A DNA stretch of 47,075 nt. It comes from Deltaproteobacteria bacterium. GTDB taxonomy: Bacteria; Bdellovibrionota; UBA1018; UBA923. Positions 1-47,075 of this stretch are shown here, one piece after another; the stretch's first letter is position 1; every line of letters starts with the position of its first letter. The DNA is taken from NCBI GenBank assembly GCA_016186905.1, contig JACPKS010000040.1, positions 1-47,075 on the forward strand, read 5' to 3'. The notes under the pieces were generated by a model, which worked only from the letters and a program-made list of their open reading frames with translations, was not told where the DNA came from and did no database searches. Both the position numbers and the translations under genes were made by a program.

Positions 1-795
1 GGAGCGTCGTACCCAGCTTTCGCGACCCAGGAAGTCGACGCCAGGTTTCTCTTGGGCGAACCCACCAAGGAGCTTTGTGAGTTCATCCAGAGCGGCTATC
101 GCGCAAGCTACGACAAGGGCATAAATCAGATCAATGCATTCGTGAAGGACAAGGACGTCGGGCAAAAGAAAAAAGAAAGCATCGAGCAAATGTTCAATTA
201 TCGTTGGAGTGGAAACGGAAAGCGCATCGGAGAAAATCTTGTCGATTTCTTGCAGAAGTACAATCGAATGAGCGAAGGGCTGGATTGGAAACAATTAAAG
301 GTCCTTCAGAGGCGCCTGGATTATGGCGAATTTCTGCAAAATTTAGGACTGATTACAATGGGGGCTTCTGTTGATAACTCCGACGGAGATAGCCCGAGCG
401 GATACGGCGATAGTCAAGAGGCGGTGAACAAAGTGCACGAATATCTCAAAAAGGGGAAGGTCACCTGGGTATCGAATGAAGGAATCAGCACGGCCGTTGG
501 AACAGCCAAGCGCGTGACCCAGCTCGCGATGCAGCTCGACCCGAAGGCTGGCACGGCTACAGTCAGTATCGAGAAATCAGATATTGTGCTTCCCAAGCAA
601 GCGGTCTTCGACGATTACGCCGCCGAGCGCTTTCAGCAGGACAATCTTTCGGACTGCGTGAAGATCCTCGCGCTGAACCCGACGGTGGATGAATCCAAGC
701 GCTCGGACGCCGAAGTGAAGCCCGGAACCGGCGCACCCGTCGAACAACCGAAGCGCAAGTGGTGGCAGCGCAACAAATCAAAGTCCGCGCACTGA
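1..795 (+). CDS. Hypothetical protein, 5'-truncated by window edge
   Basis: The frame is open from base 1, so this is the last 264 codons of a longer protein rather than a gene starting at the internal TTG at position 52. I recognise no family. The visible part is mostly hydrophilic and probably helical, contains an acidic Ser/Gly-rich patch around DNSDGDSPSGYGDSQE, and ends in a strongly basic tail (KRKWWQRNKSKSAH). No membrane segment is visible in this part. It converges on the minus-strand EEP gene, with about 120 bp between the two stops in which I see no convincing terminator. The upstream half would be needed to assign a function. Confidence 0.7.
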   Translation, partial: GASYPAFATQEVDARFLLGEPTKELCEFIQSGYRASYDKGINQINAFVKDKDVGQKKKESIEQMFNYRWSGNGKRIGENLVDFLQKYNRMSEGLDWKQLKVLQRRLDYGEFLQNLGLITMGASVDNSDGDSPSGYGDSQEAVNKVHEYLKKGKVTWVSNEGISTAVGTAKRVTQLAMQLDPKAGTATVSIEKSDIVLPKQAVFDDYAAERFQQDNLSDCVKILALNPTVDESKRSDAEVKPGTGAPVEQPKRKWWQRNKSKSAH

Positions 796-917
796 GCCGA
801 AGTTTTCCGCTCGAATCATGCTTCGAAATTCTTCGCTCAAATTCGTCTGAACTGCGCAGGGCAGCAGCGCAACGCCGTTGGTGGCTGCCGACGAAGTATA
901 AAGGCGAAAGATGGCAC

Positions 918-1679
918 TCAAAACCCGAATTCCGCGAACACGGCCGCATGGTCGGAAAGGCCGTTCCAGGGTTTTCCCGTGAGACACTCGGCGAGCAGCG
1001 GGTTCATTCCCCGAACGTAAATCCGATCGAGTTTTAGCCACGGAAAAACCGCCGGAAACGTCCGCGCGTGCTTGCCGTGCACGTCGAGAAACGCTTCGCG
1101 CAAACCAAGCCGCTCTCTCAAAAGAGGAGTGGCGATTCCGCTCCAGTCGTTGAAATCCCCGCCCACGATCAGCGGCGCATCGGAGGGCACGCGCGAGCTC
1201 ACGCGCTCGCAAAGACGCTCGAGCTGCCGTTTTTTTCCGCCGCCGAAAAGATTCAGGTGCAGGCAGAGCACGTGGATGCCCGGAATCGAGGAATGAGAAA
1301 TTTTCAGCGCCGCGTGCAAAACTCCCCGCCTCTCAAAACGGTTCGTCGAGACGTCGAGGTTCTCGTGCATCGTGAGCGGATACTTGCTCAAAATGGCGTT
1401 CCCGTGGTGGCCCTGCTGATAGACTGCGTTCTTTCCGTAGGCGTAATGCGGCCAGAGCCGGTCGGCGAGAAACTCGAACTGCGCGGCACTCGGGTAACCC
1501 GGAATCCGCGAAAGATGGCCCGTATGTTCGCCCTGCACTTCCTGAAGGAGCACGATATCCGCATGAACGATTTCGATCGCCTCGCGCATCGCATCGAGAA
1601 GAAAGCGGCGGCTTCCGGCGCCGAAACCTTTGTGGATGTTATAGGAAAGCACGCGAAGGGTGTGTTTTGGAGCGCTCAT
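918..1679 (-). CDS. Endonuclease/exonuclease/phosphatase family protein (YbhP-like)
   Basis: The 253-residue protein has the EEP metal-dependent phosphodiesterase fold over its whole length. Visible catalytic motifs are SYNIHKG (Asn14), LLQEV (Glu47), GGDFND (Asp175, Asn177), LDRIYV and SDHAAV (Asp243-His244). It has no signal peptide. Its start overlaps the stop of the upstream phospholipase-D-type gene by four bases (ATGA), so the two are probably translationally coupled. Escherichia coli has the same pairing (ybhP with clsB/ybhO), which supports a YbhP-type role near phospholipid metabolism, although the exact substrate of YbhP is not known to me. EEP enzymes also include neutral sphingomyelinases and inositol-polyphosphate 5-phosphatases. 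That is worth remembering given the lipid genes further on, but the pairing argues for YbhP. Confidence 0.9.
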   Translation of the reverse strand: MSAPKHTLRVLSYNIHKGFGAGSRRFLLDAMREAIEIVHADIVLLQEVQGEHTGHLSRIPGYPSAAQFEFLADRLWPHYAYGKNAVYQQGHHGNAILSKYPLTMHENLDVSTNRFERRGVLHAALKISHSSIPGIHVLCLHLNLFGGGKKRQLERLCERVSSRVPSDAPLIVGGDFNDWSGIATPLLRERLGLREAFLDVHGKHARTFPAVFPWLKLDRIYVRGMNPLLAECLTGKPWNGLSDHAAVFAEFGF

Positions 1680-2830
1680 AGCCAGTACCTGAGCTTAAGG
1701 ATGATCGACGCGAGCACTTGCAGCCACAGCGGACGACTCCGGATCCGCTCGAGCGTCACCTCCCTCGATCGCGTCAGATCCCGGCGAAAATGCTCTCCAA
1801 GCCGCTCACGGGTGTCACGAAACGAAAGAACGACGTCGACTTCCAGGTCATGCAAAAGGCTGCGGTGGTTCAAATTGCTTGAGCCCACTTCGGCCCAATC
1901 ATCGACGATCAAGGTCTTCGCGTGAAGCATGCTCGGAAGATATTCGTAAATCCGCACGCCCGTTCCCAGAAGTTGCCGGTAAAACGTCGAAGTCACCCAC
2001 GCCATGAAAGGCACGTCCGATTTGCCGGGGACGAGAAGGCGCACGTCCGCGCCGTTGCGCGCGGCCCGCGCGAGCGCTGAAACGAAAGCCGTGCGCGGAA
2101 CGAAATACGCGTTTGTGATCCACACGCGATCGCGCGCGGATCGAATCCGAAAAAGCAGCTCGCGATACGACGCGAGCCGCGTGAGCCGCGTGTGGTTGAG
2201 CCTGAGAAGTCTTAGCCCGGGAGGCTCGTGGTAAATCCGCAGCTTGAATTTTTTTCCAGGGTACCACGCCGAAGCCCATGCGCGCTCGAAAGCCTCGCGA
2301 AGCGCCGCGACTTCGGTTCCCCTCACCCTCACGGCGGCATCGCGCCAGGCGTGGTCGCCCATGCGGCTCTCGAGATGGTTGTTCGCGACGTTCATGCTGC
2401 CGACCCACGCCCCGCCCTCGTTTACCCCGCCATCGGTCACGCAGGTCTTGCGATGGTTTCGCCGGTTGAGCCGTCCGAACAGCCGCAATAACAGACCGGC
2501 CCGCGCGAAACGCTCGTGCATTCCTATCCGTGAAATCCACGGAACCGGGTGGTATACGCGGTTTTCAACGCCGGCCAGGCTCAAATCAGGCATGAACCGC
2601 GAGACCCAGTTCGGCGCGCCGATGCCGTCCACGAGAACGCGAACGTGCACACCGCGCGCGGCCGCGCCCTTGAAGGCTTCGGCTATTTTTCGGCCGAGCG
2701 AGTCGTCGTTGAAAATATACGTCTCGAACTCGATCGACGACTGAGCCTTCGAGATCGCCGCCAATAGATCGCCGAAAAACTTGTCCCCGCTGTCATACAA
2801 CGTCTCTTCATTCCACTGGATCGACGTCAT
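1676..2830 (-). CDS. clsB: Cardiolipin synthase B-like phospholipase D family protein
   Basis: This 384-residue protein carries two HKD half-sites: HRKTCVTD (His126, Lys128, Asp133) and HAKTLIVDD (His303, Lys305, Asp310). Each is followed by the usual Gly/Ser-Asn stretch (GSMNVANNH; GSSNLNHRS). Length and motif spacing match the ClsB branch (about 400 residues, no N-terminal membrane helices) rather than ClsA. The family transfers a phosphatidyl group to make cardiolipin or related phospholipids at the inner membrane. It is the first gene of a two-gene minus-strand operon with the EEP gene. Only 24 bp separate its start from the divergent secreted-protein gene, so the promoters must overlap neighbouring coding sequence. 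The symbol rests on motif and context, not on an alignment. Confidence 0.9.
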   Translation of the reverse strand: MTSIQWNEETLYDSGDKFFGDLLAAISKAQSSIEFETYIFNDDSLGRKIAEAFKGAAARGVHVRVLVDGIGAPNWVSRFMPDLSLAGVENRVYHPVPWISRIGMHERFARAGLLLRLFGRLNRRNHRKTCVTDGGVNEGGAWVGSMNVANNHLESRMGDHAWRDAAVRVRGTEVAALREAFERAWASAWYPGKKFKLRIYHEPPGLRLLRLNHTRLTRLASYRELLFRIRSARDRVWITNAYFVPRTAFVSALARAARNGADVRLLVPGKSDVPFMAWVTSTFYRQLLGTGVRIYEYLPSMLHAKTLIVDDWAEVGSSNLNHRSLLHDLEVDVVLSFRDTRERLGEHFRRDLTRSREVTLERIRSRPLWLQVLASIILKLRYWL

Positions 2831-2854
2831 GCCTATTTATGCTACGATGAAACC

Positions 2855-4150
2855 ATGTTTGCGCTCAAAAAAAGGATCCCGGCATTTTATTTTCTTCTTA
2901 TGCTCGTCTTGTTGACGCCATGTCCTGCGCATGCCGTCGTTAAAACACCGGCCGCGCCGCCGAAACCCTCCGTCGCTTCAAAAGCGAAGACCGGCCCGAA
3001 AAAAGCGCGTAAAAAAGATACGGCGGCGTGGGATCAAAGGATGCGGGGTTTGTACGTAACGCTTACACGCCTTCTGGCCGAAGTGTCGAGCGACAGCCAG
3101 TTCAACGATCCGGCGAATTTCAAAAGAATCGAGGCGGACGCGAAACTGCTTTCCGAGCTCGTGCACGATCTCAGTGCGATCACCCGGGACGAAAAAACCG
3201 CCACAGGCGAGAGAATGCTCTCGCCCGACACCGATCCCAGCATCCTGCTCATGACCAGCCTTTTTTCAGAAGACACGAAGCGTGCGTACGAGGCGCTTAA
3301 AACCGGCCATCGTGATTACGCGCGCGTGGTGCTGCGTACCGTCACGGGTTATTGCATCGGATGTCATACGCGAAGCACGCCCGCGCAAGCGACGCGCCCC
3401 CAAGAGCCTGAAACGCCTGAAATCAAATCCCTCTCGCAAATCGAGCGAGCCGAGTTTTTGGCGTCCACGCTGCAAAACGATGCCGCGCTCGAGGAGTTCG
3501 AAAAGATCATCTCGGATCCTAAAATCCGCAAGGAACGCCAGCTCGCGTGGGAAAAGACCGTGCGATACGCGCTTGCCATCGCCGTTCGAGTAAAAAGAGA
3601 TCCCGCGCGCGCGATCAAGATCGTCGATGCCGTGCTCGGCGCGGGCGATGCGCCCGAGTTTTTAAAGGAAGACGCCGAACTATGGAAGGCCTCGATCGCA
3701 GCATGGCGCGCCGAAACCGCGCGCACGCTGACCTCCGAAGACGCCCTCTACGCCGAAACCGTGCGTCTGATCACACAGGCACGCATGCTACAGAAATATC
3801 CCGCCGACCACGCCGCCGACGTCCTCTATCTCAGGGTCTCTGCGACCGTGCACGATCTCTTGAGGATCGCGCCCAACGGGCGTTACTCGGCTGACGCGCT
3901 TTTTCTGCTGGGTCTGTCCTACGAGGCGCTCCGCGACATGAACCTCTGGTCGCTCCATGAGATGTCTTACGAAGCTTGCATCCGCAAGTCTCCGCACACT
4001 GAAACCGCCAAAAATTGCTACAGTCATTATGAAGAAACGATCTATGCGGGCTATTCGGGCAGCGGCGGAGTTTCGATTCCCAAAGTGGTCGCGGCCAAAC
4101 TCGACGAGCTGGAAAAGCTTTCAATTCCGCAGGGAACAAAGGTTCAGTAA
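2855..4150 (+). CDS. Secreted protein with one haem-c motif (CIGCH)
   Basis: The 431-residue protein begins with a clear Sec signal (residues 1-27, cleavage after AHA). A low-complexity Pro/Ala/Lys linker follows to about residue 55. A helical region contains a single CxxCH haem-binding motif at Cys167-Ile-Gly-Cys170-His171. The C-terminal half (about 200-431) is Ala/Leu-rich and helical, with TPR-like segments such as ADALFLLGLSYEALRDM. One covalent haem and periplasmic location are inferred from the motif and the signal. The axial ligand on the other side is not obvious. I do not recognise a named family. The gene is followed after 64 bp by a lipoprotein gene in the same direction and may be co-transcribed with it. 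Confidence 0.8.
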   Translation: MFALKKRIPAFYFLLMLVLLTPCPAHAVVKTPAAPPKPSVASKAKTGPKKARKKDTAAWDQRMRGLYVTLTRLLAEVSSDSQFNDPANFKRIEADAKLLSELVHDLSAITRDEKTATGERMLSPDTDPSILLMTSLFSEDTKRAYEALKTGHRDYARVVLRTVTGYCIGCHTRSTPAQATRPQEPETPEIKSLSQIERAEFLASTLQNDAALEEFEKIISDPKIRKERQLAWEKTVRYALAIAVRVKRDPARAIKIVDAVLGAGDAPEFLKEDAELWKASIAAWRAETARTLTSEDALYAETVRLITQARMLQKYPADHAADVLYLRVSATVHDLLRIAPNGRYSADALFLLGLSYEALRDMNLWSLHEMSYEACIRKSPHTETAKNCYSHYEETIYAGYSGSGGVSIPKVVAAKLDELEKLSIPQGTKVQ

Positions 4151-4214
4151 CCCCCTTTTCAAAGTCTCGCGCTCCGTGTTACAGGTGCCTGACCAGTCAA
4201 ATCAGGGAGGTTTT

Positions 4215-4934
4215 ATGAAAAAGCTTATTCTCGGCACATTGTTCTCGGCACTGCTCGTCCTCAACACCGGCTGCAATTTCAAGATCATCGACAAAGTCAC
4301 GTTCGCGCTCAATCCCAACCTGGAAAGCGCGCGCGTATCGCTGATTTTCGCGAAAGACATCCAAACCGACATCGGCGGAACGTTTTCGGTGAAGGATTAC
4401 GGATACGTCTTCGCGAATCCCTCGACGCCGGACGCTCCGTTCAACGTCGGATTCGATTTGAACCTCAGCATCGTCAACGACAACGATTACATCCACTACA
4501 CGCCGACGACGAAGCTCCCGTCGGATGACCCGCTTCCGACTCTGATCAACCGCGCTCTCGCGCAGATCCAGCTCGAAAAGCCGGTCGGCCAGAAATTCGA
4601 CGTATACGCTTACGTGGATATCCTCGGCCGCGAATGGCTCGGCGTCGCGATGATCCTCAACTACATCGACCAGAAGAATTTTCCGGCTGGCCTGAGCTTT
4701 TCGCGGAACTTCCTCAAGGATAAACAGGGCGTGCCGCGCGCCGCCGCCGTGATCTTCGGACCGAAGGTCGACAGCGCGGGCAACCTCGTCGTCCCGGGCG
4801 GCATCGCGCTTTTCGCCAACGTCGCGGCGCTCATCAAAGGCAACGGCGACATCGTCGGCGCCGACAGCGGTTCTGATGGGATGGTGTTCTTCAATGGCGC
4901 GCTGATCTCGCCGACGCCGTCTTCGCCGCTTTGA
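4215..4934 (+). CDS. Putative lipoprotein of unknown function
   Basis: The reading frame is open much further upstream, but the ATG at 4215 is the real start. It is preceded by a strong AGGGAGG ribosome site and opens a classic lipoprotein signal (MKKLILGTLFSALLVLNTGC, lipid cysteine at residue 20). The mature protein of about 220 residues is rich in beta-prone segments (VSLIFAKDI, FDVYAYVDILG, LGVAMILNYI), with a Gly/Ser-rich tail ending in PTPSSPL. I recognise no domain. It probably sits on the periplasmic face of the outer or inner membrane; residue +2 is Asn, so no classical Asp retention signal is seen. It lies between the haem-motif protein and the 5'-nucleotidase, and shares their strand. 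Confidence 0.8.
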   Translation: MKKLILGTLFSALLVLNTGCNFKIIDKVTFALNPNLESARVSLIFAKDIQTDIGGTFSVKDYGYVFANPSTPDAPFNVGFDLNLSIVNDNDYIHYTPTTKLPSDDPLPTLINRALAQIQLEKPVGQKFDVYAYVDILGREWLGVAMILNYIDQKNFPAGLSFSRNFLKDKQGVPRAAAVIFGPKVDSAGNLVVPGGIALFANVAALIKGNGDIVGADSGSDGMVFFNGALISPTPSSPL

Positions 4935-5008
4935 ATATTGCGCCGCCGCATGCCGTGCGCGCTCATGTTTGCGCCGCGAGACGCGCGGCGCTCGGAAAAA
5001 TCGGCCGG

Positions 5009-5037
5009 GCGGCCCCGCGAAAAAACCGTGGGGCCGC
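5009..5037. terminator. GC-rich 11-bp hairpin, possible terminator
   Basis: The arms GCGGCCCCGCG and CGTGGGGCCGC pair over 11 positions (one G-U) around an A-rich 7-nt loop. The hairpin lies in the 173-bp gap between the lipoprotein and 5'-nucleotidase genes. There is no T-run after it, so it would be a poor intrinsic terminator. It may instead be a transcript-stabilising hairpin or part of a Rho-dependent stop. Confidence 0.4.
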
Positions 5038-5107
5038 TCCGCGCCGCAGTATTACGGATTGCGTCCGCCCGGAGTTCCACTAGGATTTCTTCTTACACGA
5101 GGAATCA

Positions 5108-7180
5108 ATGAGAGTCGGCATTAAGACTATCTTTCACGCGCTCCTGCTCGCGGCGCTTTCCCTGGGCGTAACTGGAATCTCTTCATGCGACGGCCCGGGC
5201 AAGTTCGTCGAGCTCACGATCCTCCACACCAACGACATCCACTCGCATCTGAAGGCCGAACCCGCGGGGACCGAGAAAAACCCGTACGGTTTAGGCGGGC
5301 TCGCGCGCCTCAAAACGCTGGTTAGCCAGATTCGCGCGACAAAAACCGATTCGCTGCTCTTGGACGCGGGAGATTGGTCCGAGGGAACTTCCTACTTCAA
5401 CATCGACGCCGGCTCGAACATGCTCCGCTTGCTGGGGATGATCGGATACGACGCCGCCGTCGTCGGAAACCACGATTTTCTCAATGGACCGGTCGAGCTC
5501 GCCAACACGATTGAACGCTCCGCTCAGGCGTTTCCGGCTCTCGGCGCGAACAAAAACCTGAGCGCCGCCGCCCTCGACCGCGAGCGCGCGCGCATTGAGC
5601 GTCTCGTGCCGGAATACACGATCCTGACGACTCCGAGCGGGGTGCGCGTCGCGGTCATCGGCATTCTCTGCACCGCGTTCGCGTATTACGAATACTTCAA
5701 ACCCGCGGTCATCACCGATCCCGTCGCGAAAGCAAGCGCGATCTCCCGGAAGATCCACGACGAAAATCTCGCGGACGTCATCGTGCTGCTCTCGCACAAC
5801 TCGTTTGACGAAAACGTCGGGTACGCCAAGCGCGTACCGTGGATCAACGCCGTCATCAGCGGGCACAGTCACGTGAAAACTCCGAAGGCGATCGAGGTCA
5901 CCAACGCCGGACAGGCCGTTTACGTCGCCGAAACGGGCCAATGGGGGCAATTCCTGGGAGAGATGACGCTGCAGGTGAATCGCGAGAAGCGAATGGTGAA
6001 GCTCAAGGGGTATGCGCTCCGTCCGGTCAGCGCGGATCTGCCCGAGGATCCCGAGATCGCCGCGGCGATCGACGAGCAAGACCGCGCGCTCAGCGCGCGC
6101 TACGGCCATGACGTCACTCGCGACCACGTCGCCGACTGCGTCGACGAAATGCCGCACTCCAATATCCGCGAAACCGTGGTCGGAAATCTTGCGGCCGACG
6201 CCTATCGCCTGGCCGCGAAGGCTGACTTCGGCTTGGAAACCAACAGCCTGATCAGCGTGGCTCTTGCGCCCGGCCCTCTTTCCACGTCCGACCTCATCAG
6301 CGTCATGCCGCATATCTATGCGCCGGCGCCGGATCTGGGCGCGTTCCCGGAAAAGGGGCGCACTTGGATGCTGCGCAAGCTCACCCTTACCGGCGCGCAG
6401 TTCAAACTTCTTCTCAATACGGTTTTGAAAATCAACGGTATCACGCCCGCCACATGGATTTCGGTATCCGGCATGAAAGTCGCGTACTCGGTCAACGGAA
6501 GCAAGGTCGCGAGACGCGCCGGCAGGATTAGCGAGAAGACGCCGGGACTCCTCCCGATCCGCGAGATCCAAACGACCGATCCTGCTACCGGCGCCGATCT
6601 GCCTCTTTCCGACAGCGCGTCCTACACGTTCGCGGTGCATGACGGAATTCTGGGAGCGCTCCGGATCGTGCGCGATCACACTGGCCTTCCCATCGACCTC
6701 GAGCACACGCTCGAAACCGGAATCGAAGCCTGGCAGGCGATCTTCAAACTCGCGACCGAGCTTCGCACCCTTAGCGCCGCGGATTTCGAGCCGAGTACGC
6801 GCTACCGCACGCTCGAGGCCGACCTGATGAGCCAGGAGCACTTGATCAATCTGTTCGAGTCTTCCACCGGCAAAAGCCGCGCGGTGGAAGTGACCGTACG
6901 AAACCAGGGCCTGACGCGCTCCTTGGGAACCGAAAAACTTCGTGTCTTCATGGGAGCCGTCGATGATGCCGTAAACGACGGCGCGCTAAGCGATAAGCCG
7001 CTGGATCTTTGGCGCGAGGCCGGAATTCCAGCGCTCGGGGCCGGAGAGCAGACGACCCTGCGTTTTGCGGTGAAAAAGGGCGATTTTTCAGAGCCCGGAA
7101 TGTATTCGCTTAAAATCGAGGTCGTGGCCGACGACGGAAACGCCGCGAACGACGTCACGAGAAGGCATTTGAAGTTTTAA
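5108..7180 (+). CDS. UshA-like 5'-nucleotidase/2',3'-cyclic phosphodiesterase lipoprotein with C-terminal CARDB-like domain
   Basis: The 690-residue protein starts with a lipoprotein signal (lipobox near ISSC, Cys27; GAGGA ribosome site upstream). The calcineurin-like metallophosphatase domain (about 33-300) shows LHTNDIHSH, DAGDW, GNHDF and GHSHVKTP, the standard two-metal ligands. The 5'-nucleotidase C-terminal substrate domain follows (about 340-560, with ETVVGNLAADAYR). The last 100 residues (from about 590: VEVTVRNQG, TLRFAVKKGDF, KIEVVADDGN) look like a CARDB/Ig-type beta domain, which UshA lacks. The family hydrolyses nucleotides or cyclic nucleotides outside the cytoplasm to salvage phosphate and nucleoside. 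Its stop codon overlaps that of the convergent gene at 7177. Confidence 0.93.
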   Translation: MRVGIKTIFHALLLAALSLGVTGISSCDGPGKFVELTILHTNDIHSHLKAEPAGTEKNPYGLGGLARLKTLVSQIRATKTDSLLLDAGDWSEGTSYFNIDAGSNMLRLLGMIGYDAAVVGNHDFLNGPVELANTIERSAQAFPALGANKNLSAAALDRERARIERLVPEYTILTTPSGVRVAVIGILCTAFAYYEYFKPAVITDPVAKASAISRKIHDENLADVIVLLSHNSFDENVGYAKRVPWINAVISGHSHVKTPKAIEVTNAGQAVYVAETGQWGQFLGEMTLQVNREKRMVKLKGYALRPVSADLPEDPEIAAAIDEQDRALSARYGHDVTRDHVADCVDEMPHSNIRETVVGNLAADAYRLAAKADFGLETNSLISVALAPGPLSTSDLISVMPHIYAPAPDLGAFPEKGRTWMLRKLTLTGAQFKLLLNTVLKINGITPATWISVSGMKVAYSVNGSKVARRAGRISEKTPGLLPIREIQTTDPATGADLPLSDSASYTFAVHDGILGALRIVRDHTGLPIDLEHTLETGIEAWQAIFKLATELRTLSAADFEPSTRYRTLEADLMSQEHLINLFESSTGKSRAVEVTVRNQGLTRSLGTEKLRVFMGAVDDAVNDGALSDKPLDLWREAGIPALGAGEQTTLRFAVKKGDFSEPGMYSLKIEVVADDGNAANDVTRRHLKF

Positions 7181-7593
7181 CTCATGCGCAGCGCTGAAAG
7201 CATCCCGGCATGCATGCCGAGTTTCGAATATATGTTCGTAAAACCCCGTTCGATCATTTTGGCCACAATGAGCTCTCTTTGCGTGAGCGCGTAGTCACGA
7301 AGCATTTGCATGAAATCCGGGCGCACCTGACGCTCCACCGTAAGCAAAAGCGTTGTCGCGCCGGTTGAGTCAGGCGAGACGACGATATCGAAAGCGCGCT
7401 CGCCGATCACGCGCCCGTTCATGAGCTTCGTTTTTCTGGCGGCCAAAGTCGCATCGAAGTCGACATGTTCCGCGCAATGATCCCTGCAGATCACCCCGGC
7501 TCGATTCCCGCAGATTTGCGAACATGCCGGGTTTTGTTCAGTGACCCGACCCGAAATATCCCTGCGGCAAATACTTGTTTCTTTCAGGAGCAT
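7177..7593 (-). CDS. Truncated Cys-rich LuxR-type regulator paralogue
   Basis: From the ATG at 7593 (preceded by AAAGGA at good spacing) the protein is 138 residues; the frame is open further up to a TTG at 7716. The first 45 residues match the N-terminal sensor of the regulator at 36601-37182. They include D-[IL]-SGRV and five cysteines with identical spacing (Cys9, 24, 28, 36, 40: C-x14-C-x3-C-x7-C-x3-C). The C-terminus begins like a LuxR helix-turn-helix (LTQRELIVAKMIERGFTN) but lacks about two residues and ends before a complete recognition helix, where its stop meets the stop of the 5'-nucleotidase gene. It probably cannot bind DNA like a normal LuxR protein. It is either a decaying copy or a stand-alone sensor. 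It is divergent from the radical SAM gene. Confidence 0.7.
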   Translation of the reverse strand: MLLKETSICRRDISGRVTEQNPACSQICGNRAGVICRDHCAEHVDFDATLAARKTKLMNGRVIGERAFDIVVSPDSTGATTLLLTVERQVRPDFMQMLRDYALTQRELIVAKMIERGFTNIYSKLGMHAGMLSALRMS

Positions 7594-7704
7594 GCCATTT
7601 TTCCTTTCGATCACCATTAACACGGCACCGAACCAACCAACAAGACGAGAAATCATGCCCCGGGGAGTGACGCCTCCCCTCGCGGAAGCCGCTAAATCAT
7701 TCTC

Positions 7705-9579
7705 ATGACTAAACAAGAGATCCTTTTTACTTCAATTCTCGGGCCTTACGGCATTGATTCCGGCAGAACGCGGTTTAAAAACCCCATGAGTCTCCTAAGC
7801 AACCAGGTCACGCGCGGCCAGGAATATTACACGGTCCAGATGTGTCAAAGAACGTTCGCGTTCGATCTCTTCGGCGTTAATCTTGACGCGAATGTGTCGA
7901 TTCTCGATTTTCCGCGCGAGAAACATCTTCGCGCGATGCTCAAGGCAAACAAATGGGACCGGATCGGCGTCGCTTCGATCATGGCGAATTTCGAAAGCCT
8001 GATCAAAACATATTCCGTCATCCGGGAAGTGCTGCCGGACGTCCCCATCGATATCGGCGGCCATATCGCCAATGATGAAGCGGTCCTGATGGAACTGATT
8101 GAGCGCCTCGTATCCATCAATCCGAAGGAGAGTTTCGAGAGCTGGCACCCGCATTGGGAAAAGCCATACCTCAAGACAGAGAGCTCAGCGCTTGCGAGGC
8201 TTCTCGAGGAAAAAAAACTGCAAGGCCGCGGCGTCACTTTCGTAAGACGAGACGGCTTGGAGTACTACGCCTCGCTTCCCGGAGTCGGACTGAAAAATAA
8301 CGACGTCATTCATGCGCCTCTCGTGGACGCGAGCTTCGGAAAACGCGTGCTCGGCATTCCGGTTTCGAACACTTCCGCGGGGCTGCTGATCCCCGACGTC
8401 GGCTGCCCGATGAAATGCAACTTTTGCGCGACATCGCATAAGTTCAACGGCCGCTTCGTGCAGTTCCTGAAGACCGCCGAAGACATCTTCGAGGTGGCGA
8501 ACGCTCATGCCGATCGCGGGCGCCCAGAAATGTTCGTCATGTCCGAGAATTTCTCGCTCGACACGAATCGGGCGTTGAAACTTCTGGAGCTGATGGAAAC
8601 CCACAAGCGCCCGCACAAGTTCTGCGTGTTTTCCTCGGCAAACGGCCTCATGAAGCTCGGGGTCGAGAACATCGTCAAGCTCGGCTACTCGTTCATCTGG
8701 ATCGGCCTCGAAGAATCGAGCGGCCGGACGTACAACAAGATGCGCGGCATCGATCTGAAGAAACTCGTTTCCGAGTTGCAGGCGCATGGGGTCGAGGTCC
8801 TCGGCTCCACCATTTTGGGCTTCGAACACCAGGACTGGCCCGATCTCGACAGGGAAATCGAACACGCGCTGACATACGGCTGCGTCTACAACCAGTTCAT
8901 GCTCTACATGGCAGCCCCAGGAACCGCGCTTTGGGAGGAAATGAAAGCCAAAAACAAGCTCAAGCGGATCGACTGGCCTGATTTCCACGGGCAAGCGTTG
9001 CAGAGCTGGCACCATCCCCGCTTGGATCCTGAAAGGCTCGAGCGAAAACTCGATGAAGCGTTTACGCGCGATTTTAAAACGCTTGGTCCGTCTCTTTTGC
9101 GGATGATGAGAGTGCACTATGACGGGTTCGTTAACACCGCGAACTGGTCAAGCGAGATCGTTCAGCTGAGAAGGCAGCGAATGAAAGATACATTCGTGCA
9201 ATATACCCCGCTGCTGCAAGCCATGGCCTGGGATCTCAAACGTCGCCGGCACCGCAAAGCCGATGACGCGTTCGAGCTTTTGGAGAAAATGATCGAAGTC
9301 ACGGGCGGAAAAGGGATGATCGCCGCGAAAGCGGGCGGCCCGATCGCATATGCCGCGCTGATGAGCGAACGCTATCGGTATTGGCGTTCGCGGAAAAGAC
9401 GAGTCGCGCGGAATCCGAAAACGCAAATCACGAAGTACGGCGATTCCGGGTACGTGCTCCCGTTTTTCATGCCCAAGCCTCAAAAGACCCCGGGTTCGGT
9501 GGCGATCGGAAGGCCCCATGCAAACGTCTTCATCAAGAACCAAAAACCCATGCGTGGAGAACTGACGCAAGCGATCTAG
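7705..9579 (+). CDS. B12-binding-type radical SAM protein
   Basis: This 624-residue protein has the layout of the class B/B12-binding radical SAM enzymes. An N-terminal Rossmann-like region (about 40-135, with FDLFGVN, DRIGVAS and IDIGGH) comes first, then the radical SAM barrel with the iron-sulfur triad CPMKCNFC (Cys234, Cys238, Cys241), then a helical C-terminal region. The usual DxHxxG cobalamin ligand motif is not seen, so cobalamin may bind base-off without it or not at all. Typical members carry out methylations or ring rearrangements on lipids, hopanoids or natural products; the substrate here cannot be told. It lies 111 bp from the start of the divergent truncated LuxR-type gene, which could be its former regulator. 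Confidence 0.88.
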   Translation: MTKQEILFTSILGPYGIDSGRTRFKNPMSLLSNQVTRGQEYYTVQMCQRTFAFDLFGVNLDANVSILDFPREKHLRAMLKANKWDRIGVASIMANFESLIKTYSVIREVLPDVPIDIGGHIANDEAVLMELIERLVSINPKESFESWHPHWEKPYLKTESSALARLLEEKKLQGRGVTFVRRDGLEYYASLPGVGLKNNDVIHAPLVDASFGKRVLGIPVSNTSAGLLIPDVGCPMKCNFCATSHKFNGRFVQFLKTAEDIFEVANAHADRGRPEMFVMSENFSLDTNRALKLLELMETHKRPHKFCVFSSANGLMKLGVENIVKLGYSFIWIGLEESSGRTYNKMRGIDLKKLVSELQAHGVEVLGSTILGFEHQDWPDLDREIEHALTYGCVYNQFMLYMAAPGTALWEEMKAKNKLKRIDWPDFHGQALQSWHHPRLDPERLERKLDEAFTRDFKTLGPSLLRMMRVHYDGFVNTANWSSEIVQLRRQRMKDTFVQYTPLLQAMAWDLKRRRHRKADDAFELLEKMIEVTGGKGMIAAKAGGPIAYAALMSERYRYWRSRKRRVARNPKTQITKYGDSGYVLPFFMPKPQKTPGSVAIGRPHANVFIKNQKPMRGELTQAI

Positions 9580-9590
9580 AAACGTAATAA

Positions 9591-9893
9591 AAAAGAAATC
9601 TTCATCGAAACGACCATTTTGATGAAAGCGATGCATTTCGCCATTTTGTCTGGGCTGTCTTAATTGCGAAGGAACTTGGGGTTGAAAGGGCGAAAGAATT
9701 TCTGGATGCCCATGAAAGCAGTCAGCCGAATTCAGTCGACCGGGCAATGGATTTGGCAAATAATCGTGAAGGCCTGCTTGCTTTCGAACGACTCCGCAAA
9801 CAAGGTCGCCTAGGTCTTAGCGAAATTGAAAAAGAGGCCATGAAGGCGCTCAACGAAGGCAAGCTAGTAGTAATCACGCCAAGGGGAAAATAG
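9591..9893 (+). pseudogene. Decapitated gene remnant (C-terminal domain with DAFRHFxW motif)
   Basis: A 100-codon frame opens directly after two in-frame TAA codons (9585-9590) and has no plausible start before its conserved core. It reads DESDAFRHFVWAVLIAKELG, then FLDAHE, then MDLANN, and ends at the TAG at 9891-9893. From memory this pattern is like the DUF6973-type domain found at the C-terminus of some large secreted proteins; that name is uncertain. The missing N-terminus suggests a relic left by deletion or insertion. Base composition is visibly more AT-rich than the flanks. Its stop lies one base before the ATG of the following small membrane protein, so the two were probably an operon pair. 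Confidence 0.6.
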
Positions 9894-9894
9894 G

Positions 9895-10323
9895 ATGATA
9901 ATTACTCGAAAAAGGCTTCTGTTGTCCGCTCTGATTTTAACGGTAATCGGAATTGGTGGGCTCTTGGGTTACGCCGAGGTGAAGTCCTTCGCGGAAAAAG
10001 GAACTTTCATGTCACTTCAGGATGCGGAAAAAAAGTGGGGCAATATTCCCTTTAGCGCTTCCGTTTTTAAGACTGCCCAGGCCTCTGAGCGCGCAAAAAT
10101 GGCAGTTTCCCTAATCAAAGGAAAGAGTATGCTCGGGAAAACCACGGAAGAGGTGCGCTCGGCACTCGGTGATTTCTCGGGGTATTTCTGGAACGATACG
10201 GTCCCGACCTACTTCATTCAGGAGGGATGGAAAACGGGAGAGGATTCCTGGCAGCTTGTTTTCTTTCTGAATCGAACCCACAAAGTTAAGGAAATTAAAA
10301 TACACAAGAACTGCTGCGACTAG
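9895..10323 (+). CDS. Small membrane-anchored protein, possible BamE/SmpA-like fold
   Basis: The 142-residue protein has a basic N-terminus and one membrane helix (about residues 7-26). A soluble domain follows, whose layout (GMTxEEVxxxLG-like LGKTTEEVRSALGDFSGYFW, then YFIQEGW, then WQLVFFLNRTHKVKEIKIH) resembles small BamE/SmpA-type two-helix-plus-sheet proteins. The resemblance is by eye only. It ends in a Cys-Cys-Asp. The start is supported by AAGGGGA seven bases upstream. It directly follows the broken DAFRH-domain remnant and shares its AT-richer composition, so it may be the partner (for example an immunity or accessory protein) of the lost gene; that is inference. Confidence 0.75.
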   Translation: MIITRKRLLLSALILTVIGIGGLLGYAEVKSFAEKGTFMSLQDAEKKWGNIPFSASVFKTAQASERAKMAVSLIKGKSMLGKTTEEVRSALGDFSGYFWNDTVPTYFIQEGWKTGEDSWQLVFFLNRTHKVKEIKIHKNCCD

Positions 10324-10327
10324 CGGA

Positions 10328-11260
10328 TTACCTCAGGTCTGCGGCACGATACCACTCAATCGTCTTACGCAAGCCTTCGTCAAGGCCCGTGCGCGCCGAG
10401 AAGCCGAACCACTCGCGCGCGCGTGACGTATCCAGGCCGCGGCGGGGCTGGCCGTTGGGTTTGGTGGCGTCCCAGGCAAAGCGCCCTTTGAACCCCATCG
10501 CGGCGCCGATTTTGGTCGCGAGGTCGCGAATCGGGATTTCAAAGCCGTTGCCGAGATTCGCGGGCTCCGCCCCGTCGTAGCGCTCGCACGCAAGCACGAT
10601 TCCTTCCGCCGCGTCTTCCACGTAAAGAAATTCGCGCGTCGGCGTGCCGTCGCCCCAAAGCGTCACCTCGCCGGCTCCGCGATCCATCGCCTCTTGAATT
10701 TTTCGGATGAGCGCGGGTATCACATGCGAGGAATTCAAATCGAAATTATCGTGCGGGCCGTAGAGATTCACCGGCAGAAGAAACACGCCGTTCATCCCGT
10801 ATTGCTGGCGATACGACTGAAGCTGCACGAGCAGGGCTTTTTTCGCGACACCATAGGGAGCATTCGTTTCTTCCGGATAACCGTTCCAGAGCTCTTCCTC
10901 GCGAAACGGAACCGGCGTGAACTTCGGATACGCGCAGATCGTGCCCGCGACCACGGTCTTCGCGACGCGGTTCGCGCGCGCGGCCTCGATAAGCTGAATC
11001 CCCATGATCGCGTTATCAAAGAAAAGCTCGCCCGGCTTTTCGCGATTAAGCCCGATGCCGCCGACGTGCGCCGCGAGATGGATCACGAGATCGCGCCCCT
11101 CAGTCACGCGAAGGCAGGCGTCCATTCGGCGCAGATCGAATTCCTTCGAGCGCGGCACGAGGATGTCGGCGGGAGCGCGCGCGCGGATTTTTTCGACGAC
11201 GTGACGCCCGAGAAATCCTGAGCCGCCGGTGACGGCGATGCGTTTGCCTCGCAGATCCAT
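10328..11260 (-). CDS. fcl: GDP-L-fucose synthase (GDP-4-keto-6-deoxymannose epimerase/reductase)
   Basis: The 310-residue protein is an extended short-chain dehydrogenase. It has TGGSGFLG near the N-terminus for NADP, the catalytic TICAYP/YGVAKK pair (Ser or Thr, Tyr-x3-Lys), and the [19 protein letters not shown] stretch typical of GDP-fucose synthase. It converts GDP-4-keto-6-deoxy-D-mannose to GDP-L-fucose in the cytoplasm. The start is supported by AAAGGAG six bases upstream. It lies 31 bp downstream of gmd, which makes its substrate, so both steps of the pathway are here. Fucose would go into surface polysaccharide or a glycolipid. No glycosyltransferase lies beside it. Confidence 0.93.
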
Positions 11261-11273
11261 AATGTGCTCCTTT

Positions 11274-11292
11274 GCGCGCGTGCCGCGCGCGC
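11274..11292. other. Intercistronic GC hairpin between gmd and fcl
   Basis: Alternating GC arms (GCGCGCG and CGCGCGC) pair around a short loop. The hairpin sits exactly between the gmd stop and the fcl ribosome site. It could protect the upstream transcript end or tune fcl translation. It is also simple alternating sequence, so it may be chance in GC-rich DNA. Confidence 0.35.
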
Positions 11293-12323
11293 TAGTCCCT
11301 GATGTACTTTTCCGGATCGAGCCCTTCGAGCTTCAGGTCCTCGCGCACCATCAGGCGCACCAGCCCGCGAAACGTGAGCGTCGGCTTCCACCCCAGCTGT
11401 TTCTTCGCCTTGGAACAATCCCCGATCAGCAGATCGACTTCGGTCGGGCGCAGATACCGCGAATCGCGCTCCACGAGCGGCTTCCAGTCGGTCTTCACGT
11501 ACCCGAACGCCTCATCCAAGAACTCGCGGATCGAATGCGTCTCGCCGGTGGCGATGACGTAATCGTCGGGCTTGTCTTGCTGAAGCATGAGCCACATCGC
11601 CTCGACGAAATCTTTCGCGTAACCCCAGTCGCGCTTGGCATCGAGGTTTCCGAGATAAAGCTTGTCTTGTTTTTCGGCGAGAATCCGCGCCACCGCGCGC
11701 GTGATCTTGCGCGTGACGAACGTTTCGCCGCGGCGGGGAGACTCGTGATTGAAGAGAATCCCGTTGCTCGCGTGAATGCCGTAGGCTTCGCGATAATTCA
11801 CGGTCGTCCAGTACGCGAAAACCTTGGCGCACGCGTAGGGGCTGCGCGGATAAAACGGCGTGGTCTCTTTCTGCGGAACTTCCCGCACGAGCCCGTACAT
11901 CTCGGAACTCGACGCCTGGTAGAAGCGCGGTTTGATTCCCGCGTCGCGAATCGCATCGAGGATACGAACCGCGCCGACTCCCGTCACGTCAGCCGTGTAC
12001 TCGGGCGTGTCGAAGCTCACGCGCACGTGCGACTGCGCCGCGAGATTGTAAATCTCGTCCGGATTGATGGTCTTCAGCAGCCGGTTCAGCACCGAGCCGT
12101 CGGAAAGATCGGCGTAATGCAGAAACAAGCGCACGCCTTGCAAGTGGGGATCGCGGTAGAGGTGATCAATGCGGCCAGTATTGAACGAACTCGAACGACG
12201 AATGGTGCCATGCACCTCGTAGCCCTTTTCCAGCAGAAGCTCGGCCAAATAAGAGCCGTCCTGGCCTGTGATTCCCGTGATCAGAGCCTTTTTAGCCCCG
12301 TTTTTCGTGTTCGTTTTTTCCAT
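11292..12323 (-). CDS. gmd: GDP-mannose 4,6-dehydratase
   Basis: The protein is 343 residues from the ATG at 12323; the frame also allows a TTG seven codons upstream, and neither start has a strong ribosome site. Motifs seen are [19 protein letters not shown] (NADP-binding), GTIRRSS, the catalytic [25 protein letters not shown] region (Thr/Glu/Tyr-x3-Lys), and the C-terminal [12 protein letters not shown]. Gmd removes water from GDP-D-mannose to give GDP-4-keto-6-deoxymannose, the first committed step to GDP-fucose or GDP-rhamnose. It is the first gene of the gmd-fcl operon and is divergent from the inositol-phosphate synthase gene. Confidence 0.95.
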
Positions 12324-12378
12324 GATTTTTAAGCACTTTTTCAAAGCACGGCATGAGTGTCAAGGGCTTACGTTCCTG

Positions 12379-12407
12379 TTGCCACATCGAATCATTTGCA
12401 GTACAAG
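12379..12407 (+). promoter_or_regulatory. Candidate sigma-70-type promoter for the inositol-lipid run
   Basis: TTGCCA (12379-12384) and TACAAG (12402-12407) are separated by 17 bp. They match the -35 consensus at five of six positions and the -10 consensus at four of six. They lie 27 bp before the ATG of the inositol-phosphate synthase, whose ribosome site is AGGAG. The gap between the divergent gmd and ino1 starts is only about 110 bp, so this is the natural place for the promoter. Confidence 0.45.
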
Positions 12408-12433
12408 CACTTCACAACACAGGAGATTTTACC

Positions 12434-13792
12434 ATGACCCCCACGAAGAATACTCGTCCCTCGATTGCCCCCGCCAAAGGAAAGCTCGCGGTACTGACCC
12501 CCGGGATGGGTGCGGTCGCGACCACGTTTTACGCTGGCGTGGAGGCGATAAAGCGCGGCATGGCTAAACCGATCGGTTCCTACACGCAGATGGGGCAAGT
12601 TCGGCTGGGCAAGCGCACCGAAAATCGCTTCAAAGCGGTGAAGGATGTCGTTCCCTTAGCCTCGCTCGATCAGATCGTGTTTGGCGGGTGGGATATCTTC
12701 GCGGAAAACGCCTACGAAGCGGCCAAGCACGCGCAAGTGCTCGAAAAAGATCTCATCGAGGCGCTGAAAGTTCCCCTTTCCAAGATCAAGCCGATGCCCG
12801 CGGTGTTTGACCGCGAGTTCGTCAAACGCATCGACGGCCCGAACGTGAAGAAGGGCCGCACGAAGATGGATCTCGCGGATCAGCTTCGCGCCGACATCCG
12901 GAATTTCATGAAGGACAACGGCTGCGATCGCGCCGTGATGGTCTGGTGCGCTTCCACCGAAGTGTACACGCCGCCGACCGCGATCCATCAGTCGCTTAAA
13001 ACTTTCGAAGAGGGTCTGCGCGGCAACGACCCGGCGATCTCGCCGTCGCAGATTTACACGTACGCGGCACTGATGGAGCGCGTGCCTTACGCCAACGGCT
13101 CCCCGAACGTCTCGGTCGAGATGCCCTGCCTGCAGGAACTCGCCCAGGAAATGGCGACACCGATCTGCGGCTCTGATTTCAAAACGGGCCAGACGCTGCT
13201 GAAAACCGTGATCGCGCCGGGCCTGCGCAACCGCCAGCTCGGCGTTGCCGGCTGGTACAGCACGAACATTCTCGGAAACCGCGACGGCGAAGTGCTCGAC
13301 GACCCAGGCTCGTTTAAGTCGAAGGAAGTTTCCAAGACCGGCGTGCTCACCGATATTCTCTCGGCCGAGCGCTACCCTGACCTCTACAAGGAAATCCACC
13401 ACATCGTGCGCATCAACTATTACCCTCCGCGCGGCGACAACAAAGAAGGATGGGACAACATCGACATCTTCGGCTGGCTTGGCTACCCGATGCAGATCAA
13501 GGTGAATTTCCTCTGCCGCGACTCGATTCTCGCGGCGCCAATTGTTTTGGATCTGGCGCTCTTCATGGACCTCGCCGGGCGCGCGAACATGCGCGGCATC
13601 CAGGAGTGGCTCTCGTTCTACTTCAAGGCGCCGATCGTGAAACGGGGCCTTACGCCCGAGCACGATCTTTCGGTGCAGCTGCTGAAGCTTGAGAATACGC
13701 TGCGCTTCTTTACCGGCGAAGAGCTCATCAATCATCTCGGCCTCACGTATTACGGAGTCGACGAAGGCACAGATGAAGGCGCAGAGGCTTAA
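12434..13792 (+). CDS. ino1: Inositol-3-phosphate (myo-inositol-1-phosphate) synthase
   Basis: The start is the ATG at 12434 after AGGAG, giving 452 residues; the open frame before it is non-coding. The N-terminus carries the NAD-binding VLTPGMGAVATTF. The core holds GSDFKTGQTLLKT and WYSTNILGNRDGEVLDDP, both hallmarks of the MIPS family, with the C-terminal NFLCRDSILAAPIVLDLA. The enzyme isomerises glucose 6-phosphate to 1L-myo-inositol 1-phosphate through an oxidation, aldol closure and reduction. In bacteria it usually serves phosphatidylinositol or soluble inositol solutes. The CDP-alcohol phosphatidyltransferase 12 bp downstream argues for lipid synthesis. Confidence 0.95.
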   Translation: MTPTKNTRPSIAPAKGKLAVLTPGMGAVATTFYAGVEAIKRGMAKPIGSYTQMGQVRLGKRTENRFKAVKDVVPLASLDQIVFGGWDIFAENAYEAAKHAQVLEKDLIEALKVPLSKIKPMPAVFDREFVKRIDGPNVKKGRTKMDLADQLRADIRNFMKDNGCDRAVMVWCASTEVYTPPTAIHQSLKTFEEGLRGNDPAISPSQIYTYAALMERVPYANGSPNVSVEMPCLQELAQEMATPICGSDFKTGQTLLKTVIAPGLRNRQLGVAGWYSTNILGNRDGEVLDDPGSFKSKEVSKTGVLTDILSAERYPDLYKEIHHIVRINYYPPRGDNKEGWDNIDIFGWLGYPMQIKVNFLCRDSILAAPIVLDLALFMDLAGRANMRGIQEWLSFYFKAPIVKRGLTPEHDLSVQLLKLENTLRFFTGEELINHLGLTYYGVDEGTDEGAEA

Positions 13793-13804
13793 GGAGAGCG
13801 CACC

Positions 13805-14683
13805 GTGGTCATGAAAGAGCTTGCGGCACTGAGCTTCGGCTTTGACCTCACCTACACGCTGCTGCTCATTGGAATCACGGCACTCGTAGCGCTTGCGTAC
13901 GCGGTGCGGATCATGCGCAAGGGCCGGCCTCATTACGACCGCATCGAGAAGCAGGGCGCAAGCCCGCTCTTGGGCAAGGGCGTGATGGAAATGGCGCACT
14001 GGGGGATGCTTCCGGTCGCAAGGCTCCTCGCGTTTTTCCACGTCTCGCCGAACCAGCTTTCGTGGATGTCGCTTCTCTTCGGGCTTCTCGCGGGTCTCTG
14101 CTTAGCCTTCGGACATTTCGGCTTCGGGGCGGTCTTCGCGACCGTCTGCTCGTTTCTCGACATGCTTGACGGGATGGTGGCACGCCTCACGCACGTCGCA
14201 TCGGGCGCGGGCGAAGTGCTCGACGCCTCGGTCGACCGGTACGTGGAGTTTTTCTTCCTCGGCGGTCTCATCGTCTATTACCGCGAGATGCCGGCGCTCC
14301 AGGTGCTCACACTCCTCGCGCTCATGGGTTCGTATATGGTGAGCTACTCGACCGCCAAGGCCGAGGCGCTGCAGGTTACGCCACCAAAGGGGAGCATGCG
14401 CCGTCCGGAGCGCGCGCTGTACCTGATTCTCGGAGCGGCACTTTCTCCGCTCACGATCCCGTGGTTTGAGGCGCATCGCGACTATGCGGCGCCGTTCGGA
14501 CACCCGATGGTCATCACGCTTTGCCTGGTCGCCGTGCTCGCCAACGTTTCGGCGATCGAACGGCTCTGGGCGATCGCGAAAATCATGCGCGTCAGAGAGC
14601 GCGAGCGCGGCAAAACGCGACTGGCGTCGCGTCTTGAAGACGCCGCGGACGTCGGAGAAGGCAAAAGGAACGAATCAATTTGA
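13805..14683 (+). CDS. CDP-alcohol phosphatidyltransferase, likely phosphatidylinositol-phosphate synthase
   Basis: The 292-residue membrane protein has the complete CDP-alcohol motif D122-G-x2-A-R-x8-G136-x3-D140-x3-D144, within about five or six membrane helices. The GTG start at 13805 has AAGGAG eight bases upstream; an ATG two codons later is less well placed. The family joins a CDP-diacylglycerol to an alcohol and releases CMP. Directly after ino1, the likeliest alcohol is inositol 1-phosphate, giving phosphatidylinositol phosphate as in mycobacterial PgsA1. That acceptor is inferred from context. It has an N-terminal extra segment (residues 1-70) and a charged C-terminal tail. Phosphatidylglycerophosphate synthase is the main alternative. 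Confidence 0.88.
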   Translation: MVMKELAALSFGFDLTYTLLLIGITALVALAYAVRIMRKGRPHYDRIEKQGASPLLGKGVMEMAHWGMLPVARLLAFFHVSPNQLSWMSLLFGLLAGLCLAFGHFGFGAVFATVCSFLDMLDGMVARLTHVASGAGEVLDASVDRYVEFFFLGGLIVYYREMPALQVLTLLALMGSYMVSYSTAKAEALQVTPPKGSMRRPERALYLILGAALSPLTIPWFEAHRDYAAPFGHPMVITLCLVAVLANVSAIERLWAIAKIMRVRERERGKTRLASRLEDAADVGEGKRNESI

Positions 14684-15072
14684 CCCTTTTCAAGTCCTTC
14701 CACCGCTCGCAAGTCGCAGCGCTTGCCGCCACGATCGCCGACTTCGGCTCGCTGGTTCTGCTCGTCGAGTTCGCCCATGTCTGGTACGTCGCGGCCACCG
14801 CCATGGGAGCGCTCTTCGGAGCAGTCACGAACTTTCTGCTCGGCCGTCACTGGGCGTTCCATCCCGGTGATCCTGAACGTCTAGGCGACGTTCGCGCCCA
14901 GGCACGGCGCTATGCGCTCGTTTCCGCTGGGAGCCTAGTACTCAACACTCTAGGCGTGTACCTCTTCACCGATATCGGGGGGCTGCGCTACATCGTTTCA
15001 AAAGCGACGGTGGCGATTCTCATCAGCGTCTTCTTCAACTTTCCGCTCCACCGCGCATTCGTCTTCAGGTGA
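14680..15072 (+). CDS. GtrA-like family membrane protein
   Basis: This 130-residue protein has four predicted membrane helices. It carries the GtrA signature FLLGRHWAFHPGD between helices two and three, and NFPLHRAFVFR at the C-terminus. The TTG start overlaps the stop of the phosphatidyltransferase by four bases (TTGA), with AAAGGA ten bases upstream. GtrA proteins are small partners in cell-surface glycan synthesis, thought to move lipid-linked sugars across the inner membrane. In this run it might flip or help assemble an inositol-headed or glycosylated lipid; that is inference. Confidence 0.88.
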   Translation: MTLFKSFHRSQVAALAATIADFGSLVLLVEFAHVWYVAATAMGALFGAVTNFLLGRHWAFHPGDPERLGDVRAQARRYALVSAGSLVLNTLGVYLFTDIGGLRYIVSKATVAILISVFFNFPLHRAFVFR

Positions 15073-15075
15073 ATC

Positions 15076-16422
15076 ATGGAAAACGCTGACGTGCGTACCG
15101 CGATTCCTGGGCCCAAGAGTTCGGCGATCCGCGCGCGTGAAGAAGAACATCTGGCGCCGGGCCTTCAGGGGTTTGCGCTCATGGCCGGAATCGTCGTTGA
15201 GCACGCGCGCGGCAGCACCGTAACCGACGTCGACGGCAATACCTTCATCGACATCATCGGCGGCATCGGCGTGAACGGGCTCGGCCACAGCCATCCGAAG
15301 TTCGTGCGCGCGCTTCAAGCTCAGGCCGAAAAGGCCTCGGTCGGAAGTTTCACCTCGGAAGCGCGCGTGGATCTGCTGCACCTTCTCGCAAAGAACCGCC
15401 CGGGCCGCGACGTGCACCGCACGCAGCTGTACTCAAGCGGTGCCGAAGCCGTGGAATCGGCCCTGCGACTGGCGAAGTGCCACACCGGAAAAACGGAGTT
15501 CGTGAGTTTTTGGGGCGGGTTCCACGGAAAAACCATGGGCGCGCTTTCGCTCATGGGCTCTGATTTCAAGGATGGCCTCGGCCCCATGGTGCCCGGCTCG
15601 CACATCGTGCCGTACGCGAACTGTTACCGCTGTCCGGTGAAACTTTCCTACCCGGCGTGTGGAATGGCGTGCATCGAGCTTGCCCGCAGGCAGGCCAAGA
15701 TGGCGGCGGCGGGAAAAGTCGCCGCGTTCATCGTGGAGCCGATGCAGGGCACGGCCGGAAACGTGATTCCGCCGAAGGAATTCCTGCCGGCGGTCAAGGA
15801 AGTGGCCAAAGAGATGGGAGCGCTCCTGATCGCCGACGAGATGATCACGGGTTTTGGCCGCACCGGTAAATTCTGGGGCACGCAGCACTCGGGCGTTGAA
15901 GCCGATATCGTCACGCTTGGAAAGCAATTCGGCGGGGGCTATCCGGTAAGTGCCGTGATGTCGAGCGATGAGATCACGAGCGCGAAACCGTGGGCGAATC
16001 CCTCGGGCTCTTCGTCGAGCTACGGCGGAAATCCCCTCGCTTCGGCGGCGGCGGCGGCCGCCATTCGCATCATCGAAGAAGAACGGCTCGTCGATAATTC
16101 CCGCCGTGCCGGCGAGTACTTCCTCGGCAGACTTAAACCGTTCCTTGAGCGTTATCCGTTCATCGGCGACGTTCGGGGCGCTGGGCTTTTCTTGGGCATC
16201 GAGATGGTGAAAGACAAGAAAACGCGCGAGCCGCTCTCAAAGCCCGTTACACAGCGAATCTTCAACGAGTGTCTTAAACGCGGGCTTCTCACGATGTCGT
16301 ACGCCGCGAGCTTTCGCATTCAGCCGGCACTCACGATCGACGAAGGCACGATCGACAACGCCGTGGCGATCCTTAGCGAAGTCTATGACCTTATTGAGAA
16401 GGAAGGGATCTGCAAGCGTTAG
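15076..16422 (+). CDS. Class III (aspartate/4-aminobutyrate family) aminotransferase
   Basis: The 448-residue protein has the class III PLP fold: SSGAEAVESALRLAK, FHGKTMGALSL, the EPMQGTAGNV region, DEMITGFGRTG (Asp254) and the Schiff-base lysine in TLGKQFGGGYP (Lys283). A four-Cys stretch (C183-x2-C186-x8-C195-x3-C199) is common in one branch of the family. The family moves an omega-amino group of GABA, ornithine, diamines or similar to a keto acid. It begins three bases after the GtrA gene, so it is part of the inositol-lipid run. Some class III enzymes act on sphingoid-like amines (FumI on hydrolysed fumonisin), which makes a lipid amine a possible substrate here, but nothing in the sequence proves it. 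Confidence 0.92.
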   Translation: MENADVRTAIPGPKSSAIRAREEEHLAPGLQGFALMAGIVVEHARGSTVTDVDGNTFIDIIGGIGVNGLGHSHPKFVRALQAQAEKASVGSFTSEARVDLLHLLAKNRPGRDVHRTQLYSSGAEAVESALRLAKCHTGKTEFVSFWGGFHGKTMGALSLMGSDFKDGLGPMVPGSHIVPYANCYRCPVKLSYPACGMACIELARRQAKMAAAGKVAAFIVEPMQGTAGNVIPPKEFLPAVKEVAKEMGALLIADEMITGFGRTGKFWGTQHSGVEADIVTLGKQFGGGYPVSAVMSSDEITSAKPWANPSGSSSSYGGNPLASAAAAAAIRIIEEERLVDNSRRAGEYFLGRLKPFLERYPFIGDVRGAGLFLGIEMVKDKKTREPLSKPVTQRIFNECLKRGLLTMSYAASFRIQPALTIDEGTIDNAVAILSEVYDLIEKEGICKR

Positions 16423-17489
16423 CGCAAGCGCGACCCGGCGCTGCCGGTTCCCACGCGTTTAAAGATCACGTAAACCAGCACCGTATACGCCGAGCCCCAG
16501 AGGATATCGAGCACGTAGTGGTGGTTCAGATAAACCGCCGAGAAACACATCATGAGAAAGAAAAAAATCGAGAAGATCCTCGCCGCGCCGAACTCGAACG
16601 CGAAAAGCACCGCGAGCAGCGGATACGCCACGTGCAGCGACGGGATCGCGCCGAAAACGTCGGCGGAGCGCCCGTACATCCCCGTGAAAAAATGCGTGCC
16701 GAGAAGCGCGTCGAAACGGAGGCATCCTGCCGCGTTCGCGGCCACGTCCATTTTCGCCGGCCCCAGGCCGTGCATCGCGACGTACCAGGGCGGTGCCGCC
16801 GGATACCAGTAATACGTCGTGTAGCCGAGGACATTGAGCCAGAAAAAGGCCCACATCGGCACACGCGACCGAAGGGAGCGATTACAGGCGCGAAGCGCGA
16901 TCGACGAATTTTCAGAGCGACTTTTTCGAGTGTGCCAAAACCGAAAATATGCGGCAATCAGAACGAAAATTGCGACAAATGTTAAATAGAAAAACCCCGT
17001 CACGAAATCCAACACCGGATGCGCATGCAACTGCCACCACTCGTTCGGCGTCAGCGTGCCCGCGGCCGTGGGAATTCCGAAAAACGTCTTGTCGAAAAGA
17101 TACGGTTCGCTTACGCGAACCTGCGCGCGAAGGTAATCGGAGTAAAAACGCTGGCTGTCATAAACGATGCCGGTCAGAATCAGAGGCAGTAAGAATCCCA
17201 GAAAAACGCGCGCTTGCCTGCCCCCATAAGATAACGAAAGAGCAAGAACGCCCACGAACGCGTGGTCTGGCCGAAATCCGCCAAGCGCCTTAAGCGATAA
17301 CCAGTAGACCGCGACACTTGCGGCGGGAAAAGTCTTTTGGAACACCGAAAGGCCGCGCCACCATTCGACGTAACCGGCGACCGCGCGTTCGAGAATTCCG
17401 GTATCGGGGGCTTCTACGCCCGCCCCAGGCGGCAGCGCCAGCTCGGAAGTGCTTCTTGCGCGCGCATTTTCGGTCAGATCCTGAGCCAT
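16419..17489 (-). CDS. PAP2-superfamily membrane protein, Aur1/Ipt1 inositolphosphotransferase-like branch
   Basis: This 356-residue multi-pass membrane protein has the PAP2_3-type motifs in order: YYWYPAAPPW (about 226-235), VFGAIPSLHVAYPLL (PSLH at 283-286) and LNHHYVLDILWGS (His323/324, Asp328). The FGAxPSLH plus HHYxxD pattern is very like fungal Aur1, which transfers inositol phosphate from phosphatidylinositol to ceramide; ordinary PAP2 phosphatases have PSGH. In this setting it could be an inositol-phosphorylceramide-like synthase, a phosphatidylinositol-phosphate phosphatase, or another head-group transferase. Its stop overlaps the aminotransferase stop tail to tail. Family assignment is firm; reaction is inferred. 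Confidence 0.85.
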   Translation of the reverse strand: MAQDLTENARARSTSELALPPGAGVEAPDTGILERAVAGYVEWWRGLSVFQKTFPAASVAVYWLSLKALGGFRPDHAFVGVLALSLSYGGRQARVFLGFLLPLILTGIVYDSQRFYSDYLRAQVRVSEPYLFDKTFFGIPTAAGTLTPNEWWQLHAHPVLDFVTGFFYLTFVAIFVLIAAYFRFWHTRKSRSENSSIALRACNRSLRSRVPMWAFFWLNVLGYTTYYWYPAAPPWYVAMHGLGPAKMDVAANAAGCLRFDALLGTHFFTGMYGRSADVFGAIPSLHVAYPLLAVLFAFEFGAARIFSIFFFLMMCFSAVYLNHHYVLDILWGSAYTVLVYVIFKRVGTGSAGSRLR

Positions 17490-17556
17490 TCAAAGCCATT
17501 ATCACGCCGAGTCGAAAAATACCACACGGCCTCATTTTTTGAGTTAACTTGCGGAT

Positions 17557-18507
17557 ATGTTCGTGATCGCCGCCACGTTGCTCTTTGGCGCCGTTGCCCA
17601 TGCGGCGCAGCCCGGCTTAACCTTGGCCCCATACGGGGCAGTTTCAGCACTTGCGCCACAGGACGGCACGCCGGCGTTTCAATTCCACTCCGAAGACCCG
17701 GTTTTAAACATCACGCGCATCCAAAAAACAAAAATGCCAACACTTGCGGCCTGCGAAAAGGCCGTGCGTGCGCTCCAAAACCTTCCGCTGGGCAGCGTGT
17801 TTTCGGGCGGCTCCGTCAGGGCATTCAAGGATTGGGGACCCTGGAACGAGGACGACCGCGACGCCGCCGAAGGCTGCGACGACTTCCCCTGCAAAGTGAA
17901 ACTTGACGCGAACGAGGTGGCCCGGATGAAGAAATCCCCGCCCCCGTCGCGCATCGAAACGCTAGCCTCGCTCGCTCAGGCGCGAGCCGCGCGCTACCTC
18001 AAGACGGGGATACGCGCCGAGTACGAGTTTCCTGGTGCTCCGACCGACCCATGGAAGTGGTTTGACGACAACGGCTTCAAAACACTCACCCGCCCCGCGG
18101 CACCCGTGTTGCGCGCGCGAAAGCTCGACCTGGTTCCGGGAAAGATGCGACCGCTGCGCCAGATCCTCGACTGCCGTTACGCTTTCGTGAAAAAGGCCGT
18201 CCCCAAAGGTGCCGCCGCGAAAGGTGGCGCCAAGACAAATGGCGATGGAATCGAGGCGGCGCTCTGGATCCGCGACGTCTACACGGCTCACTATTTCGAC
18301 AGTTGGGGCGAATGGTACGGCGTGAGCTGCGATCCAAAAACGCTGATGCTCGTGACGGTCGCGTCTCTGCACGCGGAGTTCGATCTCCTCAAAAAAAACG
18401 ATCTCATCTCACGGATCAGCCGCCCGAAAATGCGCGGTGCGATCAAGGAAAACGGTTCGCACTACCTCGAAGGCCAAATGAAAACGCTCAACATCCCATC
18501 CAAATGA
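17557..18507 (+). CDS. Secreted protein of unknown function
   Basis: The 316-residue protein has a short Sec signal (residues 1-16, cleavage after AHA). I recognise no family. Five cysteines are visible in the mature part; GCDDFPC and DCRYAF are two of the places. A long Ala/Lys/Gly linker (VPKGAAAKGGAKTNGDG) splits it into two parts. The C-terminal part has aromatic-rich WIRDVYTAHYFDSWGEWYGVSC, suggesting a compact, perhaps disulfide-stabilised periplasmic domain. It is divergent from the Aur1-like gene (67 bp between starts) and followed after 19 bp by the dehydrogenase gene. Confidence 0.8.
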   Translation: MFVIAATLLFGAVAHAAQPGLTLAPYGAVSALAPQDGTPAFQFHSEDPVLNITRIQKTKMPTLAACEKAVRALQNLPLGSVFSGGSVRAFKDWGPWNEDDRDAAEGCDDFPCKVKLDANEVARMKKSPPPSRIETLASLAQARAARYLKTGIRAEYEFPGAPTDPWKWFDDNGFKTLTRPAAPVLRARKLDLVPGKMRPLRQILDCRYAFVKKAVPKGAAAKGGAKTNGDGIEAALWIRDVYTAHYFDSWGEWYGVSCDPKTLMLVTVASLHAEFDLLKKNDLISRISRPKMRGAIKENGSHYLEGQMKTLNIPSK

Positions 18508-18526
18508 GAATATAGTCGCGGCATCT

Positions 18527-19624
18527 ATGCCACCACTCCGACAATTAAATGGCGCGGTCATCGGTTACGGTTTCATTTCGGGTCAGGGGCACATCCCCGC
18601 CTACCTCGATCGCGTGAAAAGTCGCGGCGGCGACGTGCGCATCGCCGCGGTGGCCGACGTTTGCGAAGCCCGGCGCGAAGCCGCGCGTAAAGCGCTTCCT
18701 GAGGCGCGGATCTATTCCGATTATGTTTCGCTTTTGGAAGCGGAGGCACAGCGCCTCGACTTCGTCGACATTTCCACGCCTCCTTGCGATCACGCCCAGG
18801 TCGCGCACGCCGCGTTTGACCGGAGCTTGCACGTGCTTTGCGAAAAACCTTTGACGACGACGCTTGAAGACGCGCGCGCGATGCTCGAGCACGCCGCGCG
18901 GGCCAAGCGCGTTTTATTTCCTTGTCACAATTACAAACACGCTCCCGTCGTGAAAACAATCCGTGAAATCATCGCGAGCGGCCGCATCGGTACGGTGCGG
19001 TCGCTCACGCTCAACACTTATCGCAACACGCACGCCAAAGGTGTCGGCGAGTGGAAGCGCGACTGGCGCCGCGAGATGAAATACAGCGGCGGCGGCATCG
19101 CGATGGATCACGGCAGCCACACGTTCTATCTGACGTTTGACTGGCTGGGCTCTTATCCGACGGCGGTCACGGCGAAGATGTCGAATCTTGAGCCCGGGAA
19201 ATACGACACCGAGGATAATTTCACGGCGGTGCTCACCTTCCCGACCGGCGTCGCGCACGCGCATCTCACGTGGACGGCCGGCGTGCGCAAGGTGATCTAC
19301 ACCGTGCAAGGCACCCGCGGCGCGATCACGGTCGATGACGACGATTTACAGCTTGCGGTGATGAAGAAGACCTCAGGCCCCGACGTCGCGCAAGGTGCCG
19401 TGGAGTGGGAAGTCGAAAAGCGCCGCATCGAATCGGACTGGATGGACGCCAGCCACGTCGGCTGGTTCAACTCGATGTTCGATCAGTTCAAGACGGCGAT
19501 CGCCGAAGGTGACTACGTTGGGAAGGAAGCACGCGAGTCTTATCTCTGCATTCAGCTCATCACGACCGCCTACGAATCCGCGCGCACCGGCTGTAGGGAA
19601 TTACCGCTAAAAGGTGGCTGCTAA
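18527..19624 (+). CDS. Gfo/Idh/MocA family dehydrogenase
   Basis: The 365-residue protein has an N-terminal NAD-binding fold (AVIGYGFISGQGHIPAY), the family lysine in LCEKPLTT, and the catalytic GGGIAMDHGSH stretch (Asp and His). The C-terminal domain is the usual open beta-sheet. Members oxidise or reduce sugars, inositols and related polyols. With ino1 nearby, an inositol oxidoreductase (for example an inositol 2-dehydrogenase or epimerising pair member) is an attractive guess, but the substrate cannot be read from sequence. No ribosome site is visible before the ATG. Its last codons run into the 29-bp inverted repeat that forms the terminator. Confidence 0.9.
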   Translation: MPPLRQLNGAVIGYGFISGQGHIPAYLDRVKSRGGDVRIAAVADVCEARREAARKALPEARIYSDYVSLLEAEAQRLDFVDISTPPCDHAQVAHAAFDRSLHVLCEKPLTTTLEDARAMLEHAARAKRVLFPCHNYKHAPVVKTIREIIASGRIGTVRSLTLNTYRNTHAKGVGEWKRDWRREMKYSGGGIAMDHGSHTFYLTFDWLGSYPTAVTAKMSNLEPGKYDTEDNFTAVLTFPTGVAHAHLTWTAGVRKVIYTVQGTRGAITVDDDDLQLAVMKKTSGPDVAQGAVEWEVEKRRIESDWMDASHVGWFNSMFDQFKTAIAEGDYVGKEARESYLCIQLITTAYESARTGCRELPLKGGC

Positions 19625-19683
19625 CTAACGGCAAAGCACCGCGTTAGACGCACCGCTTTGCCGTTAGTTAGCAGCCACCTTTT
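19609..19683. terminator. Bidirectional terminator from a perfect 29-bp inverted repeat
   Basis: The arms 19609-19637 and 19655-19683 are exact reverse complements over 29 bases, with a 17-nt loop. One end has AAAA and the other a run of seven T, so it can act as an intrinsic terminator on both strands. It lies between the convergent dehydrogenase and TauE genes and includes the dehydrogenase stop codon. One arm (about 20 bp) recurs at 21351-21370, which shows it belongs to a repeat family. Confidence 0.85.
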
Positions 19684-19685
19684 TT

Positions 19686-20453
19686 TCATGACCACAATAG
19701 CGCTAAACCCGACACCGTCAGCATCACAAACACGAACGTGCGGAACGCGTGCTGCGAGACGCGATGGTGGGCGTAGTCGCCGATCCACAATCCCAGAACC
19801 AGTGAAGGCGCGAGCCACGCGCTCGTCGCGAACGTCGCTGCTGTGATGCGGCCCGATTGCAGAAAACTCACGAGCATCGCGGTATTGAGCACCGTCCAAA
19901 GAGTCGAGAGCGTGCTGCGGAATACTTCCTTGTCGTGAATCGTCTTCGACGCATACGAAACCACCATCGGCCCGCCCGAGGCGTAGATTCCCTGAAGCGC
20001 GCCGCCCGAGATAAGAAAAAGCGCGGATTTCCAGTGCGGCAGCTTCCTGCGCTGTGACTCGACCGCGTCCTCGCCTCTGCGTCTGCGCAAGGTGCGCATC
20101 AGTTCCTGCGCGAGCTCCCAAACCGCGAAATACAATACGAAGACTCCAAAAATAATTTTGAGCGCGCGCCCGTGGATGTGCGGCGAGACAAACATCCCCG
20201 CGAGAAGCCCCACCGCCGTGAACGGAAGGATTTTGCCGGCGAAAATCCTCCAGTCGGTGGCGTGCGAATGCCGTAACGCGATGTACGTGCTCGAAAGCAG
20301 ATTCACCGGCACGATCACCGGCACCATCGCCTCGATCGGATACAGATGCGCGCCGAGTGTCAGGCAAATCACCGCGCTCCCAAAGCCCGCGACGCTGCCG
20401 ACGGCGTTGGAGAGCAGGAACAACATGCTGAACAAGAAGAGTTTCAGGTCCAC
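19686..20453 (-). CDS. TauE/SafE family membrane transporter
   Basis: This 255-residue protein has about seven to eight membrane helices and the two-repeat pattern of the TauE/SafE family. Each half has a Gly-rich helix (GSVAGFGSAVICLTLG in the first; ISGGALQGIYASGGPMVVSY in the second). Members export sulfite, sulfoacetate or other organosulfur anions. The substrate here is unknown. A taurine or sulfonolipid link would be of interest beside sphingolipid genes, but there is no direct evidence. It reads towards the terminator shared with the dehydrogenase and is flanked on the other side by a REP-like repeat. Confidence 0.88.
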   Translation of the reverse strand: MDLKLFLFSMLFLLSNAVGSVAGFGSAVICLTLGAHLYPIEAMVPVIVPVNLLSSTYIALRHSHATDWRIFAGKILPFTAVGLLAGMFVSPHIHGRALKIIFGVFVLYFAVWELAQELMRTLRRRRGEDAVESQRRKLPHWKSALFLISGGALQGIYASGGPMVVSYASKTIHDKEVFRSTLSTLWTVLNTAMLVSFLQSGRITAATFATSAWLAPSLVLGLWIGDYAHHRVSQHAFRTFVFVMLTVSGLALLWS

Positions 20454-20511
20454 GATATTATTAAAGCATAAGAGTGATTCAACTTACGAGATAGGAACAT
20501 TTTCGCCGCCA

Positions 20512-20536
20512 CCGTAAAAAGCAGGCCGGCACATTT
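20512..20536. repeat. REP-like repeat copy (TAAAAAGCAGGCCGGCAC type)
   Basis: The core TAAAAAGCAGGCCGGCACA at 20515 is closely similar to copies at 24611-24632 and, in reverse orientation, 21301-21316 and 47035-47055. It sits in the 101-bp gap between the start of the TauE gene and the stop of vapC. Confidence 0.6.
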
Positions 20537-20554
20537 ACATTTAGCGACGGTCGG

Positions 20555-20932
20555 TCACCAAACAGCGTCCCCGTAATGCCTTCTGACCGATGAATCCTTG
20601 GTGAGCAGTGGCGCATTCATCAGCTTGGCGTGACTGGCGATCAACCTGTCGAACGGATCGCGGGTCCAGTGTTCCGACAGGGCGATGATCACCACGTCCA
20701 GGAATTTCTCGGTTAAGACGTCGATGTCGATACGGGTTTTAAGCTCCGTGAAAATCTGTTGCGCCGGAACGGTGATCTTTTCAATCTCGAACAGATATTG
20801 CAATTCGAGCAGAACAGCCGGAGAAATCGAAAGTCTGCTTTCTTCGATGCGGGAAGCGGCCTTTTTGGAGAACCTTTCCCTTGCGCCCTCATAAAGCCAG
20901 AGAACGCAATGCGTATCGAGGTGAACCATCAT
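20555..20932 (-). CDS. vapC: VapC-type PIN-domain toxin
   Basis: The protein is 125 residues from the ATG at 20932, which overlaps the antitoxin stop (ATGA). PIN-domain acidic residues are visible in HLDTHCVLW (Asp6), SPAVLLELQYL (Glu), and the distal RDPFDRLIASHA (two Asp). The FERL-like end LLTKDSSVRRHY is also typical. VapC toxins are magnesium-dependent ribonucleases that cut tRNA or rRNA in the cytoplasm when freed from their antitoxin. The gene lies second in a two-gene operon with its Phd/YefM-type antitoxin, between REP-like repeats, as is common for mobile toxin-antitoxin modules. Confidence 0.93.
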   Translation of the reverse strand: MMVHLDTHCVLWLYEGARERFSKKAASRIEESRLSISPAVLLELQYLFEIEKITVPAQQIFTELKTRIDIDVLTEKFLDVVIIALSEHWTRDPFDRLIASHAKLMNAPLLTKDSSVRRHYGDAVW

Positions 20933-21162
20933 CTGGCCCGCCACTGCTCGAGCCAATCGATCCGGAAGATCTCGTCAGGATCCCCCTTGAAAATCCTGCG
21001 CCGGGCGAGCCGTGAGAATTTGCTTACTTTCTCCGCGGGTTCGATCCTGACCGTTCTGCCCCTGCGCTCGATTTCAACCGGTTTGCCGGTTTCCAAAACC
21101 GAGTCGATGATCTTGTATATATCCTGCCGCAGCGCCGAAGCCGTGAGCTTGAGGTTCTTCAT
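20929..21162 (-). CDS. Phd/YefM-type antitoxin
   Basis: The 77-residue protein has the Phd/YefM layout. An N-terminal DNA-binding part (MKNLKLTASALRQDIYKIID) is followed by a short strand pair (GKPVEIERRGRTVRIEP) and a basic, aromatic C-terminal tail that would wrap the toxin (IFRIDWLEQWRAR). It neutralises the adjacent VapC and, with it, represses the operon. There is no ribosome site. The predicted transcription start is at or next to the ATG, so the message is probably leaderless. Confidence 0.9.
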   Translation of the reverse strand: MKNLKLTASALRQDIYKIIDSVLETGKPVEIERRGRTVRIEPAEKVSKFSRLARRRIFKGDPDEIFRIDWLEQWRAR

Positions 21163-21168
21163 ACCATG

Positions 21169-21214
21169 ATTCTAGCATAGCGTACGTACGAGTCAATGTT
21201 ATAAAGACGTACGA
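21169..21214 (-). promoter_or_regulatory. Promoter and twin operator of the phd-vapC module
   Basis: On the minus strand, TTGACT (21191-21196) and TAGAAT (21169-21174) are separated by 16 bp, and the predicted start falls at about 21162, the antitoxin ATG. The 8-mer TCGTACGT occurs twice (21184-21191 and 21207-21214, read on the minus strand), 23 bp apart. The nearer copy sits inside the spacer, overlapping a CGTACGTACG palindrome. Paired sites about two helical turns apart fit autorepression by a Phd-VapC complex. Confidence 0.6.
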
Positions 21215-21300
21215 TTGCTGGCGCGGCTCGTGGATCTCCAGCCCTTTGCTCTCGCGGGTTAAACCGCTCGGCCGCCTTGGCTTAGATACCCGACTCTTGT

Positions 21301-21316
21301 GGCCTACTTTTTACAG
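21301..21316. repeat. REP-like repeat copy with adjoining hairpin
   Basis: GGCCTACTTTTTACAG is the reverse complement of the CTGTAAAAAG[CT]AGG start of the other REP-like copies. It is followed at 21323-21338 by a short palindrome (GCGTCAA, TT, TTGACGC) and then by the repeat arm at 21351-21370. The 234-bp gap between the antitoxin and ceramidase genes is therefore mostly repeat-derived. Confidence 0.5.
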
Positions 21317-21350
21317 CGTCACGCGTCAATTTTGACGCAGCTCTCAGCCA

Positions 21351-21370
21351 TTAGTTAGCAGCCACCTTTT
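21351..21370. repeat. Solo copy of the 29-bp inverted-repeat arm
   Basis: The 20 bases TTAGTTAGCAGCCACCTTTT are identical to the outer part of the right arm of the terminator at 19655-19683. The base before the match differs. It lies 27 bp upstream of the ceramidase-like start and reads in the same direction as that right arm. No partner arm is seen next to it. Confidence 0.75.
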
Positions 21371-21396
21371 GGAAATTATGGGATGATGGCGTCACG

Positions 21397-22131
21397 ATGA
21401 ATGAAGCCATGCACTGCCCCGCCGGAAGCCCCTGGAGCGGTTACGCCGCTGCAACAATGAAATACTGCGAAGCGAATCTCTGCGGCTGGATCGCGCAGCC
21501 GGCCAATACGTTTTCGAACCTGGGTATTGTCATCGTGGGGATTTGGCTCGCAGTCTTGAGTTCGCGCCGCACGGACGCACGCCCTCTCAAACTCATCGGA
21601 CCGATCGCGATCGCGCTCGGAATCACGTCGCTCGCCTATCACGCCTCCTACACTTTTTTTTGGCAGTTCTTTGACCTGTCTTCGATGTTCCTTTTTTCCA
21701 CGCTTCTACTCGTACTCAACCTGCAGCGTCTGGGCGCGCTTTCGCAGCGAGCGATTGTGCCCACGTACGTGATTCTCAACGTCGTTTCGATGGCGCTGCT
21801 CTGGGCGATCAAAGGAAAGATCGGGATGGTCATCTTCGGATTGCAGCTTTTGGCGGCCGTCGCGGTTGAAGTCATGGTTTCAAGAGTCGCCGTAACTCGC
21901 GTGAATTACAAAGATCTCTGGCGCACGCTCGTGACCTTTCTCGCGGCGTACACGTTTTGGATTTTGGATTACACGGGAGCGGTCTGCAATCCCGGCAATC
22001 ACGTTTTGCAAGGCCACGCCGCCTGGCATCTCGTGAATTCCTTTTGCTTTATATTCATGTATCGGTTTTACCGGCAGTTCGATTGGGAAAAAATCAATGC
22101 GCCCCAGGGCGTGCAGGAGAGCCTTGTATGA
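21397..22131 (+). CDS. Alkaline-ceramidase-like (CREST superfamily) membrane protein
   Basis: This 244-residue protein has about seven membrane helices and the alkaline ceramidase pattern. KYCEANLCGWIAQPANTFSN aligns by eye with the N-terminal metal-binding segment of ACER3. Ser78-x3-His82 with Asp93 (SLAYHA...FFDLSSM) matches the catalytic Ser/His/Asp, and His207-x3-His211 (GHAAWHLV) matches the zinc-binding HxxxH. One calcium ligand (Glu33 in ACER3) is replaced by Gln34. Alkaline ceramidases cleave ceramide to a sphingoid base and fatty acid. The gene overlaps the next one, a sphingosine-1-phosphate-lyase-like enzyme, by ATGA, which strongly supports a lipid-amide role. Confidence 0.85.
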   Translation: MNEAMHCPAGSPWSGYAAATMKYCEANLCGWIAQPANTFSNLGIVIVGIWLAVLSSRRTDARPLKLIGPIAIALGITSLAYHASYTFFWQFFDLSSMFLFSTLLLVLNLQRLGALSQRAIVPTYVILNVVSMALLWAIKGKIGMVIFGLQLLAAVAVEVMVSRVAVTRVNYKDLWRTLVTFLAAYTFWILDYTGAVCNPGNHVLQGHAAWHLVNSFCFIFMYRFYRQFDWEKINAPQGVQESLV

Positions 22132-23459
22132 CCGAAAAGAAAATCAAGTTCCCCCAGAAAGGCACCGATCGCGCCGAGGTGCTCGCACGGATGCAATCCT
22201 ACCGCGACAAAGACGCGAACTGGCACGACGGACGCACGTGGAGTCTCGTTTACCACGCGGGCGACGAGCATTACGAGTTTCTCAAAAAAGCGCACAACAT
22301 GTTTTTCTCGGAAAACGGCCTCAACCCCGGCGCGTTTCCGAGCCTGAAGCGCTTTGAAGCCGAGGTCGTTTCGATGGCATGCGACCTTTTGGGCGGAGAT
22401 GCCGATGCGGTCGGCAACATGACGAGCGGCGGAACCGAAAGCATTCTCATGGCCGTGAAAACCTATCGCGACCGCGCGCGCGCGCAACGGCCCGAGATCA
22501 AACAGCCCGAAGCAATCCTGCCGATGACGGTGCACCCGGCGTTCGAAAAAGCGATGCACTACTTCGACGTGAAGCCCGTGCACGTCGCCGTCCGCGAAGA
22601 TTTTCGCGTCGACGTCGAGGCCGCGAAAAAAGCCATCACCAAGAACACGATCCTGATCGTGGGTTCGGCGCCGCAGTACCCGCACGGCGTGATCGATCCG
22701 ATCGCCGAGCTCGCGGCGGTAGCACTTACCAACGGCATCGGAATGCACGTCGACTCGTGCGTCGGCGGATTTCTTCTTCCCTTCGTACGAAAGCTCGGCG
22801 CGAAACTCCCCGACTTCGATTTCCGCGTGCCCGGCGTGACGTCGATGTCCGCCGATTTGCATAAGTACGGCTTTACGGCCAAGGGCGCGTCGGTCGTGCT
22901 GTATCGAAACCGAGATCTCAGGCGCTTTCAGTATTTTCAATACACCGACTGGCCGGGCGGGCTTTTCGGATCGCCGAGCATGTGCGGCACGCGGCCCGGC
23001 GGCCCGATCGCGGCGGCATGGGCCACGTTCAACGCCATCGGCATCGAGGGCTACATCGAGATCGCGAAACGCATCATGGAGAACACGAAAAAACTTCAGG
23101 ACGGCATCCGCGCGATTCCAGGACTGTACGTTTTAGGCGAACCCGTGATGAGCGTGTTCGCGTTCGCATCCGAAAACGCGGATATTTTCGCCGTCGCCGA
23201 CCAGATGGAAGCGCGCGGGTGGCACATCGACCGCCAGCAGAATCCGGCGTGCTTGCATCTGATGGTCACGCCCGCGCACACGCCGATTCTCGATCAGTAT
23301 CTTTCTGATTTGCGTGAGTCGGTGGCGTACGTGGCAGCCAATCCGAACGCGGCGACTCAAGGCGCGGCCGCGATGTACGGCATGATGGCCAAGATTCCCG
23401 ATCGCACGCAGGTGCGGGCGTTCATCCAGCAATATATGGATACGCTGTATGACGTCTAG
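22128..23459 (+). CDS. Sphingosine-1-phosphate lyase-like PLP enzyme
   Basis: The 443-residue protein (ATG at 22128, AGGAGA upstream, overlapping the ceramidase stop) is a group II decarboxylase-fold PLP enzyme with the S1P-lyase pattern: GNMTSGGTESILMAVK, HPAFEKAMHYF, GSAPQYPHGVIDPI, HVDSCVGGFLLPF, and VTSMSADLHKYGFTAKGAS with the Schiff-base Lys246 and a second Lys252. GGLFGSPSMCGTRPGG follows. S1P lyase splits phosphorylated sphingoid bases into a fatty aldehyde and phosphoethanolamine. The N-terminal membrane anchor of eukaryotic enzymes is absent, as in known bacterial forms. Glutamate or tyrosine decarboxylase is the alternative, but the motif set and the coupled ceramidase favour S1P lyase. 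Confidence 0.9.
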   Translation: MTEKKIKFPQKGTDRAEVLARMQSYRDKDANWHDGRTWSLVYHAGDEHYEFLKKAHNMFFSENGLNPGAFPSLKRFEAEVVSMACDLLGGDADAVGNMTSGGTESILMAVKTYRDRARAQRPEIKQPEAILPMTVHPAFEKAMHYFDVKPVHVAVREDFRVDVEAAKKAITKNTILIVGSAPQYPHGVIDPIAELAAVALTNGIGMHVDSCVGGFLLPFVRKLGAKLPDFDFRVPGVTSMSADLHKYGFTAKGASVVLYRNRDLRRFQYFQYTDWPGGLFGSPSMCGTRPGGPIAAAWATFNAIGIEGYIEIAKRIMENTKKLQDGIRAIPGLYVLGEPVMSVFAFASENADIFAVADQMEARGWHIDRQQNPACLHLMVTPAHTPILDQYLSDLRESVAYVAANPNAATQGAAAMYGMMAKIPDRTQVRAFIQQYMDTLYDV

Positions 23460-23474
23460 TGCAAGTGGCCCGCA

Positions 23475-24569
23475 TTATCGCCCAAGGAAGTCTTTCGAAG
23501 TGAACTTGAAATTGAACGAGAACTTGTAGTGAGCGTCCTCCCCAGTTTTGTTCCTCGGGTTTGAAATCTCAGTCAGGGTCTCACGGTACTTCGTTTCCGC
23601 CGAATTCTTCGCGATGGCTGTATTCAAGTCGTCGATCGCGCCTTGGCGGTTCCCATCCTTCCATTCCGTATAGGAAAGGTAGTACTCACCCATCCCACTT
23701 TCGGGATGCAACCGAACCAGCTCCTCCGCCGAGTCTCTGATGCGTTTTGGATCGAGTCCCTTACTTCGGGAAAAAAGCTCGAGCTCGTCGAGATCCCGAT
23801 CGTCTGGGTCCAGCCCACGCGCACGGTCCGCCGCGCGCATGACTGCATCCCAGTCCGCTACCTTCCCATTTTGCAAACCACTCAGCGCGAGCACGGTTTT
23901 AACTGTCAACGAGACCTTCGCCGCTCCGTAAAGATGAGGATCAAGTTCAAGCATTCTTTCAGCGACTTCATCGACACGGCTGAACGGAGCCTCGACATTG
24001 CTGTTTACCGCATCGGCAAACTCGGATGCCATCAGGTCGGCAAGAATTCTGAGATCGGAGATGTCAGAAAGCTTCTTTCCCTGCACTTGAATCATTTTTT
24101 TAGTGGCGCCCGCTCGCGCAAAAAAAACCGCGGCAAGACACGCGTCCATCTGTTTATCCCACTCCTCTTTCGAGGGAGGAACGTCGATACGATCAAACGT
24201 TTTGGAGCACTTCTCGCGGTACTGCCGAAGCCAACCCGTCTCGGCAGTTTGACATCCTTCCGGGATGGAAGGGAGGCGCTCGATTTTGGGCGGAAATTCC
24301 AGGGCGTCGAAATCCAATTCCATCAGTGTCCCAAGAAGAGGAGCACATGGGTCGGCACTCGCCGCGGCCGAAAAAACACCGTCTTTTCTCGGTTTGCGAT
24401 AAAGTTCATGAAAAGTGGAACCCTTCGCGGATGGACTCTGGCGCCCCGATTCGCCGACCGACACGGAGAGTGGCGTTGAACGCGGACCGGCCTTCTTCCA
24501 GAAAAAGAGAACGGCCGCGAGAGCGACCGCCACGATTAAAATCAGAAATCTTTGAGACGGCTTTTTCAT
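23475..24569 (-). CDS. Membrane-anchored TPR-like protein of unknown function
   Basis: The 364-residue protein begins with a single anchor or uncleaved signal helix (residues 7-24, followed by KKAGPR). A Ser-rich linker and a helical region follow, in which TPR-like repeats can be seen (MLELDPHLYGAAKVSL; MRAADRARGLDPDDRDL; LVRLHPESGMGEYYLSY; AIDDLNTAIAKNSAETKY). It probably acts in the periplasm as a protein-binding scaffold. The end is beta-rich (HYKFSFNFKF). It converges on the lyase gene with a 15-bp gap. No named family recognised. Confidence 0.8.
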   Translation of the reverse strand: MKKPSQRFLILIVAVALAAVLFFWKKAGPRSTPLSVSVGESGRQSPSAKGSTFHELYRKPRKDGVFSAAASADPCAPLLGTLMELDFDALEFPPKIERLPSIPEGCQTAETGWLRQYREKCSKTFDRIDVPPSKEEWDKQMDACLAAVFFARAGATKKMIQVQGKKLSDISDLRILADLMASEFADAVNSNVEAPFSRVDEVAERMLELDPHLYGAAKVSLTVKTVLALSGLQNGKVADWDAVMRAADRARGLDPDDRDLDELELFSRSKGLDPKRIRDSAEELVRLHPESGMGEYYLSYTEWKDGNRQGAIDDLNTAIAKNSAETKYRETLTEISNPRNKTGEDAHYKFSFNFKFTSKDFLGR

Positions 24570-24610
24570 GTCAAAAAACCACGACTCTCTTTATATTTTG
24601 CGGACCGCTG

Positions 24611-24632
24611 TAAAAAGCAGGTGGGCACCTCT
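24611..24632. repeat. REP-like repeat copy beside the transposase remnant
   Basis: TAAAAAGCAGGTGGGCACCT matches the copies at 20515 and 47035 (reverse) with a few changes. It lies 25 bp beyond the 3' end of the transposase remnant. RAYT genes are typically flanked by the REP sequences they mobilise, which supports this being the genuine target repeat. Confidence 0.6.
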
Positions 24633-24656
24633 CGGCTCCTTTGCCTAAAGTAAGGA

Positions 24657-25281
24657 TCAAGTACGAACGAGAGTTCTTCGCACGTAGGAATCCTCCCTAT
24701 GAATTTCCCGTACCATGAACCGGCCGTGCCTTAGCATGAATTTTCTCGGGCCCGCGTCAGTCATCAACTCGAGGCCTTCACCTTCAAATTCGTTTTTCGT
24801 GAGGTACTCGCGAGTTCCGATGAGGTCGCGCCCCCATTCGACGACTCGGCTGAAGGCAAGGTGATCCCAGAACTTGCCGAAGGGACGCCCTTTAACGCGC
24901 GGCGATCGTGCGGAGAAAATTCCTGAAGCCGTCGCGTGTTTTCGCTCGGGTCAGCAGATGCAAGTGATTGCCGACGTTGGCGAATTGCTCGACCTTAACG
25001 TGATTCCTTAGTGCCGCCCTGGCGATGAGCGCTCGAATGTGCTCCGCATGGGCGTTTGAGAGCATTGACGTTCGGCCCGTCGCTATGGAAGCTCTCAACG
25101 TCAAATGCATGGGCTTCTTTGTCGTGATTGGCCGCGCGACTTTGCGCTTTCCGCGGGTACGTTCCCCTCCATGGCGGGTCGGCGCTTTTCCAAACATTTC
25201 GAGCTGACGGGTTCCGGCTCCTCGAGTTGTCTGTTTTAACGCCGTCTGCTTTAACTTGGATTTTAAAGCTCGATTGTCCAC
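24657..25281 (-). pseudogene. REP-associated tyrosine transposase (RAYT, Y1_Tnp), frameshifted
   Basis: The N-terminal frame (25281 down to a stop at 24892) reads HGGERTRGKRKVARPITTKKPMHLTLRA and then FANVGNHLHLLTRAKTRDGF; NHLHLL is the HUH metal motif of Y1 transposases. It stops right after LRTIAAR. The missing half continues in the next frame (KGRPFGKFWDHLAFSRVVEW, then REYLTKNEFEGEGLEL) to a TGA at 24657, so a small indel near 24895 splits the gene. RAYTs are single-copy housekeeping-like transposases that spread REP palindromes. This copy is probably dead, although programmed frameshifting cannot be excluded. Confidence 0.85.
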
Positions 25282-25577
25282 TGGACATGTTGTATTCAGG
25301 TCGTTCCGGTTTGTAAAGGGGCAATATCATTTTTCGATGATAAACCCGATCCATGTTAGAAGCGCCTTTTTTGTAACGCACTTAGGATTTGAACTCGCCT
25401 GGTATAAATACAAGCGTATTGGGACCAGCTATCCGTATCCGGGTAATATTCCGGCATCGAAAATAGCGCCAAATCACGAAATCTCGTCAGGAAATTCAAA
25501 ATTTTGAATGCGAAATATAAATATTGTGTGATCTGGGGTGCGGCATTCGGCGTACGGAATTCAGATTTCGGAACGGA
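25282..25577. other. AT-richer intergenic segment with a 16-bp palindrome
   Basis: These 296 bp upstream of the transposase remnant and downstream of the large lipoprotein gene hold no convincing gene. They are markedly more AT-rich than the window. A perfect palindrome ATTCAAAATTTTGAAT lies at 25494-25509. A short plus-strand frame spans part of it but shows no family features. Confidence 0.5.
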
Positions 25578-27827
25578 TTAAGGATTTCCGGGAACGGTCC
25601 CCGGCGGCGGGGTGTCGGAGCCCGCGACGATCGGAAGGATGTCGTAAATCGATCCGCGGGTAGCATCGATTTTCCAGAGCGGCCTCCAGGACTTCCACCA
25701 GAGAAAATGCGCGATGCCGCCGATCGATTTCGTCTCGGGCGGTTTGCCGAATTTCACGGTGTACGTGAACGCCGCGCGCAGAGTCGCATCGTCTTCGGGA
25801 TCGACCTTGTCGTCGAGCTTGGCCAAGATCATCTTGAAGTTCGGATACGCGGTGAGCGCCTCGTGCACGTCGAGTTTCTGGTCGCGAACGCCCTTGTCAT
25901 ACCGCATGAAAAGAGTCTCGATGTAGTGCATGACCGCCGGAAAACTCACGTTATCCACGCCGCCGATCGGAAGCTCGGTATATCCGTAGCGGCGCGCGGC
26001 TTTTTCGAGCGAAATATGCATCCGCTCCCGCAGATCCTCGGGCATCGTGTCGTAGTACTCGACCATCAGCGGAAAATGATCCCAGAAAATCTTCGAGCGG
26101 CTGAAAAACTCGCGGCGCCAGCACGCCGGATCCATCCAGCGCCAGTCGAGCGGATCGAGGCTCGAACCGCCGCACAAGGGTTCGATGACCTTGCGGATCC
26201 GGCCCGACATGACTCCCGACGACACCATGACCGCGAGGTAGTACGTCACCTCGTCCTCGTCGAGAAGCCCATCGCCGTTGCTCGAGAACATGAACATGTC
26301 AGCCTCGCGCGCGCGCTTGATGTGAACGTCTTTTAGCGTCGGGTCAAGAAATTTGATCGCGACCATCGCCGGCCTGAAATCCTCGATGATGTGGTGGACG
26401 TCATCCACCGTGGCCTTGCTCTTTGCGGCAAGCGACGCATACGACTGCAGCAGATGGCGCGAGGCGAGATTCATCCAGTGGAATTTCGTGAGGTTCCCGA
26501 GCGAGTTGCGGATCGTCGGCGAGAACGTGATCTCGCTGTCGTTGCCCAGGAACATCGGCTGGTACTTGCGCGCGATCGTGATGAGCCGGTCGACGTCTTC
26601 TTTTCCGAGAGCATCGAGGTCTTTTTTGTAGTCACTCGCGGCGCCGGCGAACTGCGTCTCGCTCACCCCGCCCGGATCGAACTTGTACTGCTCGAAGATC
26701 CGCTCCAGATGCGTCTGTCCGCGGTTCCAGGTCTCGGCGAGCGCATACGCGATATTGAGCGACTTGCGATCGACACCCGTCATCACCGAGCTCCACAGGA
26801 GTTTGCGCACGGCCGGGCGGATGCCTTTTTTGACGCCGTCGCGGTTCTTCACGAGCCAGACGAGGCCGCTTTCGGGATCGGTCGGCGTCGGAATCGCGTC
26901 GAGGAACTGATCGATCTTCGAAAACGCGATCACGCCTTCGTTGGTATCGACGGCGGCCTCGAGAACCTTCTTCACCTTCGCGCCCATCCGCACGAGAAAA
27001 CCGCCGTACTCGTTGGGGCCTTTCATCTTGTCGGGCTTAGCACTTGCCGCGGCGACGGCCGCTCCGCCTAACGCCCCGATCGCGCGAAAAAACTGCGGCC
27101 AGAGGCGCCCTTCGATGCGGTCTTGAGCGCCGGCCATGAGCAGAACTTTCCCCGACATGACGGGCCCGGTCCAATCGCGCGAGACCGGCCAGCCGTAAAG
27201 CAGTGCGAGCTCATCGAGCATCCTCTGGGCGTCAGACTGCATGAGCGGCTCGTTCTCGGTGGTGTAAGTGAACGCCTCGGCGATCACGCTTCCGAATTTC
27301 TCGATCGCGTCGCTGAGTTCGGCGAGGTTTTTGGCGCCGGGATTCTTCGCGCGATTTCTTAGATGCGGAATCAGCTCGGTCGAGGCCTTCTTGCTGAGCT
27401 TCAGAAGCTCGACGAAGCGCTTGAGTTCGGCGCGGGCAAGCAACCCGCGATTGCCGCCGAAGAGCGAAGCCTTGAGCGCGAACGATGCCGAGATCAGCTC
27501 GCGCGAGACCGGCTTGTCGGTCACCAGAAAGCGGCTCACGAAGTTGTGGATGTCTTCTTGCGAATAGCCTTCTTCGGTGGAACCCTTGACGAACTGCTGG
27601 AAAAGATCGAGCGAATCAAGCGTGCAGTCCCAGGACTTCGTCCAGGCGTCCTCGCTGATCGTGCCCTCCATGAATTTCCGCACGTTCGGACCGAATTCGT
27701 TCAAGCAGCCGGCGGAATCGGATTTGTATTCCAGGAGCCTTTGAACATCGTCTTTCTGCCCAAGCACGCCGCACGCTCCTAGCGAACCAGCAAGAACCAG
27801 TACAGCGAGAAAGCGTCTAGAATACAT
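25578..27827 (-). CDS. Large lipoprotein with an EF-hand-like loop, unknown function
   Basis: The 749-residue protein has a lipoprotein signal (LAVLVLAGSLGAC, Cys19) and a good GGAGG eight bases before the ATG. The body is helical and about 80 kDa. One 12-residue loop, SSNGDGLLDEDE, has the EF-hand pattern (positions 1, 3, 5, 6, 8 and 12), so calcium binding is possible. No catalytic motif is recognised. Its ATG lies inside the end of the upstream outer-membrane barrel gene (11-bp overlap), so the two are translationally coupled and probably act together in the outer membrane. Similar large lipoproteins occur in predatory deltaproteobacteria-like genomes; that is a memory-based remark. Confidence 0.8.
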   Translation of the reverse strand: MYSRRFLAVLVLAGSLGACGVLGQKDDVQRLLEYKSDSAGCLNEFGPNVRKFMEGTISEDAWTKSWDCTLDSLDLFQQFVKGSTEEGYSQEDIHNFVSRFLVTDKPVSRELISASFALKASLFGGNRGLLARAELKRFVELLKLSKKASTELIPHLRNRAKNPGAKNLAELSDAIEKFGSVIAEAFTYTTENEPLMQSDAQRMLDELALLYGWPVSRDWTGPVMSGKVLLMAGAQDRIEGRLWPQFFRAIGALGGAAVAAASAKPDKMKGPNEYGGFLVRMGAKVKKVLEAAVDTNEGVIAFSKIDQFLDAIPTPTDPESGLVWLVKNRDGVKKGIRPAVRKLLWSSVMTGVDRKSLNIAYALAETWNRGQTHLERIFEQYKFDPGGVSETQFAGAASDYKKDLDALGKEDVDRLITIARKYQPMFLGNDSEITFSPTIRNSLGNLTKFHWMNLASRHLLQSYASLAAKSKATVDDVHHIIEDFRPAMVAIKFLDPTLKDVHIKRAREADMFMFSSNGDGLLDEDEVTYYLAVMVSSGVMSGRIRKVIEPLCGGSSLDPLDWRWMDPACWRREFFSRSKIFWDHFPLMVEYYDTMPEDLRERMHISLEKAARRYGYTELPIGGVDNVSFPAVMHYIETLFMRYDKGVRDQKLDVHEALTAYPNFKMILAKLDDKVDPEDDATLRAAFTYTVKFGKPPETKSIGGIAHFLWWKSWRPLWKIDATRGSIYDILPIVAGSDTPPPGTVPGNP

Positions 27828-29169
27828 ATGAAACGCCTCCGCGAACCCTATCGTCTCCGTTATACTGGCCTATCACACCCTTCCCCGTCGACGACGCGAT
27901 CATGTCGGCGCCGAGGTTGAAGGTCCATTTTTCGTTTCGATAGAGTTTCGTGCGCCATCTCGGGTGATGCTTAAGCTCAAGAGAGAACAGATTGCTCTGA
28001 TTCGTGCTGTCGTTGGTCCAACGCACGCCATAGGTGGTCGGCGAACCGCGGTTCCAATCCCCGGAAATGACGAGCGCGCGGCGATAGCTGAAGCGGTCGG
28101 GCAGCGTCAAATCCATCGTGCCCGCGATCGGCGGCCCGGTGAGCCCGCGATTCTTTTCCAGCACGAACAGATACGAGGTCGAAAGAGTGAGCCCCTCCTG
28201 CCACACGAGCGATCCGCCCGCGGCCGAAAGAAGTGCTGGCCCCGTGGAATTGGAGATCCAGCCCGGCTCGGTCGCGACGGTAAGCGGCTGTTCGCCACTC
28301 ACTGACGTCCACAGCGACCAAAAACGGCCGTGATAGCCCGACTCCGCCGTCAGCAAATGGTGCATTGGAAAGCGCGGGTAGATGTTCGTGTCCATCTGCG
28401 CCGGTGTCGCTCCGAGGTTAAGCGACGCGTCCACCGCGAGATCCATCTGGTGGATGGGCATCACGCCGTAACCCACCGAAACCCAGTAGCCCTGCTCGCG
28501 CCCGTACTTCGCTTGAAGCGCGCCGGCGGGCCGGAAAAGCACGTCGCGATATTCGGGCGTGTGGATCATGTACTTGATGTCGACCGTCGCGCGAAGCATG
28601 GAAACCCGGTCGTACCTCGGGATGAAGTACGGGCTCGAAGACGAAAGCTTTCCACCGACATTTCTCACGGGATAGCTGCGTTCGGGAATGGAGATCGGCG
28701 AGGCATAAGCGAGAATCCGCCAGACCGAGGAGTGGTGTTCGTAGAACGCGCCGGTCAGGCCGATCTGCTCGGGCCTGAGCGGATCCCAGAGAAAGCGCGG
28801 CTCCCAAAAACCGAGTTTCCAATAATCGTCCACCACGCTCCAGTCGTACTGCCGCCGGCCAACGGTCAGCTGGTGGCGCGCCATCCAGTCGCGGCTGGTC
28901 GCGACGTAGGCGTTATGCGACTCCATCGTGAGCGAAGACGTATCCGAAAGATAGGTCATTGCCTTGAGATCGAACTTTCCTTCGATCACCTTTCCCTTGG
29001 CTTCGAACTCAGGCCCGACCGTGAAAATGTAGGAGGAACTCGGACGATCGACCGAATCTCTTAAGAACCCATCTGATTCAAGACGCAAGAGTCCGGCGGC
29101 ATGAGCTGGCGGAAGAATCATGCAGAAGAAAATCGCAACGAACTTCAAAAATCCTAAGGACTTGCCCAT
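27817..29169 (-). CDS. Outer-membrane beta-barrel protein, porin-like
   Basis: The 450-residue protein has a Sec signal (cleavage after AHA, residue about 24) and a body of alternating amphipathic strands rich in aromatic residues. It ends in GGVSYVF, the C-terminal phenylalanine signature of Bam-inserted barrels. Strand turns such as RHQLTVGRRQYDWSV and FSYRRALVISGDWNRGS are visible. The substrate is unknown; it might be a channel or adhesin. It precedes and overlaps the large lipoprotein gene. GGAGG lies close to the ATG (three to four bases), which is tighter than usual. Confidence 0.82.
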   Translation of the reverse strand: MGKSLGFLKFVAIFFCMILPPAHAAGLLRLESDGFLRDSVDRPSSSYIFTVGPEFEAKGKVIEGKFDLKAMTYLSDTSSLTMESHNAYVATSRDWMARHQLTVGRRQYDWSVVDDYWKLGFWEPRFLWDPLRPEQIGLTGAFYEHHSSVWRILAYASPISIPERSYPVRNVGGKLSSSSPYFIPRYDRVSMLRATVDIKYMIHTPEYRDVLFRPAGALQAKYGREQGYWVSVGYGVMPIHQMDLAVDASLNLGATPAQMDTNIYPRFPMHHLLTAESGYHGRFWSLWTSVSGEQPLTVATEPGWISNSTGPALLSAAGGSLVWQEGLTLSTSYLFVLEKNRGLTGPPIAGTMDLTLPDRFSYRRALVISGDWNRGSPTTYGVRWTNDSTNQSNLFSLELKHHPRWRTKLYRNEKWTFNLGADMIASSTGKGVIGQYNGDDRVRGGVSYVF

Positions 29170-29201
29170 TATCCTCCGGACGAGTTTCTTTGACTTCCTG
29201 C

Positions 29202-29236
29202 CATACGACGTATGACAAGCTACCTATCCAGGATAG
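29202..29236. promoter_or_regulatory. Two 13-bp palindromes upstream of the barrel-lipoprotein operon
   Basis: CATACGACGTATG (29202-29214) and CTATCCAGGATAG (29224-29236) are both perfect inverted repeats with a one-base centre, 22 bp apart centre to centre. They lie 33-67 bp before the barrel start. They look like binding sites for dimeric regulators, but the two sequences differ, so they would serve two different proteins or be chance. Confidence 0.4.
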
Positions 29237-29249
29237 GAACAAAGACCGG

Positions 29250-29263
29250 GGCGCTCAAGCGCC
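29250..29263 (-). terminator. Short hairpin downstream of the RND gene
   Basis: GGCGCT and AGCGCC pair around a two-base loop in the 153-bp gap after the RND permease. The tail on the minus strand is not a clean T-run (CCGGTCTTTGTT), so termination would be weak. Confidence 0.35.
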
Positions 29264-29322
29264 TTCTTGCACGCTGCAAAATACTGCTAGGCAACACTTG
29301 ACAGACACGGAAAAACTCGTGG

Positions 29323-32300
29323 TTAGCGACGTGCGTCAACCGACCCTTTGAAGCGCCCGAAAAATGAACGCGCTTTTAAGCGAAAGCGATCGATATACGT
29401 GAACGCCGCGGGGACGACAAAGAGCGTTAAAAGTGTTGAGCTGATCAAGCCGCCGATGATCGCGACTCCCATACTGGAGCGTTGGCGCGAAGCCTCGCTT
29501 AAACCCATCGCCACCGGCGAGGTTCCGGCGATCAGCGCCATCGTCGTCATCAGAATGGGACGCAACCGGATCTTCCCCGATTGAATCAGCGCCGTGGCCC
29601 GATCATGCCCTTCGCGAATGAGACGGTTGGCGTAATCCACGAGCAGGATCGAGTTCTTGGTCGCAACCCCCAAGAGCATGATCGTGCCGATCATGGAAAA
29701 AATATTCAGCGACTGACGCGCGATGAAAAGCGCGACGAAAGATCCTACGATCGCAAGCGGCAGCGCCAGCATGATCGTAAACGGAACGACGAACGACTCG
29801 TAAAGACTTGCGAGCACGAGGTAGATGAAAAGAATCCCCAGGCCCATCGCGATCGCGACGCTTTCGCCGAGCTCCTTGTAGTTTTCGGCCTGCCCCACGA
29901 AGACGTAGCGCATGCCCTGCGGAAGTTTGTACTCCGTCTCGAAGATGCGCGTGAGGTCGTTCATGATGTTGCCAAGACCCGCCCCCGGCGCGATGTCAGC
30001 GCTGATTTGCACGTAACGGCCGCGGTCCTGGCGCGTGATCTTGGCCGGCCCCACGGTCTCGACGGCACGCGCGACATCGCTCACGCGGATGAGCGAGCCG
30101 TTCAAATTGGGCACGAAGGTTTTCGAAAAGGCTTCCTTGAGACGGCGCTGATCTTCCTTGAGGCGAACGCGGACGTCGTATTCCCTTCCCTCCTCGCGAA
30201 ACTTCGCGGCAACCGCGCCTTCGACCTGCGTGCGAAGCTCCTGGCCGATGAGCCGGCTTGAGATTCCGAAGCGGCTGGCGCGATCCTTGTCGGTCGCGAC
30301 CTGGAACTCGGGTTTGCCCGGCCTGTAGTTGATGTCGACGTCCTTCAAACCCGGATGTTTTTTCACGCGATCGAAGACCTCGTAGCCGATTTTCTCAAGC
30401 TCCTTGATGTCGGTACCCACGATGTTCAGATTGAACGGGCGCCAGCCCGCGGCCACCATGTCGTAATCCTTCACCTTGGGATTGGCGCGCGCGAACGCTT
30501 TAAGCTCGTCGCGGATTTTTTCCTTAACGCCGCTCGTATTGAGCGCACGCTCTCCGGCGGGGATGAGCTTGACGTAGAACTCGGCGACGTTGGACTCGCC
30601 TTCGCGGTTTCCGACGGTAAGCGCCGAGATCGCGACCTCTTTATTGGAGCGCAGGATCGCGTCGATCTTAAGCGCGGTGTCGCTCATGGCTTCGAGGTTC
30701 GTTCCGGGCGGAAGGTCGACGGCCACCATGAACTCGCCGGCATCCTGCGGCGGGAGAAACGTTTTCGGAACGAAGCGCACGGCTGCACAGCTTCCGAGAA
30801 AAAGCAGGCCGCTTGCGGCGAGAACAACGAGAGGCCGTCTCAACGTGAAGTGCAGGCTTTTTACATAAGAGTTCTCAAGCCACACGTGAAACCGCTCGAA
30901 CGCCCTGACCGACCGGCCGATCGTGCGGTCCCAGAACTTCGAAATCCCGGAGAGAATCGTACCGAATAAACCGCGTGGGCCCGCGGCCCTTGCCGCGCCA
31001 CGCCCGACACCCGCGAAATAAGCCGAAAGCATCGGCGCGATCGTAAGCGCGTCGAAAAGACTGATCGCCATGACAAAACAAACCGTAAGACCGAACTGCT
31101 TGAAGATCTGGCCGGTAACGCCTTTCAAGAATCCGATGGGGCCGAAGACGGCGATGATGCAAAGAGTGGTCGCGATGACGGCCATACGCACTTCGGCCGT
31201 CCCCTCCAAAGCCGCCTGCTTAGGCGTTTTGCCGAGCATCATATGCCGGAAAATATTTTCGCGCACGACGATCGCGTCGTCGATGAGAAGGCCCACGCTG
31301 AGGCTTAACGCGAGAAGCGTCATGACGTTGATCGTGAATCCCGCGGCGGCGATGAGGATGAATCCGCCCAGCAGGGAGTTCGGAATCGCAAGGCCGGTGA
31401 TGATCGTCGAGCGCCCGCTCCCCAGAAAATAAAACACGACGATGACGGCGAGCAGGATCCCGATCAGGATCGAGTCTTTGACGTCTTCGATGTTGATCCG
31501 CACCCATGAGGCGGCGTCGCGCACGATCTCAAGGCGCGGATGACCCTCTAGACCCGTGAGCTGGCGGTTGATCTCGTCCACGCGCGCGTGGACGGCGTCG
31601 CCCACGGCCACGGTATTGGCGCCGGTCTGGCGAAAAACGTAGAGAAAGAGCGACTGCTCTCCGTTTAAGTAGGAGCGCGATTTTTCGTCGGCGAGCGTGT
31701 CGACGACTCTGCCCATGTCGCGTACGCGAACCGGCACGTCGTTTCCGAAAAAATTCACGATCGAGCGCTCGATGTCGTCCAGATTCGAAAACTGTCCGAG
31801 CGCGCGGTAGACGACTTCCTTCCCGTCTTCCTTGACCGAACCCAGGGGAATGTCTTCGCCGGTCGCGGCAAGGCGGCTCGCCACGAGACTTGCCGAAATT
31901 TCGCGGTTCTTGAGCTTGTCGCGGTCGAGCTGCACCTGAATTTCGCGCTTCCTGCCGCCGATCACCCCGACGAAACCCACGCGATTGACCTGTTCGATCT
32001 TGGGACGAATCCGGTCGTCGGCAAGGTCGAAGAGCTTTCCGGGCGGAAGATCCGCGTGAAGCGCGAGGATGATGATCGGCTGATCCGCCGGATCGATTCG
32101 CCGTATCGCCGGCTCATCGATTTCCTTGGGTAGTTTTCTCTTCGCGGCGCCCACCCGGTCGCGGATCTGCTGCTCGGCATATTTCACGTCGGTTTCGAGC
32201 GTGAACTCCGCGACGACGATGCTGATTCCTTCCTGATTGATCGAGCTCAGGCGCTTTAAGCCCGAGATGGTGCTGATCTCGTCTTCGAGCGGCTTTGAAA

Positions 32301-32532
32301 CCAGCGTTTCGATTTCGGTAGGTCCCGCGCCGCTGTACGGAGTGGTCACCGTCACGACCGGAAACGTCACGTCCGGAAAGAGATCGACCCCAAGGCGCTG
32401 CATGCAGAGATAACCTACGGCAAGCATGAGCAGCACGATGCAGGTGATGAAGGTCGGCCGCCGGATGGAAAGGCTGGCAAGCCCGCCGTTTGAAGTTCCG
32501 TTTGAGGGCGCGTCGCCGGTTTCCGGTTTCAT
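29323..32532 (-). CDS. RND efflux permease (AcrB/HAE1-type)
   Basis: The start is the ATG at 32532, overlapping the stop of the TolC-like gene by ATGA; the 83 codons open before it belong to the overlapping frame. The 1069-residue protein has the 12-helix RND layout with two large periplasmic loops. Visible features are RRPTFITCIVLLMLAVGY at the first helix, VDLFPDVTFPVVTV, and the proton-relay Asp pair in LSVGLLIDDAIVV. The second half mirrors the first (ATKNSILLVDYANRL). It would export amphiphilic compounds by proton antiport as a trimer. No periplasmic adaptor gene is next to it, which is unusual for an AcrB-type pump. Confidence 0.95.
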   Translation of the reverse strand: MKPETGDAPSNGTSNGGLASLSIRRPTFITCIVLLMLAVGYLCMQRLGVDLFPDVTFPVVTVTTPYSGAGPTEIETLVSKPLEDEISTISGLKRLSSINQEGISIVVAEFTLETDVKYAEQQIRDRVGAAKRKLPKEIDEPAIRRIDPADQPIIILALHADLPPGKLFDLADDRIRPKIEQVNRVGFVGVIGGRKREIQVQLDRDKLKNREISASLVASRLAATGEDIPLGSVKEDGKEVVYRALGQFSNLDDIERSIVNFFGNDVPVRVRDMGRVVDTLADEKSRSYLNGEQSLFLYVFRQTGANTVAVGDAVHARVDEINRQLTGLEGHPRLEIVRDAASWVRINIEDVKDSILIGILLAVIVVFYFLGSGRSTIITGLAIPNSLLGGFILIAAAGFTINVMTLLALSLSVGLLIDDAIVVRENIFRHMMLGKTPKQAALEGTAEVRMAVIATTLCIIAVFGPIGFLKGVTGQIFKQFGLTVCFVMAISLFDALTIAPMLSAYFAGVGRGAARAAGPRGLFGTILSGISKFWDRTIGRSVRAFERFHVWLENSYVKSLHFTLRRPLVVLAASGLLFLGSCAAVRFVPKTFLPPQDAGEFMVAVDLPPGTNLEAMSDTALKIDAILRSNKEVAISALTVGNREGESNVAEFYVKLIPAGERALNTSGVKEKIRDELKAFARANPKVKDYDMVAAGWRPFNLNIVGTDIKELEKIGYEVFDRVKKHPGLKDVDINYRPGKPEFQVATDKDRASRFGISSRLIGQELRTQVEGAVAAKFREEGREYDVRVRLKEDQRRLKEAFSKTFVPNLNGSLIRVSDVARAVETVGPAKITRQDRGRYVQISADIAPGAGLGNIMNDLTRIFETEYKLPQGMRYVFVGQAENYKELGESVAIAMGLGILFIYLVLASLYESFVVPFTIMLALPLAIVGSFVALFIARQSLNIFSMIGTIMLLGVATKNSILLVDYANRLIREGHDRATALIQSGKIRLRPILMTTMALIAGTSPVAMGLSEASRQRSSMGVAIIGGLISSTLLTLFVVPAAFTYIDRFRLKARSFFGRFKGSVDARR

Positions 32533-33986
32533 GGGCGTCCGCCTTCCGCGTAGAGCTTCATCTGCGCGGCAAGTTGCAACACCTCGGCCTGCGCGCGGAT
32601 GCGCGAGAGCTGCGCCTGCGCGAAATCCTGTTCGAAAAGCAGCAGCTGGTACGTCGTCGTGCGTCCGCGGCTTAAACGCTCTTTCTCGTGGGCGAGCTTT
32701 TCTTTTTGGATCTGTTCGATCCCGCGCGTGAGCTTGAAGCGACGTTTTGCGTCGCCGAAACGAGCGGAAAGATCCTTCCACTCCCGCTGATCGTCAAAGA
32801 ACCTGCGCTGGAGATTGAGGTCAGCCGCATTGCGCTCTCGCGCGTAGCCCGCCCGCACATCGGAAGCCATTCCAAAATCAAGCGAAGTCGAAAAACGCAG
32901 CCCCGCCACCCACGTAGGCTTATCGGCCTTGAGCGCGTCCGTTAAGGCGCCAGACGACGCCGTGTCGCGGCCGTTATAGGCGTAGCCGCCGAAAAGATCG
33001 AACGTCGGACGGGCGCGCTCGGCACCCAGACTCGCGCTCAAATCGGCGGCGCGAAGCTGTTCCGCGGCGGCCTCGGTGTCTTCGCGAGGCTTTTCGCCCT
33101 TCAAAACCGCGGAAAGCGCTTCCACCTGCTCGGCTTCAGGCGCATCGAGCTCTTCCTCGACCGTTTCGGCGTCGAGTCCGCGCAGAGAATTAAAAGCGCG
33201 GCTCGCCGCCGCCAGCTCATCTTGCGCGCCTTGAAGTTCGAGCTTGCGCACTTCGAGCGCCGCCTCGGATTGCAAGAGGTCGGCTTTGTCTCCAAGCTGC
33301 GAGCGCACGCGCCGCTCGTTCCAATCCCTGAGCTTCACGCCGCGACCGAGCGCCTCTTTTTGCACCGTCACGGCCTGACGGGCGAAGAAGACGCGCCAGT
33401 ACGCGATCTCGGCTTCCGACCGCTTCACGCGCGCCTTGTAGGACTCGGCGTGATTCAAGGCCAGCGCGCTGGCTTCGATGAGCCCTTCCTGGGCGCGCGC
33501 TTCTCGTCCGAACGCATTTTTCCAAAGCGACTGGGTGAGTTCGATCATCGGTTTGGCGTCGTGAAATTTGCTCGTGGGCACGAAAACCGGGTTCACGCCC
33601 ACGATGTCGGTGTACATGAGATTGTAGGTAATCTTTCCGGCGAAGCCAAAGCGCGTCTGCTGGCTCAATCCAACGGTATACGTATTGTAGACGGTCTTGC
33701 TTCCCATGACCGACGGGCTGATCGTGGGTTTCGCGTCGCTCATGAGCTGGGCGCTCCCGAGAAACATCGGCGTCAACGGCAAGCTCCCCTCTCGCGCCCG
33801 GAGAGCGGCCCCCTCTTTGGCTTCAATGGAGGCCAGAACCGCCGCGTGCCCGAGGCGCACCTCTTGAAGATAACGGTCGAGCGGAAGCGTCATTGCCCCG
33901 TCCGCCGCCGCATGAGCCTGCACGGCATGGGCAAAGAGAGCAAAAGCGGCAAACTGCAACCGGTGTCGCATGATCGAAAGGGACAT
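32529..33986 (-). CDS. TolC-type outer-membrane efflux protein
   Basis: The 485-residue protein has a Sec signal (about residues 1-27, ending in AHA) and the two-repeat TolC layout of long coiled helices and short strands, for example RAREGSLPLTPMFLGSAQLM and LAHEKERLSRGRTTTYQLLLFEQDFAQAQ. It would form the trimeric outer-membrane channel for the RND permease. It is the first gene of the two-gene operon. The start is placed at the first ATG (33986), although AAAGG is only about three bases from it; an ATG five codons later is possible. Confidence 0.93.
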   Translation of the reverse strand: MSLSIMRHRLQFAAFALFAHAVQAHAAADGAMTLPLDRYLQEVRLGHAAVLASIEAKEGAALRAREGSLPLTPMFLGSAQLMSDAKPTISPSVMGSKTVYNTYTVGLSQQTRFGFAGKITYNLMYTDIVGVNPVFVPTSKFHDAKPMIELTQSLWKNAFGREARAQEGLIEASALALNHAESYKARVKRSEAEIAYWRVFFARQAVTVQKEALGRGVKLRDWNERRVRSQLGDKADLLQSEAALEVRKLELQGAQDELAAASRAFNSLRGLDAETVEEELDAPEAEQVEALSAVLKGEKPREDTEAAAEQLRAADLSASLGAERARPTFDLFGGYAYNGRDTASSGALTDALKADKPTWVAGLRFSTSLDFGMASDVRAGYARERNAADLNLQRRFFDDQREWKDLSARFGDAKRRFKLTRGIEQIQKEKLAHEKERLSRGRTTTYQLLLFEQDFAQAQLSRIRAQAEVLQLAAQMKLYAEGGRP

Positions 33987-34060
33987 ATACCTTTTGAATT
34001 AAATTCCGCGCTTCATTTTGTCACTCCTAGTTTGCCGCCCGCGTGAAAATAACGTAATTT

Positions 34061-35416
34061 ATGTGCACAATGAGCGATGAACGTCTTTCCACTCAGCCGT
34101 ACAAGGGCACGCGCGATTTCTATCCGCGGGACATGCGACAGCGCGAGTTCGTGTTCGACCGTATTCGCAACGTGCTCAAAAGTTTCGGTTACGTCGAGTA
34201 CGGCGGTCCGATGCTCGAACCCCTCGCGCTCTATGCCGCGAAGACGAGCGAGGAAATCGTAAAAGAACAACTTTACTCGCTGACCGATCGCGGAAACCGC
34301 GAGCTCGCGATCCGTCCCGAGATGACGCCCACGCTTGCGAGGATGGTGGCCGCCAGACAAAACGAGCTTCCCCGCCCCATCCGGTGGTTTTCGATCCCAA
34401 ATCTGTGGCGTTACGAGCGCCCCCAGCGCGGGCGCTTGCGCGAGCACTGGCAAGTCAACGTGGATGTTTTTGGGGGCGAGCCACTGGCCGAGGATCTCGA
34501 GATCTGCCAGGTCATCGTTGCGATTATGGAGGCATTCGAGCCGGTCGACTCCTCGCAGACCACGACGCCGCCGAAGCGCTACGAAGTTCGGCTCAATCAT
34601 CGGGGCCTATTGAACTCCGTTTTCCAAACGAAATTAAAACTCTCTCCCGGGAAAATTCCGGCGATCGGCCGGCTGCTCGATGCCGCGCCTAAAATGGGGA
34701 TGGACGCGTTCGCGGAAAGTCTCGTCACAGAAGGCCTCGACGACGCGCAAATCGGTTTCTTGAAGGACCTCTTTGAAAAAGACGCCACGGATCGGCTTAA
34801 ACGTGAATTCTCTGGCGAACCCTTCTGGAACGACTTCTCAAACCTTCTAGTTAAGCTCGACGCCTTGAATATCGGCTCGCACTTCCGCTTCGACCCGTCG
34901 ATCATGCGCGGATTTCTCTACTACACCGGCACGGTGCTCGAGGTGTACGACCTACATCCCGATAACAGCCGAGCGCTCTTCGGCGGCGGCCACTACGACA
35001 ACCTCGTGGGACTGTTCGGCGGAAAACCATTGCCCGGCGTCGGGTTCGGGATGGGCGACGTCACGTTCATGAATTATCTCGAAACGCACGGTCTTCTTCC
35101 GCGCGTGGAAGCGCCTGAAGGAATATTCATCGCGCATCTCGAAGAGTCCCTGCTCATCGAGGCCCAGAAACTCGCGGCCGAGCTGCGTCGCGAGGCCGGC
35201 GCGGCAGGCGTGACGATTCCCATCATGACGGCGCTTGAGACCGGCAAGATCAAAAAACACTTCACCGCGGCCGAGAAACTCGGCGCGCGCGCGATCGTCT
35301 TCGTCGGCGGAAACGAAGTCGCCACCGGAACATTCCCCATCAAGCACCTCGCCAAAGGCGTGGAACTTCGCGGGGACAAGTCTAAACTCTTAACCCATTA
35401 CTTGAGCTGGAATTAG
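34061..35416 (+). CDS. hisS: Histidyl-tRNA synthetase
   Basis: This 451-residue class II synthetase starts with PYKGTRDFYPRD. Motif 2 is visible in WRYERPQRGRLREHWQVNVDVFG, the histidine-A-type region in FDPSIMRGFLYYTGTVLEVYD, and motif 3 in LPGVGFGMGDVTF. The anticodon-binding domain forms the last 90 residues. It charges tRNA-His in the cytoplasm. It stands alone, with no translation genes next to it. Two ATG codons three apart could be the start (34061 or 34070); neither has a clear ribosome site. The class II catalytic core and the C-terminal domain both look intact. Confidence 0.96.
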   Translation: MCTMSDERLSTQPYKGTRDFYPRDMRQREFVFDRIRNVLKSFGYVEYGGPMLEPLALYAAKTSEEIVKEQLYSLTDRGNRELAIRPEMTPTLARMVAARQNELPRPIRWFSIPNLWRYERPQRGRLREHWQVNVDVFGGEPLAEDLEICQVIVAIMEAFEPVDSSQTTTPPKRYEVRLNHRGLLNSVFQTKLKLSPGKIPAIGRLLDAAPKMGMDAFAESLVTEGLDDAQIGFLKDLFEKDATDRLKREFSGEPFWNDFSNLLVKLDALNIGSHFRFDPSIMRGFLYYTGTVLEVYDLHPDNSRALFGGGHYDNLVGLFGGKPLPGVGFGMGDVTFMNYLETHGLLPRVEAPEGIFIAHLEESLLIEAQKLAAELRREAGAAGVTIPIMTALETGKIKKHFTAAEKLGARAIVFVGGNEVATGTFPIKHLAKGVELRGDKSKLLTHYLSWN

Positions 35417-35422
35417 CGGCGG

Positions 35423-36556
35423 TTACTGGAGGCGAAGCTCGCCAGCGAAAACCGCTTCGAGGCCGACATCGTTCGCGTCGTAGGAGCCGAACTCGATTCC
35501 GGCCTCGCGCGACTCAAGAGCGGCGACCGGCTTCCACTTGCCGGCGGGCCACACACCCTCGCGCTTGTAAAGCTTCACCCATAAGTCTCCCGTCAAGGTT
35601 TCGTAATCACGATAGACCCGCCCTTGCGGGGTCATGAAGGGCAGGAGCATGAACTTTTCCTTCGGGGCATACGCCGAAATCTCGATCTTGTAGCCTTCGA
35701 GATTCACGGCCGTGACTTCCCAGACGCCGAACCGCACGTTGACCTTGAAGCGGTCGGCGTCGTTCGGACGGAACGAGTACTCTTTTCCGCCGTACTTCAA
35801 GCCAACGGTCATTCCTTCGTACACGGCGACCTGGCCGAAGAGCCTGGGCTTTCCTCCGCCTGCGACGAGCGCGGTGCCCGGAGAGTTCTTGAACCGGTTC
35901 GACACGATCCAGGCCCACCACTTCGGAAACGCCCTTCCCCAGTTGCGGTCCTGGTACGCGGGGGCATCGCGAAGCTCGATGCGCTCGCCGTTTTCGTCGA
36001 TCCACCCGCTCATGCGCGCGCTGGCCTGCGCCGGATACCAGAAAATATCGAGCAGACCCGGCACGCTCATCCCCCATCCCATGGCGTTAAACGACCACTC
36101 CGTCTCGAGCGAGAGGTCCCATGCGGCTATTGCGCCGCTCGAATCGGCAAGCCGGCCCACGATGCGGCCGGCGGTCGCGAGATTTTCGCCGATGCGGACG
36201 TCGGGTTCATCGTAGGAAGCGTGGAAATCGGCGGCAGGGCGGCTCTCCTCGACGATGCGCCGGCTGCCGAAGTCGCCGAAGCTCAGATGAGCCCTCGAGG
36301 CGGGGTTCCGTCCGGTGAGATCCCACGGATTCACGACACCGTAGACGAAAAAAAACGCGCGCTCCGTTTCGGGCTGCACGACCTTGTAATACCACCACTC
36401 GTACCACGGGCGCCGGTCGGTCTTGCCGTTCTTCGCGAGCGCGTTGGCGCGGTTCCACTGAAAAGAATTGTACGGGTCGCCGCCAGCCGCGGCGGCCGTG
36501 ACGGAAAAAACGAGCGTGAGCGCGGCCAAAAGCCGCAAGCCTGAATTGATGGACAT
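35423..36556 (-). CDS. Secreted tocopherol cyclase/CrtC-like beta-barrel protein
   Basis: The start is the ATG at 36556 after AGGAGGAG, giving 377 residues with a Sec signal (residues 1-24). The first conserved block, RRPWYEWWYYKVVQPETERA followed by FFFVYGVVNPWD, is the pattern of the tocopherol cyclase/CrtC/AttH-like lipocalin-fold group. Further blocks are YPAQASARMSGWI, YQDRNWGRAFPKWWAWI and VNLEGYKIEISAYAP. Known relatives hydrate or cyclise isoprenoid double bonds; the substrate here is unknown. It is the last of three minus-strand genes with the Cys-rich regulator and a Tat-exported FAD protein. A second, divergent relative lies at 41967. Confidence 0.8.
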   Translation of the reverse strand: MSINSGLRLLAALTLVFSVTAAAAGGDPYNSFQWNRANALAKNGKTDRRPWYEWWYYKVVQPETERAFFFVYGVVNPWDLTGRNPASRAHLSFGDFGSRRIVEESRPAADFHASYDEPDVRIGENLATAGRIVGRLADSSGAIAAWDLSLETEWSFNAMGWGMSVPGLLDIFWYPAQASARMSGWIDENGERIELRDAPAYQDRNWGRAFPKWWAWIVSNRFKNSPGTALVAGGGKPRLFGQVAVYEGMTVGLKYGGKEYSFRPNDADRFKVNVRFGVWEVTAVNLEGYKIEISAYAPKEKFMLLPFMTPQGRVYRDYETLTGDLWVKLYKREGVWPAGKWKPVAALESREAGIEFGSYDANDVGLEAVFAGELRLQ

Positions 36557-36600
36557 GCGTGCTCCTCCTCTCATCCTTTGGGCTCTCACCGGCCTGCACC

Positions 36601-37182
36601 TCACCGTTTCGGAAACAAGTTCTTGCGGCTGCCGCATTTTCGGTAGATGCGGTTGACGTGCGTCTTAAGCGTGGGACGCGAGATGAACAGCAGCTTGCAG
36701 ATCTCCTGGTTGGCGTGTCCACGCAGCATCAGCTTCGCGATCTCGTACTCGCGTTCGGTCAGCTTGAACTCGCCGAGTGTGGGCAACTTCTCCGAAAGAA
36801 CTCCTTTTACGCGATGCATCACGGTCGTAAGACGGTCGTCACCCCTGAAAAAAACGATGTCGTAATAGGCGTTGCGGATTTCGCGCGCCGGCAGAAGAAG
36901 TGCGCTTTTCTCCGCGACACTCGTCTTCATCAGGGCCGCAAAGTATTCCATGCAGCCCCCCTTGCAGACTTCGCCCTCCCTATGGTTGCAGACGCCGATG
37001 CACGCTTTGTTCTGGTGAACCACGCGTCCCGACAGATCTTTCTCGCAGATCACGATGCGCTCGCTGTCTTCGTTTCGCTCGTCGCGTTTCTCGGGCGTCG
37101 AGGGAATGGCGGCGGTCTGTCTCGCTCCGCTGGCGCTCCACAGACCGTCCTGGCTCGTTTTTTTCTTCATTGAGTCAGACAC
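36601..37182 (-). CDS. LuxR-family regulator with Cys-rich PAS-like sensor
   Basis: The 193-residue protein has a hydrophilic N-terminal tail and a PAS-like segment (ICEKDLSGRVVHQNKACIGVC). Five cysteines are spaced C46-x14-C61-x3-C65-x7-C73-x3-C77. A C-terminal LuxR helix-turn-helix (LTEREYEIAKLMLRG, then ISRPTLKTHVNRIYRK) follows. The cysteines could hold an iron-sulfur cluster or zinc, or form redox disulfides. It begins with GTG directly after the TGA of the FAD gene (an ATG four codons in is possible) and is followed after 44 bp by the CrtC-like gene, so it may control this run according to redox state. A truncated paralogue lies at 7177. Confidence 0.85.
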   Translation of the reverse strand: MSDSMKKKTSQDGLWSASGARQTAAIPSTPEKRDERNEDSERIVICEKDLSGRVVHQNKACIGVCNHREGEVCKGGCMEYFAALMKTSVAEKSALLLPAREIRNAYYDIVFFRGDDRLTTVMHRVKGVLSEKLPTLGEFKLTEREYEIAKLMLRGHANQEICKLLFISRPTLKTHVNRIYRKCGSRKNLFPKR

Positions 37183-38859
37183 TCAAACCACCGCGTTTCG
37201 CGCCTGCCCTGCCGCTTGTAACGCCACGGCCAGAGCGGTTTCCACGCAAGGGTTGGCCCAGTTGTCTTGCTGGGCCAAGAAAATACGGCCGGCAACCGTC
37301 CGCGCGGCGAGCTCGAGCGTACCGTCGGCCAGCAGGCCTTGGGCCGCGACCGGCATCGCGTGCGCCATACGCAAGATGCGCAGGCCGGCGACTCGTTTGG
37401 GATCCGCATCGAAAGAACGCAGAAGTTTAGGAATTGCCTTTTCAAACCGGGCTCTCGCGATCTGGTACGCATCCGGCTTCGAAAGTTCGAACCGCCCTCC
37501 TTTGTACGGAAAGGGCTTGTACAAAGTCAGCACTGACTTCGACGACCCATGCCCGGCGGCCCAGTTCGCGAAAACGACGCTCGTGTACGCACGCTCAGAC
37601 GCCATTTTGACCGTCTCGTCCGGGCTTTGCGGCACGCGCCCCCGCAAATGGAACATGCCGAAGGATGACGACGGGATTTCTCCGTCGAGCAAAACATTGG
37701 CCACGAGAAAAGCCCGGTACTCGAGTCTTGAGATGGCTTCTTGCTGCTCCGATGGCATGCCCGAGATCAATACTTTTGCGATGAATTTGGGCGATGTCAC
37801 GATGCAGGCTTTGGCATGAATCGATTTCAAGCTGCCATCCGGCGCTTTGTACGTCACTCGAACGCCGCCCCCGCTCGATTGCGGTTCGATGTCGATGACG
37901 AAACTGCCGGGCCTTAAGTTCTGTTTCGGCTGCGCTGACTCGAGCCCGCGGTACAGGGCCTCGGCGATCGTGGCGTTTCCGCCCGGAAACGCCACGATAC
38001 CGTTTAAATCGGCGGTGATGAAGTTGAGCGCCTGAGCGGCTGACACTTCGTCGTAAGCTCCGCCCATCGCATCCCAGCAGTACTCGTGAAACAGCTCTTC
38101 GAGGTGCGGGTGAATCGGGCCCAGGTCGCGTCTCACCCACTCGGCGAAACTCATGCGGTCGAGCTCGCGCAGGCGAGCCGCGTCCGCCGCCGTTTTCGCG
38201 GGAATCGCGGGATACTCGTTTTCGTAAATCGCAAGCAGCCGGTCGCGCACCCGCGTGAATTCGCGCGCGCGCGCCGGATCGGTCGCGCCCTGCCACAGCG
38301 GACGAAACATTTTTCCCCGCACGAGTGTCGCCTCTTCGTCGGGCGGGAATTCCGAGCGCGAACGGCCGAGAAGCCCCAGCTCTTCAAGCATTGTAGCCGT
38401 GGCCGAGCCTTTTTCAGGCCGCGAGATATAAGCGGACCCCAAAGCGTATTCAAGATCGCCCCAGCGCTCGGCCTTGGCGTTTCCGCCGAACTGCGAACTT
38501 TGCTCAAGAAGCACCGGGTTCAGGTCTCGGAGCGCGTACGCCGCGACCAGCCCCGAAACGCCGCCGCCCACGATGACGACTGAAGCGGATTCGGTTACAG
38601 GCGGAATGCCGCCCATGCTCGCGAGATATCTTTTCTTGTCCCAAAGAATGCCGTGACCCGGTGACGGACGGTCGCCAATGAAGCCCGCGCTGTCGTTCGG
38701 ATGAGCAACACGGCTGAACGGCGAAGGGTCGCTCCCCGCGGGTGTCGCGCCGGCAATCGAGCGCTTCGGGCGCATGCACGGATAAAAAGCGCCGGGAAGC
38801 GCCATGCCCGCCGCCACGACGAACGCGGATTTCAAGAATTTTCGACGCGAGATTTCCAT
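37183..38859 (-). CDS. Tat-exported FAD-dependent oxidoreductase, amine oxidase/phytoene desaturase-like
   Basis: The 558-residue protein starts with a twin-arginine signal (SRRKFLKSAFVVAAGMALPG), so it would be folded with FAD before export to the periplasm. The FAD-binding dinucleotide motif VVIVGGGVSGLVAAYAL lies at about residues 92-108. The NAD(P)-independent amine-oxidase-type C-terminal block (AGRIFLAQQDNWANPCVETALAVALQAAG) closes the fold. A Cys at residue 28 of the signal region is notable. Substrate unknown; isoprenoids or amines are typical. It is the first gene of the run with the regulator and CrtC-like gene, and is divergent from its paralogue at 39004. Confidence 0.88.
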   Translation of the reverse strand: MEISRRKFLKSAFVVAAGMALPGAFYPCMRPKRSIAGATPAGSDPSPFSRVAHPNDSAGFIGDRPSPGHGILWDKKRYLASMGGIPPVTESASVVIVGGGVSGLVAAYALRDLNPVLLEQSSQFGGNAKAERWGDLEYALGSAYISRPEKGSATATMLEELGLLGRSRSEFPPDEEATLVRGKMFRPLWQGATDPARAREFTRVRDRLLAIYENEYPAIPAKTAADAARLRELDRMSFAEWVRRDLGPIHPHLEELFHEYCWDAMGGAYDEVSAAQALNFITADLNGIVAFPGGNATIAEALYRGLESAQPKQNLRPGSFVIDIEPQSSGGGVRVTYKAPDGSLKSIHAKACIVTSPKFIAKVLISGMPSEQQEAISRLEYRAFLVANVLLDGEIPSSSFGMFHLRGRVPQSPDETVKMASERAYTSVVFANWAAGHGSSKSVLTLYKPFPYKGGRFELSKPDAYQIARARFEKAIPKLLRSFDADPKRVAGLRILRMAHAMPVAAQGLLADGTLELAARTVAGRIFLAQQDNWANPCVETALAVALQAAGQARNAVV

Positions 38860-39003
38860 GGGCTCCGTTACCGTGATACAAAAACGCTATCCGCTTGATT
38901 ATTGATTCGCAAGCCCATCGCGAATGAATTTTTCTAAAATGGTATCGCACGCGAGGCCGTCATCGGGCATGCTCAAGATACACCAAATCGCACGGAGGGG
39001 GAC

Positions 39004-40737
39004 ATGCGCATATCTCAAAGACTCGAATTGCCACTTTATGGTTTGATTACTCTCATCTTGTTCGTCGGCGCCTGCGGCTCACCAGCGGCGTGGGGGGCAC
39101 CCGCGCGTGCCGCTGGTTTTCCGGTTAAGATCCGCGGCTCCGGCGAAACCTCGTTCACGCCGGTCATCCCCAAAGGAAGCACGGTCACCGACCCCGTCCG
39201 CTACGACGCCATCGTCGTCGGCGGAGGCCTGGCGGGAATGACATCGGCCCTTTACCTCACTGACCGCGGAAAGAAGGTGCTGATCCTCGAAAAAGAAGAA
39301 GCGCTGGGCGGCCTGGCCTTCGGCGGAAACCTCCCCGACGGCGTGCCCTTCAATCGCGGTGGCTCGTATTGGGCCGCGCCTTACGAGGAAGAAGAGAAGA
39401 TCCTCGAACACATCGGGCTTGGAAATTTCAGTGAACTTTACACGATCCACGAGCCCATCGACAGTTACCTGTGGAACGGAAAATTCTACCCCGGCATCTG
39501 GGAGGAAGAAACGGTCGAGAAACTGCCCGCGAGCTTCGCGCTGTTCAAGCATGAGCTCAAGCTCGCCGACAAGGCAGGCCTCATACCGAACCAGCCGTTC
39601 GAGGAGCAAAACCTCGAATTAGACGCGATGAACGCCGCTGAATGGATCCGCAAGATGCCGTCGATCGCGGCCGCGCGCGACGACGATGAGTCGCGAAAGA
39701 TCCATGAGCGTTTCCGCAAAGACCCGTCGATAAAACCAGCCGATCCCATGGGAGACGTCATTGGCCTCATGGATCTTTTCTGCAGATCAGCGCTCGGCAC
39801 GACAACCGAACGGGTCTCGGCCACGGCCTTCGCGAATTTCTACATCTCCGAGATCGAACCTCGCTATTCGGGCCCCAAGGGCACCGGGCAGGCTACGAAG
39901 CTGCTTGAAAACATCCTGGCTGAGCGCAAACACCTGGCGAAGGTTCGTCTCAAGGCGACCGTGACGAAGATCCGGCAGACGAAACAAGGCGTGAAAGTGG
40001 AATACGTTTTTGGGGGAAGGCGCCATGAAGCCTCCGGGGACTACGCGGTCTTCGCGGCTCAGCTCAAGTTCGCGCCTCGGATCATAGACGAGCTTTCGAA
40101 AAATGACCCTGATCGCGTCAAAGCGATCGAAGAAACCGACTACGCGCACTACTCGGTCCACGTCGCTTTCGTGAAAGGCCATCCGTTTCGCGCGACCTAC
40201 GACACGTGGACACGTGCCGCCGACTATTCGCCGCAAGACTTCACCGACGTGATTTTGGGCCGATGGATGGACCCCGCCATCCGCGGCTACGAGGGGATGC
40301 GCGATTTCGCGAAATCACCCGCCGACGACCGCGGCATCCTGTTGATCTACCATCCCTTCCATCTCGCGTCGGAGCTCAAGCGGTCGAAGGCCATGACGAA
40401 GGAGCATGCGGTTCTCGTCGCGCGGCAGGCGGTCGGTCGCATGCTCGAGATTTACTCTCCGTTTCTCAAGAAAACCTGGGGGACGAAGATCGACGTGACC
40501 TCGGTCGAGACGAATACGTGGCCTTATTCGATCCACATCGCCAAGCCCGGCCACTTCACGCGCCTGGCGCGCCTGTTGCGCAAACCCTTCGGCCGCGTGT
40601 TTTTCGCGAACAACAATGTCGGCACGCCGTCATTTGAAGAGGCTCTGTTTCGCGGGCATTGCGCGGCCAACAATGTTCTTAAACGCACCGTGGACGGATT
40701 TGCGAACGAGGCATGGTCGCGCTGCCCTCTGGAATAG
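39004..40737 (+). CDS. FAD-dependent oxidoreductase lipoprotein, paralogue of the divergent FAD gene
   Basis: The 577-residue protein begins with a lipoprotein-type signal (LILFVGACGS, Cys24) and has GGAGGGG before its ATG. The FAD motif is YDAIVVGGGLAGMTSALYL (about residues 69-87), followed by LILEKEEALGGLAFGG. The closing motif is VFFANNNVGTPSFEEALFRG. It resembles the Tat-exported protein on the other side of the 144-bp divergent promoter region, but uses the Sec/lipoprotein route. Two similar flavoproteins, one Tat-exported and one lipid-anchored, suggest successive oxidations of one envelope substrate. Confidence 0.88.
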   Translation: MRISQRLELPLYGLITLILFVGACGSPAAWGAPARAAGFPVKIRGSGETSFTPVIPKGSTVTDPVRYDAIVVGGGLAGMTSALYLTDRGKKVLILEKEEALGGLAFGGNLPDGVPFNRGGSYWAAPYEEEEKILEHIGLGNFSELYTIHEPIDSYLWNGKFYPGIWEEETVEKLPASFALFKHELKLADKAGLIPNQPFEEQNLELDAMNAAEWIRKMPSIAAARDDDESRKIHERFRKDPSIKPADPMGDVIGLMDLFCRSALGTTTERVSATAFANFYISEIEPRYSGPKGTGQATKLLENILAERKHLAKVRLKATVTKIRQTKQGVKVEYVFGGRRHEASGDYAVFAAQLKFAPRIIDELSKNDPDRVKAIEETDYAHYSVHVAFVKGHPFRATYDTWTRAADYSPQDFTDVILGRWMDPAIRGYEGMRDFAKSPADDRGILLIYHPFHLASELKRSKAMTKEHAVLVARQAVGRMLEIYSPFLKKTWGTKIDVTSVETNTWPYSIHIAKPGHFTRLARLLRKPFGRVFFANNNVGTPSFEEALFRGHCAANNVLKRTVDGFANEAWSRCPLE

Positions 40738-40795
40738 CCTGCTCGCGTCTTTTCGCTTCGCAGGCCGTCCTGGCTCGCGCGATACGGCGTCAGGC

Positions 40796-41476
40796 TCAAA
40801 CGCGCGAGACCGATCCGAGCCGCGCGAGGTCGAGGCCGATTCCCCTCAGCAGAAACCGCAGCGTCTCGCGCGCAATCCGCGCCTTGGGCAGCTTGAGCTG
40901 CCCGCGAAGCCACGCCTCGTAGGTTTTCTCTATGGCGCCCACGATGCACGTGGCCGCGATTCGCGTATCGAGCGCGGGAATAAGCCCGTATTCCGCCGCC
41001 AGCTGCAGGTTTTTTTCCGAAGCTCTGAGGATTTGGCCGTAGAATTCCTGCATCTTCCTTTGGATCGTGCGGCCGGCCGTGGCCCGCATGCGCAGAAAAA
41101 GCTCGGCCAACTCGCGGTGCTTCATCAGAATGTCGAGGATTCGCTCGGCCTCGGCCTCGAAAAGCTCCTCGATTGAAGCCGAGCCCGCCACGCGCTCGCC
41201 CACCCAGCGAAGCGTCTGGCGGATCTCGCCGAAAAATTTCTCGAGCAGCGCGAGCAGGAGTTCGTCCTTGTCTTTAAAATAAAGGTAGAAGGTGCCTTTG
41301 CCCGTGCGGGCTTCGGCCACGATGTCCTCGATGCGCGAGGCGTGGAACCCCATTCTCACGAAGACGCGCAAGGCGGCGTCCATCAGCTGCAAGCGGCGCT
41401 CCGCTTCACTTAAGCGCCGCGGGCGCCCGCGCTTTCTCACGGAGACTTCGGCGGCGGACGGCGATTTTACTTCCAT
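40796..41476 (-). CDS. TetR-family transcriptional regulator
   Basis: This 226-residue protein has the TetR helix-turn-helix at about 22-75 (DAALRVFVRMGFHASRIEDI, then GTFYLYFKDKDELLLALLEKF), after a basic N-terminal tail (KRGRPRR). The C-terminal ligand-binding domain is all-helical. It is divergent from the operon starting at 41557, and a perfect inverted repeat in the gap is a likely operator. TetR proteins with GMC-oxidoreductase and lipid-modifying targets often sense fatty acids or steroids; the ligand here is unknown. Confidence 0.92.
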   Translation of the reverse strand: MEVKSPSAAEVSVRKRGRPRRLSEAERRLQLMDAALRVFVRMGFHASRIEDIVAEARTGKGTFYLYFKDKDELLLALLEKFFGEIRQTLRWVGERVAGSASIEELFEAEAERILDILMKHRELAELFLRMRATAGRTIQRKMQEFYGQILRASEKNLQLAAEYGLIPALDTRIAATCIVGAIEKTYEAWLRGQLKLPKARIARETLRFLLRGIGLDLARLGSVSRV

Positions 41477-41518
41477 GGATTCATTCCCATGCCACGAACT
41501 TATCCCAACGCCTTCCTA

Positions 41519-41547
41519 TTGACAATACTGACCAGTCAGTATCATTA
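41519..41547 (+). promoter_or_regulatory. Promoter with embedded TetR-type operator
   Basis: TTGACA (41519-41524) and TCATTA (41542-41547) are 17 bp apart. The spacer is filled by an inverted repeat with 8-bp arms, ATACTGAC CA GTCAGTAT (41525-41542). A TetR dimer on this site would block RNA polymerase. The predicted transcript start is only a few bases before the ATG at 41557, and no ribosome site is present, so the mRNA may be nearly leaderless. Confidence 0.7.
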
Positions 41548-41556
41548 TTAAGCAAA

Positions 41557-41970
41557 ATGAAACCGAAAGCCGAAAACACAAGCGCGCCCACGGCCTCTGG
41601 CACGGGCACCCGCCGCTTCACCCTCGCAATGCGGGGATTTTTCCTGCTTTATCTCGCAGGCGGGCTCGTGTTTCTTTTTCTGCCCGACGTGGTTTCGCGC
41701 GTTCTTGGACTGGCGCCCCCGCTCGACCGCTTCTGGGTGGCGCTTTCTGTTTCGATGATGGCGATGCTCGCCTACCTCTCGCGGGAATCGTCGCGCGACC
41801 CCGCCAACGCCGCTTGCGTCAAAGCGCATCTTCTTTCGAAAGGCGCGAGTGTCGCTGGTTTTCTTCTGGCCTACCTCGCTCTTGACCGTCCGCTTGCCGC
41901 GTACCTCGTCGGGGCCGGCGTGGATTTGGCGATCCTGCTCTCGGTGTGGCGGCTCTGGCGCGGCGTATGA
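41557..41970 (+). CDS. Small four-helix membrane protein
   Basis: This 137-residue protein has an N-terminal soluble tail and about four membrane helices (MRGFFLLYLAGGLVFLFLP; FWVALSVSMMAMLAYL; GASVAGFLLAYLAL; YLVGAGVDLAILLSVWRLW). No family is recognised. It is the first gene after the TetR-type operator and is coupled by ATGA overlap to the CrtC-like gene. It may be a membrane partner of the redox enzymes in the same operon. Confidence 0.78.
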   Translation: MKPKAENTSAPTASGTGTRRFTLAMRGFFLLYLAGGLVFLFLPDVVSRVLGLAPPLDRFWVALSVSMMAMLAYLSRESSRDPANAACVKAHLLSKGASVAGFLLAYLALDRPLAAYLVGAGVDLAILLSVWRLWRGV

Positions 41971-42941
41971 ATCCCCTGAATCTTCCGCGCTGGGATGGAA
42001 CACGCGAGGGTTTCTACGAAGTTTGGTACTTCAAGTTAAACCACGCCGAGGGCGCTCTTTGGCTGCGACTCACCCTTCTTTCCGGGCAAGTGGGGTGGAA
42101 GAAGGCCGCCGAGGCGTGGGGAATCTTTTTCAAGCCGCGCGCGGCGGGCGTCGATCACGTTGCCGTGAAACGCACGCTTCCGCTTGAGGAGTTCTCTTTT
42201 TCGAACGATCGCGTCGCAGTGGGGAAAAGTTTCTGGTCGGACGGACGCACGGCGGGCGCCATCCGCTCGGGCGCAAACGCAATCGAGTGGGATCTTTCTT
42301 TTGAACCCAGCCCACGAAGTTTTGAACACGTGCCACGCGCGCTCCGCGCGCTTAAGCTCAACCGATCGACGGTCGTCACGCCGAACCCCGATCTGCGCTT
42401 CCACGGCGTCTTTCGCGTCAACGGCGTCGCTTACGCATGCGACGGCGCGCCCGGCATGCAGGGCCACATCCACGGCTCGAAAAACGCCGACTCTTGGGCC
42501 TGGGCGCACTCGAACATTGCCGATGACGGCGCGCCGTTCGTGTTCGAATGCCTGACGGCGCGCTTGCGGATGGGCGGCCTCGCACTTCCCCTGCTTTCCG
42601 CGTTCTACCTCGAAAGCGGCGGCCAGGTGTTCGCGCTCAACTCGCTTCGCGACGCGATCGCGATCCGCTCAAGCTGGTCTCTTGACGGTTGGGAATTTCA
42701 TGCGCGAAAAAACGAGTGGTCGTTTAACGCCGCGATCAGCGCGGCGCGCGCGCAGTTCGCGGGAGTGCGCTACGAAGACACGAACGGGAGCTCCCTCTTT
42801 TGCCACAACTCCAAGGTTTCTTCGCTTGATCTTGAGATCCTGCGCGGCGGAAAGCTTGAGCGGCGAATCCGCTGCTCAAACGCGTGCGCCTATGAGGTCG
42901 TCTCGCGCGAAAAAGAATCCGATGTGAGGTTTCTCATATGA
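41967..42941 (+). CDS. Tocopherol cyclase/CrtC-like protein, cytoplasmic
   Basis: The protein is 324 residues from the ATG at 41967, which overlaps the previous stop (ATGA). The opening block WDGTREGFYEVWYFKLNHA matches the FEGWYFK-type start of the tocopherol cyclase family. GYACDG-type and GHIHGSKNADSWAWAHSN blocks follow, and His and Asp residues there are candidate catalytic positions. It has no signal peptide, unlike its divergent relative at 35423. Family members cyclise or hydrate isoprenoid chains. It is followed by a further ATGA-coupled gene. Confidence 0.78.
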   Translation: MNPLNLPRWDGTREGFYEVWYFKLNHAEGALWLRLTLLSGQVGWKKAAEAWGIFFKPRAAGVDHVAVKRTLPLEEFSFSNDRVAVGKSFWSDGRTAGAIRSGANAIEWDLSFEPSPRSFEHVPRALRALKLNRSTVVTPNPDLRFHGVFRVNGVAYACDGAPGMQGHIHGSKNADSWAWAHSNIADDGAPFVFECLTARLRMGGLALPLLSAFYLESGGQVFALNSLRDAIAIRSSWSLDGWEFHARKNEWSFNAAISAARAQFAGVRYEDTNGSSLFCHNSKVSSLDLEILRGGKLERRIRCSNACAYEVVSREKESDVRFLI

Positions 42942-43312
42942 GCGCGTTCGAGAAGATCGTTCGAAGGTTTTTCCAATGGCTCGCACAACCCGCTCTCGTA
43001 AGAGCGGTTAAGGCCCAATGCGCTGGCGACTCAGAGGTGCTGGCGGCAACCGACGTCAAGAGCGCTGCCCTGCGGATCGAGTCGCGGATGGCAGCACTTC
43101 GCCTTCCGTATTTTATGGCGACACACTTGATGCTGGCCATGGCTGCGTTGACCGGGTTCCGGCTTCCGTCGCGCGGGATGGCGTTTCTCGCGCTGAGATA
43201 TCTCGTGCTGACCGGCGTCTATTCCGACCCGCGCCTGCTTTCCATGATCGGCTACGGGCCCGCCATGGCTGAAAGGAGAAACGGCACGTGCATCTCGATG
43301 GCTCAAAACTGA
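42938..43312 (+). CDS. Small protein preceding the GMC oxidoreductase
   Basis: This 124-residue protein overlaps the CrtC-like gene by ATGA and the GMC oxidoreductase start by 25 bp. It has a charged N-terminal helix and a hydrophobic middle (LPYFMATHLMLAMAALTGF), then MAFLALRYLVLTGVYSDPRLLSMIGYGPAM. The layout resembles the short helical N-terminal part that some long-chain alcohol oxidases carry before the GMC domain, so it may be a split-off subunit or membrane anchor. That is inference; no family is recognised. Confidence 0.75.
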   Translation: MSAFEKIVRRFFQWLAQPALVRAVKAQCAGDSEVLAATDVKSAALRIESRMAALRLPYFMATHLMLAMAALTGFRLPSRGMAFLALRYLVLTGVYSDPRLLSMIGYGPAMAERRNGTCISMAQN

Positions 43313-44787
43313 AAACTCACGCTGACGTCTCTTGCGACGTCGCGATCATCGGCACCGGCGCGGGAGGCGCCGTGCTCGGAAAAGAGCTTGCCGAACGGGG
43401 CTTATCGGTCGTGTTCTGCGAGGAAGGCGCGTGGCACGCGCCGGCATCGCATCGCGATCTCGCCTCGCAGGCCACAGCCCGCCTTTACCGGGACCACGCG
43501 ATGACTGTCGCGTTCGGTACGCCGCTGATCCCGGTACCGATGGGGAAGGCCGTAGGCGGAACCACGGTGGTCAATAGCGGCACCTGTCTGCGTCCGCGCC
43601 CCGAGACACATGAGCGGTGGGCTCGCGGCCACGGCCTTGAGGGCCTCGAATACGAGGAGCTGGTTCCACATTACGAACATGTCGAAAAAGAGCTCGGCGT
43701 GCGCGAGGCCGACCCGCGCGTCATCTCGAGATCAAACCTCGTTTTCGGAAAGATTCTCGAGCGCGAGGGATTTCGCGTAAAACCGCTTGCCCGCAACGCC
43801 CCCGACTGCCGTGGCTGCGGCATGTGCTGCTACGGCTGCACGAGCGGCGCCAAGCGGTCGATGGAAGTGAGCTACATCCCGAAGGCTCTGAGCGCCGGCG
43901 CCAGGCTTTACAGCAGCTGCAGGGCCAAGAAAATAATCATGAAAGGAATGCGGGCAATCGGCGTCGAGGGAGTATTTCTTTCCGAGACCGGGCACCGCAC
44001 GGGTCAGAGGCTTCGCGTGCGCGCCGACTTGGTGGTGCTTGCGGCAGGCGCGCTCCACACGCCAGCACTCCTCATGGCCAACGGCCTGGTGCAGTCGCCG
44101 CAGGTGGGCCGGAACCTTATCCTTCACCCGGCCAGCAAGGTGTTCGCGGAATTCGACACGGAGATCGACGGCTGGAACGGAATCCCCCAGGGCCTCTCCG
44201 TCGAAGCCCTGCGCGAGGAAGGCATCGTCTTCGAGGGCGCTTTTCTTCCGCCCGACCTTGGTGCCGTGATGAATCCGCTGCGCGGGCGCGAGGTTCACGC
44301 GTTCATGCGCAGGTACCGCTTCACGGCGGTTTTCGGTTTCATGATCCGCGACAGCGCCGCCGGCCGCATCATGCGCATCCCCTTCGTCGGCCCGGTGATG
44401 CGCTACGACCTTTCTCCCATCGACGCGCGGAAAATGAAAAAGGCCGCGCTTCTTCTTGCCGAAGCGTGCCTTGAGCACGGCGCCCGGCGCGTGATCCCCA
44501 TGATTCACGGGCCAGTAAAAGAGTTCCGCGGTCGCGTCGACCTCGATGCGTTCCGCGCGGGCCGCATATCCCCCCGTGACGTGGAAGCCGCCGCGTTTCA
44601 TCCCCTCTGCACGGCCCGCATGGGTCGAAATCCGGGCGAAGGCGTGGTGGACTCAAATGGGAAGGTGTTCGGGTGCGAAGGGCTCTACGTCTGCGATGGA
44701 AGCGCGCTGCCATCGTCGCCCGGCGTGAACCCGCAGCTCGTGATCATGGCGCTTGCGCGGCGGATGGCCCATCAAAACAATTTTTGA
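43288..44787 (+). CDS. GMC-family oxidoreductase (long-chain alcohol/sterol oxidase-like)
   Basis: The 499-residue flavoprotein starts at a GTG with AAGGAG nine bases upstream. The FAD motif DVAIIGTGAGGAVLGKELAERG lies at about 17-38. GKAVGGTTVVNSGTCLRPRP is the GMC signature 1 region. The C-terminal catalytic and FAD-closing blocks are HPLCTARMG and DGSALPSSPGVNPQLVIMALARR. A Cys cluster CRGCGMCCYGC (about 172-182) is shared by one branch of GMC enzymes and may bind metal. Related enzymes oxidise long-chain alcohols or sterols. It ends the TetR-controlled four-gene run. Confidence 0.93.
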   Translation: MHLDGSKLKTHADVSCDVAIIGTGAGGAVLGKELAERGLSVVFCEEGAWHAPASHRDLASQATARLYRDHAMTVAFGTPLIPVPMGKAVGGTTVVNSGTCLRPRPETHERWARGHGLEGLEYEELVPHYEHVEKELGVREADPRVISRSNLVFGKILEREGFRVKPLARNAPDCRGCGMCCYGCTSGAKRSMEVSYIPKALSAGARLYSSCRAKKIIMKGMRAIGVEGVFLSETGHRTGQRLRVRADLVVLAAGALHTPALLMANGLVQSPQVGRNLILHPASKVFAEFDTEIDGWNGIPQGLSVEALREEGIVFEGAFLPPDLGAVMNPLRGREVHAFMRRYRFTAVFGFMIRDSAAGRIMRIPFVGPVMRYDLSPIDARKMKKAALLLAEACLEHGARRVIPMIHGPVKEFRGRVDLDAFRAGRISPRDVEAAAFHPLCTARMGRNPGEGVVDSNGKVFGCEGLYVCDGSALPSSPGVNPQLVIMALARRMAHQNNF

Positions 44788-44840
44788 AGTGACACCGAAA
44801 TCATGCCGCGCCCTCATTGGCGGAGACCGCGTCAACTTGT

Positions 44841-46940
44841 TTACTTCAACGGACAGTCTTTTTTCTCAGGCCCTTCGCCCTTGTCGAGCGTCGGCAGAGT
44901 GTTGGCGCCTGAGCAAGCCGTCGCGTCGATCTTCTTCTGCGCGAGCTTGCGGAGGTCGTCGGATTTCTTGAGCGGATCTTCGGGGAGCGCGCCGGTGAGT
45001 CCGCACGTCGGCTTCGGCGCGTAATACGCGTTTTCCTTCATGAGATACGTGAGCGCGTCGGCGACGTCTTTCGTCTCGTGAACCACCCCGTTCGCGAGCG
45101 TCCACTTGAACACCTCGTCCTGTACCGCGCCGTCGTCTTCTTTGACGCCATCGGGACTCACCGCGCAGGCCGAAGGCACCGGAGGCGTAAACACGCACGT
45201 GCCGGCCTTCAGTTTTATTTTTTCAACGAACGGAACCGCATTGATCTGAAACGAGCTCACGTCGGACGCGCCAGAGGTGATTCGATCGAAGAGGTCTTTG
45301 CACCGGCATTTGGGGCAATTCGGCACGAGATACACCCGCGCGTCTTTGATTGACCCGAGCGAGAGCCGATTGCCGGGATTCTGATTCAGAAATTCATCGG
45401 AGGTGAGCGTCTTGCGAAGCAGCCCGTTGACCTGGCCCGAGCGGTCTTTGAACGCTTTCTTGCCGTCTTTTTCAAAACGCAGCCCGCTACCGCACGCCGT
45501 GCACCCAAAGCCGTGCAGGTGCAGGCCGCCCGATGTTTTCAATGTCGGCACATTCTTATCGGCGTAGCGGATCGAAAAATCCATGTCCTTGTCCACCGAA
45601 GTGCCATAACTCTTGATCTTGTCGGGATTCGACGCGAAGTCCGATTTGAGCGCGCGCCCCACATCGAAGCAGTCCTGATAGTGCGTTCCTTTGCCGCCCA
45701 GTTTGACGTTCTCGCTCTCGGGGTCTGAAGCGAGAATCCTTCGCGCCGCGGGCAGATTGGCGCCGAGCGCTCCGTTGATCATGTCGGAAACGAAATCTTT
45801 GTCGTTGGCGTCCTTGATAAACGCATTGGTCTTGTACGTCTTTGAGAGCGATTCCTTGGAGAGGTCTTCAAGCCACGTGGGGTTGCCGAGCGTCACCGTC
45901 CATTTGGTTTTGAAATCGCTTTCCGGAATTTTCTTGGACTCCGCCTTGAATGCCGCCTCGTCGTAATCAGCCATGATCGACGCGATGTAGAGGCGAGTCT
46001 CGGGAGTGTTGCACCCATGCGGAAGGGCGGATGCGATTTGGTTCACGATCTTAGACTTCGTCTCGTCGTCGAGCCCGCGGCTGTACGTGATTTTCTTTTT
46101 CTTCCCCGCGGCGAACTCGCCGCTGAGAAGCTTCGAGAGCACCTGCGCGGAAGTGTCGATCTGCATTTTGCGAAGCAGCTGGCGATCGGCGATCTTAAAT
46201 CCGGGCACGTAACTTCCCGATGCATCCTGGATCTCGGCCTGGTGTGGGTCGAATTCAATGTCCACGACCACCTTTCTGCGCTGCGGACAATCCGTACTGG
46301 CCGATTTTCCGCCGTCCGTTTCCAAATACGGGCTCGAAAGCCCAACGGTCGAGCTGCTCGATTTCATTCCTGGCGGAAGAAATCCGTTCTGAAAGTTTTT
46401 CGCGCGTTCCTCGGCGAGCAGGCCGTTGGCCTTGATGCTCTGCTCGAGCTGCGAGCCGCCGCTGACCTTGGAGCGATATTTACCCATGCGGTTCGTTTGT
46501 CCGTCGGCCAGCCCGTAGACGGTGACCTTATAACTCTTGGGATTTTGCGTGCCGCCGCCCAGGTACTGTTCGAGGAGACTCATCACTTCCTGCGTGTTTT
46601 TCGCGCCTTTTTGAAGCTCGGCCTGTTTTTTCGCATCGAGTGCCTTCGTATCGGCCACGCCTGTCTCGAAATGATCGGTGGAGAGGCCGACGACGAATCC
46701 GGGGCGCCCGCCGGGGCCGTCCGCGCCGACGTAATCGATGCACACGCCGGTTCCCGGTCCGGCAAGCCCGCGCTCTTCGAGTTCGAGCATCAAGAGTGCT
46801 GCGCCGCGCTCGACTTCGTTCGGACGCGAGTCATCCAGCGTGGGAAGTTTCGGCGAACGCACGTCGGCGGCAAATCCCGCGAGCGCGAAACCGGCGCCAG
46901 CGGCGAAGCTCAACGCGCTGAAAGAGAAGAATCTCTTCAT
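44841..46940 (-). CDS. Large secreted protein with zinc-ribbon-like cysteines
   Basis: The protein is 699 residues from the ATG at 46940, which opens a good signal peptide (MKRFFSFSALSFAAGAGFAL); an ATG five codons earlier is less likely. The N-terminal part has a DUF-like region with KVTVYGLADGQTNRMGKYRS reminiscent of the OmpA-like peptidoglycan-binding fold, but the match is weak. A C-terminal region has two close Cys pairs, CTACGSGLRF and CPKCRCKDLF, that look like a zinc ribbon, unusual in an exported protein. Further cysteines near the C-terminus may form disulfides. No family is recognised. It stands alone. Confidence 0.8.
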   Translation of the reverse strand: MKRFFSFSALSFAAGAGFALAGFAADVRSPKLPTLDDSRPNEVERGAALLMLELEERGLAGPGTGVCIDYVGADGPGGRPGFVVGLSTDHFETGVADTKALDAKKQAELQKGAKNTQEVMSLLEQYLGGGTQNPKSYKVTVYGLADGQTNRMGKYRSKVSGGSQLEQSIKANGLLAEERAKNFQNGFLPPGMKSSSSTVGLSSPYLETDGGKSASTDCPQRRKVVVDIEFDPHQAEIQDASGSYVPGFKIADRQLLRKMQIDTSAQVLSKLLSGEFAAGKKKKITYSRGLDDETKSKIVNQIASALPHGCNTPETRLYIASIMADYDEAAFKAESKKIPESDFKTKWTVTLGNPTWLEDLSKESLSKTYKTNAFIKDANDKDFVSDMINGALGANLPAARRILASDPESENVKLGGKGTHYQDCFDVGRALKSDFASNPDKIKSYGTSVDKDMDFSIRYADKNVPTLKTSGGLHLHGFGCTACGSGLRFEKDGKKAFKDRSGQVNGLLRKTLTSDEFLNQNPGNRLSLGSIKDARVYLVPNCPKCRCKDLFDRITSGASDVSSFQINAVPFVEKIKLKAGTCVFTPPVPSACAVSPDGVKEDDGAVQDEVFKWTLANGVVHETKDVADALTYLMKENAYYAPKPTCGLTGALPEDPLKKSDDLRKLAQKKIDATACSGANTLPTLDKGEGPEKKDCPLK

Positions 46941-47034
46941 GAAACCCGGCCCCATCCTCGAATTAAATATACCACGTCGAAATCATGCGATTCGGACAAG
47001 CGGCATTCCTTTCCGCGCTCAAAACGGCGTCCAC

Positions 47035-47055
47035 AAAAGGTGCCGACCTACTTTT
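47035..47055. repeat. REP-like repeat copy at the window end
   Basis: AAAAGGTGCCGACCTACTTTT is, in reverse, the fullest copy of the family (AAAAGTAGG, then TCGGCACC, then TTTT). It lies upstream of the secreted-protein gene at 44841 in the last 120 bp, where no gene is seen. Confidence 0.6.
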
Positions 47056-47075
47056 CGTGGTGTGGCGCGGCGTAA

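Follow-up and report, generated by a model that had tools for sequence, protein, structure and literature searches.

A predicted inositol phosphoceramide synthesis cluster beside a separate, putative sphingolipid breakdown module in a Bdellovibrionota genome

A gene cluster that we identified in a Bdellovibrionota MAG is best read as one for inositol phosphoceramide synthesis, with all activities, substrates and products predicted from the genes, their motifs, predicted folds and linkage (probability roughly 0.72). The window (the whole stretch of DNA that was analysed, 47,075 nucleotides) comes from a relative of the predatory Bdellovibrio, the genome being 91.6% complete. The five enzymes from which the first-pass annotation had proposed an inositol-sphingolipid locus are all present with intact frames (12434..23459). 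Together with GtrA, AT3, GFO and TauE, which that annotation had left unnamed, they fall into an anabolic module, i.e., the operon of MIPS, PIPS, GtrA and AT3 followed by IPCS and GFO, and a catabolic module of TauE, ceramidase and S1P lyase:

12434..13792, plus strand: myo-inositol-1-phosphate synthase (MIPS), ATG at 12434; PF07994, 324 bits, 1.8e-96, and PF01658, 116 bits, 9.5e-34
13805..14683, plus strand: CDP-alcohol phosphatidyltransferase, predicted phosphatidylinositol-phosphate synthase (PIPS); PF01066, 46.6 bits, cut-off 22
14680..15072, plus strand: GtrA-family membrane protein; PF04138, 69.8 bits
15076..16422, plus strand: class-III PLP aminotransferase (AT3); PF00202, 338 bits; GKQFGGG at residue 282
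16419..17489, minus strand: predicted AUR1-type inositol phosphoceramide synthase (IPCS), a PAP2 protein, convergent with AT3
17557..18507, plus strand: secreted-looking protein with no assigned family (hyp316)
18527..19624, plus strand: Gfo/Idh/MocA NAD-dependent oxidoreductase (GFO); PF01408, PF22725, PF02894
19686..20453, minus strand: TauE/SafE-family permease of the catabolic module; PF01925, 101 bits
20555..20956, minus strand: PIN-domain toxin, between TauE and ceramidase; PF01850, 49.9 bits
20929..21162, minus strand: probable antitoxin, 77 aa, open frame only; lies upstream of the PIN gene and overlaps it
21397..22131, plus strand: alkaline-ceramidase-like membrane hydrolase; PF05875, 71 bits, cut-off 32.5
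22128..23459, plus strand: sphingosine-1-phosphate lyase (S1P lyase); PDB 3mad, 435 bits, E = 3e-129; S1P lyase 1, 402 bits, E = 2e-119

The first four genes form a compact run, 12, -4 and 3 bases separating one from the next. MIPS is the single PF01658 match of the genome and is 64-65% identical to the MIPS of two Bacteroidota loci (L119 and L118). In PIPS, the motif that had been read as complete from the letters is indeed so (D..DG..AR(8)G...D...D, residues 119-144), and the top PDB matches are PI/PIP synthase chains; the NCBIfam scores are below cut-off both for NF040950 (115 bits, cut-off 180) and for NF052561, the BT_1523 family (92 bits). The two phosphate-binding arginines of RsPIPS are given as R153 and R191 (PMC4634129), and sequence alignment finds both of them in PIPS alongside the CDP-alcohol motif, as expected of a PIP synthase. 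R203, R253 and S180 are invariant among 8 aligned sequences, R203 being placed by alignment to a PIPS chain in the PDB and R253 by the family alignment only, and a threonine stands at the presumed equivalent of K135 of the Mycobacterium enzyme. GDP-sugar genes adjoin the cluster (10328-12344).

The gene on which the predicted head-group transfer turns is IPCS. Its sole PDB matches are two sequences of AUR1, the yeast inositol phosphorylceramide synthase (E = 5e-19 and 6e-19), and both its sequence and its predicted fold have the features of an AUR1-type phosphoinositol transferase. Identity to AUR1 is 20-22% in structural alignments, and the gene differs from AUR1 in having a bacterial gene neighbourhood; the likeness (model residues 40-356) takes in N-terminal helices that lie beyond the PAP2 core. 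Against the phosphoinositol dihydroceramide synthase equivalog NF052609, IPCS scores 184.1 bits (E = 4e-54), short of the cut-off of 480, which is also missed by the homologue in a Bacteroidota full cluster (L119, 333 bits). PAP2-fold enzymes can be plain phosphatases, and under one alternative the cluster makes only phosphatidylinositol-type glycerolipids, with the PAP2 protein serving as a lipid phosphatase, e.g., the missing PIP phosphatase. We consider this improbable, given that AUR1 is much the better match in both sequence and fold, also in the helices beyond the PAP2 core, and that homologues of the PAP2 protein in other phyla occur together with genes for serine palmitoyltransferase (SPT) and a bCerS-like acyltransferase in the fetched IPCS loci. 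Furthermore, the PIP phosphatase described for Bacteroides is PgpA (PMC9246714), and this genome has a PgpA: no PgpA-type match was found in the window, and the one match of the genome lies on contig C42.

Inositol phosphoceramide synthesis also calls on ceramide genes elsewhere in the genome. The first-pass annotation had seen no SPT in the window; the whole-genome search places one on another contig (C111, L003:1318-2547), with NF047600 as its best NCBIfam match (518 bits, under the cut-off of 640) and serine palmitoyltransferases as its top PDB chains (409 bits). The bCerS-like gene follows directly (L003:2544-3683); its homologues, titled N-acetyltransferase or GNAT, adjoin SPT in Bacteroidota and Verrucomicrobiota loci, and it is from this gene context that we take the name. 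A candidate ceramide reductase (CerR; C66:7314-8291) shares 29% identity with one gene from a Bacteroidota cluster (E = 1e-33), its best NCBIfam match being, weakly, HpnA (156 of 368 bits). Because SPT-type matches occur in 25 of the 29 genomes without IPCS, SPT alone is no predictor of an inositol head group. The genome also has, on another contig, an MMPL/RND-family transporter whose best NCBIfam match is the HpnN hopanoid transporter (TIGR03480), at 232 bits vs. a cut-off of 752; a further difference from HpnN is the linkage to IPCS among relatives, many of which have the gene beside IPCS (within 250 bases in 18/29). IPCS, SPT and transporter genes are spread over three contigs of the 91.6% complete MAG.

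In the proposed pathway, MIPS would convert glucose-6-phosphate to inositol-1-phosphate, which PIPS would combine with CDP-diacylglycerol to give phosphatidylinositol phosphate; a phosphatase encoded outside the cluster, where the PgpA gene lies, would then yield phosphatidylinositol. SPT and the bCerS-like enzyme would build the ceramide backbone, to which the AUR1-type IPCS would move phosphoinositol from phosphatidylinositol. The HpnN-like RND transporter may carry the product outward, and AT3 and GFO may oxidise and aminate inositol.

We counted linked genes over 80 fetched IPCS loci solely by tblastn, with self-set limits on identity and length and flanks of up to 10 kb, and these counts are lower bounds because many contigs end inside the flank. 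Phylum groups were assigned by hand, on the basis of record titles and kinship, L103 and L073 (the latter titled Proteobacteria) being counted as Bdellovibrionota because they match genomes of the window's family (G001) and order (G026), and unmatched neighbours in high-GC loci are possibly wrong because neighbour genes were called crudely, by a composition score. As the first-pass annotation had asked of relatives, the inositol cluster is conserved in their fetched loci. Full-cluster relatives have GFO upstream of MIPS, in the order GFO-MIPS-PIPS-GtrA-AT3 (L038, L040, L041, L044, L052, L053 and L056). Homologues of hyp316, which has no Pfam or NCBIfam match, occur near IPCS in 4 of the 28 Bdellovibrionota IPCS loci.

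In Bdellovibrionota and in Myxococcota-type genomes, the AT3/GFO pair is associated with IPCS. In a comparison of 58 genomes, 29 of which lack IPCS, all 21 genomes with an AT3 homologue of at least 65% identity also carry IPCS, an association that is raw and ignores kinship; three genomes without IPCS have a homologue of 58-59%. AT3 is linked to IPCS in 8/17 Myxococcota/delta loci and lies on another contig in six genomes, and it was not found in 60 of the 80 fetched IPCS loci, often through short contigs. The pair may point to an oxidised and aminated inositol. On this basis Bdellovibrionota and Myxococcota might make a new lipid, aminoinositol (inosamine) phosphoceramide, for which GFO would turn a hydroxyl into a ketone, AT3 would aminate it, IPCS would transfer the product to ceramide and the HpnN-like RND protein would deliver the sphingolipid, now zwitterionic, to the outer membrane; we regard this as a rather unlikely, tentative proposal. 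That AT3 and GFO instead act off the head group, synthesising the amino sugar or amino acid of some other envelope polymer and sharing the operon for regulation, has slightly less than an even chance. The nearest solved structures of AT3 are amino-acid racemases and GABA transaminases, those of GFO are diverse sugar and inositol dehydrogenases, none of them close and many about equally alike, and both findings fit a role off the head group, as do the neighbouring GDP-sugar genes and the failure to find either gene in 16 Bacteroidota/Chlorobiota loci (0/16). Against such a role stand the position of AT3 inside the PIPS-GtrA operon, its restriction at 65% identity or above to IPCS genomes among the 58 (the three homologues outside being at 58-59%), and the repeated linkage in a second group, the Myxococcota/delta loci.

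The remaining genes encode a module that likely breaks down sphingoid lipids. The ceramidase has the family score, the predicted fold and the Ser/Asp/three-His site of an alkaline ceramidase, and the lyase is specifically similar to S1P lyases (435 and 402 bits vs. 134 against MfnA and 71 against glutamate decarboxylase); its queried translation shows an HKYG motif starting at residue 246. TauE is divergent beside ceramidase and lyase in L254, L255 and L269, and beside the lyase in L258; since TauE and ceramidase are spaced by fewer than 100 bases in the former three, the PIN toxin-antitoxin pair is probably an insertion between them. No sphingoid-base kinase of the DAGK_cat family was matched in the 91.6% complete genome, while 13/14 control genomes have a match. 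This result would fit a module that acts on sulfonosphingolipids, and so would the divergent TauE that is linked to the lyase in the window and in 4/20 lyase loci from relatives. In that case the ceramidase would free capnine-like bases, the lyase would cleave these to an aldehyde and taurine, with no need of a sphingoid kinase, and TauE would export the taurine. We judge such a role highly improbable: the strong alpha-oxoamine synthase match in the genome resembles SPT (409 bits) more than cysteate acyltransferase (244 bits), a kinase of a different family could serve, and TauE-family substrates are varied.

Another view takes the genes between 12.4 and 23.5 kb as a single locus of eukaryotic type, serving both the synthesis and the breakdown of inositol phosphoceramide. 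They do lie within 11 kb of a single contig, and the ceramidase and lyase genes overlap by ATGA, but ceramidase, lyase and TauE were found in none of the 80 fetched IPCS loci (flanks of up to 10 kb, many of them truncated where a contig stops), and none of 22 lyase or ceramidase loci fetched from relatives was found to have an inositol gene. On one long contig (G026), the modules are ~486 kb apart, and the lyase does not track IPCS among the 58 genomes (11/29 vs. 7/29, p = 0.39). A single locus thus has very little probability. Of the original proposal, the pathway is supported, with SPT and bCerS-like genes in the genome and a cluster kept in relatives, and the union of synthesis and breakdown in one locus is not; its own caution that these might be two adjacent modules was well placed.

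The route was also proposed as possibly new, with Bacteroides said to lack an Aur1-type enzyme. This has to be corrected: the core of the route is already known from Bacteroides, where an AUR1-like enzyme, BT_1522, has been described whose knock-out abolishes the inositol lipid, in a cluster that also holds a GtrA gene, BT_1524 (PMC9246714). As described there, B. thetaiotaomicron BT_1522-BT_1526 shares with the present cluster MIPS, PIP synthase, GtrA, an AUR1-like phosphoinositol dihydroceramide synthase and a separate SPT gene, whereas the cluster reported here belongs to another phylum, has no in-cluster PgpA-type PIP phosphatase and adds AT3 and GFO. The window IPCS also falls in a different tree branch from the Bacteroidota sequences, and relatives of the window have the HpnN-like transporter beside IPCS. 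A ceramide phosphoinositol lipid, of the same class as the product predicted here, has been reported for Myxococcus xanthus (cited in PMC9246714); Myxococcus and Corallococcus loci (L136 and L135) hold MIPS-IPCS-PIPS-GtrA, with neither AT3 nor GFO within the fetched flanks. Compared to human ACER3 and S1P lyase 1, the ceramidase and lyase are encoded by overlapping genes in a single bacterial operon, with a TauE permease gene nearby and no DAGK-type kinase found. New here are the phylum Bdellovibrionota, the AT3/GFO pair tied to IPCS, and the linked HpnN-like transporter.

If the predicted synthesis is correct, inositol-sphingolipid synthesis genes reach beyond Bacteroidetes to Bdellovibrionota and, by gene content, to Verrucomicrobiota, Nitrospinota, Chlorobiota and others, and the lipid known from Myxococcus gains candidate genes. 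The AT3/GFO pair leads to a specific, testable head-group prediction, and the RND gene may encode the carrier that takes sphingolipid away from the inner membrane. Alkaline ceramidase and S1P lyase, being linked, form a putative bacterial sphingolipid turnover operon that is testable in isolates.

The window is an entire contig (C18, 47,075 bases) of a 2.86 Mb genome in 115 contigs that is 91.6% complete. Relatives bearing the names Bdellovibrionales, Oligoflexia and Bacteriovoracaceae put the host in Bdellovibrionota. Pfam matches were identified in it for myo-inositol-1-phosphate synthase (MIPS), a CDP-alcohol phosphatidyltransferase (the predicted phosphatidylinositol-phosphate synthase, PIPS), GtrA, a class-III PLP aminotransferase (AT3), a PAP2_3 protein (the predicted AUR1-type inositol phosphoceramide synthase, IPCS), a Gfo/Idh/MocA oxidoreductase (GFO), TauE, an alkaline ceramidase and a PLP decarboxylase, which confirms the five genes named in the first-pass annotation and adds four that are part of the same picture. 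The MIPS-PIPS-GtrA-AT3 run has gaps of 12, -4 and 3 bases, and AT3 and IPCS are convergent, with a 4-base overlap. A GDP-mannose 4,6-dehydratase and an epimerase gene (window:10328-12344) adjoin the inositol operon in divergent orientation, and window:17557-18507 encodes a secreted-looking protein of no known family, homologues of which lie close to IPCS in several relatives. On the minus strand, an endonuclease/exonuclease/phosphatase-family gene stands beside a PLD-like gene (window:918-2830); the two are possible lipid hydrolases, and the pair was not found in the fetched IPCS loci.

IPCS matches were found in 32 of the 58 genomes examined at E<=1e-3, and strong ones (E<1e-50) in 29, the own genome counted. 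The neighbourhood is kept in relatives: among 19 relative loci compared for gene order (the own SPT contig, 20th of the set, left out), GFO-MIPS-PIPS-GtrA-AT3 with IPCS nearby occurs in seven (L038, L040, L041, L044, L052, L053, L056) and a partial cluster in four (L042, L047, L054, L055), and the other eight have IPCS plus, of this set, no more than a GtrA gene. A scan of one genome per species across 84,980 species confirmed at least 534 relatives; the loci of the best 80 were retrieved. These best 80 loci contain PIPS (42), GtrA (32), an MMPL/RND HpnN-like transporter (RND, 29), MIPS (28), a bCerS-like gene (22), serine palmitoyltransferase (SPT, 20), AT3 (20) and GFO (9); no ceramidase, lyase or TauE gene was found in any of them. 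The turnover module (TauE, ceramidase and S1P lyase, window:19686-23459) has a divergent arrangement that is conserved in some relatives, and in the window a PIN toxin-antitoxin pair lies within it; a second ceramidase homologue of the own genome (49% identity) lies at C40:15370-16053. Almost the entire pathway occurs at one site in L105 (4789-19800, Myxococcales MAG WY1.bin30), where bCerS-like, SPT, MIPS, IPCS, HAD phosphatase, GtrA, PIPS, AT3, GFO and RND genes lie together. In the IPCS tree the window groups with Bdellovibrionota, separate from the Bacteroidota rows; diverged second copies in two Bdellovibrionota genomes (L091 in G002, L093 in G015) cluster with sequences labelled Myxococcota, including Anaeromyxobacter.

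The first-pass annotation had seen no serine palmitoyltransferase in the window; a genome-wide search found an SPT-like gene on another contig:

L003:1318-2547, contig C111: SPT-like gene, NF047600 518 of 640 bits (below cut-off)

The closest solved relatives of its product are serine palmitoyltransferases (409 bits, vs. 244 for cysteate acyltransferase). Directly after it, with a 4-base overlap, comes a gene for a protein of 379 aa. Relatives of this protein carry the names GNAT or N-acetyltransferase, and in loci of Bacteroidota and Verrucomicrobiota they stand behind SPT; we call it bCerS-like because of this gene context. A tentative candidate for a ceramide reductase gene lies on contig C66. 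Spt, bCerS and CerR form a described bacterial pathway (PMC11087976 and PMC11334938). SPT-type matches occur in 53 of the 58 genomes (E<=1e-60) and bCerS-like matches in 56 (E<=1e-3); SPT is present in 28 of the 29 IPCS genomes and also in 25 of the 29 without IPCS. In a Verrucomicrobiota locus (L094:4891-8850), an SPT-like part lies inside a 1319-aa open frame, adjoined by bCerS-like and IPCS genes; the start of this frame presumably resembles a polyketide synthase.

PIPS carries the full CDP-alcohol motif. In PIP synthases, the phosphate of inositol phosphate is held by two arginines that eukaryotic PI synthases do not conserve (PMC4634129). Their counterparts in PIPS are R203 and R253 (the latter matched by family alignment), both identical in all 8 sequences aligned, which come from three groups; these residues point to inositol-1-phosphate, the MIPS product, as the predicted substrate, a use that would require a phosphatase. 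The PIP phosphatase of Bacteroides is the PgpA-family BT_1525 (PMC9246714); no PgpA gene was found in the window's cluster, and that of the own genome is on contig C42. The HAD phosphatase gene of L105 is a candidate PIP phosphatase. Three loci (L101:3631-6030, L106:3727-6045, L109:3515-5929) have a PIPS-GtrA fusion that is extended at its C-terminal end by a further domain (about 380-400 residues); in L101 a match to Svf1_C scores below threshold. MIPS (L052:13631-14976) and S1P lyase (L257:865-2234) of G051 are each split into two frames, by either assembly error or frameshift.

The earlier statement that Bacteroides lacks an AUR1-type enzyme was wrong, since the BT_1522-1526 cluster, as described in PMC9246714, shares the core found here, of which both an AUR1-like synthase and GtrA are part. 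The present variant differs in its phylum, the added AT3/GFO pair, the absence of a clustered PgpA and the transporter link. The same paper cites ceramide phosphoinositol for Myxococcus xanthus and Sphingobacterium, and describes in Novosphingobium acidiphilum a lipid with matching fragments, yet no homologues of either Bacteroidetes cluster; additional routes to such inositol lipids may therefore exist.

Among the best 80 of the at least 534 IPCS loci, the MMPL/RND gene is near IPCS in 16/28 Bdellovibrionota, 10/17 Myxococcota/delta and 3/6 other loci, and 18 of these 29 genes lie <=250 bases from IPCS. The own copy is on contig C11 (45% identity; best NCBIfam HpnN, 232 of 752 bits, below cut-off), and the protein may move the lipid outward.

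In the same 80 loci, AT3 and GFO occur in Bdellovibrionota (12/28 and 6/28) and Myxococcota/delta (8/17 and 3/17), and in none of the 16 Bacteroidota/Chlorobiota, 9 Verrucomicrobiota, 4 Nitrospinota and 6 other loci; GFO adjoins AT3 in L098 and L105. At >=65% identity, AT3 is present in 21 of the 29 IPCS genomes vs. 0 of the 29 without IPCS (Fisher p = 2.6e-9, kinship ignored), a count that excludes weaker homologues of 56-59% (G002, G003, G055, G056; three of these four genomes are without IPCS). The link is not perfect: eight IPCS genomes lack AT3 at this level, among them G031, with a 63% piece truncated by the contig end (L074), and G002, with a best homologue of 56%, and in six genomes (G013, G022, G032, G038, G045, G046) AT3 and IPCS are on different contigs. 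NAD-dependent oxidation followed by PLP transamination is a usual route for placing an amino group onto a ring alcohol, and we therefore propose, at roughly one chance in four, an aminoinositol head group made via AT3 and GFO; the closest structures fix the substrate of neither enzyme. Taken together, the locus is real and conserved, and is mostly explained as a predicted pathway to inositol phosphoceramide in Bdellovibrionota that resembles the one in Bacteroides; a conserved AT3/GFO pair, putatively for modification, comes with it, and an independent turnover module lies alongside.
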